From Microbacterium sp. Marseille-Q6648 (GTDB lineage: Bacteria; Actinomycetota; Actinomycetes; Actinomycetales; Microbacteriaceae), in assembly GCF_943181415.1 (NCBI RefSeq), contig NZ_CALPBZ010000003.1, forward strand, positions 413,657 through 477,656: a stretch of DNA of 64,000 nucleotides, written 5' to 3'. The translations under genes and the position numbers were made by a program. Below the pieces are notes generated by a model. The model ran no database searches and was not told the origin of the DNA. It saw only the letters and a list, made by a program, of their open reading frames with translations. Below are positions 1 through 64,000 of this stretch, piece after piece (within the stretch, counting starts at the first letter, position 1; every line of letters begins with the position of its first letter).

Positions 1-1
1 C

Positions 2-1009
2 GAACGGTCTGCGGCGATCGACGCGGTACGCGTGGTGGGCATGGTCGCTGTCGTGGCAGGTCACGTCTGGATCACCCCGGAAACACGCCAGTGGCTCTAC
101 ACATGGCATTTGCCGCTGTTCTTCATCCTCACGGGCTACCTGTGGAGCGGTCGGCGCGGAATCAAGGGCGAGGCCGCGGTACGCGCGCGGACGTTGCTCG
201 TCCCCTACGCGTGCTGGTTCGCGATCATCGCCGCGATCACGTGGGGATTTCAGCTGATACAGGGGTCGTTCAATCCACGAGTTGCGGCAGGACAGGTGTG
301 GGGTGGCCCCCTTCAGTCCGAACCGTTCTGGGCCTTCTGGTTCCCCACGGCACTGTTCGTGGCGACCATTCTGTACGTTCCCGTCTCTCGACTCGCGTTG
401 CCCTGGCAGTGGTGCGTTGCGTTGGCTCTGCTGATCGTGACCGCCTATGTGCCGGGCACTCAGCTGGCGTTTCTCCCGCTCGCGATAGGGCAAGGCCTCG
501 GCGCATTCGTCTTCGTCGTGGCGGGGCAGACGCTGCGCCGTGCTCAGGCGCGCATGAGTCGTGACGGCGTGGTGGGCCCGGCGATGCTGGCCGGCGGGGT
601 GGCGCTCGTTCTGCTCTTCCCCGACAGCTTCGTAGACGTGAAAGGCCTGCACTTCGGAGTGCCCGTCGTGGGGATTCTCACAGCCGTCCTGATCGGTGGC
701 GGGCTCATCGTGACCGCTCGCGCGTACCTCTCACGGACGCCGCGTCCGTTGTCGGTGACGGTGGTTTGGCTGTCGATGTCGTCACTCGTTGTGATGTTCG
801 TTCACGTGCCTATCGCCAGCGCCCTTGACGCATTGGGCGACGGCTCGGTGGCCGGGTTCCTGATCACGATTGTCGCCTCGTGGGCGCTGGGGCTGGCGCT
901 TGTCGCGCTCCCGGCGGCTTGGTTCCTGACGGGAGCTCGGGGTGCCGCCCCGCGCCTGAACGACACATCAAGCGCTGACAGCGCGGCTATTCGGCCGGAG
1001 CGTACGTAG
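2..1009 (+). CDS. Acyltransferase family 3 membrane protein, 5' truncated by window edge
   Basis: Integral membrane acyltransferase of the OafA/WecH-like family, which O-acylates sugars of surface polysaccharides. The frame is open from base 2, and the first visible residues (AIDAVRVVGMVAVVAGHVW) match the family's N-terminal motif, including the His in the first transmembrane segment taken as catalytic. The GTG at 32 is therefore internal and the true start lies outside the window. About 335 residues with eight or more hydrophobic segments are visible. The hydrophilic C-terminal tail (RLNDTSSADSAAIRPERT) is short. The following SGNH hydrolase and the polysaccharide genes downstream support a role in decorating an exopolysaccharide or wall glycan. 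Substrate cannot be read from sequence. Confidence 0.85.
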   Translation, partial: ERSAAIDAVRVVGMVAVVAGHVWITPETRQWLYTWHLPLFFILTGYLWSGRRGIKGEAAVRARTLLVPYACWFAIIAAITWGFQLIQGSFNPRVAAGQVWGGPLQSEPFWAFWFPTALFVATILYVPVSRLALPWQWCVALALLIVTAYVPGTQLAFLPLAIGQGLGAFVFVVAGQTLRRAQARMSRDGVVGPAMLAGGVALVLLFPDSFVDVKGLHFGVPVVGILTAVLIGGGLIVTARAYLSRTPRPLSVTVVWLSMSSLVVMFVHVPIASALDALGDGSVAGFLITIVASWALGLALVALPAAWFLTGARGAAPRLNDTSSADSAAIRPERT

Positions 1010-1077
1010 CTGACTCTCGCCGGCTCGGCGCATGAGCCTCCACCAATCCCCCAGCCACCCCGTGAGAGCATCGCCGG

Positions 1078-1779
1078 ATGCCCGCGCTCCTGAAACGCCA
1101 CCCGGCGTGGACGATCGCCGCCGTTGCGGTGGCCGTCCTCGCGATCGCGGTCGCGTCCCTGCTCGCGGTGCGCGAGGCGAACGCGAACGCCCGCCTCGCC
1201 GAGATCTGCTCGCAGATCCACTCCGTCTCGGAGCACCTCGACGAGGCCCCGATCACCGAAGGCGACGAGACGGTCGCGGTCCTCGGCGACTCGTACTCTC
1301 AGGGCTGGTCGGTCGGCGGGCCCAGCGAGGCCTGGCCCGCAACCTTCGGCGAGCAAACCGACACAACGGTCTACGTCGACGGCTTCGCCGGCTCGGGAGT
1401 GACGGGCTCGACCTTCTGCCCCGAGGCGTCGTTCGCCGAGCGCGTGGACGAGATCAACCGCATCGAGCCGGATGCCGTCATCATCCAGGCCGGCCTCAAT
1501 GACACCACTGCATCGAGTACGCGTCTGGGCGAAGCCCTCGCCGCAGTCCTCGACGAGATCGACGCCGACCGGGTGATGGTGGTCGGTCCCCCTTCTCCCC
1601 CGGCTCGCACGGTCGAGGCACTTCAGCGAGTGGAAGAAGCGTTCGCAGCGACCGCCGACGAGGTGGGCGTGCAGTACGTCTCGCTCCTGGACGTCAAACT
1701 CGAGTACCAGGACGACAAACTTCACACCAACCGCGACGGTCAGCGCGTCATCGGCGAGACTATCGCCGCCGCCTGGTGA
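1078..1779 (+). CDS. Membrane-anchored SGNH/GDSL hydrolase
   Basis: A 233-residue protein with one N-terminal transmembrane segment (about residues 11-31) followed by an extracytoplasmic SGNH hydrolase domain. Block I is GDSYSQG near residue 70 (nucleophile Ser), block III is LND near 140, and block V is DDKLHTN near 211 (Asp and His). Enzymes of this fold remove or transfer acyl groups. Next to an acyltransferase-3 gene, the usual pairing for O-acylation of surface glycans, it is probably an acetyl esterase or transferase on the same polymer. The start at 1078 follows a 68-base gap and lacks a strong ribosome site. Confidence 0.85.
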   Translation: MPALLKRHPAWTIAAVAVAVLAIAVASLLAVREANANARLAEICSQIHSVSEHLDEAPITEGDETVAVLGDSYSQGWSVGGPSEAWPATFGEQTDTTVYVDGFAGSGVTGSTFCPEASFAERVDEINRIEPDAVIIQAGLNDTTASSTRLGEALAAVLDEIDADRVMVVGPPSPPARTVEALQRVEEAFAATADEVGVQYVSLLDVKLEYQDDKLHTNRDGQRVIGETIAAAW

Positions 1780-2161
1780 ATCCGATCCCGAAGCGTGGAA
1801 GAATGAGAGGGCATCGTCAGCGAGGAGCCTGACCGCGCTTGAGCAGACGAAGAAAGCCGGTCACCAGCGGCGATCGTTCGCTCCCAACCTGTCGGCGTGG
1901 TCTACGGCACGAAGTGATGCGTTCCAACGCCAAGAGTCAAACTGCGTCTGACCTCGAGAGACGTCTCTGCGAGCGGATCCGCGCCAACACGCGGACTCCT
2001 CAGACTCCGCGGGTCTGTGTCATCCGCCCAGGTGGTCGTCGCGAACCCAGGGGGACTTAGAGCCACGCGGTTACGGACACCCGGGCCGTACAGTAAGCAC
2101 TATAAAGCTGCAGACGTCCGGCGAGCCGACTACGCAACCAATACCCGCATAGGAGACCGGG
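1780..2161. other. Intergenic stretch between SGNH gene and IS3 element
   Basis: No convincing gene was found in these 382 bases. A 73-codon open frame at 1839-2060 has an Arg/Pro/Ser-rich composition typical of an out-of-frame translation and no recognisable ribosome site. The stretch ends exactly at the left inverted repeat of the IS3 element. Confidence 0.5.
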
Positions 2162-2183
2162 GACTGCTGCACGGATAGGTGAC
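2162..2183 (+). repeat. Left terminal inverted repeat of IS3 element
   Basis: This 22-base sequence matches the reverse complement of 3404-3425 at 20 positions; the two differences are adjacent in the middle (GA versus AG). Confidence 0.8.
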
Positions 2184-2193
2184 GGTGGGTTTG

Positions 2194-3050
2194 TCACGCA
2201 GCCAGCGCGGCTGGCGTTTTCATGATGACCTCGAACTCAACGGGCGTCAAACGGCCGAGGCGGGGCTGTCGTCTGCGTCGGTGGTAGGTCCGCTCGATTC
2301 AGGTCACGATCGCTATGTGCAGCTCGTCGCGGGTGGTCCAGTTGCGGCGGTTGAGGACATTTATCTGGAGCAGCGCGAAGAAGCTCTCCATGGCGGCGTT
2401 ATCACCCGCGGCGCCGACCCGGCCCATGGATCCGACCATGCGGCGGTGGGGTAGAGCGCGCAGCAACTTCCGGCTGCGGAATTGCGACCCGCGGTCGCTA
2501 TGGACCACACAGCCGGCGACGTCGCGGCGCCGGGCGACAGCGTGGTTCAGGGCGGTGACGGCCAGGCTCGACTTCATCCGGAGTCGTTCGAGCAGCCGAC
2601 GATCCGGTTGGAGAACACGGCCTTGAACGCGTAGAGATAGAGCTTGCCTTCCGCAGTCCGGTGCTCCGTGACGTCACACAGTCACAACTGGTTCGGGTTC
2701 GTCAGCGGTGAAGTCGCGACCGACGAGATCGTCGTGGACGGGCGGGCCCGCTTTCTTCCCGCTGCCACGGCCCCGATTCTTGCCGAACGTGCTCCACCAG
2801 CCGTTCGCTGACGCGATCTTCCATGCGGTCCGGTCCGACATCGCCCGCCGGCGTCGCGGGCCTCGTCTGCGAGCAGCCGGCGCCCGAACTCGGGGTCGTC
2901 CTTATGCGCGTCGAACAGCGCGTTCGCGCGACACGCCTCCACCACCTCTCTAGCGGTGATTGGGGTCGCCAGCCACCGGTAGTAGGGCTGGCGGGAGAGC
3001 TTGAGCACCCGGCACGCAACCGTCACGGGGATCCCCGCGTCGGCGAGCTC
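2194..3050 (-). pseudogene. IS3 transposase orfB (integrase core), multiply broken
   Basis: Degenerate second transposase frame. The N-terminal part at about 2850-3026 reads VACRVLKLSRQPYYRWL, the HTH_21-type segment. The frame then breaks near 2850, and TAWKIASANGWWSTFGK continues in another frame. A second break lies between 2577 and 2690. The catalytic-core part at 2299-2577 (VVHSDRGSQF, with the D of the DDE triad, then GRVGAAGDNAAMESFF with the E) ends at a stop at 2299, where family members have Trp before IERTYHRRRR. The remainder to 2194 ends EVIMKTPAALAA. At least two frameshifts and one nonsense codon mean that no active transposase is made from this copy. Confidence 0.85.
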
Positions 3051-3052
3051 AG

Positions 3053-3391
3053 TCAGCGGGGGGAGCCTCCCCCCGGCAGGCTCGCCTGCGACAGATACGC
3101 CGCCGCACGACGCAGGACCTCGTTCTCCTGCTCGAGCAGCCGGATCCGCTTGCGCCGCTCACGAGTTTCAGCCGCCTCGGTCCAGGTCTCGACCGGCGCG
3201 GTGCCCTCATCAACCTTGGCGCGGTGGAGCCAATTCTGCAGGGTCATCGGGTGAACGCCGAAGCCTTTCGCGATCTGCTCGACCGTGACTCCGTGCTCGC
3301 AGTTCCTCGCGACGCGCAACACGTCGTCACGGAACTCGCTCGGGTAGGGCTTGGGCACAGCAACATTTTTCCAGGCCGACCCCTCGGGCAT
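3053..3391 (-). CDS. IS3 transposase orfA
   Basis: A 112-residue HTH protein of the IS3 OrfA type, which binds the element's ends. The N-terminal helix-turn-helix is readable (VTVEQIAKGFGVHPMTLQNWL, about residues 35-55), followed by the leucine-zipper-like segment RRKRIRLLEQENEVLRRAAAYL. The frame appears intact. In active relatives a -1 ribosomal frameshift at the end of orfA makes the OrfAB transposase, but here orfB is broken, so at most a DNA-binding OrfA is produced. Confidence 0.8.
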   Translation of the reverse strand: MPEGSAWKNVAVPKPYPSEFRDDVLRVARNCEHGVTVEQIAKGFGVHPMTLQNWLHRAKVDEGTAPVETWTEAAETRERRKRIRLLEQENEVLRRAAAYLSQASLPGGGSPR

Positions 3392-3403
3392 GCCAGATCA
3401 GAT

Positions 3404-3425
3404 GTCACCTACTCGTGCAGCAGTC
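3404..3425 (-). repeat. Right terminal inverted repeat of IS3 element
   Basis: Partner of 2162-2183 (20 of 22 bases match). It lies 12 bases beyond the start codon of orfA, which is the expected position. Confidence 0.8.
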
Positions 3426-3450
3426 TTGAGCCTGAGCATGCCGCCGTAGG

Positions 3451-4323
3451 ATGCATCTCATGGGAAGACACCGGCGCCACGGCAACAACGCAGGCTCACG
3501 ATGGCCGGTACTCGCTGGTGTCAGCGTCGCGGTCATCTTAACCGCAAGTCTCACGGCGCTCGCTCTACTTCCTTCAGCCAAGCCCCATGCTGCAGCCGTA
3601 GCCACGTACACACCGGAGCCGCTCACTGAAGCGGAACCCGAGCCCATCGCCCCGTTGGTAGCTTTCATCGGCGACAGTTACATCGGAGGCTCCGACGAAG
3701 GAGGGGTGGGCGATAAGAATTGGTCCGCGCTCGCAAGCGCGAACCTAGGGTGGAAGGATTGCGCGTTCGGCGTCGGCGGAAGTGGCTGGACTCGCGGGAT
3801 TAATGAGTGGACGTTCAATGCACGTATCGATTGGGCGCTATCCCTCAATCCGTCTCTGGTTGTGTTCGCAAACGGAGTAAACGATCTGACGAGCGCTTCG
3901 GATCAAACGATCCCGCGAGCGACCGAGGCTATGGCGTATCTAAGATCTCTGGCCCCCAGCCTGCCCGTTGTCATCATCGGACAGATCAAGGTCAGAGACG
4001 GGCAGTCGCCAGGCATTGATCGCCAGAACCAAGGGCTAGCTTCGGTAGCACGTAAGTATGATGCCGTGTTCATCGATCCGATAGAAGCGGGGTGGTTTGA
4101 CGGAGAAGCCCGCGATTGGCTTGGTGAAGACCGTTTCCACCCGACCGACGAGGGCAACGTTTACCTCGCGGACCAGTTCGTGGAGGCTGTTCAGGCTTCT
4201 AGTGTGAGTCCGGCGATCCGCATGTCCACCGACGCAAGGTGGGGATGCGGACTTCCGGATTGGCGTCGAACCCTGCCCAACGGATCACCCGCACCGGCTC
4301 CAAGCGACAAGGGAGCCCCCTGA
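3451..4323 (+). CDS. Membrane-anchored SGNH/GDSL hydrolase, second copy
   Basis: A 290-residue protein with a short basic N-terminus, one transmembrane segment (about residues 18-41) and a Pro/Glu-rich linker. The SGNH domain follows: GDSYIGG near 74 (Ser), a Gly in FGVGGSGWT, GVND near 142 and EDRFHPTDEG near 226 (Asp-x-x-His). It is a distinct paralogue of the hydrolase at 1078-1779, with different linker and blocks, so not a recent duplication. It begins 25 bases after the IS3 right end, so the element may supply or have removed its promoter. ATG at 3460 is an equally possible start. The probable role is deacylation or acyl transfer on the secreted glycan. Confidence 0.8.
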   Translation: MHLMGRHRRHGNNAGSRWPVLAGVSVAVILTASLTALALLPSAKPHAAAVATYTPEPLTEAEPEPIAPLVAFIGDSYIGGSDEGGVGDKNWSALASANLGWKDCAFGVGGSGWTRGINEWTFNARIDWALSLNPSLVVFANGVNDLTSASDQTIPRATEAMAYLRSLAPSLPVVIIGQIKVRDGQSPGIDRQNQGLASVARKYDAVFIDPIEAGWFDGEARDWLGEDRFHPTDEGNVYLADQFVEAVQASSVSPAIRMSTDARWGCGLPDWRRTLPNGSPAPAPSDKGAP

Positions 4324-4650
4324 TGGACCCGCCCTGGACTCAGCCGGGCCGCGTCATCGACCCCATGGTGGCCGCTCTATGGACTGACCAGGCACACCCG
4401 AGACTGGTCGCTGCGGGCCGGACCCACCTCTGCCGCGGCGCTCGGCTGCGACCTGGCGAGCGCATAGCAAGATTCTTGGTGATCGGGACTACGCCGCCAG
4501 ATCTCTACAGCTCGCTCAACTGGCGTGGCGCTCGCGATTACTCATTTACGGGCCCGGTGGTCCTCCACAGCAACGACGGCGATGCCGTATACGTGCTGTT
4601 GGGGGCTTCGCTATGCTCAGCACTAGCCAACAATCGGAAGGCGTCCGCAT
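4324..4650. other. Non-coding or decayed stretch before the polymerase gene
   Basis: A 327-base interval with no recognisable protein. A 200-codon frame spanning 4239-4841 overlaps both neighbours and reads as Arg/Pro/Ser-rich sequence with no family resemblance, so it is treated as spurious. GGAAG at 4636-4640 is the likely ribosome site of the polymerase gene. Confidence 0.45.
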
Positions 4651-6057
4651 TTGGTGCTCCCAATCATCGTTCTCGCGGTCTTTTCCGGTGTCGGGTTTCT
4701 CATCGCGGCTTACGTGGCGCGTCGGGTCGGGCGGATCCTCAACGTCCGCACTCTACTCCTCGCCAACTATGTCCTGGTGAGTCTCATTTCGGGGATTGTC
4801 CACCTCTCAAAGGTAGAGGGGCAGCCGCGCGGATTCTTTGATGTCACGGTCGCAGGTACTCCAGCGATGGCAACAGCCGTGCTTGGGTCCGTCCTGGGTT
4901 TGATCGCAATGAGCATCGGTTGCGTGTGGAGGCTTCAGCGCGCGCCCGTGACCAACCGACCACGCCTCCGCCGTACTGACAAATGGATCATTATTGCGGT
5001 TCTCGCGGTGATATTCCCCTTCGTAATGAGCGGGCTCCTTCGAATGCAGGCGAACGCTGCTCTTTCCAGCACTGTTCGCATCTTGTCAGTGGAGCAAGGT
5101 GACGCTCGCTACGTATTCATGTCCCACTGGTCGGTCTGGATCATCAGCTTCTTGGCCCTTTGGGTCTTGTCGTTCAGGCACTTTGATGGCCCGACATGGG
5201 CCTGCATCATCGTTCTCGGATCAGTGGCTCTGATCGCAGTAGCACTTGAGTGGACCGGTGGACGGTCGATTATCTTCGTTATGGCCTTGCCACTTGTACT
5301 GGTCACCGCACACCGGCTTTATCCTGCGCGCATGCTGGTGGTGCCGAGTCTTGCAATTGCCGCCGCTGTTTTCGTGGCTAACGTCACCGGGGACCGCCTC
5401 GCGGGAACCCGCCAAACAAGCTCATTAGCTACATGGGCGGATTGGGAATGGGGAAGATTCTCCATGCTCGGATTCGCTGACACCTACACCACGCAGGGCG
5501 GATTTCTGCACGGCGAGACGTTCGTACAGGCCCTCATGAACGTAACCCTGGGCGTGGTGCGTCTACTCGGGTTGTATGTCCCCAACCCACCCCTTCGGTC
5601 CATGCCGGAGATCACGGGCCAAGCGATCCTGCAGTCCGACCAGACTCACGTCGTTGCTGGGCTGAACAGCGAATTGTTCATAAACTTCGGGTACGCGGGC
5701 ATATTCGTCGGGATGCTCCTGCTCGGATTGTTCGCCGGTTGGGTCGATCGCCGATTCGCCAAGGCCGAGAACCTAATCGCTCAACTGGGGTGGGCCTACC
5801 TCGGCTCCTTGGTGATCTTCCGCACCCTCGCCGCGGACGCCAATGCCCTCGCATCCTTCCTGATCTACTCAGGCGCCCCGGTCCTCGTCATGGGTGTTCT
5901 CGCATATTTGCTACGCGATCGGTGCACCCTGGCCTCGGAGATCTGCGAAACGCAAGGCATGAGAGCTGTGCGCGCACCCGCGTTCCCATCAAGGCTCGCC
6001 CACCTTCCTCGCACGTACGAGGATCACGGCGTGCACGGCGACGATCAGAGACGTTGA
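4651..6057 (+). CDS. Oligosaccharide repeat unit polymerase (Wzy-like)
   Basis: A 468-residue protein with about 10-12 hydrophobic segments and a large loop near residues 270-330 (LGFADTYTTQGGFLHGETF, then NPPLRSMPEITGQAI). This arrangement is typical of O-antigen/repeat-unit polymerases, which join undecaprenyl-linked repeat units on the outer face of the membrane. Conserved-looking ELFINFGYAGIFVGMLLLG follows near residue 345. Start: TTG at 4651 with GGAAG ten bases upstream; the next codon is GTG. With the flippase at 10425 and the sugar transferase at 6330 it completes a Wzx/Wzy-type export set. Wzy proteins diverge strongly, so the assignment rests on topology and neighbourhood. Confidence 0.75.
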   Translation: MVLPIIVLAVFSGVGFLIAAYVARRVGRILNVRTLLLANYVLVSLISGIVHLSKVEGQPRGFFDVTVAGTPAMATAVLGSVLGLIAMSIGCVWRLQRAPVTNRPRLRRTDKWIIIAVLAVIFPFVMSGLLRMQANAALSSTVRILSVEQGDARYVFMSHWSVWIISFLALWVLSFRHFDGPTWACIIVLGSVALIAVALEWTGGRSIIFVMALPLVLVTAHRLYPARMLVVPSLAIAAAVFVANVTGDRLAGTRQTSSLATWADWEWGRFSMLGFADTYTTQGGFLHGETFVQALMNVTLGVVRLLGLYVPNPPLRSMPEITGQAILQSDQTHVVAGLNSELFINFGYAGIFVGMLLLGLFAGWVDRRFAKAENLIAQLGWAYLGSLVIFRTLAADANALASFLIYSGAPVLVMGVLAYLLRDRCTLASEICETQGMRAVRAPAFPSRLAHLPRTYEDHGVHGDDQRR

Positions 6058-6329
6058 AGACTTGGTCCGGCAACACCGAGAGCTCGCCGCCGACCAGAGA
6101 ACATCGAAACAACCTGACCGTGGCCCTGCTGCGGGACTTCTGGTGTGGCCCGCGACGCTTTATTACGATGCGGTCACATCTCCCCACTTAACGGTCTCCC
6201 TCCCCTGCCCAGATACGCGACTCTCGAGGGTCTCCTGCTCCAGTCCGACGCGAACGCTTCACATTGCCGACACAATTCAACGCTACGCTCGCATGCGAAG
6301 CAGTTAGTCGAGACGCCGAGAGGACGATC

Positions 6330-7910
6330 GTGACGTCGAGCCTTGGGGAGGTCGACGCGACACCGACGTCGCATTCGAAAGTGCAGCACACCCTTAAGAA
6401 CGGGGGCGAAGGCCGAGACACGGCACCATTGGCGCCCCCGTCACGCGCGAGCGTTCTAGAAGCGCGGCCGAGGAGCGGCTGGAGACAGAGCTACGCGCGA
6501 AAGATCTGGATCACAGACTTACTCGCGCTGATCTGGGTCGTGTACGGCACTCAGATCGTGTGGTTCGGCCTAGGCAACGCCGAGGTGGCTATGCGCGAGG
6601 ACTCCCGAATCACGGAGCTGTCTTATTGGATCTTCTCAGGCCTTGTGGTCCTCGCGTGGATGCTGGCGCTCACGCTATCCGACTCGCGTAGCCATCGGGT
6701 GATGGGCGCCGGCAACAGTGAGTATGTGCGAATTGTTGACGCAAGCTTCCGTCTGTTCGGCGTTATAGCCATAGCCGCATTTCTCTTCCGCGTCGATGTC
6801 GCCCGCGGGTTCCTTCTGATCAGCTTGCCGGCTGGCGTCGTGGTCCTTGTATCCATCCGCTGGCTCTGGCGACAGTGGTTAATCTCCCAGCGCCAACGCG
6901 GCGCATACGCGGCCAGAGTTCTGCTGGTCGGCTCAGAACGCTCAGTCTCCGAGATTGCACGGGAGCTCGCACGTGCACCTCATGCTGGATATCGCGTCGT
7001 CGGAGCATGTATACCGTCTGGACGCGTTGCCGGGACGATTGAGAACACCGACATTCCGATCATGGGTAGCGTCAACGCGGTCGAGCGAGCGGTCTTAGCG
7101 ACGAGCGCGGACACAGTCGCAGTGACCAGCACCGACGAGTTGCCACCACATAAGGTCAAGGAGATCTCGTGGCGCCTAGAGGCGGGCAAGCAGCATCTTG
7201 TGCTTGCTCCGAGCATTATCGACATAGCTGGCCCGAGAATTCACATGCGCCCGGTCGCGGGACTTCCGCTCATTCATGTCGAAACACCTCGTTTTAGTAA
7301 AGGTCAGCGCTTTGCCAAGCGGAGTCTCGACCTTAGTGTCGCTACGTTGGCGATCATCGCTATCAGCCCATTGCTTATCGCGCTGGCAATAGTCGTCCGG
7401 CTCAGCAGCGATGGCCCAGTGCTTTTCCGCCAAACCCGCGTCGGCCTCGGGGGGAAGGAGTTCACAATGTTGAAGTTCCGGTCGATGGTCCCCAACGCTG
7501 AGGATCTCTTGAGCACGCTCAATGCACCATTCGGTGGTGCGGGCAACGAGGTCCTATTCAAGATGAGAGATGATCCCCGAGTCACGAAGGCCGGAAAAAC
7601 TTTGCGAAAGTACAGCCTTGACGAACTACCACAACTCTTCAATGTGCTGCGCGGTACCATGTCACTCGTGGGGCCACGACCATCGCTTCCTCGCGAGGTA
7701 GCAAAATACGCAGACCACGTTCATCGCCGCTTTCTCGTGAAACCTGGGATTACGGGATTGTGGCAGGTAAGCGGCCGCTCGACATTGACGTGGGAAGACA
7801 CAGTTCGACTGGATCTATCGTATGTCGAAAATTGGTCCCTCATCGGCGACCTGAGCATCCTCGCTCGAACAGCTCGCGCCGCACTGGCGCCAGGTGAAAC
7901 TTCGGCTTGA
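6330..7910 (+). CDS. Polyprenyl glycosylphosphotransferase (initiating sugar transferase)
   Basis: Transfers a sugar 1-phosphate from a nucleotide sugar to undecaprenyl phosphate, the first step of repeat-unit assembly. The product has about 526 residues: four N-terminal transmembrane segments, a CoA-binding-like Rossmann domain (VLLVGSERSVSEIARELARAP), a fifth membrane segment (SVATLAIIAISPLLIALAIVV) and the catalytic bacterial sugar transferase domain. Signature blocks are KFRSM near 380, YSLDELPQLFNVLRGTMSLV near 427-446 with GPRP, and KPGITGLWQVSGR near 471. GTG at 6330 is preferred because GAGAGG lies six bases upstream; ATG at 6264 would add 22 unconserved residues. The sugar is not predictable, glucose or galactose being usual. 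Confidence 0.9.
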   Translation: MTSSLGEVDATPTSHSKVQHTLKNGGEGRDTAPLAPPSRASVLEARPRSGWRQSYARKIWITDLLALIWVVYGTQIVWFGLGNAEVAMREDSRITELSYWIFSGLVVLAWMLALTLSDSRSHRVMGAGNSEYVRIVDASFRLFGVIAIAAFLFRVDVARGFLLISLPAGVVVLVSIRWLWRQWLISQRQRGAYAARVLLVGSERSVSEIARELARAPHAGYRVVGACIPSGRVAGTIENTDIPIMGSVNAVERAVLATSADTVAVTSTDELPPHKVKEISWRLEAGKQHLVLAPSIIDIAGPRIHMRPVAGLPLIHVETPRFSKGQRFAKRSLDLSVATLAIIAISPLLIALAIVVRLSSDGPVLFRQTRVGLGGKEFTMLKFRSMVPNAEDLLSTLNAPFGGAGNEVLFKMRDDPRVTKAGKTLRKYSLDELPQLFNVLRGTMSLVGPRPSLPREVAKYADHVHRRFLVKPGITGLWQVSGRSTLTWEDTVRLDLSYVENWSLIGDLSILARTARAALAPGETSA

Positions 7911-7954
7911 GGTGCGGGCGCGCTGGCATTAGTCGCTAGGACGGAAAGGACGAT

Positions 7955-8986
7955 ATGACTCGTGTATTAGTCACCGGCGACGCCGGATTCATCGGATTCC
8001 ACATTGCTCGAAGTTTGTTGGAGGCAGGGCATTCTGTAGTCGGGCTCGACTCAATGAACGACTATTACGATCTACAGCTCAAGCGCGACCGCCTAAATCA
8101 ACTCGCCGTTCATGATAAGTGGGAGCATCGCGACGGCCATCTCGAGGACGCTGTCCTCATGCGGGAGATAATCGCGGATTGGTCTCCCGAGATCGTAATT
8201 CATCTAGCCGCACAGGCGGGTGTTCGCTACAGCATGGAGAATCCTGCGGCGTACCTGAGTTCCAACCTGATTGGGACCCAAACGTTGCTCGAGGAGTTGA
8301 AGGGCTCGGGTGTTCGCCACATACTCATAGCGTCAACGTCATCCACCTATGGGGGAAATGCGTTCCTGCCGTTTCAAGAACTGCACCCAACCCACCAGCC
8401 GATGTCGCTCTATGCGGCGACCAAGATCGGCATGGAAGCGCTGGCGCATTCCTACTCGCACTTGTGGGATCTACCTACGACCTGCTTCCGATTCTTCACC
8501 GTATACGGACCTTGGGGTCGACCTGACATGGCCCTTTTCAAGTTCGTCAATGCCATCGAACGCGACGAGCCCATCGACGTTTACGGGTACGGGAGAATGA
8601 TGCGAGACTTCACCTACATAGACGACTTAGTCCACGCCGTCGAGCGCCTCACAGAGACTGCGCCGGCTCGAGGTGAGCGGATCGGAGCGCATGACTCCCT
8701 GAGCACAATCGCTCCCTACCGAGTTGTCAATATCGGTGGGGGACAGCCTGTCCAACTCCTGGACTTTATTGATGCCGTCGAGCAAGCTCTCGGAAAGAAC
8801 GCCCGGCGGAACATGCTTCCCATGCAGCCTGGCGATGTCGTGGCGACGTCGGCGGATGCACGTCTGCTGCGGGACTTGATCGGGATTATCCCGTCGACTC
8901 CAGTCGACCTCGGGGTCGCTAAGTTCGTCGAGTGGTTCCTTCCCTATCGGCACGCCAGATCAGGGGAGGCTCTCCTTGCTGGCTGA
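7955..8986 (+). CDS. NAD-dependent epimerase, probable UDP-glucuronate 4-epimerase
   Basis: A 343-residue extended short-chain dehydrogenase. The NAD-binding motif GDAGFIG at residues 8-14 is a slight variant of the usual GTAGFIG, and YAATK at 152-156 is the catalytic Tyr/Lys. HLAAQAGVRYSMENP, YGPWGRPDMALFKF and YGRMMRDFTYIDDLV are characteristic of UDP-glucuronate 4-epimerases, which make UDP-galacturonate. The UDP-glucose dehydrogenase at 20506-21816 would supply the UDP-glucuronate. Start ATG has GGAAAGGA about six bases upstream. The residue before YGG is Thr (SSTYGG) rather than the usual Val. A related dehydratase or other 4-epimerase cannot be fully excluded. Confidence 0.85.
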   Translation: MTRVLVTGDAGFIGFHIARSLLEAGHSVVGLDSMNDYYDLQLKRDRLNQLAVHDKWEHRDGHLEDAVLMREIIADWSPEIVIHLAAQAGVRYSMENPAAYLSSNLIGTQTLLEELKGSGVRHILIASTSSTYGGNAFLPFQELHPTHQPMSLYAATKIGMEALAHSYSHLWDLPTTCFRFFTVYGPWGRPDMALFKFVNAIERDEPIDVYGYGRMMRDFTYIDDLVHAVERLTETAPARGERIGAHDSLSTIAPYRVVNIGGGQPVQLLDFIDAVEQALGKNARRNMLPMQPGDVVATSADARLLRDLIGIIPSTPVDLGVAKFVEWFLPYRHARSGEALLAG

Positions 8987-9022
8987 TGCTGGATCGACCG
9001 GAGCGAGGTGTATGGCGGTGCG

Positions 9023-9895
9023 ATGCCTAGACTGACAGTCACGATGCCCGCGTACAACGCGGAGCTGACAATCGCGAGGGCCGTTCGCTCAACACTTTCA
9101 GCACTCCCCGACGACAGCGAGCTGGTCGTCCTGGATGATTGCAGCACGGACGCCACTCTGAGCAGATTAGGGGAGGTCGAGGACAAGCGGCTGAGAGTTG
9201 TCGCCGGCGATACCAACGTAGGTGGTGCCCGTGCGCGCAACGAGCTGCTGCGCATTACCGACAGCGAGTTCATCGCCTCGATGGATGCCGACGACGTCGT
9301 GCTCCCTTGGAGGTTTCACCTTCAGTTGCGCGCGCTAACGCTAGCGGACGTCGTCTTCGGAGGCGCCTTGCGCGTTCGCCGGGGACGTGCACCGCAGCCC
9401 TCCTTTCCGAGCCGGCTCGGGCCGAAAGAATTACCGGTAGCCATGCTTTTCCACAACCCGGTGTTTCACCCGACCCTCGCGGCTAAACGTCTCGCAATCC
9501 ACCAGGTTGGCGGGTACCGTGATTTGCGGGTCGCACAGGACTACGACCTATGGCTGCGACTCGCGACATCAGGCGCGGCCATGGTGCGGCTAGCCGAACC
9601 CATGATCGCTTACCGCTTGAGTGCCACCCAGGTGAGCGGGTCGGGTAGTTATCGCCTCAAGGTGGCGTCCTCCGTCGACTTGCGAGAGGCTTACGTGAAC
9701 CATGTCAACAAAATGCGCACGGACGTCGGTCTTCGCGGCGAGGTGTTCACCGCAGATTCGCCACCGACTCCGAGTGATCTTGAAGAATCCGCCGCGAAGT
9801 CGATAGCAATGATGAGGCCGGTGAATCGATGGTATTACCGCCGCCTGCTCAGTTCCGAACGCATGCTACATCCATTGTCTGCGGGGGGTACATGA
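9023..9895 (+). CDS. Glycosyltransferase family 2
   Basis: A cytoplasmic GT-A fold glycosyltransferase of about 290 residues. It opens with the strand PRLTVTMPAYNAE and shows LVVLDDCSTDAT (nucleotide binding) and SMDADDVVLPWR near residue 85 (DxD-type metal site). QDYDLWLRLA near 173 is the ED-type acceptor motif seen in rhamnosyl- and related transferases. It adds one sugar of the repeat unit. ATG at 9023 gives the typical family start; GTG at 9008, five codons earlier, has a nearer CCGGAG. The stop overlaps the next gene's start (ATGA), so the two are co-transcribed. Confidence 0.85.
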   Translation: MPRLTVTMPAYNAELTIARAVRSTLSALPDDSELVVLDDCSTDATLSRLGEVEDKRLRVVAGDTNVGGARARNELLRITDSEFIASMDADDVVLPWRFHLQLRALTLADVVFGGALRVRRGRAPQPSFPSRLGPKELPVAMLFHNPVFHPTLAAKRLAIHQVGGYRDLRVAQDYDLWLRLATSGAAMVRLAEPMIAYRLSATQVSGSGSYRLKVASSVDLREAYVNHVNKMRTDVGLRGEVFTADSPPTPSDLEESAAKSIAMMRPVNRWYYRRLLSSERMLHPLSAGGT

Positions 9896-10422
9896 TGACT
9901 GTTTCGGCGGCCAATGTCCTCCTCGCCGCTTGGCGCGGCGTGACGCAGGACCAGGACTTTCTCCGCGAGATCAGCACATCGTACGTGAAGCGCAACCGCC
10001 TCCTCGCCCTCTGGGCAGATGGAGGTCTGCACGCGGCATTTCTCATCCGTTTGATCACGGGACGGGGGCCCAAGTGGCTCTCAATCTTGGCGCGGAATCG
10101 TTTGATCAGTCGCTTTGCCTGCGACGTGAATAGTCGAGCGACCGTCCTCGGATCGCTTTACCTGCCGCACCCGATCGGGATCGTGATTGGGGCCGGTTCC
10201 GTGATTCATCCGCAAGTGCGCATTTACCACGGAGTCACTCTGGGCTCGAACGGCCAGGGCGGTTACCCGACGATCGAAAGCGGCGTCATCATTTTCCCGA
10301 ACACGACGATAGTGGGACCCGTACGAGTGGGCTCGGAGGCACGCGTGGGAGCTAATAGGTTCCTAGATCATGACGTAGAAGCGGGCGCCACAGTCTTCGC
10401 GATTTCTCATCCACACAGATAA
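9892..10422 (+). CDS. Serine O-acetyltransferase-like hexapeptide acetyltransferase
   Basis: A 176-residue left-handed beta-helix acetyltransferase resembling CysE/SAT-type and capsular acetyltransferases. An N-terminal helical part (ISTSYVKRNRLLALWADGG) is followed by hexapeptide-like turns: IGIVIGAGSVIHPQVRIYHG (His of the acetyl-CoA site), VTLGSN, YPTIESGVIIFPNTTIVGPV. Start chosen as ATG 9892, which overlaps the preceding stop in ATGA and has GGGGGGT upstream. In this locus it more likely acetylates the growing glycan than makes O-acetylserine. The C-terminus (AISHPHR) is short for a true CysE. Confidence 0.75.
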   Translation: MMTVSAANVLLAAWRGVTQDQDFLREISTSYVKRNRLLALWADGGLHAAFLIRLITGRGPKWLSILARNRLISRFACDVNSRATVLGSLYLPHPIGIVIGAGSVIHPQVRIYHGVTLGSNGQGGYPTIESGVIIFPNTTIVGPVRVGSEARVGANRFLDHDVEAGATVFAISHPHR

Positions 10423-10424
10423 CT

Positions 10425-11681
10425 ATGCGTCGAATCTGGTCTGCGATTGAACGCATAGTGCCACGCCTGTCGCTCGCCCTAGTGGGGCTCGTTGTAGCAT
10501 TTGCCACTGATCCCGCCGCAGTCGGGCTTTACTCATGGGGAATCCTAGCCCTCACCTTCTTCCAAAGCGCCACGGACCAACCCATCCGCCAGGTTGCCGT
10601 GTCGGCATTGACCACTCGTGGTGGCAGGAAGTTCCTACGGCGATACACAGTTTTCGCCGCCGCAGGCGGGCTTGTCTTCATGATCCTCGCCTGCTCGGCC
10701 GCTTCGACGCTCAACTCCGAAATGGTTTGGTCTGCGTTTGGATCCCTCGCCCCGTTGTGCCTAACGCCGATCTTCACGGCGATAGCCACTGTCCCGGCCG
10801 CTCGACTACAACTAGCGCAGCGATGGTCGGTGATAACGACTGGTCGAACGGCAGCCGCACTCGCAGGAACATCTGCGGGCGTAGCTGTCGCGTTGATGAC
10901 AAGCTCAATCGTGGGGGCGACATTGGCACTGCTACTGTCCGAGGCAATCTTCGCTGCGCACACATACCTCGGGGCACGCGCGGTTCCGCCTGTGAGCAAT
11001 CCCGAGATGGCGACCGGCGCTGTGAGAGCTTTTCTGCCGATGGTGTGCTACAGCATACTGGGGTGGGGGCAAGGGCAGATGGACCGTGTGCTTGTCGGAG
11101 CCTTCTCCGGTACCGCAAGCCTCGGAAACCTGACGGTCGCATCGTCGGTCGCGAGGAGCGCCGGCGATGCGGTGGCTGCATCACAAGCGAACGTGCTACG
11201 AGTCGATTTGAACCATACCCAGGGCGCGGACTCCGCCGTACGCGAAATAGTTGCGCGCAGCCTTCGCTCCAGTTATTGGCTGTGCGCCGCAACTATAATC
11301 GCGACCATCGGTGCGACGTACTTCATCGTCCGTCCGCTCTTAGGTGCCTCGTGGGAGCTCGCGCTTGCGATAGTACCAATTCTTGTGTTAACCACGATTC
11401 CGTCCGCGATATCTTGGTCCGCTGCTCCCGTACACGTTCACCGGGGAACCGCTAAACGAGCGATGATTGCGCCCTCCGTCGGGATTGTATTCGCGCCAGT
11501 GGTGGCGTATTTGTCCACGTCGGGTCTTGAGCTCGCCGCATGGGCCATCCTTGCTCGAGAGATGGTCCTCGCAATCACCCAAGTGACCCTGATGGGACGC
11601 GCGGCGCCGTGGGGACAGGTCATACCCGGGTTTGCCGCAACTCTCGCACTGAGCGCTGCGCTGTTGACGTTGCCGACATGA
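10425..11681 (+). CDS. Polysaccharide flippase (Wzx-like, MOP superfamily)
   Basis: A 418-residue protein with about 12 hydrophobic segments, a lone charged helix pattern and an N-terminal MRRIWSAIERIVPRLSLALV start typical of MOP-family exporters. Such proteins move undecaprenyl-linked repeat units across the membrane. It starts two bases after the acetyltransferase stop, so it lies in the same operon as 9023-10422. GWGQGQMDRVLVGAFSGTASLG near residue 220 resembles the family's conserved loop around 'D..l.g'. Sequence conservation in this family is low; topology and position carry the call. Confidence 0.8.
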   Translation: MRRIWSAIERIVPRLSLALVGLVVAFATDPAAVGLYSWGILALTFFQSATDQPIRQVAVSALTTRGGRKFLRRYTVFAAAGGLVFMILACSAASTLNSEMVWSAFGSLAPLCLTPIFTAIATVPAARLQLAQRWSVITTGRTAAALAGTSAGVAVALMTSSIVGATLALLLSEAIFAAHTYLGARAVPPVSNPEMATGAVRAFLPMVCYSILGWGQGQMDRVLVGAFSGTASLGNLTVASSVARSAGDAVAASQANVLRVDLNHTQGADSAVREIVARSLRSSYWLCAATIIATIGATYFIVRPLLGASWELALAIVPILVLTTIPSAISWSAAPVHVHRGTAKRAMIAPSVGIVFAPVVAYLSTSGLELAAWAILAREMVLAITQVTLMGRAAPWGQVIPGFAATLALSAALLTLPT

Positions 11682-11949
11682 GATTACCGCGGGGCCACGA
11701 CGTTGGCGGCTTTTCTCGGGATTCGGTCTAGACCGACCTTTTGTCCGCGACGGTTGAGATCCAGGCCAAGACGACTGGGGGGGTTCTAGCGACGGTTGCA
11801 ACCGCTCCTAGATTCTGGGAGCTGTGTTGTCAACATCTTCTCGCGCGAAGGAGGGTCGGTGGCGTCGGCAGCTCTCGGATTAGCGCCGTGGGTTCATGGT
11901 GTTGCGTGAACGTGGGTGGAGCGTGCGGCGCGTCACAAGGCGGTGCGCG

Positions 11950-12300
11950 TCTGTGCGTGCCGGCGATCGCGGAACAGTTGGGAAGGTCGCCGTCGACGAT
12001 CTCCCGCGACTAGCCGAAATGGAACGAGACGGGCGTAACGACTTCGACACTTCCGGCGCCCGACCGCGCGCCGTGCCCGAGCCCATGCCCGCCGGGTCGG
12101 CTTGAAACGAGTTACATGCGGTGATCGCGGAAAAGCTGTCACATCGGTGAACCCGCAGCAAATCAGCCGCCGCCTGCGGAAGCAGCTCTCTGATCATGCC
12201 CGGATGTGGTCGTGTCCCGAGCGTAACGATCAGGCGGTTTACCTTTCCAGGCATTCAGCGACTGTCGCCGCTGGCCCCGCTGTCGACGGCGGCTGAAAAC
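11950..12300 (+). pseudogene. IS30 transposase remnant (plus strand)
   Basis: A decayed IS30-family fragment. The helix-turn-helix is readable as VPAIAEQLGRSPSTISRD at about 11956-12013 followed by a stop. Downstream pieces in shifted frames (HAVIAEKLSHR near 12115-12150) match the second conserved block of IS30 transposases, and no DDE catalytic domain remains. Orientation is opposite to the neighbouring IS30 copies, so it is a separate insertion or an inverted fragment. Confidence 0.65.
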
Positions 12301-12309
12301 TGGTCAGTT

Positions 12310-12800
12310 TCGACGGGGTGGATTCCATTCAACGTCGCAGCACTTGATGGTTCAGCGAGGCTATCAGCGACCAAAAGAGTTCGGCGGGAGCACGGTCGTG
12401 AAGCGTGATCCGCGGGCGTTCCGGAGCGATCGTCCGGCGGAAACGGGCGATGGTGGATCGTGAGCATCGGCTGCTCGAACCGTGGTCGGCGCCGGTCCGA
12501 CCGCTGCTGCGCGCGCCGACGATAATGACCCGTCCGTAGCGGCGACCGGTGGTGCGGAGCCAGCGGCGACGGCCGGAGAAGGCCTGACGAAGGACGGTAG
12601 CCCGCCTGGTAGATGCTCTCGTGACACAACCACATCCGGCATCGCCAGGGAACTGCTTCCGCAGGTGCCGACTGATCTGGTGCGGGCTCCACCGATGCGA
12701 CAGCTTCTCCGCGATCACCGCGCGCAACTCACCGGTCAGGTCGACACGGCGGGCATGGTCTCGGGCACGGCGCGCGGTCGCGCGCCGGTGAGCGTCGAAC
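12310..12800 (-). pseudogene. IS30 transposase remnant (minus strand)
   Basis: A second decayed IS30-family piece. On the minus strand 12600-12727 reads MRAVIAEKLSHRWSPHQISR, the conserved block preceding the catalytic domain. 12329-12450 reads RPRITLHDRAPAELFWSLI, the usual C-terminal end (RPR.TL..RTPAE). The catalytic domain between them is scrambled by frameshifts and internal deletion. Its missing N-terminal part may be the fragment at 14175-14290, on the far side of the inserted IS30 copy. Confidence 0.65.
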
Positions 12801-12803
12801 GGT

Positions 12804-14174
12804 GTCGACGACGCCCGAAAACTAGGCCATTGCGACGTCTTGTATTCCAGTAGTCATCGCAACGAGGGGTGACTCTGGGAGGCTAGCAGCGCGGCGAAGA
12901 GGTCGGCTGGGGTTCGGTCGCCGAGGGTGATCCGGGGCCGGCGGTTGAGTTCGTTCTCGACGCGGGCGAGTTCGCGGGCGCTGTGGACGGAGAGGTCCGT
13001 CGACTTCGGGAAGTACTGGCGGAGGAGCCCATTCGTGTTCTCGTTCGACCCGCGCTGCCACGGACTGCCCGAGTCGCAGAAGTAGATGCGCGTTCCCGTC
13101 GCCTGGGTGATCTCAAGATGTCGGGCCATCTCCGTGCCCTGGTCCCACGTCACCGTCCGCCGCAACGGTGGCGGTAGCTCGTTGAGCGTTCTCACGAGCG
13201 CCCGGAGTAGCTCGGTCGAGTTGTGCGCGGGGAGGTGCGGAGGAGCTTCACTAACCGGGTCTGCCGTTCGACGAGCGTGCCGATCGCGGAGCGGCTGTGC
13301 GGTCCGACGATGAGGTCACCCTCCCAATGACCTGCGATCGATCGGTCCGTTGGCTCGAAGCCGCGGTCATGGACGGAGAGCATCGGCTGCGCGAACCGCC
13401 GCCGGGTGCGGACCTGACGGCTCTGTCCGCGCCGATGATCACGCCCGGTGCGCAGCGGCGAGTGGTCCGGCTTGCGGACGATTCCTGAGCCGGGCCGGTA
13501 GATCTCCTGATAGATCGTCTCTGCCGCCACCCGCGCACTTGGGTCGGTTGGGTGCGCGAGCTTGAGTGCCCGGGCGATCTGCTGCAAACTCCACCGCTCG
13601 CGGAGTTTGGCGAGCACGAACGCGCGCAATGCGCCGTCCGTGGACAGCTTGAGCGGGCGGGTGCGACGCCGCCGCGTCGCCGCAGCGGAGTGGGCGTGGA
13701 ACGGGCGGTACTGACCGGACGCGTGAAGGTTGCGGCGCAGCTCTCGGCTAATGGTCGACGGCGCTCTGCCCAGAGCGTGTCCGATGGCCGTCGGGCCGAG
13801 GCCTCGGCTGGCGAGATCTGCGATCTGGATGCGCTCAGTCTCGGAGAGGAACCGGGGCGAGATCGTGCGGGCGGCAAGCGGCTCGAGCGGTGGCACGAAC
13901 TTGACCGTGCCATTCTTCTGACGCTCCAACGAGCCGTTCTTCCAACGGTTACCCGAGGACCGCGAGATCCCCAGCTTCTTGCACGCACCGCGGACGGACC
14001 AGCCCTCAGCGAGCAAATCCAGAAACTGCCGGCGCTTGTCGGTCATCGGACGACGACCGGGCCCCTTCGGGACACGACGAGACGACATACGAGAACCCCT
14101 TTCGAGCGGTCCTCGTTGCGATCGTCACTAGAAACCACCCCGTCGCTATGGCCTCGTTTTCAACCGTCGCCGAC
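12804..14174 (-). mobile_element. IS30-family insertion sequence with long imperfect inverted repeats
   Basis: A roughly 1.37-kb IS30-family element with its transposase on the minus strand. The 64-base stretches 12804-12867 and 14111-14174 are imperfect inverted repeats of each other. They include an exact 12-base core (ATCGCAACGAGG at 12856-12867, complement at 14111-14122) and a second shared block (ATGGCCT, GTTTTC). Either the whole 64 bases are element ends or the inner core is the end and the rest is a palindromic target. IS30 relatives are known to choose palindromic sites and their own ends. Confidence 0.7.
12854..14088 (-). pseudogene. IS30 transposase, single frameshift
   Basis: Transposase of the IS30 family split into two frames. 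The N-terminal part (13192-14088) has an HTH (GWSVRGACKKLGISRSSGNRW), a second HTH (LGPTAIGHALGRAPSTISRE) and the first catalytic Asp in GHWEGDLIVG. The C-terminal part (12854-13195) has VTWDQGTEMA with the second Asp and SNENTNGLLRQYFPK with the Glu, ending RPRITLGDRTPADLFAALL. The frames join if two extra bases (or one missing base) near 13235-13240 are corrected; the conserved LLHLPAHNSTELLRALVRTL is then restored. All three catalytic residues are present, so the decay is recent or the break is a sequencing error. Confidence 0.85.
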
Positions 14175-14290
14175 AAACGGTCGGTACGCCCGCCTCGTTC
14201 CGGTTCGGCGTAGTTCGCGGGCGATCGTCGACGGCGACCTCCCCAACTGTTCCGCGATCGCCCGCACGCCCATCTTCGCGTAACGCAGAT
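14175..14290 (-). pseudogene. N-terminal IS30 transposase fragment
   Basis: The minus strand reads KMGVRAIAEQLGRSPSTIAREL at about 14210-14280, an IS30-family helix-turn-helix, and then runs into the inverted repeat of the inserted IS30 copy. It differs from that copy's own HTH but closely matches the plus-strand remnant at 11956 (AIAEQLGRSPSTI). It is most simply the 5' part of an older element into which the 12804-14174 copy inserted. Confidence 0.6.
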
Positions 14291-14314
14291 GGGCAACAGG
14301 TGCGCTCGCGCATC

Positions 14315-14356
14315 ATGCTTCATGCTCCACGCTTCACGCTTCACGCTTCACGCTTC
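14315..14356 (+). repeat. 7-bp tandem repeat (ACGCTTC)
   Basis: Six head-to-tail heptamers: two variants (ATGCTTC, ATGCTCC) followed by four exact ACGCTTC copies. It lies in the non-coding strip between the IS30 nest and the glycosyltransferase gene. The rest of 14291-14513 shows no gene. Confidence 0.85.
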
Positions 14357-14513
14357 ACGACGATGCTCCCGCTGACGCTTCACGTCGCTGATAGCCGAGC
14401 TGAACCATGAAACGGTGTGACGCTAAAAGTAATCCACCGCGCCGTCCTGGACTGGTTCTGGAGCGTGGTCGACACTTTCTGAATGTGGAGCGTGATCGCG
14501 CGGGTCGGCCCGT

Positions 14514-15623
14514 CTAGGCGGGCGTGTGCCCATAAGCGTGCTCCAGATCTTTCACTACGGCTTCTATACTGAGCCAGCCGTCAATGGCTTGGTAACCCGC
14601 GCGAATCAGCGCTTCACGCAGTTGATGGTTCGACAACAGTAGGTCGATCGCGTTAGCGACTGCACGCTCCTCCGGCCTGCAAACGATTGCCGCCGACCGT
14701 GTTTCGAGCCCCTTGGCGATCCCACACTCATCCGAAAGCACAACCGGTGTCCCCACGGAGAGAGCCTCGAGCACTGTCATAGGAAAAACCTCCTGACGAC
14801 TTGGGAGAACATACACCGTGGCTGTCCGGAGTTCGTCCAAGCTGTCGCCCGGCCCAATGGCCCCGCAGTAATGAAGGGCATCTAGAGAATGCCTCTGCTT
14901 GAATTGAACTAGGGCTTGAAGATCACCCTCGTCCGGTCCCACAACCCGGAAGTCGGCGTCGCAACCAGCCTCGACCAATATCTTCGATGCGGCAGCGAAC
15001 GTCAGTGCGCCCTTCCTTGGATGTAGACGGGCGAGAAACAATACTACCGGCCTACCCCCGCCCCTACGCGTGACCTCCCTCGGGCGCACGGCAATACCAT
15101 TCGCGATCAATTGAATGTGGGTCGCTGCGCTGCGAGCGACAGCACGGACGCCAACAGACTCGGCATCCGTGAGAACCAAGACACGTCTTGAATGCCGCAG
15201 GACGCTGCGAGTTGCAACCGCGTCCGAGATGCGCGCCTTCAAGCGCCGATCAGGCATCACCATGCCGTGAGTTTGAACGACTAGCGCAACTCCAAAAAGC
15301 GCGAGAAGTCGGGCAGCGACGAGCGACCCTATGTCACGGCCCATGTGCACATGTACCACGTCAAAACTGCGGCGACTCCGGACCAGCGCCATGATTAACC
15401 CCACCGATAGCAGCCCGCTCAGCGTGCGCCCGATCCGGACAACTGAATGAAGCCTTACGTTCACGCCAGGTACCGTTAGGTGCGCCTTCCCGTCCCAACC
15501 CGCAAAGAGGGTCACTCGATGGCCCTGACGCGATAGTTCAGTCGCCTGCGCCACTGCGACAGACACAGGCCCCCCGTATGCGCCGTCAGCGGAGACGAAC
15601 GCAACTACATGCGCGATCCTCAC
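14514..15623 (-). CDS. Glycosyltransferase family 4
   Basis: A 369-residue GT-B glycosyltransferase. The N-terminal donor/acceptor fold opens MRIAHVVAFVSADGAYGGPV with the glycine loop, followed by DVVHVHMGRD and VVQTHGMV. The C-terminal domain shows VVLFLARLHPRKG, DFRVVGPDEGD and the E-x7-E nucleotide-sugar motif in EVFPMTVLEALSVGTPVVLS near residue 284. It transfers one sugar of the repeat unit, retaining configuration. Four bases overlap the start of this gene with the stop of the upstream acetyltransferase gene (15620-15623), so the pair forms a minus-strand operon running toward the IS30 nest. Confidence 0.88.
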   Translation of the reverse strand: MRIAHVVAFVSADGAYGGPVSVAVAQATELSRQGHRVTLFAGWDGKAHLTVPGVNVRLHSVVRIGRTLSGLLSVGLIMALVRSRRSFDVVHVHMGRDIGSLVAARLLALFGVALVVQTHGMVMPDRRLKARISDAVATRSVLRHSRRVLVLTDAESVGVRAVARSAATHIQLIANGIAVRPREVTRRGGGRPVVLFLARLHPRKGALTFAAASKILVEAGCDADFRVVGPDEGDLQALVQFKQRHSLDALHYCGAIGPGDSLDELRTATVYVLPSRQEVFPMTVLEALSVGTPVVLSDECGIAKGLETRSAAIVCRPEERAVANAIDLLLSNHQLREALIRAGYQAIDGWLSIEAVVKDLEHAYGHTPA

Positions 15624-16198
15624 GCGTCAAGCTCCGCTCGGTCGGATTCGAATCGATTGCCCACCACGGAGCAAAACGGCCCACCGACGATCGCGTTCGG
15701 CGGGATGGTCCCCCGGACAAGTGTCAGCGGCTGAGCGATGGCGGACCGCCCAACTCGCGCACCACCCAGCACGATGCACCTTGAAGTGATCCATGCTCCG
15801 GATCCGATCTCGATGGGTCGGGTGACGAGCGCCATATCGCGACGGTGCGCGTGCGAACCAGTTGTCAGGAAGGTCTCCTGTGAGATGACGACGTCGTTGG
15901 CGATGTAGATGTGGTCTTGGTTATGAAACCACACGCCTTCGCCGATCCATGAGCGGTCGCCGACATGCAGCTTCCACGGGAACTTCACTCTTGTACGTGG
16001 GCGGAATACGACGCCGTCGCCGATCTCGGCGCCGAAGAGGCGGAGAAATCGGATGCGGAGAGACGAGCTGATCTGCCAGGGGTTGGTCACAAAAATGAGC
16101 TCGCACACCGCCCACATGTAAACCTGCCACGCAGGGCGATCCCAAGCCGCTCGCTCCCCGGGCGCGTTGGATAGGTCGACCACTGGGACCTCTGACAT
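15620..16198 (-). CDS. WcaF-like colanic-acid-type acetyltransferase
   Basis: A 192-residue hexapeptide-repeat O-acetyltransferase resembling WcaF. The N-terminal segment PAWQVYMWAVCELIFVTNPWQ and SSSLRIRFLRLFGAEIGDGV are typical of the family. They are followed by beta-helix turns (LHVGDRSWIGEGVWFHN, ISQETFLTTGSHAHRRDM with the catalytic-type His, PIEIGSGAWITSRCIVLGGARVG). It is predicted to acetylate a sugar of the exopolysaccharide using acetyl-CoA. It is divergently oriented from the WcaI-like transferase at 16255, with only about 56 bases between their starts, so the two promoters must share that gap. Confidence 0.85.
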   Translation of the reverse strand: MSEVPVVDLSNAPGERAAWDRPAWQVYMWAVCELIFVTNPWQISSSLRIRFLRLFGAEIGDGVVFRPRTRVKFPWKLHVGDRSWIGEGVWFHNQDHIYIANDVVISQETFLTTGSHAHRRDMALVTRPIEIGSGAWITSRCIVLGGARVGRSAIAQPLTLVRGTIPPNAIVGGPFCSVVGNRFESDRAELDA

Positions 16199-16254
16199 AA
16201 CGCTTCCTCTCCCCGTAACCAGACCGAAATGCCATTGACGATAGCCTCTTGACC

Positions 16255-17541
16255 ATGTCTCGTCCGTCGCCCCGCGCGTTGATCCTCGGGTTGAACTACC
16301 CCCCGGAGACCACCGGTATCTCGCCGTACACGGGGGCGATGGCCCGAGGTCTGGTCCACCGAGGCGTCATCGCTTGCGTCTTGACGGCGCATCCTCATTA
16401 TCCGGACTGGAAAATAAAGCCAGGTTACGGGCAGTGGTCACGGAACGAACATCTTGCTGGAGTGGATGTCACAAGGTTGCTTCACTACGTGCCGGTTTCG
16501 CCAAAGGGTCTTCGCCGCCTGTTCTCGGAGCTAAGTTTTGGGGCCCGACTTTTCGGACGTCGCTGGGGGCGGCCGGACGCCATCGTTGCCGTCTCGCCTG
16601 CGCTCATCTCCTCGGCCATGGCCGCTGTGCGCCATCAGCTTACGGCGCGCAAGACACCGTTCGTCGTCTGGGTTCAAGACCTTTACGCTCTCGGGCTCGC
16701 CGAAACCGGTCAGGCCCCAGGTCTCGTAATTCGGGCCATGTCAGCGATCGAAGGATGGTTGCTTCGCAGGGCTGACAAGGTCGTTGTCATTCACGATCGG
16801 TTTGCCGCTCGTGTGGCCCAGGACTTCGGGGTCAGCAGGGACCGCATCCAGGTAATCCGCAACTGGACTCACCTGCCGCCCGCGCCCGTCGTTGACGTCG
16901 CTGCAACCAGAGCCAGACACCAATGGGGTGACAGGGAGACTGTGGTCTTGCACGCAGGAAACATGGGCGTGAAGCAGGGTCTCAGCAACGTCATCGCTGC
17001 CGCCCGGGCCGCCAACACAGCTGGCGAGCCCGTCAAGTTTGTCCTCCTCGGAGCTGGGTCGGAGCTCAGCCGCCTGAAATCTGAAGGGGCGGACATCCCC
17101 AATCTGCAGTTCTTGGCGCCGCTCAACGACGCTGACTTCGTGTCAGCGCTCAGCAGCGCCGACTGTCTGCTGGTCAACGAGTTGTTTGGAGTCGCAGAAA
17201 TGGCCGTTCCAAGCAAGCTCACGTCGTATTTCTCCGCTGGTCGCCCGGTAATCGCGGCCACAGATGTGGCTGGGATCACAGCCGACGAGATCCGGGCTGC
17301 TGACGCTGGAGTCGTCGTGCCCGCGGGCGATCCCGCGGCTCTCCTCGATGCGGCCGTTTCTCTGGGCGCTGATCCTGATCGCGCCAGTCAGCTCGGCGCA
17401 AATGGTCTCCTCTACTGCTCCACCGTGCTCGACGAAGACTCGGCGATCGACCAGTTCACTCAGTTGTTGGTGCAGCTCATCGACCGCGATGACCGCACCA
17501 CCGAGAGCGTGCCTCGCACGCAGACCATCGAAGCACGATAG
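16255..17541 (+). CDS. WcaI-like glycosyltransferase (GT4)
   Basis: A GT-B glycosyltransferase of about 428 residues close to WcaI of colanic-acid loci. It opens with ALILGLNYPPETTGISPYTG and has the WcaI-type block VLTAHPHYPDWKIKPGYGQW. FVVWVQDLYALGLAETGQ and a C-terminal domain with VVLHAGNMGVKQGL, FVLLGAGSEL and MAVPSKLTSYFSAGRPVIAA follow. In WcaI systems the enzyme adds fucose, which fits the GDP-fucose pathway genes directly downstream. ATG at 16255 is preferred; TTG at 16249 adds two codons. Fifteen bases separate its stop from gmd. Confidence 0.87.
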   Translation: MSRPSPRALILGLNYPPETTGISPYTGAMARGLVHRGVIACVLTAHPHYPDWKIKPGYGQWSRNEHLAGVDVTRLLHYVPVSPKGLRRLFSELSFGARLFGRRWGRPDAIVAVSPALISSAMAAVRHQLTARKTPFVVWVQDLYALGLAETGQAPGLVIRAMSAIEGWLLRRADKVVVIHDRFAARVAQDFGVSRDRIQVIRNWTHLPPAPVVDVAATRARHQWGDRETVVLHAGNMGVKQGLSNVIAAARAANTAGEPVKFVLLGAGSELSRLKSEGADIPNLQFLAPLNDADFVSALSSADCLLVNELFGVAEMAVPSKLTSYFSAGRPVIAATDVAGITADEIRAADAGVVVPAGDPAALLDAAVSLGADPDRASQLGANGLLYCSTVLDEDSAIDQFTQLLVQLIDRDDRTTESVPRTQTIEAR

Positions 17542-17556
17542 AACGGAGCCGCGGCC

Positions 17557-18591
17557 ATGGCCAAGCGCGCACTCATCACTGGAATCACCGGGCAGGACGG
17601 TTCGTACCTCGCTGAGCTACTTCTGGCAAAGGGGTACGAGGTACACGGCCTGATTCGCCGGGCATCCACCTTTAACACCTCGCGAATCGATCACCTGTAC
17701 GTCGATCCGCACGACCCGACCGCGAAGCTGTTCCTCCACTACGGCGACCTCAGCGACGGTGCCCGCCTTGTCACGCTGATGGCCGAGATCAAGCCGGACG
17801 AGGTTTACAACCTCGCCGCGCAGTCGCACGTCCGCGTTTCGTTCGATGAGCCGGAGCACACGGCCGATACCACGGGGACTGGCTCTATTCGGTTGCTCGA
17901 GGCTGTACGTCTTTCGGGTATCGAGACCCGTTTTTACCAGGCATCGTCTTCCGAGCTCTACGGCGCCACTCCCCCGCCGCAGAGCGAAACCACTCCTTTC
18001 TATCCGCGTTCTCCTTACGCGGCCGCCAAGCTTTACAGCTACTGGATCACGAAGAACTACCGCGAGGCTTACGACATGTTCGCGGTGAACGGCATCCTCT
18101 TCAATCACGAGTCACCCCGCCGCGGCGAGACCTTCGTAACCCGCAAAATCACTCGGGCGGTCGCTCGGATCAAGGCCGGCGTGCAGAAGGACCTCTACCT
18201 CGGCAATCTCGAGTCCATCCGCGACTGGGGATACGCTGCTGAATACGTTGAAGGCATGTGGCGCATGCTGCAGGCGAACTCTCCGGACGACTACGTCCTC
18301 GCCACCGGCGTGGGCTACACGATCAAGGACTTCCTGGAGACCTCGTTCGGCCACGTCGGGCTCGACTGGCAAGAGTTCGTGAAGTTCGACGAGCGCTACC
18401 TGCGCCCCACTGAGGTCGACGCCCTCATCGGGGATCCGAGCAAGGCCGCGGACGAGCTCGGATGGAAGGCGTCCGTCGACGGACTCGCCCTCGCGAAGCT
18501 CATGGTCGATGCAGATGTCGAGGCTCTGGAGCACGAAGGTCGCCATTGGATTGACCAGGTGAAGCTGGACTCGTGGAAGGAAGCCGCGTGA
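17557..18591 (+). CDS. gmd: GDP-mannose 4,6-dehydratase
   Basis: Converts GDP-D-mannose to GDP-4-keto-6-deoxymannose, the first step to GDP-L-fucose, in the cytoplasm. At 344 residues it has the usual length. It shows [19 protein letters not shown] at the N-terminus (NADP-binding GxxGxxG), [37 protein letters not shown], catalytic SSSELYG and YAAAK near 154-158, [19 protein letters not shown] and [19 protein letters not shown]. All are hallmarks of Gmd. The start ATG has GGAGCCGCGGCC upstream. The GDP-fucose synthase gene follows after 70 bases. Confidence 0.96.
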
Positions 18592-18661
18592 GCGCTGGGC
18601 TTCCTCACGTCGCGCTTCGCCTCGCTGCGCTCGCTCAGCGACCGGGAAGCGAGGTGATGTC

Positions 18662-19642
18662 ATGACGGCGAGCGACGGAGTCGACTACACCCCCCGAGAG
18701 TTGGACCGCGGCGCAACCTTCTACGTTGCCGGACACCGCGGACTGGTCGGTTCGGCCATCGTTCGCAAGCTCGAGTCTTCGGGGTTCGAGAACGTTGTAG
18801 GCAAGGGCTCCTCCGAACTCGATTTGAAGAATCGTGACGCCGTCTTCGCGTACATGGCGGAGATCAAGCCGCGCTATATCGTCCTGGCCGCAGCAAAGGT
18901 CGGTGGCATCCTCGCCAACAGCACGTACCCGGTCGACTTCCTCAGCGACAACATGCGGATCCAGGTGAACGTGCTCGACGCGGCACTCGCTCACAACGTT
19001 GAACGCGTGGCGTTCCTGGGATCGTCGTGCATCTATCCGAAGTACGCCGAGCAGCCCATCAGCGAGGATTCGCTGCTGACCGGGCACCTCGAGCCGACCA
19101 ACGATGCCTATGCCATCGCGAAGATCGCTGGAATCCTGCACACTCAGGCGGTACGACGCCAGTACGGCCTGCCCTGGATCTCGGCGATGCCCACGAACCT
19201 CTATGGGCCGAACGACAACTTCTCCCCGAAGGGGTCGCACGTCCTCCCCGCCCTTATCCGCCGGTATGACGAGGCCGCAGCCTCGGGTGCGGCGACCGTC
19301 ACGAACTGGGGTACGGGGACACCGCGGCGCGAGTTCCTGCATGCGGACGACATGGCTGATGCCGTGCTGCACCTGATGGAGCACTACGACGGGCCCGAAC
19401 AGGTCAACGTCGGAACCGGAACAGACGTCACCATCCGAGAGATCGCGGAGACCATCGGTAATGTCGTCGGATTCCACGGCGAGACGGAGTGGGACATCAC
19501 CAAGCCCGACGGCACACCGCAGAAGCTGCTCGATGTCTCAAAGCTTGCCGAAGCCGGCTGGACCTCGAAGATCAGCCTGCAGGAAGGTCTAGAGCGCACG
19601 GTGGCCTGGTACCGGGATCACGTCGGCGCGCTCCGAGAGTGA
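18662..19642 (+). CDS. fcl: GDP-L-fucose synthase
   Basis: A bifunctional 3,5-epimerase/4-reductase converting GDP-4-keto-6-deoxymannose to GDP-L-fucose with NADPH. The 326-residue product shows FYVAGHRGLVGSAIVRKLES (cofactor site), VLAAAKVGGILANSTYPVDF, FLGSSCIYPKYAEQPISED (catalytic Ser and Cys region), YAIAKIAGI with Tyr150/Lys154, and MPTNLYGPNDNFSPKGSHVLP. It is the partner of the upstream dehydratase. ATG at 18662 has GAAGCGAGGTGATGTC before it. The 70-base gap before it contains a GC-rich sequence with partial dyads (CGCTGCGCTCGCTCAGCG). Confidence 0.95.
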   Translation: MTASDGVDYTPRELDRGATFYVAGHRGLVGSAIVRKLESSGFENVVGKGSSELDLKNRDAVFAYMAEIKPRYIVLAAAKVGGILANSTYPVDFLSDNMRIQVNVLDAALAHNVERVAFLGSSCIYPKYAEQPISEDSLLTGHLEPTNDAYAIAKIAGILHTQAVRRQYGLPWISAMPTNLYGPNDNFSPKGSHVLPALIRRYDEAAASGAATVTNWGTGTPRREFLHADDMADAVLHLMEHYDGPEQVNVGTGTDVTIREIAETIGNVVGFHGETEWDITKPDGTPQKLLDVSKLAEAGWTSKISLQEGLERTVAWYRDHVGALRE

Positions 19643-19950
19643 CGTTTCGCCACATCGTGTTGCTCCAGGTTCGGAGCGACACTCGCGGTGACGCCGTGGA
19701 TGTCGCCATGGAGGCTCTGGAAGTGGCGTTGCGGAAGTCCACTGCGACGTCTTGGCATCTCACGACGTCGCTCGACCCGCGCAAGGGTCGCGTGATCGTC
19801 GAGGACGTCACCTTCGAGGATCGTGCGTCGTTCGAACTCTTCCGCGACAGCGACGAGCACCGCGTGGCCGTGGAGCTTTGGGCGGCCATCGCAGACTGGT
19901 GGGTGGGCGACTACGAGCCCGGTCTAGAGATTAGTCGCGCAAGCAGCTGA
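19639..19950 (+). CDS. Stress-responsive alpha/beta-barrel (Dabb) domain protein
   Basis: A 103-residue protein starting at GTG 19639, overlapping the fcl stop (GTGA), so it is translationally coupled. It begins TFRHIVLLQVRSDTRGD, the first strand of the Dabb fold, and ends with FRDSDEHRVAVELWAAIADWWVGDYEP, typical of these small dimeric ferredoxin-like barrels. Function in the pathway is unknown; Dabb proteins are seen with varied catabolic and stress genes. A longer frame reaching back into fcl exists but would overlap fcl heavily and is not supported. Its 3' end overlaps the convergent gene 19911-20429 by 40 bases. Confidence 0.75.
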   Translation: MTFRHIVLLQVRSDTRGDAVDVAMEALEVALRKSTATSWHLTTSLDPRKGRVIVEDVTFEDRASFELFRDSDEHRVAVELWAAIADWWVGDYEPGLEISRASS

Positions 19951-20429
19951 CCAGCACCCGGCCACAGGGGCTTCGGAAGAGCGTCGACCGAAAAGTACGA
20001 GAAGTCGATGGCCTCGTTACGTGGGGACGGGGGCCCCGCGACCTTGACCACAAAGGACAGACCGATCGCGTGCTTCCGCGGATCGCGACCGTAATCGCCT
20101 CCGTCGTGTGGCCTCAGATCGTCGGGAAACCATTGATAAACGAACGCAGGCTGCGGGTCGGCAGGTAGGTCAAGAGCGACCGCGAGGGTTTCGGAAGCGT
20201 GGCGACGCAGAGCATCACTGACCGTCTCGCCGTAGAGGATGCGTCCGCCCAGATGGCACCACACCTCGCCGAACGGAGAAGCACGAAGAATCAGTCCAAC
20301 CTCAAGACCGTCGGCTCCATCGCGGACGGGGACGAAGTCGACGCACGTGATCGGCATCGATCGCTCGATGGTTCGGTACAGCTCAGCGGGCAGGAACGAC
20401 ACCCCTCGATTGTGGCCGTGCAATCGCAT
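19911..20429 (-). CDS. NUDIX-like / DUF4916 protein
   Basis: A 172-residue protein resembling GDP-mannose hydrolase-like NUDIX folds (DUF4916). It shows MPITCVDFVPVRDG, VGLILRASPFGEVWCHLGGRILYGETVSDALRRHASETL, FVYQWFPDD and GRDPRKHAIGLSFVV. The NUDIX box is incomplete: GGR..YGET...ALRRHASETL replaces the canonical GX5EX7REUXEEXGU, so hydrolase activity is uncertain. Position beside GDP-sugar genes suggests an NDP-sugar or nucleotide ligand. ATG at 20429 is used; internal ATG at the MPITCVDF segment is an alternative. It converges on the Dabb gene. Confidence 0.7.
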   Translation of the reverse strand: MRLHGHNRGVSFLPAELYRTIERSMPITCVDFVPVRDGADGLEVGLILRASPFGEVWCHLGGRILYGETVSDALRRHASETLAVALDLPADPQPAFVYQWFPDDLRPHDGGDYGRDPRKHAIGLSFVVKVAGPPSPRNEAIDFSYFSVDALPKPLWPGAGQLLARLISRPGS

Positions 20430-20505
20430 CGAAATGTGTCTCTGATATGAAGATTCAGCACATTGCCGCCAGGGACGCCGGCGTCACTCGACTCGAGGAG
20501 TCTCT

Positions 20506-21816
20506 ATGCGTTTGTCTGTTATCGGTTGTGGGTATCTGGGGGCTGTGCATGCGGCGGCGATGGCGTCGATCGGGCATGAGGTCGTGGGGATCGATGTGGA
20601 CCAGGCGAAGGTGGAGGCCCTGGCCAGTGGGCGGGCGCCGTTCTTCGAACCCGGCCTGCAGGAGATCCTGACCGAGGGCATCAGCGCGGGCCGGTTGCGG
20701 TTCACCACCGACATGGCCGACGCGAAGGGCGCTGCGGTGCATTTCGTCGGCGTCGGGACCCCGCAGCAGAAAGGCGGGTACGCCGCCGACCTCACCTACG
20801 TCAACGCCGCCGTCGACGCGCTCCTGCCCCACCTGTCCCCCGGTGACCTCGTCGCAGGCAAGTCCACCGTCCCCGTCGGCACCGCCGCCGACCTCGCCCC
20901 CCGTGTCAGCGCGACGGGGGCGACGCTGGTGTGGAACCCGGAATTCCTCCGCGAAGGCTTCGCCGTGCAGGACACCGTCGACCCCGACCGTCTCGTCGCC
21001 GGCGTCCCCCACGGCCCCGAGGGGGAACGGGCCGCGGAGATCCTCCGCGAGGTCTACCACCCCAGCGTCGGCAAGGGGACCCCGTTCATCGTCACCGACT
21101 ACGCCACCGCGGAACTGGTCAAAGTCGCCGCCAACGCGTTCCTTGCCACGAAGATCAGCTTCATCAACGCGATGGCCGAGATCGCCGAAGTCACCGGCGC
21201 CGACGTCACCCAACTCGCCGACGCCATCGGCCACGACGCCCGCATCGGACGCCGCTTCCTCGGCGCCGGCATCGGCTTCGGCGGCGGCTGCCTCCCCAAA
21301 GACATCCGCGCGTTCAGCGCACGAGCCGAAGAACTCGGCCGCGGCGAATCCGTGGCGTTCCTGCGCGAAGTGGACGAGATCAACCTCCGCCGCCGCGACC
21401 ACGCCGTCACCCTCACCATCCAAGCCCTCGGCGGATCCGTGTTCGAAAAGAACGTCACCGTCCTCGGCGCCGCCTTCAAACCCCACTCCGACGACATCCG
21501 CGACTCCCCCGCCCTCGACGTCGCCGTCCGCCTCCACGGCCTCGGCGCCCACGTCACCGTCACCGACCCCGAAGCCATCACCAACGCCAAAAACATCCAC
21601 CCCCAACTCACCTACATCCACGACCGCGACGAAGCACTCACCGGCGCCGACGCCGTCATCGTCGTCACCGAATGGGACCAATACCGCCGCGAACTCGACC
21701 CCACCCACGCCAAAACCCTCACCCGCGGCACCATCATCATCGACGGCCGCAACTGCCTCGACGCCACCGCCTGGCGCAACGCCGGCTGGACCTACCACGG
21801 CATGGGCCGCCCCTGA
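20506..21816 (+). CDS. ugd: UDP-glucose 6-dehydrogenase
   Basis: Oxidises UDP-glucose to UDP-glucuronate with two NAD. The 436-residue product has MRLSVIGCGYLGAVHAAAMA (NAD site), HFVGVGTPQQKGGYAADLTYV, KSTVPVGTA, WNPEFLREGFAVQDT, the catalytic Cys near 262 in GFGGGCLPKDIRAFS, and the C-terminal GAAFKPHSDDIRDSPALDVA. It would feed the 4-epimerase at 7955. Start ATG 20506 has CGAGGAGTC upstream. Base use shifts within the gene: from about 20850 onward nearly every third base is C, more extreme than in the neighbouring polysaccharide genes. Confidence 0.95.
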   Translation: MRLSVIGCGYLGAVHAAAMASIGHEVVGIDVDQAKVEALASGRAPFFEPGLQEILTEGISAGRLRFTTDMADAKGAAVHFVGVGTPQQKGGYAADLTYVNAAVDALLPHLSPGDLVAGKSTVPVGTAADLAPRVSATGATLVWNPEFLREGFAVQDTVDPDRLVAGVPHGPEGERAAEILREVYHPSVGKGTPFIVTDYATAELVKVAANAFLATKISFINAMAEIAEVTGADVTQLADAIGHDARIGRRFLGAGIGFGGGCLPKDIRAFSARAEELGRGESVAFLREVDEINLRRRDHAVTLTIQALGGSVFEKNVTVLGAAFKPHSDDIRDSPALDVAVRLHGLGAHVTVTDPEAITNAKNIHPQLTYIHDRDEALTGADAVIVVTEWDQYRRELDPTHAKTLTRGTIIIDGRNCLDATAWRNAGWTYHGMGRP

Positions 21817-21855
21817 ACACCGGTTCGTGCCGTACCCGGAGCCCCATTTAGGCTC

Positions 21856-23640
21856 GTGAGTATGACAGAGTCCGCGCTGGCGCGTCCGGCACGCGTCGCC
21901 GGAAGGATCGCCCTTTGGGCAGTCGTCGCCTGTGCAGTGCTTACGCTGATCGCCATCGGTTGGGTGGGAGCACGGGGCGCGATCGCCGCAGACCACCTGC
22001 GCAGCGCGCAATCCTCTGCAAGTGACGTCGTCGCGCAGATCGACGACCCCGCAGCCGTTGCGGCCGCGATCGCGTCCGTCGCTGACGATGCGAACGCAGC
22101 TCAAGCGCTCACCAGCGACCCCGTCTGGGAGCTTGTGGAGGGCACCCCGTGGCTGGGTCCGCAGCTTCGCGCTGTCTCGGCGGTTGCGGCATCCGTCGAT
22201 CTCGTCGCTCGAGAAGCTCTCACTCCGTTGGCCGAGGTCGCCTCGTCTCTGTCGCCCACTGCCTTCCAGCCCATCGATGGTCGCATCAACCTCGATGCGT
22301 TCGTCGCCGTGCAGGATGTCTCTGCGGAAGCTGCGAGCTCGATGCGCGGCGCTTCGGACGCGGTGACCGACGCCAATTCGGCAGCAGTGATCGGTCCGCT
22401 GCGTGAAGTGGTGGACGAGGTCGAAGCACTGCTCGACACCACCGGTCGCGCGACCGACGCCCTCGCTAGGGCATCGGTCCTACTGCCAGAGATGCTCGGT
22501 CAAGACGGGCCTCGTGACTACTTAGTGATCTTCCAGAACAACGCGGAGTGGCGTTCGCTGGGCGGGATCGCCGGTGCGCTCGCGCAGATCCGCACGAACG
22601 ACGGAGCCATGCGGCTCGGAACTCAGGACTACGCGGCTTCTTTCGGACGCTTCGACCCGGCGGTGATGGAACTTGAAGCCGACGTCGCGGCGATCTATGG
22701 CGAGTATCCAGTCCGATTCATGCACAACGTGACACAAGTGCCGGACTTCGCCGTCTCGGGGCAGATCGCGCGAACCATGTGGGTGGACAAGCACGGCACC
22801 GAGCTGGACGGAGTGATCTCGCTGGACCCGGTGGCGCTTTCGTACATTCTGGAAGCCACCGGCCCGATCGAGCTGCCCTCAGGCGATCAGCTGACGAGCG
22901 AGAACGCCGTATCCCTACTGCTCAACGAGGTCTACAAGCGGTATCCCGACCCCACCGAGCAGAACGCCTTCTTCTCTGAGACGACGTCCGCAGTGTTCGG
23001 CGCTTTAGCGGGTGGGCGATTCGACGCGAGCGCCCTTCTTGGCGCGCTCGCTCGCGCAGGGGAAGAGAACCGCGTGCTGCTATGGAGCGCGCACGAGGAC
23101 GACCAAGCGGTTCTCGCCGACACGACTCTGGTCGGGGGGCTGCCCAAGACGGACGCGCGCGCGACCTCGTTCGGCGTTTATCTCAACGACGGCACCGGTT
23201 CGAAGATGGACTTCTATCAAGAAGTGACCACTGTCGCCGAATGGGAAACATGCGCCCCTCCTGTTGAAGGCACAACCAGTGGAACAGCAACGCTGGCTCT
23301 CACCATCGCTAATCGTGCCCCAGATTCAGGACTCCCCGAATACATCACCGGGGGCGGGATCTATGGCGTCGAGCCTGGGTCCGCAAAGACAGTGGGATAC
23401 GTTTACTTGCCGACGGGCTTCGATCTCCTGGATGCGGCGATCTCGACCGAGGACGGCCTCGGAGGGGGTTCCCACGACGGTCATCGAGTCGTGAGTTTTG
23501 ACGTTACGCTTGCCCCTGGGGATAGCGTCACTGTGAGCGTTTCCGCCCAGTCTGAGGGGCCAACCGGCGCTCAGCTCAAGGTGCGGCAGACTCCCACTGT
23601 TAACGCGGATGTAACGCCGACCGTTGGCACATGTCTGTGA
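21856..23640 (+). CDS. DUF4012 domain protein, membrane anchored
   Basis: A 594-residue protein with a single N-terminal transmembrane segment (about residues 17-40) and a long extracytoplasmic part of the DUF4012 type. Readable landmarks are DYLVIFQNNAEWRSLGGIAG near 221, NVTQVPDFAVSGQIARTMW near 297, DGVISLDPVALSYILEATGP near 316 and NAVSLLLNEVYKRYPD. DUF4012 proteins are found next to capsule/exopolysaccharide genes in actinobacteria; their role is unknown, though the fold recalls LytR-CpsA-Psr-type wall-linking proteins. Being 39 bases after ugd, it could attach or organise the polymer at the wall. Confidence 0.82.
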   Translation: MSMTESALARPARVAGRIALWAVVACAVLTLIAIGWVGARGAIAADHLRSAQSSASDVVAQIDDPAAVAAAIASVADDANAAQALTSDPVWELVEGTPWLGPQLRAVSAVAASVDLVAREALTPLAEVASSLSPTAFQPIDGRINLDAFVAVQDVSAEAASSMRGASDAVTDANSAAVIGPLREVVDEVEALLDTTGRATDALARASVLLPEMLGQDGPRDYLVIFQNNAEWRSLGGIAGALAQIRTNDGAMRLGTQDYAASFGRFDPAVMELEADVAAIYGEYPVRFMHNVTQVPDFAVSGQIARTMWVDKHGTELDGVISLDPVALSYILEATGPIELPSGDQLTSENAVSLLLNEVYKRYPDPTEQNAFFSETTSAVFGALAGGRFDASALLGALARAGEENRVLLWSAHEDDQAVLADTTLVGGLPKTDARATSFGVYLNDGTGSKMDFYQEVTTVAEWETCAPPVEGTTSGTATLALTIANRAPDSGLPEYITGGGIYGVEPGSAKTVGYVYLPTGFDLLDAAISTEDGLGGGSHDGHRVVSFDVTLAPGDSVTVSVSAQSEGPTGAQLKVRQTPTVNADVTPTVGTCL

Positions 23641-23839
23641 ATTTCCCTACACTCACTGATAGGGCGCCGTAGCTCGGAAATCCGAACCACGGCGCTTGCT
23701 ATGTCAAACCGGTGGATTTCTGGGCAAGCAGAACTTCAAACGGAGTGACAGCAAGCTCTTCGCAAGAGGAGACCTGGCAGTTCCGGTGCACTACGCGGCA
23801 ACAGCCGTGTCGCATTCTCCGCCAAGAGACAGGAAGACC

Positions 23840-24403
23840 ATGAAGCAAACCCTTATCAAGGCAGCTGCGGCAGCGACTTTCGCCGCCGCGCTCGCCCTCG
23901 CACCCGTTGCCGCCCACGCCGAGGTTTACCCCCCGGCCGACTCGGCCAACGTTTCGTCCACGACGGTGACGCCTGGCGGCACCGTCACGTTCTCGGTCGA
24001 CCCCGGCGTGTTCACGCCCGGCGAGCCCGTCACCATCACGCTCGAGGGCGAGAGCGCCAGCGGCGCATCGCTCGCGTTCGTCAAGTTCGCTGTCGAGTCC
24101 GCAACTCTCGGCACCGTCGAGGCCACCGCTGACGGCGGCGTCGCCCCCGTCGACATCGTGTTCCCGAGCAACGCCTCGGGTGTCTACACGATCTCGGCGT
24201 TCTCGGAGACCAGCCCCGGCGTTTCTGTCAGCGTTTCGGTTCCCGCTTCGGGCGCCGGTGCGGGTGGCGGCCTCCCCGCCACGGGTCTGGACAGCAACGC
24301 GCTGCTCGGCCTGTGGGTCGGTGGCGGCGCGCTCGTCCTCGCCGGTGGCGCACTTGCCGTCGCCACCACGGTTCGCCGTAACCGCCAGCACGCTGAGGTC
24401 TGA
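23840..24403 (+). CDS. LPXTG-like cell wall surface protein
   Basis: A 187-residue secreted protein. The Sec signal peptide (MKQTLIKAAAAATFAAALAL, then APVAAHA) is followed by an immunoglobulin-like beta domain (SSTTVTPGGTVTFSVDPGVF, GEPVTITLEGESASG), a Gly-rich spacer, the sortase motif LPATG near residue 145, a transmembrane helix and the basic tail RRNRQHAEV. It is predicted to be covalently linked to peptidoglycan by a sortase, none of which is in this window. ATG 23840 with AGGAAG at 23831-23836 is the start, although the open frame extends 48 codons further upstream. It stands alone with a hairpin after it. Confidence 0.85.
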   Translation: MKQTLIKAAAAATFAAALALAPVAAHAEVYPPADSANVSSTTVTPGGTVTFSVDPGVFTPGEPVTITLEGESASGASLAFVKFAVESATLGTVEATADGGVAPVDIVFPSNASGVYTISAFSETSPGVSVSVSVPASGAGAGGGLPATGLDSNALLGLWVGGGALVLAGGALAVATTVRRNRQHAEV

Positions 24404-24424
24404 TCCACAGCATTCCGCTTGGCA

Positions 24425-24460
24425 GCGATCCCCCGAGAGCTTCGGCTCCCGGGGGATCGC
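24425..24460 (+). terminator. Hairpin terminator after the LPXTG-like gene
   Basis: A 16-base stem (GCGATCCCCCGAGAGC pairing with GCTCCCGGGGGATCGC, one mismatch) around a TTCG loop, 21 bases after the stop codon. There is no clear T-run, which is common in high-GC actinobacteria. Confidence 0.8.
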
Positions 24461-24506
24461 TCGTTCGTGCGGCCGGATACGGACAGCCGGACGCGCACGC
24501 TCGTGA

Positions 24507-24710
24507 TCACGGGGCAGCCGTCATCGGCACCTCGACCATGCCCGGCTCGATGGCGTTGTCGGCGCACTCGTGCTCCACAGAGCAATACGGCTGCGCGGCA
24601 TGCCAGATGGCATCGTGTGCCGGGATCCGACGTGCGCACTCAGCACACGTCACCGTGCGGGATCCCCAGAGGGTGCGGTCAAACAGCCCAGGGCTGTGAA
24701 TCAGCGTCAT
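24507..24710 (-). CDS. Small cysteine-rich hypothetical protein
   Basis: A 67-residue reading frame with GGGGAAAGC just before its ATG. It has CAEC near residue 22 and later CSVEHEC, a spacing compatible with a small zinc ribbon (CxxC...CxxxxxC). No family is recognised. It lies between the LPXTG-like gene terminator and a membrane protein gene on the same strand. Confidence 0.5.
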   Translation of the reverse strand: MTLIHSPGLFDRTLWGSRTVTCAECARRIPAHDAIWHAAQPYCSVEHECADNAIEPGMVEVPMTAAP

Positions 24711-24819
24711 TGCTTTCCCCAGTACCGCCCCACTTCGGGTGAGGAGCGATGGATGGACTGTACGCCTGAGGGTGAGTGAGGGTCAAGGATCGTGACGGGT
24801 GGGTCTCTGGCTCGGCCGT

Positions 24820-25332
24820 TCAGACGTTGTCGCGGGGCTCGCCCCACTTGCCGAGCTGGTACGCCGCGGCCGAGCCGCAGGCCACACCCAGTGCAGCACC
24901 GCCCCAGCCGTAGACGTGCGTGCCGGCGATCAGGTACGACGCGGCGATCGGCAGCCACACGTCCGACGACGCGACCCCGGGATAGAACACCCGGGGCTGC
25001 AGGCTCTGGAACCCCAGCCACAGCGCCAGCACGTTCGCGATGATCAGCGCGGCGAGCGCGAGCGGGATGACGACCCACCAGCGATGATCGCGCCTCGCGA
25101 TCAGCACCGTCGCGGCCGTGGCCAGCGCGAGGATGACGACGGCGACCATCACCCCCGGCATCCCCCCGCGCTCGTCGAGCGCCGGCGCGAACAGGTCAGG
25201 CATCGCAGCGCCGAACATCATCGTCAGCGCGCCGGGCAGCGGAAGCAGCACCCACGGCGCGATCGCGTTGAACAGGCTCAGCGGTCGACGACGCTTCGGG
25301 TCGCGCGCGGACTCGATCCACTGTGTGTCCAT
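24820..25332 (-). CDS. Hypothetical four-helix membrane protein
   Basis: A protein of about 170 residues starting at ATG 25332, preceded by GGGGGCGAC, the same start context as other genes in this window. The N-terminus is hydrophilic (MDTQWIESARDPKRRRPLSL). Four hydrophobic segments follow: APWVLLPLPGALTMMFG, VMVAVVILALATAATVLIA, WVVIPLALAALIIANVLALW and a weaker last one ending in the GAALGVACGSAAAYQLGKW helix. No family or function is recognised. A 39-residue upstream extension to 25449 is possible but has no better start signal. Confidence 0.6.
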   Translation of the reverse strand: MDTQWIESARDPKRRRPLSLFNAIAPWVLLPLPGALTMMFGAAMPDLFAPALDERGGMPGVMVAVVILALATAATVLIARRDHRWWVVIPLALAALIIANVLALWLGFQSLQPRVFYPGVASSDVWLPIAASYLIAGTHVYGWGGAALGVACGSAAAYQLGKWGEPRDNV

Positions 25333-25481
25333 GTCGCCCCCAAAGCGCATGTCCGTCGGACGAAGGCGGCGTTGCCCGTCCGTGACGCGAGCCTCTCCCC
25401 TGGTCGCGGCGATGTCAACCCTGCAGCTCCGGCCGACCCGTCCGCACACAGCCCGCCGGAGTACGCTGTGTGCGGAGCCAC

Positions 25482-25907
25482 ATGTCCCCCACTCTGACTC
25501 GACGTCACGCGCAGCCGCCCGTGTTCTGGCGCTGGGCTGCGTCTGCGTTGCTCGCAGCGCTCGTCGTTCTCGGACTCCTGGGGATGCACACCCTGTCGAC
25601 CGCCCACGGCGACACCGGGCTCACCACGGTGGCTGCGGCGGAGCACTCGCACGCTCATGCCGTCACCGAATCGGGCGCCACCGACGCCGAGGTCGGATGC
25701 GCCGACTGCGGCGCCGGCCACGACCACAGCGCCATGATGCTGGCGTGCGCCCTGGCTCTGATGGTGGCGATGATCCTCATCGGTCGGGTCGGTCGCGCGA
25801 TGCGGCACCACCGGCATCCGATTCTCGTCATCGGCGGCGACCGGCCCCCGGTCGAGCCGTCACCGCGCCCGCCCTCGCTCGTAGAACTGTCCATCAGCCG
25901 GACGTGA
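25482..25907 (+). CDS. DUF6153 family protein
   Basis: A 141-residue membrane protein of the DUF6153 type. It has one transmembrane helix near residues 20-36 (ALLAALVVLGLLGMHTLS), an external His/Cys-rich loop (EHSHAHAV, GCADCGAGHDHSAMM) and a second helix (LACALALMVAMILIGRVG). The loop looks able to bind metal. The next genes encode DUF305 and F510_1955-type lipoproteins, a grouping common in actinobacterial metal-stress islands, so a copper- or metal-related role is inferred. ATG at 25482 has GGAG at 25473-25476. Confidence 0.75.
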   Translation: MSPTLTRRHAQPPVFWRWAASALLAALVVLGLLGMHTLSTAHGDTGLTTVAAAEHSHAHAVTESGATDAEVGCADCGAGHDHSAMMLACALALMVAMILIGRVGRAMRHHRHPILVIGGDRPPVEPSPRPPSLVELSISRT

Positions 25908-25991
25908 CCGGCGGCCGCCGACTCGCCGAGTCGGCACGGCGCCGCGCCCCTCAGGGCGACCCTCACGAACGACTGGAACGGACACACACTG

Positions 25992-26606
25992 ATGAAGAAG
26001 AACCGCACGGCCGCGCTCGCGGCCGCCCCGCTCGCCCTCGCGCTGCTGCTGGCCGGGTGCACGGATGCCGGAACAACGGCGACTCCGGGCTCGAACGACG
26101 CCGATGAGACGGCCATGTCGTCCACCCCGTCGGTCGAGGTGCAGGGCGAGTACAACGCCGCCGACACGATGTTCGCGTCGATGATGATCCCCCACCACGA
26201 GCAGGCGGTGGAGATGAGCGACATGCTGCTCGCCAAGGACGACGTCGACGAGCGCGTCGCCGAGCTCGCCGAACGCATCAAGGCCGCCCAGGCCCCCGAG
26301 ATCGAGCAGATGGAAGGCTGGCTCGACGACTGGGGCATGCCGTCGGGCGCCGAGATGGGCGACATGCGGCACGGCGACGGCATGATGTCGGAGGACGACA
26401 TGGCCGCACTCGAATCCGCCACAGGTGACGACGCATCGCGGCTGTTCCTCGAGCAGATGATCCAGCACCACGAAGGCGCCGTCGAGATGGCCGAAGCCGA
26501 GATCGCTGACGGCATCAACCCCGACGCGGTCGCACTCGCCGAGACGATCGTCGAAACCCAGGCGGCCGAGATCACCGAGATGCGCGACCTGCTCGCCGAC
26601 TTCTGA
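25992..26606 (+). CDS. DUF305 lipoprotein
   Basis: A 204-residue secreted lipoprotein. The lipobox LLAGC near residue 22 follows a hydrophobic signal; a Thr/Ser-rich linker leads to a DUF305 domain. This four-helix-type domain shows its two hallmark motifs, MMIPHHEQAVEMSDM near residue 64 and QMIQHHEGAVEMAEAEI near 156, with paired His and Met residues suited to metal binding. It is the middle gene of a three-gene set with DUF6153 and F510_1955 proteins. Start ATG 25992 has ACGGAC upstream. Confidence 0.9.
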   Translation: MKKNRTAALAAAPLALALLLAGCTDAGTTATPGSNDADETAMSSTPSVEVQGEYNAADTMFASMMIPHHEQAVEMSDMLLAKDDVDERVAELAERIKAAQAPEIEQMEGWLDDWGMPSGAEMGDMRHGDGMMSEDDMAALESATGDDASRLFLEQMIQHHEGAVEMAEAEIADGINPDAVALAETIVETQAAEITEMRDLLADF

Positions 26607-26664
26607 GCCCGTGCGGGGGTGCCGAGAACCCGGCACCCCCGCACCCTCGACGAAAGGACACCCG

Positions 26665-27498
26665 ATGCTCGCACATCGGCGCGTGGCCGCATCCGCTGCC
26701 GCGCTTTCGCTCCTCGCCCTCGCCGGCTGCGCGACGCCCGAGCCGCCGTCGACCGGCACCGAACACGCCGCACCCTCGGCGCACGTGCACGAGATCGTCG
26801 TCGACCCGTCAGGCGACGGCTTCCTGCTCGGCACGCACGACGGACTCTTCGCCGCCTCGGTGGACGGCGAGATCGGCGGACGGATCGGACAGCACGCCTT
26901 CGACGCGATGGGCCTGACGGTCGTCGGCGACGACCTGCTCGCCTCAGGACACCCCGGCCCGAACTCGCCGGCGGAGTGGGGATCACCGCACCTGGGGATC
27001 ATCCGCAGCAGCGACGGCGCCCGGTCGTGGTCGCCGGTCACGTTCACCGGCGAGAAGGACTTCCACGTGCTCGCGCCCGGTGTCGACGGCGCGGTGTTCG
27101 GCATCTCGACCGACAGCTCACGCCTCTTGGTCAGCACCGACGTGGGGCAGACCTGGGCCGAAGCCGGCGCGAGCGTTCCGGCGCTCGACCTCGCCGTGGA
27201 CGCCACCGGCCGCCTGATCGCGGCCACCCCGCAGGGACTGCAGGTCAGCCTCGACGACGGCGCATCCTTCACGGCGTGGGCAAGCTCCCCGTCCATGTAC
27301 GCGCTGTCGTCGTCGCCCGATCAGCAGCGCGTCGTCGGCATCGACGCGCGCGAGCGCATCTGGGTGACGACAGCCGGGGCGGACGCGTGGGAGCAGGCCG
27401 GGCGCGCGCACGGCGGCGTGCAGGCCGTGACGATCACCGACGACGGCGACATCGTCGTGGTCGACGACAGCGGGCTCACGGTGCTGAACGCGACCTGA
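26665..27498 (+). CDS. F510_1955-type beta-propeller lipoprotein
   Basis: A 277-residue lipoprotein with signal and lipobox LALAGC near residue 20. The mature part is a BNR/sialidase-like propeller with repeated Ser/Asp-box-type strands (IIRSSDGARSWSPV, LLVSTDVGQTWAEAG, LQVSLDDGASFTAWA). It opens HVHEIVVDPSGDGFLLGTHDGLF, as in the F510_1955 glycosylhydrolase-like family. Catalytic residues for sugar hydrolysis are not evident, and the family name should not be read as proof of activity. ATG 26665 is set by AAAGGA upstream. It closes the DUF6153-DUF305 cassette. Confidence 0.8.
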   Translation: MLAHRRVAASAAALSLLALAGCATPEPPSTGTEHAAPSAHVHEIVVDPSGDGFLLGTHDGLFAASVDGEIGGRIGQHAFDAMGLTVVGDDLLASGHPGPNSPAEWGSPHLGIIRSSDGARSWSPVTFTGEKDFHVLAPGVDGAVFGISTDSSRLLVSTDVGQTWAEAGASVPALDLAVDATGRLIAATPQGLQVSLDDGASFTAWASSPSMYALSSSPDQQRVVGIDARERIWVTTAGADAWEQAGRAHGGVQAVTITDDGDIVVVDDSGLTVLNAT

Positions 27499-27518
27499 CC
27501 CGGCGCTGAGCCACGAAC

Positions 27519-27557
27519 GGATGCCCCCGCCACACGCGATGTGTGGCGGGGGCATCC
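27519..27557. terminator. Bidirectional hairpin terminator
   Basis: A perfect 17-base stem (27519-27535 with 27541-27557; CCCCCGCCACAC pairs with GTGTGGCGGGGG) and a five-base loop. It lies between the convergent F510_1955 gene and the membrane protein gene, so it can stop transcription from both sides. Confidence 0.88.
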
Positions 27558-27568
27558 GGTGTCTGAAC

Positions 27569-28453
27569 TCAGACCTCGTCGGGACGACGCACGGGCGGCG
27601 GCGGGGGAACCGCACCCGGTGCGGCCGGCGGTGCCGACTGCGTGCGGGTCGCCGACTGCGGCGGTGCCGAGACCGGAGCGGTCGGAGCGGTGCGCGTGGG
27701 CTGCGACGACGGCGACTGCGACGAGGGAGCAGCGCGGCGCGCGGCATCCTTCAGCTGGTCACCGGCAGAGGGCGAAGACTTGGCCTCGGCCGCGATCTTC
27801 GGAGCCTCTTCTTCGGCCTTGTTGAGGAAGCCCTCCCAGCGAGCCTGCATCGGCTTGATGAGACCGCCACCGGCACCGACGATGATGACACCGGCGATGA
27901 TCGCGAGGACCGTGATGAGGATCGGCGTGGTGACCGTGGTCGCCACCTCGACCTGGTTCAGCGCGGCGGTGATGCCGATGAACAGGATGAAGATGGCGGC
28001 GATGTTCGCCAGCACCTTGCCGTACGACAGGCCACCCAGGGTGTTCTCGATGAGCGTCTTCACCGCGGTCGCGATCGCCGCGGCGATGATCACGATGATG
28101 ATCGCGACGATGATCTTCGGGATGAAGGCGATGATGCCCTCGAGAAGGTCGCTCACCGGGTTGGGTCCGAAGACACCGAACGCGAACTGCAGCACGAACA
28201 GAACGAGCGTGTAGTAGACGATCTTCGCGATGATGTCGGACGCATCGAGCTTCGACTTCGCGAGCGCCTTCTTGATGCCGCCGCGCTCGACCAAGCGGTC
28301 GAAGCCGACCTTCTCGAGCAGCTTCTCGAGGCCCTTGGAAATGAGCTTGGCCACGATCAGGCCGACGATGAGGATGACGAGGAACAACAAGAAGAGGGGG
28401 ATGAATGTCAGAACGGCCGAAAGGGCGTTCTGGAATGCAACTGGGAAGTTCAT
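27569..28453 (-). CDS. Mechanosensitive channel-like conserved TM-helix protein
   Basis: A 294-residue membrane protein. The N-terminal half resembles the conserved TM helix of small mechanosensitive-type channels (CmpX/YnaI-like): FIPLFLLFLVILIVGLIVAK, LISKGLEKLLEKVGFDRLVE, then LDASDIIAKIVYYTLVLFVL. Further helices include IVAIIIVIIAAAIATAVKTL and a repeat of the helix pattern near residue 190. The C-terminal 70 residues are a Pro/Ala/Ser/Gln-rich disordered tail with PPPPPVRRPDEV. The beta domain of full MscS proteins is absent. It is probably involved in envelope tension or lipid organisation; no partner gene is nearby. Confidence 0.8.
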   Translation of the reverse strand: MNFPVAFQNALSAVLTFIPLFLLFLVILIVGLIVAKLISKGLEKLLEKVGFDRLVERGGIKKALAKSKLDASDIIAKIVYYTLVLFVLQFAFGVFGPNPVSDLLEGIIAFIPKIIVAIIIVIIAAAIATAVKTLIENTLGGLSYGKVLANIAAIFILFIGITAALNQVEVATTVTTPILITVLAIIAGVIIVGAGGGLIKPMQARWEGFLNKAEEEAPKIAAEAKSSPSAGDQLKDAARRAAPSSQSPSSQPTRTAPTAPVSAPPQSATRTQSAPPAAPGAVPPPPPVRRPDEV

Positions 28454-28595
28454 GACCTTTGCTTCTTTCCATCAGGGGGATGCCGCGTGCTTGCGGGCCA
28501 TGGTGCGTCTCAGTATGTGCGCAGGACGCTTTCGGGCTCGCCCCCCTTCCGGTCAGGTGGGGCCCTGTGCTATTTACGCGAGGCGGGGTGCGGAT

Positions 28596-31945
<3,350 letters not shown>

Positions 31946-32046
31946 GTCGCCCCCAAGGCCATGGCGGGAGTCGTCGTCGACCCGCGATGGCGCGATGCTA
32001 GCGCACGCGCAGGGCCGCGGACAGAGGGGCGGTGGGGCCGAATGAA

Positions 32047-32319
32047 TCAGTCACGGTGCCAGTGAAGGCGCAGCATGGACATGGCCTCCGACAGCTCATT
32101 CGTGTCCTCAGTCACACGATGGAATACAGGCTCGGGCGTGATGCGCTCACTCACCGGCTGATCCGCTCGCTCGAAGACCGCCCAGAGCAGAATGTCGTCG
32201 CCCATGCGGCTACGGAACGTGACCCCGTCGACCAGCGGTCGTCGGTCCTCGGCATGCAGGTCGTACAGGTACCGGCCACACCGGGCCTGGATCGCCTGCG
32301 ACGGGGAGCGCGAGAGCCC
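32047..32319 (-). pseudogene. RES-domain toxin fragment (C-terminal half)
   Basis: An in-frame continuation directly behind the antitoxin stop codon, 90 residues long. It has no usable start codon before an internal Met and reads SQAIQARCGRYLYDLHAE, VDGVTFRSRMGDDILLWAVF and ERADQPVSERITPEP. The block G(V/I).(Y/F).SR.GDD...WA.FE is typical of the second half of RES-type NAD-consuming toxins. The first half, with the Arg and Tyr of the active site, is missing. A deletion fusing the antitoxin end to the middle of the toxin gene explains it. ATG at the antitoxin stop (ATGA) opens a different frame that closes after 37 codons. Confidence 0.6.
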
Positions 32320-32721
32320 TCATCCGACCAGAGCGAAAGCGCTCGCGGCGGCCATGACCTCTTTGGCGACGTCGACCGCGCGGTTCTGGCGGATGTATCG
32401 CGCAGGTGCTTCATGCTCGAGGGCGGGATTCGATCCCATCAGCCAACTCTGGATGGTCGTCGGCTCGTAGCGATCTCGCATCAGCAGAGCCGCCTGGAAC
32501 GCAAGGCGCAATCGTTCTTCATCCTCAACCCCCGGGCGTCGTCGCCCCTCGGCCCAGTCAGCGACAGGCCGGGTGTTCTTGACGTTGCCGATGTACGCCA
32601 CAATCCGCACGCCGACGATGTCACGCAGGCGCGAGACCAGCTCCGGCAAAGCCAGCGCGGTCGCCTCTTGCGCCGCCTGCAGACCAGGCCGTTGGGACGA
32701 AACTGTTGCGCGAGCGCTCAT
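32320..32721 (-). CDS. Xre/MbcA-like antitoxin of a RES-type toxin-antitoxin pair
   Basis: A 133-residue protein with an N-terminal helical DNA-binding part (LPELVSRLRDIVGVRIVAYI, GNVKNTRPVADWAEGRRRP). A C-terminal toxin-binding part follows (RLRLAFQAALLMRDRYEPTT, IQSWLMGSNPALEHEAPARYI), ending VAKEVMAAASAFALVG. This layout matches antitoxins of RES/Xre (MbcTA-like) systems, which neutralise the toxin and repress their own operon. ATG 32721 is used; an open extension toward 33255 is low-quality sequence and overlaps the next gene's promoter. The toxin gene behind it is truncated, so this is an orphan antitoxin. Direct repeats upstream may be its operators. Confidence 0.8.
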   Translation of the reverse strand: MSARATVSSQRPGLQAAQEATALALPELVSRLRDIVGVRIVAYIGNVKNTRPVADWAEGRRRPGVEDEERLRLAFQAALLMRDRYEPTTIQSWLMGSNPALEHEAPARYIRQNRAVDVAKEVMAAASAFALVG

Positions 32722-32755
32722 CCCCTCATCGTAGCCCTGCGAGCAGTAATCTGTC

Positions 32756-32788
32756 CCATTATCGCGTGGGTAATCGGCACCATTATCG
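32756..32788. promoter_or_regulatory. Direct repeats, possible antitoxin operators
   Basis: Two exact CCATTATCG copies at 32756-32764 and 32780-32788 (24 bases apart) lie 35-67 bases upstream of the antitoxin start. GTAATC half-sites lie beside and between them, and the palindrome GTTGGCCAAC follows at 32798-32807. Antitoxins of this class usually bind repeats in their own promoter, so autoregulation is plausible. Confidence 0.45.
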
Positions 32789-32963
32789 AGATTCTCTGTT
32801 GGCCAACCGACAGTTATCCAATCCACGCGGACAGGAGCCGAGAGGTGTGGCGTGAGCCGGGGCCGTTGACGGGGCCGGGTGGCGGGTCCACCATGGTCGG
32901 CAACGGGGGTCGGCGATGCAGCCGGCTCAGGTCGGCGGTGGGGTCGGCCCGGGGAGGCCGGCG

Positions 32964-35395
32964 ATGGCACAGGGGCATCGATCGCGCGACGGTCACGGCG
33001 GACTGCGCCGGACCGTCCTCGTGCTGGGAACCATCGCGCTGGTCGTCGGCGCGCTGCTGATCGCGATGATGCTCGGAGCTCTCGCCGTCGCCGCTGCGGG
33101 GGCGCCCGCCCCCTCGCCCGCGGCCACCAGTACAGGCACCGCGACCGACGACGATGCCGAGGAGGATGCTGCGCCGGATCCGGCGGTCGTCGACCGGGCC
33201 TGCGCGCTCGCCGACGCGCGTCTCGCCCGCGCCGACGCCGAAGGCGCCCACGCACTGCTGACCGCAGCCGGCATCACCGACGACAACGCCGAGGTCGAGC
33301 TCGACGCCGACTGCCTAACGACGTGGACGCTCGCCGCGCCGACGGCACCGGCATCCGATGCGAAGGGGATGCCGGAGCGCGTCGGATCCGGGTGGGACGC
33401 GTTCGTCAAGACCACCTTCACCCCGCTCGCCGCGGCCGCGGGGTTCGTTGTCGGCGGGTGGCTCGCCCTCTTCGTGCTCGCACGTCTGCTGGTGGAGCTG
33501 CCCCGCATGCGGGATCTGACCTCGGACCGCGCGTCGCGTCGCCGGACGGCGTGGCTCGGGTGGCTGCTGCTGGCCACGACACCGATCGCCGCGGTCCTGG
33601 TGGGCGCGAACGCCGTCGCGCTCGGAGCCCTCGCTCCCCTGATGCTCGGCGGGATCGCGATCCTCGCGGGAGTCACCGTCGTCGCGCTGTGCGCATGGCT
33701 GGCGACGGTGCGGGTGCTGCGGATCGAGGTCACCGCGCCCGACGCGGACGACGAGGGCAAGCGGGTGACCTCGGCGCTCGTCGCAGCGCGTCTGCGCCAG
33801 CTGACGGAGAAGTCCGGCCGCATCGACCTGCCCGCGGGGCCGACGATCTCAGGACTCGGCGACGCGCTCAAGGACTTCTCGAGCAACCGCGGGGTCGCTG
33901 CGGTGCAGAAGATCGTCCTCTTCCTCATCGGGGTCACACCGTGGGTCGCGACCGCGGTCGTCGCCTCCGGCACACGGGCGACCGTGACCATCGCCCGCAA
34001 CAGCTCGGCCGGGTGGGTGCGCGCCGTCTCGACCACCGGGGACGGATGGGAGCCGCTGGCGAAACCTCCCGCGAAGTCGCCGGTCGCGGCATCCGATTTT
34101 CTCTCCGTCGTCGTCGCCACCGAGGTGCTGCTCGCGCTGGCCGAGCGGTACCCCGACGACTTCGAATCAGGGCTGTACGGGGCAACGAAGGGCCGCAGTG
34201 TGGGGCTGCAGTTCATCGCCATCGAGTGGTTCGCGACGCGGCTCGACACGTCGGCCGCCGAGACGCTGCTCGCCACCGCGCTGCGCATCGACCCGCGCAA
34301 CGACCTCGCACGGTACTCGTTGGCCTACGTGCAGCACCGGCACGCGACCGACACCGACGAGCTCGTCGCCTTCGGCGAGACGCTCGACCGGTGGATCGCG
34401 GGACGGGCTGGGTCCGCGGGCGGGGCTGGGTCTGGCGCGGCTGCCGGGGCTGGGGCGGATGCCGGGTTCGGCGGGGCGGGCGGGTTTGGCGGCGGAGCCG
34501 GGGCGGGGCGGATGCCGGGTTCGGCGGGGCGGGCGACGAGCGTGCGGGCGACGAACTGCTGCGGGCGATGATGTTCGCGCGAGCGGCCGCGGCGCGGAAC
34601 CTCGCCGCCAACGTCCTCGCGCGAAGGCTGGCGGGCACGCCCCCGGTGAAGCGCCCGACCGGCGTGTTCGACGCCGCCGACGCCGTCGCCCGTCGCTGGG
34701 ATGCCGCATTCGCGGACCTCGAGGCGCGCGCGGACCGGGCGCGGGCCATCACAGCCCTCGACCGGTCGCGACGCAGCCTCACGCACCTGATCGCCAGGGT
34801 CGACGAAGACGACGCGCCCGTCGTCGAGCGACTGCGGTTCGGGCGCGCGGTGCTGACGCGGGCGCGGATGATTCTGCGCAACGATGAGCCGCTCCCCCGC
34901 ACCGAGCCCGACGTCGACGGCGCCCTCGCCAGGGCCCGCGTTCGTGTCGAGGGACTGCGGACGCCGGCCGAGGCAGAGGTCCGGCGAGCTCGGCTGGCGC
35001 TCCGCGACGCCGACCGGGCGGTGACGCTCGTTGCCGCGTCCGGCGCCACTCAAGCGGACCGCGACGCCGCGCTCGCAGCGCGGGCGGGTGCGGCATCCGC
35101 TCTGGAACGTGCCGAGAGCGCACTCGAAGCCGTCGGCGACGACCTCGAGGCCCTCGATGTGGTGCAGGGCGCGCTGCGCGATGACCTGTACACCGCGGAC
35201 GCGGCGCTCGCGTACAGCCTCACCACGGCGCTCGTGTGCTGGGAGCGGCAGCGGATGGACGCGCCGGTCGTGGCGCGGACGCTCGACGTGTCGGTGCGGG
35301 TTCCGGTGATCCGCGAGTTCGCGGTGACCGATCCGGAGCTCGCGACCGCGGAGGACTTCGCGCGGTGGAAGGCGCGGTTCCGGCGGAGGGGGTGA
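32964..35395 (+). CDS. Hypothetical membrane protein split by a 53-bp duplication frameshift
   Basis: A hypothetical protein of about 810 residues, read in two frames. The 5' part (to about 34530) has a transmembrane segment near residue 15-45 (VLVLGTIALVVGALLIAMML), an acidic linker and four more segments (residues 140-270). A soluble region includes LQFIAIEWFATRLDTSAAE and a Gly/Ala-rich stretch. The 3' part (from about 34510 to 35395) is helical: LLRAMMFARAAAARNLAANV, ALRDADRAVTLVAASGATQA, ending VIREFAVTDPELATAEDFARWKARF. The frames join if one copy of a 53-base duplicated unit (31-bp repeats at 34452 and 34505) is removed. No family is recognised. ATG 32964 has GGAGG six bases upstream. 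Confidence 0.65.
34452..34535 (+). repeat. 31-bp direct repeats, 53 bases apart
   Basis: Two identical 31-base copies at 34452-34482 and 34505-34535 (each starting GGGGCGGATGCCGGG). The spacing of 53 is not a multiple of three, and the second copy is read in another frame. Loss of one 53-base unit puts the flanking coding sequences in one frame. Confidence 0.9.
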
Positions 35396-35526
35396 GTGGG
35401 TGACGGCGGGTGAGTGAGAGGCGGCGCGGGTGGGGACGGACGGGGCGGGGCGGGTGACGGGCGGCGTTATCGGGTCTTGCGAAAGATCGCATCTTTGTTC
35501 GACGTAAATCGAGTGACGGGGTTGGC

Positions 35527-35550
35527 CTGTGGATAGTCAGTTATCCACAG
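35527..35550. promoter_or_regulatory. Inverted repeat with DnaA-box-like halves upstream of HNH gene
   Basis: CTGTGGATA and TATCCACAG are exact inverted halves separated by six bases; the right half contains TTATCCACA, the consensus DnaA box. It lies 61-84 bases before the HNH endonuclease start, in a 215-base gap that holds no other gene. It could be a DnaA-responsive site or an unrelated operator. Confidence 0.5.
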
Positions 35551-35610
35551 ATCCGGCCCGTGAGCCGCCCTTATCGAAGTAATGTACGAGGGTCGGAGTA
35601 GGTTTGGCAC

Positions 35611-37044
35611 ATGACCAATCCGCTCGATCTTCTCGCCACTGCGGTGTCTTCCGCGCGTGGTCTGTGGTCGGGCGGGGACGGGCTCGAGGCGCTTTCGCAA
35701 TCGGCACTGATCGCGCTGAACAACGAGCTCGCGCAGGCGCAGCGCGTGCTGGATTCCGCTCGAGCGCGGGTGGCGAGTGAGATCGCACGGCAGTCCTCCC
35801 CCGATCTCGGGCCCGAGGGCCTCGCGAAGAAGCAAGGGTACAGATCGCCGGTGACACTCATCGCGGGCACGGCCGGCACCTCGAACGGCGAGGCGGCGCG
35901 CCTGCTCCAGGTCGGCGAGGCGACCGCGCCGCGCAAGAGCTTCGGAGGCGACAAACCGGCCCGCCGACCCCACGTGGCGGCGGCGATCGAGGCCGGATGG
36001 ATCGGAACGAACCCCGCCGCGGCGATCATCTCGATGCTCGACCGCATCGCCCTCCGCGTCGACCCCGACGTCCTCGACGAGAGCGAGCGAACCCTCGTCG
36101 AGAAGGCGCGCGGACTCTCGACGAACCAGCTGCACCGCCTGCTCACGCGCGCGGAAGCGTGGCTCGACCCAGGCGGCATCGTCCTGCGAGAAGACGAGAT
36201 GCGCGCCAAGAGCGAGGCGCATTCGTTCGAAGACAAGCAGGGGATGCTGCACATCAACGCCGTGTTCGATCCGGAACGGGGAGCTCCGGTGAAGGCCGTG
36301 CTCGAGGCCTATGTACGCGCCGAGCTGAGTGCGCAGCGGGATGGGGATGCCGCGGGTGCGGGCGCGAGCGCGAGTGACGGTGTCGGGACGGATGCGAGTT
36401 CGGGTTCGGGTTCGGGGTCGGGTCTGGGGTCGGGTTCGCCGGGATTGCCGGGGGCGCCGCGGCGCAGCATCCCGCAGATGCAGGCCGACGCGCTCGTGAA
36501 GATGGCCGAGCACCTCCTCGGATGCGAGCACCGCGACATGCCGGTCGAAGGAGCCACCGTCGTCGTGCGCATCGACCTGACAGACCTGCAATCGGGCGAG
36601 GGATCGGCGACGATCGACGGTCTCGCCGCGCCCGTCTCGGTCGCGACCGCGCGGCGGATGGCGGCGAGCGGCGGCGTCATCCCGTGCGTGCTCGGTGCAG
36701 ACAGCGAGATCCTCGACTGGGGACGCCGTCGGCGCCTCTTCTCCCCCGCCCAGCGACTCGCGCTCGTCGAACGTGACGGGGGCTGCGCCATGTGCGGGGC
36801 GCCACCGTCCCATACGAAGGCCCACCACATCCGATGGTGGGCCAGGGATGCCGGACCCACCGACCTCGCCAACGGCGTCCTGCTCTGCGAAAGCTGCCAC
36901 CACCGCGTCCACGACAACGGGTGGGAGATACGCATCGACGGCCTCGGCACGCGTGGTCGCGTGTGGTTCCTCCCACCGCCCGACGTCGATCCGGCACGGA
37001 CGCCGCGCCTCGGCGGACGAGCCCGGTACGACCTGGTGTCGTGA
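35611..37044 (+). CDS. DUF222 domain HNH endonuclease
   Basis: A 477-residue protein. The N-terminal helical DUF222 region (about residues 25-300) includes ALNNELAQAQRVLDSARARV and LSTNQLHRLLTRAEAWLDP; a Ser-Gly linker lies near residue 255-285. A C-terminal HNH nuclease follows: CAMCGAPPSHTKAHHIRWW with the catalytic His pair near residue 405, then GVLLCESCHHRVHDNGWEI with zinc-binding CxxC. Actinobacterial genomes often carry many copies of this family and they behave like mobile or selfish genes; the biological role is unknown. Start ATG 35611 has GGTCGGAGTAGG upstream. The linker's repetitive TCGGGTTCGGG bases suggest slippage-prone length variation. Confidence 0.88.
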   Translation: MTNPLDLLATAVSSARGLWSGGDGLEALSQSALIALNNELAQAQRVLDSARARVASEIARQSSPDLGPEGLAKKQGYRSPVTLIAGTAGTSNGEAARLLQVGEATAPRKSFGGDKPARRPHVAAAIEAGWIGTNPAAAIISMLDRIALRVDPDVLDESERTLVEKARGLSTNQLHRLLTRAEAWLDPGGIVLREDEMRAKSEAHSFEDKQGMLHINAVFDPERGAPVKAVLEAYVRAELSAQRDGDAAGAGASASDGVGTDASSGSGSGSGLGSGSPGLPGAPRRSIPQMQADALVKMAEHLLGCEHRDMPVEGATVVVRIDLTDLQSGEGSATIDGLAAPVSVATARRMAASGGVIPCVLGADSEILDWGRRRRLFSPAQRLALVERDGGCAMCGAPPSHTKAHHIRWWARDAGPTDLANGVLLCESCHHRVHDNGWEIRIDGLGTRGRVWFLPPPDVDPARTPRLGGRARYDLVS

Positions 37045-37093
37045 CGGGTCGTGGAGGGGGTGCGGCGGGCGGCGCGTGTACGGCGCGTGCGCG

Positions 37094-37146
37094 GCTTGCG
37101 TGCGCGGGCTTGCGTGCGCGGGCCTGCGTGCGCGGGCATGCGTGCG
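37094..37146 (+). repeat. 14-bp tandem repeat downstream of HNH gene
   Basis: Nearly four copies of GCTTGCGTGCGCGG (two exact, then GCCTGCGTGCGCGG and a final degenerate copy), in the non-coding gap between the HNH gene and the convergent LacI gene. No gene is supported in 37045-37230. Confidence 0.85.
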
Positions 37147-37230
37147 GCGGCTACGCGGACGGGTCGGACCGGGCGGGCGAATGCACCGGCGAGCGCGCAC
37201 AGCGCTCAGGCCGGCAGGCGCGCACCACAA

Positions 37231-38217
37231 TCAGCGGGTGGAGCCTCGGAGAGTGAGGGTGAACGGAGCCGTCACGCGACGACTGGGGGTGTCGCGGTGA
37301 TCGATGAGAGCCTGCAGCTGGTCGACGGCGGCCTCGGCCATGAAGTGATGGTCGGGACTCACCGACGACAGCGACGGATTGGCGAACCGCGACAGTGGAA
37401 GGTCGTCGAACCCCATGACCTCCACATCCTGCGGCACCCGCACACCCGCCGATACCAGGGCATGCAAAGCTCCGAGCGCGATCGAGTCGGTCATGCAGAA
37501 CACCGCATCGAAGCGGATGCCGCGCGCCAGCATCCGCTCGATGGCGGCCGCGCCATCCGCACTCGTATAACCCGTCACCGCCCGCAGCCCCGGTTCGGGG
37601 GTCAGCCCGGCATCGGCGTGAGCCTGCTCGTACCCGGCGAGCCGGCTCGAGCCGATCCCCTCATCGGGGGTCTGGCCGCCGATCACCGCGATCGCGCGCG
37701 AACCCGTCGCAATGAGGTGGGCGACGGCTGCGCGGGCTCCCTCGACGTTGGGCATCGCGACCTGCGACAGATCGTCGTCGAGAGTCTTCTCGCCGATGAA
37801 CACCAGAGGGTAGTCGAGGGCGCGCAGGTCGTCGGTGCTCACCGCCAGGGCCGACAGGATCAAGCCGTCGATCATGAGGCGCCGCGCCAGCGCGACCGCT
37901 TCGAGCTCCTGCTCGCGCGACGCGTTCGTCTGCTCGATCGCGACGTGGAGGCCACGCGCGGCCGCCGCTTCGATCACCTCGCCGGCGAGCACGCCGAAAT
38001 AGGGCTGGCTGATGTCGGGCACGGCCAGACCGATCGTGCCGGTGCGGCCGCTGCGCAGGCGCCGTGCGGCCGGGCTCACGCGATAGTCCAGGGCGGCCAT
38101 CGCAGCCAGCACCTTCTCGCGTGTCGCCGGCCGCACGTGCGCGTGGCCGTTGAGGACGTTCGACACCGTCATCGCCGAGACGCCCGCCTCGCGCGCCACA
38201 TCACGGATCGTCGCCAT
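37231..38217 (-). CDS. LacI family transcriptional regulator
   Basis: A 328-residue repressor. The N-terminal HTH and hinge read ATIRDVAREAGVSAMTVSNV and LNGHAHVRPATREKVLAAMA. The periplasmic-binding-like effector domain shows TIGLAVPDISQPYFGVLAGE, GGQTPDEG, FDAVFCMTDSIALGALHALV and EVMGFDDLPLSRFANPSLSS. It is followed in orientation by nothing on its 3' side and lies 51 bases downstream of the GH51 arabinofuranosidase gene on the same strand. An arabinose-derived effector and control of that gene are inferred. Confidence 0.92.
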   Translation of the reverse strand: MATIRDVAREAGVSAMTVSNVLNGHAHVRPATREKVLAAMAALDYRVSPAARRLRSGRTGTIGLAVPDISQPYFGVLAGEVIEAAAARGLHVAIEQTNASREQELEAVALARRLMIDGLILSALAVSTDDLRALDYPLVFIGEKTLDDDLSQVAMPNVEGARAAVAHLIATGSRAIAVIGGQTPDEGIGSSRLAGYEQAHADAGLTPEPGLRAVTGYTSADGAAAIERMLARGIRFDAVFCMTDSIALGALHALVSAGVRVPQDVEVMGFDDLPLSRFANPSLSSVSPDHHFMAEAAVDQLQALIDHRDTPSRRVTAPFTLTLRGSTR

Positions 38218-38268
38218 GAGCCGCCTCTCCGTCCCGTGCCGTGCGTCGCCGCAGCCTGCCCAGCCTGC

Positions 38269-39810
<1,542 letters not shown>

Positions 39811-39851
39811 GAAGCGGCTCCGGAGATAGTCGGGGAGGGTTTGCGATGGGG

Positions 39852-39879
39852 TTTGTACCGATACATTTACCGATACAAA
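39852..39879. promoter_or_regulatory. Operator-like repeat upstream of the arabinofuranosidase gene
   Basis: A 28-base stretch with inverted ends TTTGTA and TACAAA that also holds two direct ACCGATACA copies twelve bases apart. It is markedly AT-richer than its surroundings and sits 42-69 bases before the GH51 start, a position suited to a repressor site. The neighbouring LacI regulator is the likely binder. Confidence 0.55.
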
Positions 39880-40127
39880 CGGAGATGTCAAGTCCTGTCG
39901 GCAGAGGAGGTGAGGGCCGAACGGCACTGACCCTTGCGGGCACCCCCGGTCGGGAGGATGATGTGCATCGCAACACGCATGGGGGAACCTGGACTGGCCC
40001 GCCGGCACACGATGCCATTGCAGCGGAGACGTATCAGCAGGGCATGCGCACACTCTTCATGAGTGACAACCGGGCCACGCTGTTGCGCGCGCCCGCCAGG
40101 TGAGACACACATGGCGGAAGGGGCGAC
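39880..40127. other. Intergenic region between divergent GH51 and giant-protein operon
   Basis: About 250 bases without a gene. It must hold the promoter of the giant two-gene operon. GGAAGGGGCGAC just before ATG 40128 is a strong ribosome site. No clear -10/-35 pair could be assigned by eye. Confidence 0.45.
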
Positions 40128-43100
40128 ATGAGCCTCTGGGATTCCCTCGCGGGTGCCGGCGGCGGTTCCGACCGACTGCGCCCCCTGCTCGAGCAGATGA
40201 CCGACACGGTCACGACCTCCACCGAGACCGACGAGTTCGGCACGTGGGACGTCGCCACCGTCCAGCAGAGCATCGCCGGCCTCCCCGGCCTCGACCTCGC
40301 GACCGGCGCGACCGGAGCAACCGGCGCCGGCACAGGCAGCACCGGCTCGTTCCTGGAACTCCGCGACCCGAACATCACCGTCGCCGTCGGGATCCTGCAA
40401 GCCCCGGCATCCGGGTGGCGCGTCATCGTCACCGCACCGCTGGCCGCCCTCAGGATCCCGGGCCTCGTCGGCGCCAAGCTCGACCCGCAGGGCCAGCTCA
40501 TCCCCGACCCCGCCTTCCCCGACGTCGCCTTCGTCGTACCCCAGCTACGGGTGCGCATCATGCAGCTCGGCACCCAGGCCGTCGGCGTGAAGCTCCTCTC
40601 GTCCGCCACGAGCGCCGGCGGCGGCACCGAGGACATCTACGAGTTCGTCCGCATGGAACCGCCCTACGCCCTCGTCGGCCCGGGCTCGACCGTCGGCTTC
40701 GCCTACCGCACCGCCGTCCTCGACCTCTCGGGCAACGCGGCTCCCAGCGGCGTCCCCGGCGACGCGCGCGTGCAGCCCGACGCCTGGCAGGGCCTGTTCC
40801 TGCCCGAAGTGCGCCTGTTCGTCGCCCCCGATGGGCTCGAGGGCATCGCCGTCAGCGCCGGTGTGCGCAACCTCTGGATCGGCGTCGGCGAGCACCGCGG
40901 CATCACCGGCATCTTCGAAGCCGAAGTCGTCAACCGTGGGCAGGCCCCCGCCATCCACGTGCGCTTCCGCGGCATCGGCGGACGCCACGTCGGCGACCCG
41001 GGCACGGGCACCGCGCTGCTGCCCGAGAACTCCGAGATCATCGTCGACACCGCCGGCGGCATCGCGCCGGTCTCGATCACGATCGCCGCCCCCGGCCATG
41101 CCACGGTCGAAGACGACCGCAGCCCCCTCGTCGTCCCCGCCACCGGCACCCTCACCATCACCGTCACCGCCGACGACGCCGGTCCCTCGTCCGCCACCGT
41201 CCGCACCATCACCGTCGCCCGCGACACGGCCACGCCCGCAGGCAGCGCGCCCGGCGGCTCGAGCACCGAGGTGCGCCCCACCCAGCGCGGCACCCATGTG
41301 ATCGTGAAAGAGAGCGAGACCGCGACCCACGTCACCGTCCGCCTCGAACCGCGCCGCAGCGTCACCTGGACCCATGCCGGCGGCACGCACACCGGCGAGA
41401 CCCTGACCGTCCCGGTGCCCGCGGGCGCACCCGTGCAGGTGAGCGCGACGATCCCGGCGGGCGTCGCCCAGACGGCCGGATGCTGGTTCCACTACGACCG
41501 GCCGACGGTGGCGCAGCTGCCTCCGGCACCCTCCCCCGCGCCGACACCACCCCTCTCGCCCGAGGAGCAGGCCCGCGAGAACGCACGCCTGGCGTGGGCC
41601 GACAGCAACGACGACATGCGCGACCGCGCCGCCACCGGACGCAGCACGAGCGCCACCGGCGGGCAGCGCTTCGAGACGGCCATGGCCGCCCGGCTCACCC
41701 AGATCGGCGCCGGGCAGCTCATCACCGTCGACGGCTACGCCTCGCACGAAGACCCCGGCTCCACCGCGCAGGACACCCACAACCTCGCCCTCTCGCGCCG
41801 CCGCATGGAAGCGGCGATGCGCGCCCTCCGCACGGCGGGGTTCACCAACGTGCAGGCCGGCACCCCGCACGGCTCGGGCTTCGCCGACAGCACCGCCACG
41901 ATCCCCGGGCTCATGGACGGCCTCACCCCCCGCCCGGCGAAGAACGCCGCGTACTGGTGGCTCGCCGTCGCCCGCTGGACCCCGTCGCCCGCGACCGAAG
42001 AGATCACCCGCGCCGACATCGTCCGCATCGTGCTGCCGCCCGCGCCCCGCACCGATCCGCGGCCGCCGCAGGCGCAGCGCCCGAACTGCTTCCGCAAGAT
42101 CGGCGTGCGGGTCGAGATCGTCCGCGACACCCTCGTCCGCGCCGAGATCTACGGTGAATTCGACATCGAGACGGCGGTCGAAGCATCCCTCGCCCGTCGC
42201 GGGGAAAGCGCGCTGCGCAGCGGCGGCCGCAACCCCAGCGACGGCATCTGCCTCTTCCTCGTGCGACTGCGCCTGAGCGAGGACCGTGCGGCGTGGGACG
42301 TCACCGCCGAGTTCCGCGCCGCCGAAGCCGACCGCGACGGACTGGCGCTCATGACCGACGACGAGGCCGACCCGAACGTCCTCAACATCCTCGGCGCCCT
42401 CGCCGTCATGGCGCCGCTCACCGCGAGCGCGACCGAGCTCTCGCCCGCCGCCGGCGCCATCGTCGCCCTCGGCAGCGTCGCCCTCGGCGCCAGCGACGTG
42501 CTGCACACCCACGCCCTCATGCTCCGCGGCGGCGAACTCGTCGTCTCGCGCGGCGTGCTCGGCCCCGACGGCATCACGGCCGCGTCGGACCGGGGCGTGC
42601 AGATCAGCATCCTGCTCGACCTCGAGATCGCCTTCAGCTTCGACCTCGAACTCGTCCGCGTCGATCCGGCGAACCCCATCACCGCGCGCTACAAGGCGAT
42701 CGGCGTCCGGTCGCAATGGGGCACGGATGCCGCACCCGGCGGCGTGGAGTACGTGCCGCTCCCCGTCTTCGACCCGAGCCGCGGATACAGCCTCGACGTT
42801 CCCACCGGCGCGCTCACCGCCACACCGCCGCTCGACGAGATCCTGCGGATCCTCGGCTTCCGCGTGAGCCGCGACAACCCCACCTACCTCGAGGTGGAGG
42901 TCGGACTCGGAGTCGACCTCGGCATCGTCACGGTCGACGCCGTGCGCGTGCGGGTGCGTCTGGACGGGCCGCCGCTGGACCTGCAGCTGACGAAGCTGCG
43001 CGCCAGCATCGAGATCCCCGGCACGCTGCACGGCTCGGGGTCGCTGGAGTTCACCGAGTTCGGCTTCAAGGGCGCCTTCGACCTCACCGTCACGCCGGTA

Positions 43101-46100
43101 AACATCCGCGTCGCGGCGGTGCTCGCCGTCGAACGCGACCCCGCGCGAGGCGTCACCGGTGTCCTCGTCGGCGGCCGCGTCGAGTTCCCCGTGCCGATCC
43201 TGCTCGGCAACTCCGGCCTCGGCATCTACGGCTTCATGGGCGGCATCGGCGTCAACTACCGGCGCGACGAGTCGCCCTACGCCGGCTCGCTCACCCCGGC
43301 GCTGGACTGGGTCATGGACCAGTACCCCCGCACCGGGCAGGTCATGGCCCCCGAGGGCTGGACCCTCGAACCCGGCGCGTTCGCGTTCGCCGCGGGCATC
43401 GCCGTCGGGACCGTCGACGCCGGGTTCACCGTCCACCTCGACGGCATCGTCGTGATCGAGGTCCCCGGCCCGCGGCTGCTCCTCATCATGAAGGCCGACG
43501 TGCTGAGCCTGCCGCCGGTGTTCGGCAGCGACCAGACCGCCACCTTCTTCGCGGTGCTGGACATCGACTTCGGGCGGGGCAGCATCCTGATCGGCATCGT
43601 CGCCGCCTACGAGATCACGAACATCCTCAAGGTGCGCGTGCCGGTGACGGCCAGCTTCGAGACCGCGAACCCCGAGAACTGGTTCGTCGACCTCGGCCGC
43701 TTCCCGCAGGCCGAGCGGGTGAGCGTGAGCGTGCTCGATGTGATCAGCGGCAGCGGCTACCTCATGGTCCACGGCAACGGCATCACCCTCGCCACCGACC
43801 CGGTACTCACGGTGCCGTCGGGCTTCGCCGTCGCCACCGGCTTCCATCTGCAGGCCGTCCTCATGGGCAGCAAGTCCATCGGGCTCTACCTCGAGGTCGC
43901 GGCGGGGTTCGACGCGATCCTGGGGCTCGACCCCTTCTACCTCGGCGGCATCATCTACGTCCGCGGCGAGCTGCGGCTGTGGATCATCAGCATCTCGGCG
44001 AGCGCCACGCTCATCGTGCAGGTCGGCACCCGGCAGAACCCCGACGGCTCGACCACACAGGAACCGTACGTGCACGGCGAGGTCTGCGGCAGCGTCGACT
44101 TCTTCTTCTTCTCGGTCAAGGGCTGCGTGAGCCTCACGATCGGCGAACCGCCCACCCCGACGCCGAAGCCCCGCGCGCTCGTGGCCGGCGTCTCGCTCAT
44201 CTCGCGCACCCCCGCCAAGGTCGAGGGCACCGGCGCCGGGGCGCCGATCGACGGCAAGCTCGGGGATGCCGCCACGGCGGGCACCGCCGAACCCGTACCC
44301 GTCGTGCCGATCGACGCGATCCCGATCATCGCCTTCCACACCGCGCCGCACATGGACGGCGCCGCCGGCGGGGCCGAGGTCGAGATCCTCGGGGCTGCAC
44401 CGGTGAACCTGCCACCGGCAGGACCCAACTTCTGGACGCGCGTCGGCGACCGCTGGTGGCGCTACCGCGTCAACGCGATCGCCCTCACCGGCGGAATCGG
44501 CGCCGGCGACGCCCCCAGCACATGGCTGACGCCGCCGGCGACCGCCGGCCCGCACGCCGGACCCTCGCTCGCCCTTCTGGACTGGCAGCCCACCGCCACC
44601 CCGACCGCGGTGCCGTACGGCGAGAACCTCGTCGAGACCGTCCGCCACCAGTACGGCACGGTGTGCGCGCAGGGCGCCCCGCCGGCGCGCGTGCTGTGGA
44701 CCTTCGACGACTGCCCGAACGGCCCGAGCGACACCGGGTGGCGCCTGACCGGCGTGCTGTGGCCCGACCCGCCCGGAGCCGTCCGCGGCCAGCCCGCCGA
44801 CGCCCGCGTGCACGTGGTCGAACTGTGGCGCATCGATCCGGTGACGGACCTGACACAGGGCACGACCCCCGCGATCGTCATCGGCGATCAGGCCGCGTGC
44901 TTCGATCCGCACGCCGACCCCGTCGACCCGCACGACCCGTTCGCGCGGTGGGATCAGCTGGCCCCCGCGACCTTCAGCGCCGGCGCGCTCGAGGGCGGCG
45001 TCTCGCTCGCCGAGGCCACCGCGTACCTCGACGGCGGCGGCTCGCTGCACGACCTCGCCGCTGCCGCGCAGAGCGCCGGATGGGAGCCCGACCCGATCCC
45101 GCCCAAAGGCACGACGACGTCGAAGGCCCGCCGCGGTCTCTGCCACGGCGCGGTGCTGCGCTCCCCCGTCCGCGACGTCGACCAGCCGGCGCCCGCGGGC
45201 AGCCCCGACGACCAGGAGCGCGTGAAGATCGCGTGGGAGGCCTCGGGCTTCCGCCCGCACGAGCTCGGCGACGCGGTCGCCTTCATCCGCGAGGACGACA
45301 CGTTCACCGCCTTCCACGTCCTGCTGCTCGTGGACGAGCGCGGCCTCAACGGGCGCGTCGTGATCCGGTGCGAGACCGCCGACGGCACCGTCCTGGACGA
45401 GCGCCCGGTCGACGGCGCCGACATGCTGGGCGGCGCGCACCGGCTTCCCGACGAGTGGGTCGATCCGGCGCAGCCCTGGGCCGACGAGGTGTGGCGCGCG
45501 GGCGTCATCGCCGGCCGGCTGCGCCGCGACGACCGCGGAGTGCTGCTGGCGGCGTTCGTGCCCTTCAAGCACGTTCCTGACGGCACCGCCCGCATCGTCA
45601 TCGGCAACCGCCGCGAGGACCCGTTCAAGGACCCCGCCACCGCCTTCTACGTCGTCGCGGCCACGGGATCCTTCGCCAGCGAGACCCTCCGCTACGAGTG
45701 GGACGAGACCAGCATCCACCGCGGCCGCACCGCGCTGTCGAACGCGCTGTCGAAGGGCGCCGACGATGTCGCCCTGCTGCGACCGAACCAGGAGTACGCG
45801 CTGTCGGTCACGTGGGAGGCGACGTCGAAGGAAGGCGATGACCAACCGGATGCCGCCGACGACGGCGACGGCTGGACCACGGTCGCCACCCCGCAGACCT
45901 ACCGGTTCCGCACGCAGGCGACCGCTCCGATCGACCTCGACCCGTGGATCACCAGCACCGCGCCCAGCATGGACGAGACGGGTGTCTTCACCCGCGAGCG
46001 GGTGCGGATCGTCTTCGCCACCCAGCGGGTCACCGGACTGTTCGACGCCTACGGTCGGGAGCTGCGCGTGACCGTGCGCGCGGCATCCGGTCATCACCCC

Positions 46101-46988
46101 GCTCCCCCCGGCGGCGGGGATCCGGCGACGGGGTTCGTGCTGCCGGTCGACCCCGACGGCGTGCTGACGACCCTCGAGTCGGCGGAGGGGGTGCTGAAGC
46201 CGTGGCACACCGCCGTGCTGGAGGTGATCGGCGAAGAGGGGCTGACGTGCGTCAACGTCGACGAGGACGGCAGCGAGGTCTACACGCTCACCGTCGCGTA
46301 CGACTTCGAGCCGCTCACCGACTACCTCGTCGACGTCCACAGTGTCGTCAAGACCACCGGCGCCGACCCGATCCTCGTGCACCGCGTCGGGTTCACCACG
46401 TCGCGGTTCCGCGACGCCGCCGACCTCGCCGCCCTCACCGGCGGCGCGTCCGTCGAGCACCGGGCGGTCGCCGATCTGACGGCGATCCTGGCACTTGCCG
46501 ACCAGCCCACCGGCGCCGCCGTCGACGACGCGCTGCAGCAGGCGGGACTCGGCGTCGAACCGGTGCCCCCGTGGCCGCGCACTCGGGTGCTGTGGAGCAC
46601 CGCCGCCGTGCCGCAGCCGCTCGCGGTGGTCATCGAGTGCAGCGAGCCGATGTGGCGCACCCGCACCGTGCCGACCTGGATCACCGCGCCGCCCGACGCC
46701 CCCGACCCGAGCCACGGGTACTGGGCGGGTCGACCCGGCGAATGGCTGGTGCTCCGGGCGGATGCCGCACCCCCGGCATCCGGGGATCTGCCGCGGGCGA
46801 CGGTGCAGCGCATCATCCGCGGACCCGGCGGCACGAGAGCCATCGCGATCCTCGGACCCGCCGCACGCGGCTGCGAGGCCCGGTTCGCCCTCGTGCACCG
46901 GGACGTCATGCCGACGAGCGTGGCCGAGACGCCGACGACCGCCCTGCGGGTGGATCTGCAGCGGGCGCCATGGGAGGTGGAGGACTGA
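40128..46988 (+). CDS. Giant 2286-residue protein with OmpA-like and DUF6603-like regions
   Basis: No signal peptide or transmembrane helix is evident. Order seen: an N-terminal unknown region with an ATGATGATGAGTGSTGS linker near residue 62; Ig-like beta stretches (residues 300-460). An OmpA-like segment lies at about 520-615 (QLITVDGYASHEDPGSTAQD, NLALSRRRMEAAMRALRTAG, AAYWWLAVARW). A long beta-rich core at about 870-1345 (LEVEVGLGVDLGIVTVDAVR, LGNSGLGIYGFMGGIGVNYR, HGEVCGSVDFFFFSVKGCVS) resembles DUF6603 proteins. The C-terminal part ends in Ig-like segments near 1940-2100 (APSMDETGVFTRERVRIVFA). The strand-after-strand pattern suggests an elongated fibre or barrel-like body. It overlaps the next gene by one base, so they are coupled. 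Function unknown; the DUF6603 resemblance is by eye. Confidence 0.85.
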   Translation: MSLWDSLAGAGGGSDRLRPLLEQMTDTVTTSTETDEFGTWDVATVQQSIAGLPGLDLATGATGATGAGTGSTGSFLELRDPNITVAVGILQAPASGWRVIVTAPLAALRIPGLVGAKLDPQGQLIPDPAFPDVAFVVPQLRVRIMQLGTQAVGVKLLSSATSAGGGTEDIYEFVRMEPPYALVGPGSTVGFAYRTAVLDLSGNAAPSGVPGDARVQPDAWQGLFLPEVRLFVAPDGLEGIAVSAGVRNLWIGVGEHRGITGIFEAEVVNRGQAPAIHVRFRGIGGRHVGDPGTGTALLPENSEIIVDTAGGIAPVSITIAAPGHATVEDDRSPLVVPATGTLTITVTADDAGPSSATVRTITVARDTATPAGSAPGGSSTEVRPTQRGTHVIVKESETATHVTVRLEPRRSVTWTHAGGTHTGETLTVPVPAGAPVQVSATIPAGVAQTAGCWFHYDRPTVAQLPPAPSPAPTPPLSPEEQARENARLAWADSNDDMRDRAATGRSTSATGGQRFETAMAARLTQIGAGQLITVDGYASHEDPGSTAQDTHNLALSRRRMEAAMRALRTAGFTNVQAGTPHGSGFADSTATIPGLMDGLTPRPAKNAAYWWLAVARWTPSPATEEITRADIVRIVLPPAPRTDPRPPQAQRPNCFRKIGVRVEIVRDTLVRAEIYGEFDIETAVEASLARRGESALRSGGRNPSDGICLFLVRLRLSEDRAAWDVTAEFRAAEADRDGLALMTDDEADPNVLNILGALAVMAPLTASATELSPAAGAIVALGSVALGASDVLHTHALMLRGGELVVSRGVLGPDGITAASDRGVQISILLDLEIAFSFDLELVRVDPANPITARYKAIGVRSQWGTDAAPGGVEYVPLPVFDPSRGYSLDVPTGALTATPPLDEILRILGFRVSRDNPTYLEVEVGLGVDLGIVTVDAVRVRVRLDGPPLDLQLTKLRASIEIPGTLHGSGSLEFTEFGFKGAFDLTVTPVNIRVAAVLAVERDPARGVTGVLVGGRVEFPVPILLGNSGLGIYGFMGGIGVNYRRDESPYAGSLTPALDWVMDQYPRTGQVMAPEGWTLEPGAFAFAAGIAVGTVDAGFTVHLDGIVVIEVPGPRLLLIMKADVLSLPPVFGSDQTATFFAVLDIDFGRGSILIGIVAAYEITNILKVRVPVTASFETANPENWFVDLGRFPQAERVSVSVLDVISGSGYLMVHGNGITLATDPVLTVPSGFAVATGFHLQAVLMGSKSIGLYLEVAAGFDAILGLDPFYLGGIIYVRGELRLWIISISASATLIVQVGTRQNPDGSTTQEPYVHGEVCGSVDFFFFSVKGCVSLTIGEPPTPTPKPRALVAGVSLISRTPAKVEGTGAGAPIDGKLGDAATAGTAEPVPVVPIDAIPIIAFHTAPHMDGAAGGAEVEILGAAPVNLPPAGPNFWTRVGDRWWRYRVNAIALTGGIGAGDAPSTWLTPPATAGPHAGPSLALLDWQPTATPTAVPYGENLVETVRHQYGTVCAQGAPPARVLWTFDDCPNGPSDTGWRLTGVLWPDPPGAVRGQPADARVHVVELWRIDPVTDLTQGTTPAIVIGDQAACFDPHADPVDPHDPFARWDQLAPATFSAGALEGGVSLAEATAYLDGGGSLHDLAAAAQSAGWEPDPIPPKGTTTSKARRGLCHGAVLRSPVRDVDQPAPAGSPDDQERVKIAWEASGFRPHELGDAVAFIREDDTFTAFHVLLLVDERGLNGRVVIRCETADGTVLDERPVDGADMLGGAHRLPDEWVDPAQPWADEVWRAGVIAGRLRRDDRGVLLAAFVPFKHVPDGTARIVIGNRREDPFKDPATAFYVVAATGSFASETLRYEWDETSIHRGRTALSNALSKGADDVALLRPNQEYALSVTWEATSKEGDDQPDAADDGDGWTTVATPQTYRFRTQATAPIDLDPWITSTAPSMDETGVFTRERVRIVFATQRVTGLFDAYGRELRVTVRAASGHHPAPPGGGDPATGFVLPVDPDGVLTTLESAEGVLKPWHTAVLEVIGEEGLTCVNVDEDGSEVYTLTVAYDFEPLTDYLVDVHSVVKTTGADPILVHRVGFTTSRFRDAADLAALTGGASVEHRAVADLTAILALADQPTGAAVDDALQQAGLGVEPVPPWPRTRVLWSTAAVPQPLAVVIECSEPMWRTRTVPTWITAPPDAPDPSHGYWAGRPGEWLVLRADAAPPASGDLPRATVQRIIRGPGGTRAIAILGPAARGCEARFALVHRDVMPTSVAETPTTALRVDLQRAPWEVED

Positions 46989-49900
46989 TGGTACGCATCG
47001 CCGATCCTTTCCGGCTGCGGGCCGAGGCGGTCGAGATCGACTGGACGTCGGTGGCTCGGGCGCGCGCGCAGCTGCTGGGCGAGAAGGTGGACTGGGAGCG
47101 GCTGAAGCGCCGTTCCATGGACGTGCGGCTGCTGTGGGCGTGCTCGGCCGAGCTGGGCGTGCCGCACGAGCCGTTCCTGGTGTGGCGGCGGGCGGTCGGG
47201 CGGTCGAAGGCCTCACCGGTCGACGCCGTCGACTCGCCGCATCCCGACGGCGTGCGCCTGGACTGGGGCGGCACCGTCGCGGGGCAGGTCGTGGTGGGCG
47301 CGACACCGCTGGACGCCGGACGCCCCGTGGGCCTGTTCGTCTACCGCGTGGGGCGCGACGGCGTGGTCGGCGCCGTCGGCGCGACCACCGCGCGCTCGAC
47401 CGGCGGGCCGGTGCGCCTGGAGGTGCGCACGAGCGGAGCGACGTGGGCCGTGCTCGTCAACGCCCACTCGCCGCACGTGAGCATCACCACCCTGCACGAC
47501 ATCGTCAACGCCAAGGACTGGGAGCCGTTGGAGTACGTCGGCCTGCCGATCGACCAGCCGTGGGCGGGCGCCCACTACGACCCGCGCGAGCAGGGACCCG
47601 TCGACGCCCCGCGCCCCCCGTTCGACGCCGCCCTGCATCGCCTCACGCGCGGCGCCCCGCCCCTCGGCTGGGACGCCCTCACCCCCGGCGGGCTGCAGGC
47701 GCCGCCGTGGGAGGAGCCCGACCCCGTCGCCCTCGTGGAGGAGCTGCGGAAGTTCGTGCTGCCGGCCGTGGAGCCGCTCTACGACGCTGCGCTGCCGGAG
47801 TTCGCGCAAATGCAGACCGAGGCCTGGACCTCGACGACGTCGCCGCACGTGCCGGGAGCCGCACGCACCTCGTCGCTGCAGACCCGCACCGATCCCCGGC
47901 CGTGGGCGGTGCTCGGCCTCACCGCGCAGGTCGACCCGTTCCTGAACCTCGCCACCGGCTTCGGCGCCGTCTACACCAGCGAGGGCTTCGACGACGAGCA
48001 GGTGCAGATCGGCGGCGACGAACTGCTCGTCACCGCCGCCTACCGCAACACGCTCGGCCCCGGCGAGCAGGTCGTCGAGGGCCAGCCGCTGCCCGCGGGC
48101 GCCGGACCGGCGGAGTACGCGGCCTACGCGCCCCGCGGCGCCTCGCTCGCGCAGATCCCCGCACCCATGCAGCTGACGGCGACGCGCGCGGGCATTGTGG
48201 AACCGCGGGTTCCCGACGCCGCGTTCGGCGAGAGCATCCGCCTGTCGTATCGCCGCACGCTCACCTCGGCGATGCTCGGCACGCCCACCCAGCAGGCCGC
48301 CGCCGTCGACGAGACCGGTTCGGGTGCGGCATCCGCGATCATCGAACGCCGCGACCCGCAGGGGTGGCGCACCGTCGCCGTCTCGCCCGACGCACCGCAG
48401 GGCCAGCCGGGATTCGACCGGGCGTCGCTCATGCACGCCCCCGTCGAGATCCCGATCGGCAGCGGCGGCCGCAACGCCCGCTACGCCCTCGCCGTCGCCG
48501 ACGTGTTCGGGGTGTGGTCGCCGTGGCGGGATGCCGCGTACAGCGGCGGCGAGCCCGCGCCCGAGCTGCCGGCCATCGTCTCGGCGAGCCTGGAGACCCG
48601 CTACGCCGGGTCGACCGCCGCCCCCACGACGCTCGTCGTGGACGTCGCGTGCGAATGGGTGGAGCGACGCCCGTCCCGCATCGACGTGCGCGCGGTGTTC
48701 CACCCCGTGACTCCCGCTCCCGCCAGCCCGTTCGCCCTGTCGCCGACCGGCGCCGTGCCGAGCGGATGCTTCGACCGCGACCTCGCCGTGACGTTCGCCG
48801 GCGACACCCCGACCGGGGTGGGGTGCACGGTCGTCGAGCTCAACCAGGAGGGCACCGCCCCTCTCGGCGGCGCTGCGCGGGACGAGGGAGCCCGCCGCTA
48901 CCGGCTCACCGCCACCGTGCCGACCCTGGACTTCGCCACGGTGCGGCGCTGGGGCGTGGCGCTGTGGGCGTCGCGGGGACTGCGGGTCGGGCCGACGCCG
49001 ACGCCGTTCGGCGCGCGCACCGACGTGCAGGCGGCAAGTCCCGTGCCGGTGCACCCGCTGCCGCCGCCGCAGCCGCCGGGCGTGCCGCTGGCGAGCCTGC
49101 CCGACGCGGGCGGTTCGGCCCACGCCGCCGTGACGTGGAGCCTAGCCGCCGGCGCCGATGCGCGCACCGCCGTGGTGTGGGAGTGCGCCGAGACCGCGAT
49201 GCGGCAGACGGCGGGCCTGCCCGCCCGCGCCGACGCCGCCGACACCCCGTCCGACCGGCTGGTCGCCCTGCGCGCGGCATACGACGGGCTGAGCGCCGAC
49301 CGGCAGCGAGGCGCGTTCCGGCGGATCGCCGAAGTCGTCGCGGCGGCGCGGACCACCGACGTCGCGCTGCCGCGCGGCTCGACCGACATCCACCTGTTCG
49401 CCGTGACCATCGTCTCGTCGACGGCGATCGAGTCGCCCTGGCCGCAGGGCCCCGTGCCGCACGAGCACTTGCGAGCCGTGATCGCGCCACGCCTCGTGCG
49501 ACCCGAGCCCCCCGGCATCCGCTCGGCACCCGTCGCCGCCGGCGGCGGTGTCGAGGTGCGACTGCGGGTGCAGACCTCGAGCGCCGTGCCGGTGCAGCGC
49601 TTCCGGCTGCTGCGCACCCGCAGCGACCGCGCGGCTCTGCGCACCGACACCATGGGACCCGCGTTCGCCGAGCCGCTCGCCACGGCCATGACCGCCTCAG
49701 GCGGGGGACCCGCGGTGGATGCCGTGACGGGGCACCCGCTGTACGAGGCGACGTGGCAGGGCGCCCTGCCCGCCGGCTGGCTGCCGTGGCTCGTCCGTGC
49801 CGTCGCCGTGCCGCAGGCCGTCGACCCGCAGCGCGCCGTGAGGGGACTCGAGTCCGGGCCGTCGGACATCGTGCGGGTGGACGCGGTGCCCTCGGGCCCG

Positions 49901-50869
49901 CCCGTGCTCGACGACCTGGTCGTCGAGGAGGATGCCGCGCACACGGGTCTGGTCGTCCGCACCGGCACGACCGCACCGACCCGGGCCGGCGTCGCCGATC
50001 ACGTGCTGCGGGCGTCGGTGAGCGGGCTCGGTGCGGGGCCCGGCTCGGTCGACGTCGCGGCGGTGACCGTGCCCGAGGTCGTCGAGGCGGACCTGTCGAC
50101 AGTGCCCGTCGGCACCGGCGGGGCCCCGACGTGGCGCCGCGGCGCGCGCGTGACCGGCCGTTCGCCCCTCGCGCTGTGGTTCACCCGGCCCGATCCGGCG
50201 GCGCCGGTGACCGTGGACGTGTCGTTGACCGACCCCCTCGGCCGCACCGCCAGCCGTACGGTTGCGATCCCGGGCTGGACGCCGCCGCCCCCGCCGGCAG
50301 AGGCGACGCTGGAGCTGCTCGGCATCACCCCGCGCGCCCTCTCGGGCGTCGTCGTGGGTGTGCTCACCGACGCTCCCCCACTCGTCGGCTACCGGCTGCG
50401 GATCTCGGCCGTCCGTCGGCGCGGCGGGGTCGGCGGGGTTGGTGGCGGGGCTGGCGGTGGCGGCCGGCGGGGCGGGTTCGGCGGTGGCGGGTTCGGCGGT
50501 GGCGGGTTCGGTGGAGGCGGGTTCGGCGGTGGCGGGCTCGGTGGAGGCGGGTTCGGTGGAGGCGGGTTCGGTGGAGGCGGGTTCGGTGGAGGCGGGCCGT
50601 TCGGGCCGGGCGGCCGCTTCGGCGGACCGATCGGCGGCGGACCACTCGCCCTCCGACCGCTCACGGCCGAGGCGGCGCTACGCGACATCCCCGCGGCTCC
50701 GCGTCCGCCGCTGACCGTCGGGACGGTGACCTTCCGACGACTCAGGAGGATGCCGGGACTCACCGGCTCCGCGATCGAAATCGGCGTCCCCCTCGGCTCG
50801 CCCGTCGTCGTGACCGTGACCCTCATCGCCCCCGACGGCGCCGAGGTGTCGGTGTCCGGCGAGGGCTGA
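46988..50869 (+). CDS. Giant 1293-residue beta-rich partner protein with FGGGG repeats
   Basis: Start ATG 46988 overlaps the stop of the preceding giant gene by one base (TGATG), with GGAGGTGGAGGAC upstream. No signal peptide. The N-terminus is helical (RIADPFRLRAEAVEIDWTSV, ARARAQLLGEKVDWERLKRR), then come many beta-sandwich-like segments (residues 85-1130), for example PVRLEVRTSGATWAVLVNAH and RYALAVADVFGVWSPWRDAA, reminiscent of fibronectin-III folds. A helical insert lies at 745-790. Residues about 1150-1215 are a Gly-rich run of FGGGG units, followed by a final beta segment (AIEIGVPLGSPVVVTVTLIA). No family recognised. Strict coupling with the 2286-residue protein suggests a complex. A 348-codon extension upstream overlaps that gene and is spurious. 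Confidence 0.82.
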   Translation: MVRIADPFRLRAEAVEIDWTSVARARAQLLGEKVDWERLKRRSMDVRLLWACSAELGVPHEPFLVWRRAVGRSKASPVDAVDSPHPDGVRLDWGGTVAGQVVVGATPLDAGRPVGLFVYRVGRDGVVGAVGATTARSTGGPVRLEVRTSGATWAVLVNAHSPHVSITTLHDIVNAKDWEPLEYVGLPIDQPWAGAHYDPREQGPVDAPRPPFDAALHRLTRGAPPLGWDALTPGGLQAPPWEEPDPVALVEELRKFVLPAVEPLYDAALPEFAQMQTEAWTSTTSPHVPGAARTSSLQTRTDPRPWAVLGLTAQVDPFLNLATGFGAVYTSEGFDDEQVQIGGDELLVTAAYRNTLGPGEQVVEGQPLPAGAGPAEYAAYAPRGASLAQIPAPMQLTATRAGIVEPRVPDAAFGESIRLSYRRTLTSAMLGTPTQQAAAVDETGSGAASAIIERRDPQGWRTVAVSPDAPQGQPGFDRASLMHAPVEIPIGSGGRNARYALAVADVFGVWSPWRDAAYSGGEPAPELPAIVSASLETRYAGSTAAPTTLVVDVACEWVERRPSRIDVRAVFHPVTPAPASPFALSPTGAVPSGCFDRDLAVTFAGDTPTGVGCTVVELNQEGTAPLGGAARDEGARRYRLTATVPTLDFATVRRWGVALWASRGLRVGPTPTPFGARTDVQAASPVPVHPLPPPQPPGVPLASLPDAGGSAHAAVTWSLAAGADARTAVVWECAETAMRQTAGLPARADAADTPSDRLVALRAAYDGLSADRQRGAFRRIAEVVAAARTTDVALPRGSTDIHLFAVTIVSSTAIESPWPQGPVPHEHLRAVIAPRLVRPEPPGIRSAPVAAGGGVEVRLRVQTSSAVPVQRFRLLRTRSDRAALRTDTMGPAFAEPLATAMTASGGGPAVDAVTGHPLYEATWQGALPAGWLPWLVRAVAVPQAVDPQRAVRGLESGPSDIVRVDAVPSGPPVLDDLVVEEDAAHTGLVVRTGTTAPTRAGVADHVLRASVSGLGAGPGSVDVAAVTVPEVVEADLSTVPVGTGGAPTWRRGARVTGRSPLALWFTRPDPAAPVTVDVSLTDPLGRTASRTVAIPGWTPPPPPAEATLELLGITPRALSGVVVGVLTDAPPLVGYRLRISAVRRRGGVGGVGGGAGGGGRRGGFGGGGFGGGGFGGGGFGGGGLGGGGFGGGGFGGGGFGGGGPFGPGGRFGGPIGGGPLALRPLTAEAALRDIPAAPRPPLTVGTVTFRRLRRMPGLTGSAIEIGVPLGSPVVVTVTLIAPDGAEVSVSGEG
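50460..50610 (+). repeat. Imperfect 15-base repeats encoding FGGGG units
   Basis: About nine tandem GGCGGGTTCGG(T/C)GG(A/T) units encode Phe/Leu-Gly-Gly-Gly-Gly blocks in the 1293-residue protein. Unit length is five codons, so gain or loss keeps the frame. Confidence 0.85.
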
Positions 50870-51005
50870 CCCGGCGACGACATCTGGGTGGCTGCGCACT
50901 GTTGACGCGCCGCCCGTTCGAGCCGAAGCCGTCTCCGTCCCGAGAGTCGCCGGGGGCGGCATCCGGTCAGCGGGGTTGTCGGGGTGGGATCGCGAGGCGG
51001 ACGGA

Positions 51006-51737
51006 TCAGGGCCGCTGAGGGCGGGAGCGCCACCACTCGACGAGGCCGACCAGCAGCAGGCCGAGGCAGGCGCCGGTGACGTTGGCGATGATGTCCATGA
51101 CGCTCGGGACGCGGCGATCGAGAGCGAGCGCCTGCACCGACTCGATGCCGACCGTGGTCACGAACGCGATCGGCACGACGAGGTACCGGCGCGCGAGGAT
51201 CACGGCCAGCAGCGCCCCGAGCGGGACGAACAGCAGGATGTTGGCGCCGAACTCCAGCCGCGCGTGCGTCACGACGGGTAGCACGCGCGTGATCGCGCGG
51301 ATGAGCGGCCCCGCGCCGCTGTCGACGGGAACCGGCCAGATCGCGATCAGCGTGAGCACGGCGATGTAGATCCCCAGCGCCGTGCGAGCCCAGCGGCTCT
51401 CAGCGTGGGATTCCGGCGTGGGCCGCGTCGCCGGGTCGGAGTGGGGCCGGTTCGCGGGGTCGGGCCGGGCCGCGTGCGCACGCGGCACCCCGGCGGCCGG
51501 GCTCGCGGGGTCGGGCCGGGCCGCGTGCGCACGCGGCACCCCGGGGGCCGGGTCTTCGGGGGCAGAGCGGGACGCGTGCGCACGCGTCACCGGAGACTCA
51601 CCGGCCGAGACACCGGATGCCGCGGCGGCGGTCGCGGGCAGGGGCGGCTTCGGCGGAATCGGGCCCACCGGCCGCGGCGGGATGCCGAGTTCGCGAAGCG
51701 CGGCGTCGAGCGCCTCATCGTCGGCGGGTTGCGGCAT
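51006..51737 (-). CDS. VanZ-like membrane protein with repetitive N-terminal region
   Basis: A 243-residue protein. The C-terminal 130 residues form a VanZ-like domain with about four membrane segments: ALGIYIAVLTLIAIWPVPVD, FGANILLFVPLGALLAVILA, VPIAFVTTVGIESVQALALD, IIANVTGACLGLLLVGLVEW. The motif NILLFVPLG...ES.Q......R....DI..N..G is characteristic. The N-terminal 100 residues are Pro/Ala/Arg-rich and disordered with a 17-residue repeat (GVPRAHAARPDPASPAA). VanZ-like proteins have a known link to teicoplanin tolerance in one case only; function here is unknown. It converges on the giant operon. Confidence 0.85.
   Translation of the reverse strand: MPQPADDEALDAALRELGIPPRPVGPIPPKPPLPATAAAASGVSAGESPVTRAHASRSAPEDPAPGVPRAHAARPDPASPAAGVPRAHAARPDPANRPHSDPATRPTPESHAESRWARTALGIYIAVLTLIAIWPVPVDSGAGPLIRAITRVLPVVTHARLEFGANILLFVPLGALLAVILARRYLVVPIAFVTTVGIESVQALALDRRVPSVMDIIANVTGACLGLLLVGLVEWWRSRPQRP
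51452..51553 (+). repeat. 51-bp tandem repeat in VanZ-like gene
   Basis: Two near-identical 51-base units starting at 51452 and 51503 (TCGCGGGG...) encode a 17-residue repeat; a degenerate third follows. Each contains the palindrome GCGTGCGCACGC. Confidence 0.85.
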
Positions 51738-51879
51738 CCGGACCTCCCTTGAGAAGGGCGCCGCGACGGTGCCGCGCGTGTGTGGGGCGAGTTTAGCGCG
51801 GGCGCGGTGCAGGCGATGTCGGGGATCGGACGTAGAGTTCTCCCTGTCGCTGTGGGAGCGACGAGAGACTGGGGCTCAC

Positions 51880-52023
51880 GTGAAAGACCTCGACCCGAAC
51901 GAGGACATCTTCGACGCCGCGGCGCAACCGCGGTGTCCGGAGTGCGGCACGCTGCTGCGCGACGTGCCGGGCGGCTTCCTGTGCCCGACCGACGGGCTGT
52001 CCTTCCTCAGCACCCAGCTCTGA
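51880..52023 (+). CDS. Small zinc-ribbon protein
   Basis: A 47-residue protein starting at GTG 51880. It has CPECG near residue 19 and FLCPTDG near 33, i.e. CxxC...C, like small zinc ribbons of actinobacteria. The N-terminus is acidic (KDLDPNEDIFDAA). Divergent from the VanZ-like gene with about 140 bases between. No function known. Confidence 0.6.
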   Translation: MKDLDPNEDIFDAAAQPRCPECGTLLRDVPGGFLCPTDGLSFLSTQL

Positions 52024-52110
52024 GCGGGGCTCGCTCAGCGGGCGCCTCAGACGTGGTCACCTGCGAGGCGTCCTCAGACGTGCCCGTCGCCCACCCGCCC
52101 ACGCCGCAGG

Positions 52111-52314
52111 TCAAACGCGGTCTTCGCCGTAACCGCGGATGCTGCGCAGCTCGTCCTGGAGTTCGGCCCGTGCGGCATCCGTCTCGGGGACCGGCTGCTC
52201 GGTCTGCGACGGGGCGTCGGTCTGGTCGGCGTCGGTCTGGTCGGCGCCGTTCTCGTCGGACGGCTTCCCGGCCGACGGATCCATGTCGCCCGCGGCGTCG
52301 TCGCGCCCGCTCAC
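52111..52314 (-). CDS. Small acidic hypothetical protein
   Basis: A 67-residue hydrophilic protein rich in Asp, Ala and Gln (ADQTDADQTDA) ending in ELQDELRSIRGYGEDRV. Its start overlaps the stop of the upstream small membrane protein gene by four bases (52311-52314), which supports translation as a pair. No family recognised. Confidence 0.5.
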   Translation of the reverse strand: MSGRDDAAGDMDPSAGKPSDENGADQTDADQTDAPSQTEQPVPETDAARAELQDELRSIRGYGEDRV

Positions 52315-52484
52315 GCCACCACTCCGAATGACGCGGCGAGCGCCTCGGTGTGCCCGCCCGAGAACTCCAGGCTGTCACCGGTGAAGATGCTCAGCAGCAC
52401 CATGCCGAAGACGAAGACGATCGCGGCGAGCATCACCGCCGCGCCCGCGAGCGAGATCAAGAGGGGAAGTCGTGACGCGTTCAT
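52311..52484 (-). CDS. Small membrane protein
   Basis: A 57-residue protein beginning MNASRLPLLISLAGAAVMLA with one long hydrophobic segment (AAIVFVFGMVLLSIF) and a short polar tail. AGCATG-type start preceded by ATCGAAGC; the ribosome site is weak. Couples by an ATGA overlap to the acidic gene downstream. Function unknown. Confidence 0.5.
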   Translation of the reverse strand: MNASRLPLLISLAGAAVMLAAIVFVFGMVLLSIFTGDSLEFSGGHTEALAASFGVVA

Positions 52485-52555
52485 GCTTCGATCATGGCCG
52501 ATCCGAGCGACCTCGGGGCGGGTCTTGTGGGAACGGGTTCCGTCGGGCACAGGCC

Positions 52556-52592
52556 GAAGCCCCGGCATCCATCGATCGGATGCCGGGGCTTC
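52556..52592 (-). terminator. Hairpin terminator after csbD-like gene
   Basis: A perfect 15-base stem (GAAGCCCCGGCATCC with GGATGCCGGGGCTTC) and a seven-base loop ATCGATC, ten bases after the CsbD stop. Confidence 0.85.
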
Positions 52593-52602
52593 GGGTGTCT
52601 GG

Positions 52603-52773
52603 TTACTTGAACGCGTCCTTGACGTTCTCGCCAGCCTGCTTGATGTTGGCGCTCGTCTGGTCGGCCTTGCCCTCGCGCTCGAGGCGCTCGTTGTCGGTGG
52701 CCTTGCCAGCCCCCTCCTTGGCCTTGCCGCCGGCTTCTTCAGCCGCGTTCCGGATCTTGTCGTCGATTCCCAT
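52603..52773 (-). CDS. CsbD family stress protein
   Basis: A 56-residue hydrophilic protein of the CsbD type, a general-stress-induced small protein with no known mechanism. It reads MGIDDKIRNAAEEAGGKAKE, the charged helical repeat typical of the family, and ends ANIKQAGENVKDAFK. GAGAGGAGCC lies just before the ATG. A longer frame upstream to 52929 is not conserved. A strong hairpin follows. Confidence 0.88.
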   Translation of the reverse strand: MGIDDKIRNAAEEAGGKAKEGAGKATDNERLEREGKADQTSANIKQAGENVKDAFK

Positions 52774-52922
52774 GAGAGGCTCCTCTCGATCAGTGGACCG
52801 GTGTTGTGCACCGGGGCCATGACATCGACGGTACGTGCTGGAGTGCCGTTCACGAGGGGGGTTGCACTCCGCGCCGGAACGCGTTACAACGCGAGTTCGG
52901 CGGGTGGCGCAGTGCTGCGGAT

Positions 52923-53270
52923 GCGGCATCCGCTCAGGCGCGGCGCAGTTGGCGGCAACTGCGGTCGACGCCGCGGGAAGCGACAGATACCGCCAACTCG
53001 CGGGCGCGGCATCCGCTCAGCCGAGGCGGAGTTGGCGGCATCAGCGGTCAACGCCGCGGGAAGCGACAGATACCGCCAACCCGCGGGCGCGGCATCCGCT
53101 CAGCCGAGGCGCAGTTGGCGGCATCCGCGGTCAACGCCGCAGGAAGCGACACATACCGCCAACTCGCGGGCGCGGCATCCGCTCAGCCGCGGCGGAGTTG
53201 GCGGCATCCGCGGTCAACGCCGCGGGAAGCGACACATACCGCCAACTCCCGGACGCAGCATCCGGGGCCG
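52923..53270 (+). repeat. Array of 83-bp tandem repeats (four copies)
   Basis: Units start at 52923, 53006, 53089 and 53172 (GCGGCATCCGCTCAG...), exactly 83 bases apart and about 90-95% alike, with a partial fifth copy to about 53270. Each unit contains inverted arms GTTGGCGG and CCGCCAAC, so each RNA or DNA copy can fold. It lies between the CsbD gene and the GH32 gene. Long open frames through it exist only because the unit lacks stops. Confidence 0.92.
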
Positions 53271-53302
53271 CACCCCTCCGCCGCAGACGCGCAACCCGCG
53301 GG

Positions 53303-54874
53303 CTACCGAACGGCGAGCTCCCTCACCGTCAGCCCTCGGAACACCGACGTGCCGTCGTACGAGTACAGCCGGATGCCGTCGTCGCCTTCGAGTGGGAACA
53401 CCCGGTGGGAGTGGACGACCTGGCCGTCGTCGACGAACACCTCCACGCTCGTGCGGTCGACGAGTACCCGCAGGCGCAGTCGCCCCGACGACGGGTCGGC
53501 GGTGAACTGCGACTCGCCTCCGGTGGGGTTGATCGTCGGTCGACGGTTGACGTAGGTGAAGGGGCCGGGCAGGAACATTCCCGCAGCGACATGTCTTCCG
53601 CCGCCGGGTGCTCGGCACACCTCGACGCCGAGGTTCCCCGGCGCGGCGGAGGTGTTCCAGGTGATCTCGCACGACAGCTCGTAAGCGAGGGCGCGCACCT
53701 CCAGGTCGCGCGTGCCCGCGACCGTGACATCGCCGAGGCGATGCGTGCGCGCGGCGTAATCGCGCAGCGCCTCCGTCGGCTGCGAGGCCAGCGCGTATCC
53801 GCTGCCGCTGCGCACCAGCCGCACGTCGCGCACGATCATGTCGTCGCCGTTGTAGCCGTCGGTGGCGAGGGTCGGGGTGTTGTGCGGATAGTCCCAGAAG
53901 TTCGCCCACCCGATCGCGTGGCGCAGCGACTCGTCGACCGCGCCCGAGGCGTCGTGGTGCTCGTAGGTCACCGCACCGTAGAAGTCGAAGCCCCGGTCGA
54001 GCCACTGCGGCTCGTCATGGTCGACGGTGAACGACGCCCCGTCGAACGACCCGGTCCAGTAGGCGTATGTCGCCGGCAGCCCGCGGCCCTTGCCGTTGGC
54101 GCTCGTGCCGAGCACCCAGTGCACCGTGCCGTCGTCGGCGGTCATGCGGAAGAGGTCGGGGCACTCCAGCAGCCCGAGGTCCGTGCGCCGGAACTGGCCC
54201 ACCTCACGCCACGACTTCAGGTCGGCCGAGGCGTAGAAGCCCAGTCGCTGACCTTCCGCGTTGAGCATGAACCATCGCTCGCGCACGTCGTCCCACACGA
54301 CCTTCGGGTCGCGGAAGTCGGGCACACCGGGGTTCGGCAGCACCGGCGCCGACCCGCCCGGACGGAACGACCGCCCGCCGTCGGTCGAGTACCAGAGGTA
54401 CTGCGCCTGCCGACCCTGGGGCGCCTGCGTCACGAGGGCGACCACCGCGCCTTCGCCGTAGCCGGCGGTGCCGCGCTCGTCGACCACGAGGCTTCCCGAC
54501 CAGCAGTCGCCGTTGCCGTTGCTGAACTTCGGGATCGCCACGCCCTGGTCGCGGAACGACACGTGATCGCGCGTCGTCGCTCTACGCCACGACGTGCCCG
54601 CGCCGCCCTCGAGATAGTCGGCGTTGTACAGGTAGTAGTAGTGGTACTCGCCGTCCAGCCAGATCGGCCGCTGCGGGTCGTTCTTCCAGTTGTCGGGAAC
54701 GCTGAAGTGGTACTGCGGGCGCATGCGAGTGCGTCCTTTCGACATGGTGCCGGATGCCGCGGGCCGAAGCTCCGCAGCGGCGGCGCCGCCCGTGGTGAGG
54801 GCGACCGCGCTGCCGAGGGCTGCGACCGAGGCGCCGGTCAGCAGTCCGCGGCGGGACAGGTGGGATTCGGACAT
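53303..54874 (-). CDS. Secreted GH32 fructan hydrolase (levanase/inulinase type)
   Basis: A 523-residue exported enzyme. The Tat signal SRRGLLTGASVAALGSAVAL at residues 8-27 is followed by AAAA cleavage. GH32 catalytic blocks: WKNDPQRP with nucleophile Asp66, FRDPKVVW near 186, and ECPDLF with the acid/base Glu near 236. The C-terminal beta-sandwich (LRLRVLVDRTSVEVFVDDGQ) is present. The NDPQRP variant (instead of NDPNG) is seen in exo-acting levanases and levanbiose-releasing enzymes, so levan is the likely substrate. It is followed by the intracellular GH32 gene and transporter. ATG 54874 has GAAAGGTGAT upstream. Confidence 0.9.
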   Translation of the reverse strand: MSESHLSRRGLLTGASVAALGSAVALTTGGAAAAELRPAASGTMSKGRTRMRPQYHFSVPDNWKNDPQRPIWLDGEYHYYYLYNADYLEGGAGTSWRRATTRDHVSFRDQGVAIPKFSNGNGDCWSGSLVVDERGTAGYGEGAVVALVTQAPQGRQAQYLWYSTDGGRSFRPGGSAPVLPNPGVPDFRDPKVVWDDVRERWFMLNAEGQRLGFYASADLKSWREVGQFRRTDLGLLECPDLFRMTADDGTVHWVLGTSANGKGRGLPATYAYWTGSFDGASFTVDHDEPQWLDRGFDFYGAVTYEHHDASGAVDESLRHAIGWANFWDYPHNTPTLATDGYNGDDMIVRDVRLVRSGSGYALASQPTEALRDYAARTHRLGDVTVAGTRDLEVRALAYELSCEITWNTSAAPGNLGVEVCRAPGGGRHVAAGMFLPGPFTYVNRRPTINPTGGESQFTADPSSGRLRLRVLVDRTSVEVFVDDGQVVHSHRVFPLEGDDGIRLYSYDGTSVFRGLTVRELAVR

Positions 54875-55023
54875 GGGATCACCTTTCGTCGTTGGAAGGA
54901 GGAATCGGAGCGGGAGGGCCGCCGGATGGACCGTGCCGGCGGGTGCGCCGCCGGGCGACCGTGCCGGCGGGTCGACCGTGTGCCGCCGGGAACCGGGCGG
55001 CGGACCGACCGGCGGCAAAGGTG

Positions 55024-56610
55024 CTAGCGGGTGACCGTCGCCATACGCCACGCGCGCAGGGTCGCCGTTGCGCCGCCCGAGACGGCCGCGTGCACACCGA
55101 GCGCATCGGCTCGCGTGGGGTACACCCGCGCCGCCAGCGGGACACCGTCGGCGAAGGCCTCGAGGGTCGAGTGGTCGACGAGAACCCGAAGACGGATGCC
55201 GCGACCCGCGGCCGCCGCGCCCGACGCACCCGCCGGCGGGACCACCCCGGCATCGTCCTCGACCGCGTGGCCTTCGATGCCACCGCCCGTCGAGACACCA
55301 CCCGCCGTCGAGACACCGTCCGCAACGACACCGCCGAGCGGTGCGACGTCGACCGTGCCGTCGAGGCTCGACCGCGACCGGTCGAGGTCGAGCGTCACCT
55401 CGTCGCCGGAGCGCGCGAGGCGGTAGACCGTTCCCTCGGCGCCGTCCGGAGTTGCTCGCACCGTCAGCGCGAGTCCGCCGCCGTCGGGCAGATCGACGTC
55501 GAGCTCGAGGTCGAGCTGATCGCCCCCGACGACGCCCGCGGCGGAGGTCGCATCCCCGTCGAACAGCAGGTCGCGACGCAGGGCGTCCACCTCGGGTGCC
55601 GGCTCCTGGTGCAGCCCGCCGCCGGAACCCGCCCCGGCCGCACGGGCGGTGACGACGCGGGGCAGCGACATGACACCGGACCAGCCCGCGTCGCCGGTGG
55701 CGGCATCCGATCGACCCTCCTGCATCCAGCCGAACATGATGCGCCGGCCGGACTCATCGAGCATCGACTGCGGCGCGTAGAAGAAGCGGCCGCCGAGATC
55801 CAGCCGGTGAAGCGCCTCGGGGATGAAGCGATCGCCCTCGTACCGACCCGACCAGTAGAGCGGATGCAGGGTCTCACCGTCGTTCCACGCCGAGAACACC
55901 AGCACGTCGCCGGCGCCGGGCACGGTGAAGAGGTCGACGCACTCCCACATCGTGCCCGTCCAGTCGGGAGCCCCGGGAGACCCGGTGCGCGCATCGCCGG
56001 TGAGCAGTTCGCCGACATAGGTCCACGAGCGCAGGTCGTCGGATTCGTACAGCAGCGCCGTGCCGCCCACCCCTCGGATGCCGGACCCGACGATCTGCCG
56101 CCAGCGACCGCCTTCTCGCCACACGCAGTGGTCGCGGAACGCCACGACATCGAGCCCCGGAGGCGGCGACGCGATGACGGGGTTCGCGGGATCCTTCGTC
56201 CAGGTCGTCAGGTCGGCACTTCCGGTCGCCAGGCACGGCAGCTCGCGTCCGTCGTGCCGCCCCGAGTACATCAGGTGCGACACGCCCGCGTCGTCGGTGA
56301 CGAGCACGCCCGACCAGCACCCGTCGACGTCGGGACCGGTACTCGGCTCGAGCGCCACGGGCAGGTCGCGCCACGTCACCAGGTCGGTGCTCACGGCGTG
56401 ACCCCACTGGATGCGGTGGTGCACCGGCCGTTCGGGGTTGAACTGGTAGAAGAGGTGGTACTCGCCGCCGCGGTGCGAGAGGCCGTTCGGGTCGTTGAGC
56501 CAGCCGGCCGGGGCGACGAAGTGGAACCCCGGGCGGTGCGGGTCGGCGGCGGCGCGCGCGGCGAGCGCCGCGGTGGTGAGTCCGGCGCGCGAGTCGTCGA
56601 TGAGGGTCAT
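55024..56610 (-). CDS. Intracellular GH32 beta-fructosidase
   Basis: A 528-residue cytoplasmic GH32 enzyme: WLNDPNGLSHRGGEYHLFYQ with nucleophile Asp40, AFRDHCVWREGGRW near 157, WECVDLFTVPGAGD with acid/base Glu near 222. A C-terminal beta-sandwich follows, with a Gly/Val-rich insertion (GVSTAGGVSTGGGIEG). It resembles sucrose/fructo-oligosaccharide hydrolases. Its start overlaps the stop of the ABC ATPase gene by four bases (56607-56610), so it is the last coupled gene of the transporter operon. It probably cleaves imported fructo-oligosaccharides into fructose. Confidence 0.92.
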   Translation of the reverse strand: MTLIDDSRAGLTTAALAARAAADPHRPGFHFVAPAGWLNDPNGLSHRGGEYHLFYQFNPERPVHHRIQWGHAVSTDLVTWRDLPVALEPSTGPDVDGCWSGVLVTDDAGVSHLMYSGRHDGRELPCLATGSADLTTWTKDPANPVIASPPPGLDVVAFRDHCVWREGGRWRQIVGSGIRGVGGTALLYESDDLRSWTYVGELLTGDARTGSPGAPDWTGTMWECVDLFTVPGAGDVLVFSAWNDGETLHPLYWSGRYEGDRFIPEALHRLDLGGRFFYAPQSMLDESGRRIMFGWMQEGRSDAATGDAGWSGVMSLPRVVTARAAGAGSGGGLHQEPAPEVDALRRDLLFDGDATSAAGVVGGDQLDLELDVDLPDGGGLALTVRATPDGAEGTVYRLARSGDEVTLDLDRSRSSLDGTVDVAPLGGVVADGVSTAGGVSTGGGIEGHAVEDDAGVVPPAGASGAAAAGRGIRLRVLVDHSTLEAFADGVPLAARVYPTRADALGVHAAVSGGATATLRAWRMATVTR

Positions 56611-57701
56611 GCGGGGTTCTCCGTGTCGGTGTCGATGTCGGTGCCGGTGCGGGTGCCCTGCTCGGCCTCCACGCTGCGCTGCAGGGCGGTGCCGGGAGCG
56701 TCGGCGGGCGGGGCGTACCGGCCGCAGCGCACCCAGTGCTCGGGCTGGTCGCTGAGACGGTGGAAGACGGCGCGGTCGGTCGCGCACGCCGTGTCGGTCT
56801 GTCCTTCGTAGGCGCACCCGGTCGGATGCAGCACCTCGCGGCGCAGCCGCGCGCGCTCTACCGGGTCGAAGCCCTCGGTGCGCGTGGGGTCGGGCACGGC
56901 CGAGATGAGCAGCCGCGTGTAGGGGTGGGCGGGGTTGGCGAGCAGCTGAAGCGCCTCGCCGCCCTCGACGAACTCGCCGGCGTACATCACGACGATGCGA
57001 TCGGCGAGATATCGCGCCGAGGCGAGGTCGTGGGTGATGTAGAGCATCGAGATGCCCTGCTCCTCGCACAGCGTGCGCATGAGGTTCAGCACCCCGATCC
57101 GCACCGAGACGTCGAGCATCGAGGTGGGCTCGTCGGCGAGCATCAGCCGTGGACCGACCGCGAGCGCCCGCGCGATCGCGATGCGCTGGCGCTGTCCGCC
57201 CGACAGCTCGTGCGGGTAGCGCTCGAGCAGCTCCGCCGGCAGGTCGACCTTGGCCATCAGGCGCCGCTTCGCCTCCTCCATCGCGTCGCGACCGCGGCCG
57301 ACGACCCCGTGGACCGTGAGCGGTCGCTCGAGGAAGTGCCCGACCCGGTGCGCGGGATTGAGGGAGCCGAAGGGGTCCTGGAAGATCATCTGCACCGCAG
57401 AGCGGTACCGCCGGCTGGCTCCGCGCGGCTCGGCACGGAGCATGTCGCGACCTTCGAAGGCGAACGTGCCGCCGGTCGGCTGCTCGAGGCGGGCCAGGCA
57501 CCGCGCGAGGGTCGACTTGCCGCTGCCGGACTCGCCGACGAGCGCGACGATCTCGCCGTGGGCGATGTCGAGGTCGACCCCGCCGAGGGCGCGCACGCGT
57601 CCGCGCGAGAACAGCCCGCCGGTCGCGAACGTCTTCGTGAGTCCGCGCACGCTCAGCACGGTGGTGCCGGTGCGCGCGTCGGAGGATTCGGTCAGGGTCA
57701 T
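56607..57701 (-). CDS. ABC transporter ATP-binding protein (DppF/OppF type)
   Basis: A 364-residue ATPase of the oligopeptide/nickel importer class. Walker [10 protein letters not shown] near 47, [15 protein letters not shown] signature, Walker [10 protein letters not shown], and the C-terminal oligopeptide-type extension with [11 protein letters not shown]. It pairs with the ATPase at 57698 to drive one importer. Overlaps of four bases on both sides tie it to the operon. The long Cys-containing tail, about residues 300-364, is usual for the family. Confidence 0.93.
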
Positions 57702-58612
57702 GACATCACCGCCGTCTGCAGGTCGTCGGCGCCGACCGGCGCGACGAAGTGGCCCGCCGCGACCTGCTCCAGGTCGGGGATGCGGCGGAATCGGACGCCC
57801 TCGCCGAGCCCGCGCAGCCTCGTGCGCGGACCGGTCAGGGGCGGGAACGCGTTCATCAGCGCCCGGGTGTACGGATGCCGGGGGTCGGCGAACACGGTGC
57901 GTGCGGAGGCGGTCTCGACGAACCGGCCGGCGTACATCACCGCCATGCGGTCGGACAGCTCGACCATGAGCGACATGTCATGGGTGATGAACAGCACCGC
58001 GAAGCCGAGCTCGCGCTGCAGGTCCTTGATCTGCGCCATGATCTCCTGCTGCACGACGACGTCGAGCGCCGTCGTCGGCTCGTCGAGGATGAGCAGCGGC
58101 GGGCGCAGCGCCGTCGCCATCGCGATGACCACACGCTGGCGCATCCCACCCGACAGCTGGTGCGGGTACGAACGCAGACGGTCCCGGGGGATGCCGACGA
58201 GGTCGAGCAGCTCGGCCGCCCGCGCGAGAGCCTGCTTGTGCGGCATCCGCTCATGCGTGGTGAAGATGTCGGCGATCTGGTCGCCGATGGTCATCACCGG
58301 GTTGAGCGAGTTCATCGCGCTCTGGAACACCATCGCGACCTGCCGCCAGCGGAAGGCGCGCAGCTCGTCGGCGTCGAGGGCAAGCACGTCGGTGTCGCGG
58401 AAGCGGACCGAGCCGCCGGCGATGACGGCCGGGTCGCGCAGCAGCCGCAGGATCGCGTTCGCGATTGTGGACTTGCCGCACCCCGACTCCCCCGCCAAGC
58501 CGAACACCTCGCCCTCGCCGACGGTGAAGCTCACCCCGTCGACGGCGCGGACGGTGCGGGCCTCGGTGACGTACTCGACCGTGAGGTCGCGGATCTCGAG
58601 CAGCGCGCTCAT
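57698..58612 (-). CDS. ABC transporter ATP-binding protein (DppD/OppD type)
   Basis: A 304-residue ATPase starting at ATG 58612, overlapping the permease stop by four bases. Walker [11 protein letters not shown]-loop [16 protein letters not shown], signature [14 protein letters not shown], Walker [14 protein letters not shown], switch His in FITHDMSLM. The open frame continues upstream to 60790 through the permease genes in another frame; that extension is spurious. Confidence 0.93.
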
Positions 58613-59658
58613 CGGCGGGCCCCCTTCCGGGTCTCGGTCGCGCCGGCGGCGCCGGTCACGGATGCCGCGACGGGCGTGGGCTCGTCGGGCGACGTGCGCC
58701 GGCGCGGACGCCGCAGGCGCGGGTTCGTGGTCTCGTCGACGCCGTAGTTGACCAGGGCGAGCGCGAACGCCACGAGCGCGATGCACACGCCCGGCGGGAT
58801 GAACACCCACCAGGCCCCGGTGAGGAGGGCGCCGTCGTTGCTGGCCCAGTAGAGGTTCGTGCCCCAGCTGATCGTGGAGATGTCGCCGAGGCCGAGGAAC
58901 TCCAGGCCCGCCTGCGCGCCGATGCCGAAGATGACGCAGGCCAGCAGCGTCGACATCACGATCGAGGCCATGTTGGGGAGGATCTCGCGGAACATGATGC
59001 GCACGCCCCGCTCCCCGGTGACCTGGGCGGCAGCGACGAAGTCCTTGCCGCGGATCGACAGCGCCTGCGAGCGCAGCACGCGCGCCGACCCCGCCCACCC
59101 GGTGATGACGAGCACGATGATGACCGTGCCGAGGCCCTGCGGCAGGAACGCGGCGAGGATCACCAGGAGCGGCAGTCCCGGCAGCAGCAGGAAGACGTTC
59201 GTCACGAGCGACAGGAGGTTGTCGACAGCGCGTCCGAAGTACGCCGACGCCAGCCCGACGAGCAGGCCGACGAAGGTCGAGGCGATGCCGACGACGAAGC
59301 CGACGAACAGCGACGAGCGCGATCCCCACACGTTCAGGGCGAACACGTCCTGCCCCTTCGCGGTCGTGCCGAACCAGTGCTCGGCCGAGGGCGGCTGCGC
59401 GCCGAGGCCCTGGATGAGGGTGGGGTCGCCGGGGGCGATCACCGGCGCCAGCAGCGCCACCAGGGTGAACACCGCCAGAATGATCAGGCCCGTGACCGCC
59501 TTGGCGTTCGAGAGCAGGCCGTGGATCAGTCCGCTGCGAGCGCGCCGCGGGCGGCGGGCGGCTGCGGGCGCGGCATCCCGATGGCTGCCGGGCGCCCCGT
59601 CGGGCGCGACGCCGAGATCGAGCTCGGCCATGGCGCGGGGGTCCTGTGCGAGTGACAT
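58609..59658 (-). CDS. ABC transporter permease (DppC/OppC type)
   Basis: A 349-residue inner-membrane permease. The family N-terminal segment [20 protein letters not shown] is followed by the conserved cytoplasmic-loop region [20 protein letters not shown] and the EAA-type motif [41 protein letters not shown] and the final helix follow. The N-terminal 45 residues are a charged extension. It heterodimerises with the permease at 59671. Twelve bases separate it from that gene. Confidence 0.92.
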
Positions 59659-59670
59659 GGTGAAGACCTC

Positions 59671-60648
59671 TCAGCTGACGCGCACGCGCGGGTCGAGGCG
59701 GACGTAGACGACGTCGACGGCGAAGTTCGCGATGAGCACCGCCGTGGTGATCGTGAGGAACAGGCCCTGCATGAGCGGGTAGTCGAGGTTCGACACCGCC
59801 TGCAGCAGCTGGTAGCCGACGCCAGGGTAGGCGAAGACGACCTCGGTGAGGAGGGCTCCGCCGACGATGAAACCGAGCGACATGCCGAAGGCGGTCACCG
59901 ACGGGAGCATGGCGTTGCGGGCCGCGTAGCCCAGCATGATGCGATTGCGGCGCAGGCCCTTGGCCTCGGCCATCACGATGTAGTCCTCGGAGTTGGTCGC
60001 GATCATCGTGTTGCGCATGCCCAGCATCCAGCCCCCGATCGACACCAGCACGATCGAGGTGGCCGGCAGGACGAGGTGGTACGCGACGTCGCCGAGGAAG
60101 GCGAGGGAGAACTCCGGGGTCGAGCCGACCGCGAAGGCGTGCCGCAGCGGGAACCAGCCCAGGGTGACGCCGAAGAGCCATAGGGCGCCCATCGCGAGCC
60201 AGAAGTACGGGAACGAGCCGATGAAGATCAGCACCGGCGGCAGGACCGAATCGAGGATGCCGCCGCGCCGCCATGCGGCGAGGATGCCGAGCAGGTTGCC
60301 GATCAGCACGGCGATGATGAGCGAGCTGAGGCCGAGCAGCACGGTCCAGCCGATCTGGGCCGAGATGACGTCGGTCACCGGGGTCGGGAACCGCGAGATG
60401 GAGAAGCCCATGTCGCCGGTGAAGATCTGCCCCAGGTAGCGGAAGTACTGTTCCCACAGCGGCGCGTCGTCGAGGCCGAACGAACGGCGCAGCGCGTCGA
60501 TCTGGTCGGGGCGGATCTCGCCCTGCAGCCGCGCGACCATGCGCGAGACCGGGTCGCCGGGCATGAGGCGCGGGAGCATGAAGTTGAGGGTGATCGAGAC
60601 CCAGAACGCGGCGAGGTAGAAGCCGAGTCGTCGGACGATGTAGCCCAT
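59671..60648 (-). CDS. ABC transporter permease (DppB/OppB type)
   Basis: A 325-residue permease. N-terminus [40 protein letters not shown], then the EAA loop [20 protein letters not shown], ending [15 protein letters not shown]. These are typical for DppB-like proteins. ATG 60648 is preceded by GGAGGACCCCC. An upstream frame extension to 60960 is unsupported. Confidence 0.92.
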
Positions 60649-60833
60649 GGGGGTCCTCCTCGAGGGCGGGGCGGGTGGCGGGGCGGGGCGGTGTGTCGGG
60701 GTGGGGGCGGGGGCGGGTGTGTCGGGGGGCTGGGGCTTGGCCTCGGGGACGCGTGCGCACGCTGCACATCCGTGCGTGGGAATCACGCACGCAGGGGGCG
60801 CGTGCGCACGCGGCCCGGGCGAAGCCGGCGGGA
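60649..60833 (-). other. Non-coding gap with palindromes between transporter genes
   Basis: A 185-base gap between the binding-protein stop and the permease start. It contains an exact 14-base palindrome CGCGTGCGCACGCG at 60799-60812, GCGTGCGCACGC at 60751-60762, and a seven-base stem (60772-60778 with 60784-60790) with five-base loop. Such structures after a binding-protein gene commonly lower downstream expression; here that is an inference. Confidence 0.5.
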
Positions 60834-62498
60834 TCAGCCCTGGACGGGCTCGAGCGACGTGAGGATCAGCACCGCGGTGCGGGCACGGACCGACAGGGTC
60901 GCGTACGGGTCGTCCTCGCTCGGCCAGCCGGTGAAGCGCTCGTTGCTCGCCGCACCCCACTCAGGGCCGGGGAACAGCGGCGCGACCGGCGCGGCGTCGG
61001 CGAACAGCGCCTGAAGCTCGCCCATGATGCGCTGCTGCTCGGCTTCATCGGATGCCGCGGCGAACGCGTCCAGCAGGGCGTCCGCATCGGGGCTGCCGTA
61101 CCGGTGGTAGTTCTCGAACGTCTGCTCGCCGACCGGCTTCACCGTCTCGGTCGACATGACGCCGCGATAGAACTGGTACGGCGTCGGCGCTCCCGCGCTC
61201 CACACGATGCCGGAGTCGAAGTCGCCGTTCTCGTACCCGGCGACGACGTCGCCCCAGTCGCGTGCGGCGACGGTGACGGTCACGCCGAGGTCGGCGAGGT
61301 TCTGCGAGATGACGTTGCCCACCGAGACCCAGTCGCTCGAGGTCGAGCCGACCGAGAAGTCGAACGCGAACGGGGTGCCGTCGGGCAGCATCCGCGTGCC
61401 GTCGTCGCCGAGGGTGATGCCCGCCTCGTCGAGCAGCGCGCCGGCGGCCTCGAGGTCGCGCTCGGTCCAGTCGCAGTCGCCCGCCACCGCGTCGTCGCGC
61501 CACGAGTCGTAGGCGCCCGAGAGGCCGGTGCAGTCGGCGGGACCGGTGTAGCCCTGCATCCCGATCTCGGTCACCTGCTCGCGGTCGACGGCCATCGACA
61601 GCGCCTTGCGCACGTTCGGGTCGTCGAACGGCGCCTTGGTGGTGTTGAACTGCCAGTTGATCATCGAGCCCGTGGGCGGGAACCAGTAGAACCGGTTCTC
61701 GGGGTCCTTCGCGACGTAGGCCTCGTCGATGTTCGGGATGAACTGCGGCGCCCAGTCGACATCGCCGTTCGCGGCGGCGAGGTTCGCTCCGTCGTTGCCG
61801 GCGAAGGCCAGCATCCGGATGCCCTCGATCTTCTGCTTGTCCGGCTGCCAGTACTCGGGGTTGCGCAGCAGATCGAACGACTGCGCCTGGAAGTTGGACA
61901 CCTCGGTGTACGGACCGGTGCCGACCGGCTCCTCGTTGGCGAACGTCGTCGGGTCCTCGACCTCGCTCCACACGTGCGCGGGCGCGATGATCTGCTGGCC
62001 GATGTCGAGCAGCGCCGGCGAGAACGGCTCGGAGAAGTCGAACTCGACCGTGAAGTCGTCGACCGCGGTGACGGTGTCGATGTAGTCGAACCCGCCGCGG
62101 ATCTCACGCTGCAGGTCGAACGAGACCACCACGTCTTCGGCGGTGAAGTCCTCGCCGTCCGACCACTGCACGTCTTCGCGCAGGGTGTAGGTGATGCCCG
62201 AGCCGTCCTCGGCGACCTCCCACTCGGTCGCCAGCCAGGGGGTGGTCGAGCCGTCGGCCGGGTTGAAGATGAGCATCGACTCGTAGATCGCCTGATGCGT
62301 CATCGGGAAGTCCGGGTTGGCGAAGGGGTTGAAGTTCTGGTCGAACGTCCCCATGTCCTCCCGCGGGATGGTCAGAAGCTGCGAGCCGTCGAGGTCGCTC
62401 GAGGCGGTCTCTCCTCCGCCGCCGGCGCAGCCGGTCAGCGCAAGCGCGCCGACAGCTGCGAGCGCGCACAGTCGTGCCGCCCTGGTGTGCAGTGCCAT
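60834..62498 (-). CDS. ABC transporter substrate-binding lipoprotein (family 5)
   Basis: A 554-residue lipoprotein of the oligopeptide-binding type. Signal and lipobox LALTGC near residue 19-24, then [20 protein letters not shown]. Characteristic blocks are [60 protein letters not shown] and [11 protein letters not shown]. It would capture the substrate for the two permeases downstream. Family-5 proteins usually bind peptides but several bind oligosaccharides; the GH32 genes in the same cluster suggest a fructan oligosaccharide. GGAACAGC precedes ATG. Confidence 0.92.
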
Positions 62499-62562
62499 GA
62501 TTGGTGCTGTTCCTTTCTTCTTCGTTGAAGCCGAAGGGTCGCGCTCGTCTTGAGATGTCCAG

Positions 62563-63585
62563 TCACACGGACGAGCGTTCGAGGAGCGGGCAGTCGACCG
62601 TCACGGTTCTCGTGTCGGTCGGCTGGCCCGCCGTGATCGCGGCGAGGATGTCCACACCGCGGGCGCCCATCTCATCGAAGGGCAGTGCGACCGTCGTCAG
62701 ACCGGGTCTCAGGTAGGCCGCGATGAGCTCCTGATTGTCGAATCCGATGACGGCGACGTCGTGGGGGATCTTCAGACCCCGTTCTTTGATCGCGTCGTAG
62801 GCGCCCATGGCCATGCGATCGTTCGCGCAGAACAGCGCGGTGGGCGGGTCGGCGAGGTCGAGCAGCGCCTCGGCCGCGGTGAAACCGCCGTCGGCGGTGG
62901 CGTGCCCCGACAGCTCCAAGGCTTCGTCGATGCGGATGCCGGCATCCCGCAGAGCCTCGTGATATCCCTGGCGCCGCCCTACGGCCGCGGGGATGTCGGG
63001 GTCGAGGTTGACGAATCCGATGCGCCGGTGGCCGGCCGCGAGCAGCCGTTCGGTCGCCCGGCGTCCGCCCGTGCGCTCGTCGGGGACCACCGCGGGGAAG
63101 CGCCCCTCGGCGTCGAAGCAGTTCACGAGCACCGTCGGCACCTCGCGCGCGAGCTCGGGGACGACGACCGGGCGATGCCACGTCGTGGCGTAGATGATGC
63201 CTTCGACCCGCTGCTCGAGAAGGCGCTCGATGGCCGCGTTCTCGGCATCCGGGTCGGACTCGGTCGAGGCGATCAGCAGGTGCTTGTCGCTCAGGAGCGC
63301 GCGGTCCTGAGCGCCCTTGATGATGTCGACGGCGAACGGGGCGGTGACGATCTCGGTGACGAGGCCGTACCAGTCGCTGCGCTGCTGGGCGAGGGCGCGG
63401 GCGCCGGCGTTGGGCCGGTAGCCGAGCTCGGCCGCCGCGGCCAGCACGCGGTCGCGGGTGTCGTCGGCGAGCGTGACCGACCGCCGGTCGTTGAGCACGA
63501 GCGAGACCGCGGTGCGCGAGACCCCGGCTGCCGCGGCGACGTCTTTCATCGTCACGGGGCGGCGGTGCGGGGTCTGACGCGACAT
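62563..63585 (-). CDS. LacI family transcriptional regulator of the fructan cluster
   Basis: A 340-residue repressor. The HTH and hinge read TMKDVAAAAGVSRTAVSLVL and NDRRSVTLADDTRDRVLAAA. The effector domain shows GLVTEIVTAPFAVDIIKGAQ, LFCANDRMAMGAYDAIKERG and VIGFDNQELIAAYLRPGLTT. It is the first gene of the minus-strand fructan cluster, upstream of the binding-protein gene by 64 bases. Two identical palindromic operators sit just ahead of its start, so it is predicted to repress itself and the cluster, relieved by a fructan-derived sugar. Confidence 0.93.
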   Translation of the reverse strand: MSRQTPHRRPVTMKDVAAAAGVSRTAVSLVLNDRRSVTLADDTRDRVLAAAAELGYRPNAGARALAQQRSDWYGLVTEIVTAPFAVDIIKGAQDRALLSDKHLLIASTESDPDAENAAIERLLEQRVEGIIYATTWHRPVVVPELAREVPTVLVNCFDAEGRFPAVVPDERTGGRRATERLLAAGHRRIGFVNLDPDIPAAVGRRQGYHEALRDAGIRIDEALELSGHATADGGFTAAEALLDLADPPTALFCANDRMAMGAYDAIKERGLKIPHDVAVIGFDNQELIAAYLRPGLTTVALPFDEMGARGVDILAAITAGQPTDTRTVTVDCPLLERSSV

Positions 63586-63604
63586 TGCGGAATCCTTGGT
63601 GGTG

Positions 63605-63618
63605 CTAACTCGTGTTAG
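63605..63618. promoter_or_regulatory. LacI operator 1
   Basis: Palindrome CTAACTCGTGTTAG (arms CTAAC/GTTAG), 20 bases upstream of the LacI start. It matches the second copy at 63637 at 13 of 14 positions. Confidence 0.75.
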
Positions 63619-63636
63619 GTGGTGGGTGTCACGATG

Positions 63637-63650
63637 CTAACCCGTGTTAG
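63637..63650. promoter_or_regulatory. LacI operator 2
   Basis: Palindrome CTAACCCGTGTTAG, 32 bases (about three helical turns) from operator 1, allowing two repressor dimers on the same DNA face. Confidence 0.75.
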
Positions 63651-63711
63651 GCAAACGGGTCAAGTGAGAGTTGTGTCCAGCGATCCGCTCCGGGGACAGG
63701 CGCATGTGGCG

Positions 63712-64000
63712 CAACCCGGTTGGCGGCATCTGCGGTCAACGGTCCAGGAAGCGACAAAGTGCGCCCACTGCGGGCGCAGCATCCACCCGCGACGCAACCC
63801 GGTTGGCGGTATCTGCGGTCAACGGTCCAGGAAGCGACAAAGTGCGCCCACTGCGGGCAGCATCCACCCATGACGCAACCCGGTTGGCGGCATCTGCGGT
63901 CAACGGTCCAGGAAGCGACAAAGTGCGCCCACTGCGGGCGCAGCATCCACCCGCGACGCAACCCGGTTGGCGGTATCTGCGGTCAACGGTCCAGGAAGCG
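63712..64000 (+). repeat. Second array of 83-bp repeats, cut by window end
   Basis: Units begin at 63712, 63795, 63876 and 63959 (CAACCCGGTTGGCGG...), 83, 81 and 83 bases apart; the array continues off the window. Units share GGTTGGCGG, ATCTGCGGTCAACGG and GGAAGCGACA with the array at 52923 in equivalent positions but have a different second half with hairpin arms TGCGCCC/GGGCGCA. Confidence 0.9.

Follow-up and report, generated by a model that had tools for sequence, protein, structure and literature searches.

Giant genes A and B of Microbacterium sp. Marseille-Q6648 form a conserved pair with a patchy distribution across bacteria

The window analysed here, a stretch of 64,000 nucleotides of contig NZ_CALPBZ010000003.1 from Microbacterium sp. 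Marseille-Q6648, contains two very long adjacent genes, designated A and B (Table 1). Their coordinates, their lengths and the TGATG junction agree with the original prediction of two giant coupled reading frames overlapping by one base. Length alone is no proof of a gene, since an antisense open frame of 2253 codons (40545-47306) runs through the same DNA. That A and B are real genes is indicated by same-frame homology and by an excess of third-position differences from two congeneric copies: differences at codon positions 1/2/3 were 0.123/0.093/0.356 and 0.129/0.106/0.328 for A, and 0.219/0.165/0.442 and 0.212/0.171/0.436 for B. Scans for promoters and terminators found no signal above the chance level.

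Table 1. Positions of the A-B genes and their features in the window
Feature	Position	Strand	Remarks
Possible ribosome-binding site	40116-40123	+	GGAAGGGG, 4 nt upstream of the A ATG; found by eye
Gene A	40128-46988	+	2286 aa, ATG start; N-terminal region, OmpA-like domain, DUF6603-related core, long C-terminal region
OmpA-like domain of A	41670-41960	+	About residues 515-611; N552, L555 and R559 conserved; profile match
Core of A	42615-44162	+	About residues 830-1345, DUF6603-related; conserved GEVCGEVDFFFFSVxGCV-type signature at its end
TGATG junction	46986-46990	+	A stop and B start with one base in common
Gene B	46988-50869	+	1293 aa, ATG start; no family match
FGGGG low-complexity loop	50441-50596	+	Near the B C-terminus; 7 units from residue 1164

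The OmpA-like segment predicted for protein A is supported through its relatives. The best match of the A family profile is the OmpA domain of OprF (5u1h, E 2.5e-6), and 13 of 46 A family members match Pfam OmpA (PF00691) with an E of 0.1 or less (lowest 0.0007); the window protein itself gave no Pfam OmpA match at E up to 0.1. The domain has this profile match and the conserved N, L and R in common with OmpA-type domains. Unlike OmpA proteins, it lies inside a 2286-residue protein lacking a signal-peptide-like start, and the ligand Asp is mostly replaced by Ser. Position 539, Ser in the window protein, is presumably the site of the usual OmpA ligand Asp, which binds peptidoglycan together with the Arg. 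Across 51 aligned rows, Arg559 is kept in 98%, and position 539 is Ser in 65% and Asp in 24%.

The proposed resemblance of the A core to DUF6603 holds for the family. With E limited to 0.1, 12 of 46 A family members match DUF6603 (PF20248), the strongest of them at 4e-15; the window protein itself shows no match even with the limit set at 1. Ten relatives scanned singly yielded one match, under the curated cut-off; a DUF6603 scan of the genome gave no match, its control being likewise silent. A further alignment, of the family profile with the Mycetohabitans protein P0013, spans 513 columns (hhalign 99.9%, E 1.5e-32). Taken together, profile comparison supports the core being a distant relative of DUF6603, a family with no assigned function; no paper containing the word was found in the part of the open-licence literature covered. 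The expected beta-rich core is borne out by a strong alternating-hydrophobicity pattern at residues 830-1345 (z 5.7). This pattern is weak at residues 1-480 (z 2.5) and absent from residues 1345-2286 (z -0.7).

Protein B found no match in the family libraries. Its predicted character as a chain of beta segments is weakly supported (z 2.0 over residues 1-1150). The C-terminal end contains two tandem units of about 130 residues that are probably related (hhalign 74%, E 2.8e-5); profile comparison detected no relation of the N- or C-terminal region of A to B (hhalign probability 0.1% or less). Consistent with what had been predicted, hydropathy suggests no signal peptide in either window protein (over residues 1-40, the highest 15-residue mean is 0.15 for A and 0.31 for B). 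The A start is sometimes more hydrophobic in diderm relatives (means up to 1.89), and 19-residue windows reach a hydropathy of 1.6 three times in A and twice in B, so that export or membrane segments are possible.

How firmly are the two genes associated? Of 58 loci from six bacterial phyla, 56 have B next after A, and the remaining two contigs end inside A. Among 52 junctions scored, the overlap is 1 nt in 28 and 4 nt in 12, and the other 12 are spaced by 0-30 nt. The A and B trees have 29 of 38 splits in common, against a mean of 0.26 and a maximum of 5 in 200 label shuffles, and path lengths in the two trees correlate at 0.97 (41 loci). Both genes occur in the same three of 29 genomes of the genus, the window genome included. 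The loci were collected through A, and B without A was sought in these 29 congeneric genomes only; within this scope the genes were not usually found apart, and neither was placed in a well-understood family. The claim that A and B belong together therefore stands. That bacteria far apart on the tree carry the two as a single unit suggests that they probably work together, in a system not yet studied.

The pair is patchily distributed. Among 58 further genomes sampled across the order, none has A. The three congeneric copies have 77.6-78.8% DNA identity. Homology begins no more than about 100 nt upstream of A and stops at the end of B or less than about 100 nt from it, and no homologous flanks were found beside the copies. 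On starred branches of the A tree, Streptomyces and Frankia group with Mesorhizobium, and one Demequina groups with Paracoccus, Roseococcus and Sphingomonas. Among the 25 of 158 flanking families listed, none recurred beyond 4 of 100. A search of the 29 congeners for an empty site by means of the two neighbouring genes showed none, as no listed pair of these genes shares a contig at a distance of 100 kb or less.

Twenty-five of the 58 loci have a third gene, C, after B. Its start could be placed in 23 of them, lying 1-44 nt after B in 22 and overlapping by 10 nt in one. By profile alignment, C is related to phospholipase D (PLD), aligning with an intact Mycetohabitans PLD (hhalign 96.7%, E 3.4e-10). 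Compared with the HxK(x)4D catalytic motif of the PLD superfamily, C lacks the H and the K: the catalytic His and Lys are gone in all 24 readable copies, one of the 25 being unreadable. This loss argues against C being an enzyme or a toxin. No C is present in the window, and none was found in its genome by a search run without a positive control. The 23 actinobacterial loci contain no C, although two contigs (L014, L024) end too soon to tell, and it is missing from 10 of 35 non-actinobacterial loci, counting three cut by contig ends (L047, L051, L057). These absences indicate that the third partner is not essential, and clustering of the C-less loci on the tree points to few events.

Other third genes were also observed. 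One Streptomyces and one Frankia have a hemopexin protein beginning 287 and 123 nt downstream of B, respectively, and one Mesorhizobium has a Beta-lactamase2 protein 38 nt downstream of B that the other Mesorhizobium lacks; these scattered cases hint at best at partners other than C. For the third protein of the Azospirillum locus, follow-up scans gave no support to a by-eye idea of a peptidoglycan enzyme. On a Mycetohabitans plasmid, the 463-residue PLD gene lies between a gene for a 1322-residue B-like protein and one for a 2496-residue DUF6603 protein, so that the same three kinds of protein are adjacent as in the loci with A, B and C. This trio differs in its gene order and in its PLD, which retains both Pfam PLD matches; similarity of its B-like protein to B spans just 199 columns. 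The name "DUF6603 domain-containing" of the 2496-residue protein comes from its record, and neither this protein nor the Streptomyces relative gave a Pfam DUF6603 row at E 0.1. A PLD-related neighbour thus recurs in two gene orders.

The preferred reading, given a probability of roughly 0.4, is that A-B is a patchily spread, self-contained two-gene cassette encoding two subunits of one system that would serve as a scaffold and, in some lineages, take on a third partner. Coupled translation would make A and B together, and the two proteins may then assemble into one large physical complex, either in the cytoplasm or once released from it. The product of a gene right after B would join this scaffold as a third protein in many lineages. 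The commonest such partner would be C, whose PLD ancestry and lost catalytic residues fit membrane or lipid binding better than cutting; a few lineages may use something else in its place, an intact PLD among them. The actinobacterial version in the window would be the scaffold pair alone, and horizontal transfer would account for the spread of the cassette. The role of the third protein and the target are conjectural in this scheme.

An 11-kb cassette that burdens its host with two proteins of giant size, varies mainly at third codon positions and is found as a unit in six phyla is probably useful to that host. The family libraries, and the part of the open-licence literature covered, offered no function for A or B. 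The fixed pairing makes function testable: close relatives without the cassette are natural controls, and the whole pair could be removed by a single deletion.

A more ambitious version, a new mobile system in which a conserved giant two-protein scaffold serves bacteria with one membrane or two and can exchange its third partner, which acts on or binds the membrane or envelope, is doubtful, its odds being lowered by the loss of catalytic residues in every readable C. Somewhat less likely still is that the proteins handle lipids or other hydrophobic ligands, the A core forming a groove or tube that B extends or caps and the diderm PLD-related protein binding phospholipid. The strong hydrophobic alternation of the core and the recurrence of a PLD relative that has lost catalysis, as expected of a binder, fit this idea; however, no Pfam lipid-transfer family was matched, and the PDB chains retrieved were OmpA-type domains plus weak rows only.

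An anti-phage or other defence cassette is improbable. Its presence in few congeners (3 of 29) without common flanks would suit defence, and the Mycetohabitans PLD weakly resembles DrmC models (best E 3e-6), as any PLD may. However, A, B and C gave no row at E 0.01 against PADLOC models, which disfavours a known defence system, and the scanned neighbours are mostly metabolic among the 25 of 158 families listed. About as improbable is an exported surface adhesin or cell-wall structure, for which size, the beta pattern of the core, the OmpA-like domain, the variable loop of B and the hydrophobic A starts of some diderm relatives could be adduced. Against it stand the starts of the window's A and B, neither of which resembles a signal peptide, the prevalence of Ser at the OmpA Asp site despite the conserved Arg, and the lack of any adhesin family match except Big_6 in 2 of 42 B members (best E 0.013).

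The fibre, shell or injection-like body first proposed found no support, and an injection-like or phage-tail-derived body is very improbable for all that large coupled proteins and a variable third gene might recall one: Phage_sheath_1, the sole sheath family scanned, was absent from 3 carrier genomes (control positive in 3 of 14 named genomes), A and B had no PHROG match, the A core matched none of 50,697 phage records (a test repeated with the core, the other query, A residues 1341-1541, lying beyond it), and no relative turned up among viral contigs scanned with a single pattern. As predicted, the 10 neighbour proteins scanned at 28.6-57.5 kb of the window match no phage-tail or secretion family.

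The FGGGG repeats predicted near the end of B are present. At this site the nearest congener carries DPFGR-type repeats and the second congener neither kind, and no run of at least 12 G, F or R occurs in 52 B homologues. The loop is specific to the window copy and dispensable for the B family.

For the loci examined, A and B, the first and second giant genes of the cassette, are firmly established as a pair that is patchily spread as a unit. Both open reading frames were located where the original prediction had placed them (see table), and the proposed one-base overlap was confirmed as TGATG, the A of which is common to the stop codon of A and the start codon of B. Because the G+C content of the cassette region is 70-78% and a 2253-aa open frame runs on the opposite strand of the same DNA, frame length is no evidence for genes; the evidence that A and B are genes is in-frame homology and a third-position excess of changes among three congeneric copies.

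Positions of the cassette genes and of other features noted in this analysis
Feature	Position	Strand	Remarks
A	40128-46988		2286 aa
B	46988-50869		1293 aa
Tandem array	52923-53264		83-base unit repeated 4.1 times at 93% match; VanZ gene on one side, GH32 genes on the other
Two adjoining GH32 (fructan-degrading) proteins	53303-57501	minus	
First 24 kb of the window	1-24000		
Protein upstream of the Sulfidibacter cassette	L036:983-4852		1290 aa

A scan with two short peptide patterns, using one genome per species, gave 54 loci carrying A, and three plasmid loci and the window bring the set to 58 (two from Rhizobium tropici), a lower bound because the scan detects only members carrying the patterns. 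The plasmid relatives were found by tblastn, with A in Rhizobium tropici, Paracoccus aminophilus and Azospirillum oryzae and with B in Rhizobium. The 58 loci belong to Actinomycetota, Pseudomonadota, Acidobacteriota, Bacteroidota, Gemmatimonadota and Myxococcota, the last two each represented by one metagenome bin. The two genes go together across this range: an iterated profile detected B in 56/58 loci, and the contigs of the other two (L014 and L047) break off inside A. At the 52 junctions scored, 28 overlap by 1 nt, 12 overlap by 4 nt and 12 are spaced by 0-30 nt; L035 and L057 were left out for an A frame too short to score, and L055 and L056 for having no B start near the end of A. The trees of A and B have 29 of 38 splits in common (41 loci). 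In L035, L055 and L056, A or B is spread over several frames, reflecting decay or sequencing error.

Among 29 congeneric genomes (27 at least 90% complete), A was found in three, including the window's own, and B was confined to the same three; in an order-level sample of 59 genomes, A was found only in the window's own. The other two congeneric copies are L062, identical in sequence to L004 (Microbacterium sp. CFH 31415), and L063, and DNA identity among the three is 77.6-78.8%. Homology with the window starts 14 nt (L062) or 100 nt (L063) upstream of A and extends downstream as far as the variable loop or the end of B. The only other matches of the L004 and L063 stretches to the window are distant from the cassette: one at 12.8 kb spans 36 bases, and another, seen with L004, spans 80 bases at 57.1-57.2 kb. 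On starred branches of the A tree, Mesorhizobium is grouped with Streptomyces and Frankia, and Paracoccus, Roseococcus and Sphingomonas with Demequina gelatinilytica; the deep order is unsure because the tree, built quickly from 46 rows, has long branches, notably that of L003. No empty site was identified for the cassette, nor any transposase or integrase.

Neither protein has a confident match in Pfam, PHROGs or NCBIfam (best Pfam rows, E 0.21 for A and 0.027 for B). Searching the PDB with the single sequences returned no match for A and three rows for B (E 0.27-0.7). At the family level, the suspected OmpA-like segment of A was borne out, with Pfam OmpA matched by 13 of 46 aligned members (E up to 0.1) and OmpA domains matched by the family profile in the PDB (best OprF, E 2.5e-6), as was the likeness to DUF6603, matched by 12/46 members (E up to 0.1). 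The B family (42 members) was assigned to no family, Big_6 appearing in two members beside two single weak rows, and its profile matched none of the PDB chains convincingly (best E 0.052). The beta architecture proposed for both proteins was retained in part: the pattern is strong in the core of A (about residues 830-1345) and less marked or absent elsewhere. The C-terminal end of B probably comprises two related tandem units (hhalign 74%, E 2.8e-5), and in place of its FGGGG loop the nearest congener has DPFGR-type repeats and the other congener has neither. As predicted, no signal-peptide-like start was seen in the window's A or B; starts of A are more hydrophobic in some diderm relatives. 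A mean of 1.6 over 19 residues is a common threshold for membrane helices, and it is reached by three such stretches in the window's A and two in its B.

A third gene, C (about 1050 aa), directly follows B in 25/58 loci, all from Gram-negative phyla. It was not found in 23 loci from Actinomycetota (L014 and L024 end too early to judge), in 10/35 non-actinobacterial loci (L047, L051 and L057 are cut) or in the window's genome, searched without a positive control. In its C-terminal part, C is alignable with an intact PLD of Mycetohabitans, where a B-like gene is followed by the PLD gene and then by that of a DUF6603 protein. All 24 readable copies of C lack the catalytic His and Lys (the contig of the 25th, L055, ends before the motif), and a profile of 17 of the 25 copies had no match in the PDB with an E value of 1 or less. 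C is apparently split in L031 and L041 (decay or sequencing error); these loci, like the multi-frame L035, L055 and L056, were kept uncorrected. Other genes occur downstream of B elsewhere: a hemopexin protein 287 nt away in one Streptomyces and another 123 nt away in one Frankia, the Frankia protein showing an HExxH stretch by eye; a Beta-lactamase2 protein 38 nt away in one Mesorhizobium, with no such gene in the other; and, as the third gene in Azospirillum, a 786-aa protein that has no relative at any of the other loci. The first called same-strand gene after B in seven actinobacterial loci has a Pfam match in five and none in two; those five families, one of unknown function, seem unrelated to the A-B pair.

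That A and B form one complex is a natural inference. Of several readings, a scaffold acting with a partner is the best, though tentative (probability about 0.4); it leans on C, which is regularly positioned after B yet is without catalytic residues and absent from many lineages. The libraries and literature searched contained no match to a system already named or to a family whose function is known; an earlier description elsewhere may exist.

The cassette lies in a sugar-use neighbourhood, as seen from its GH32, arabinofuranosidase and LacI genes, the arabinofuranosidase and LacI regulator being immediately upstream of the pair. The first 24 kb of the window, with a G+C content of 57-69% against 66-78% in the remainder, may be an acquired stretch. 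In Sulfidibacter, the protein encoded upstream of the cassette appears beta-patterned by eye.
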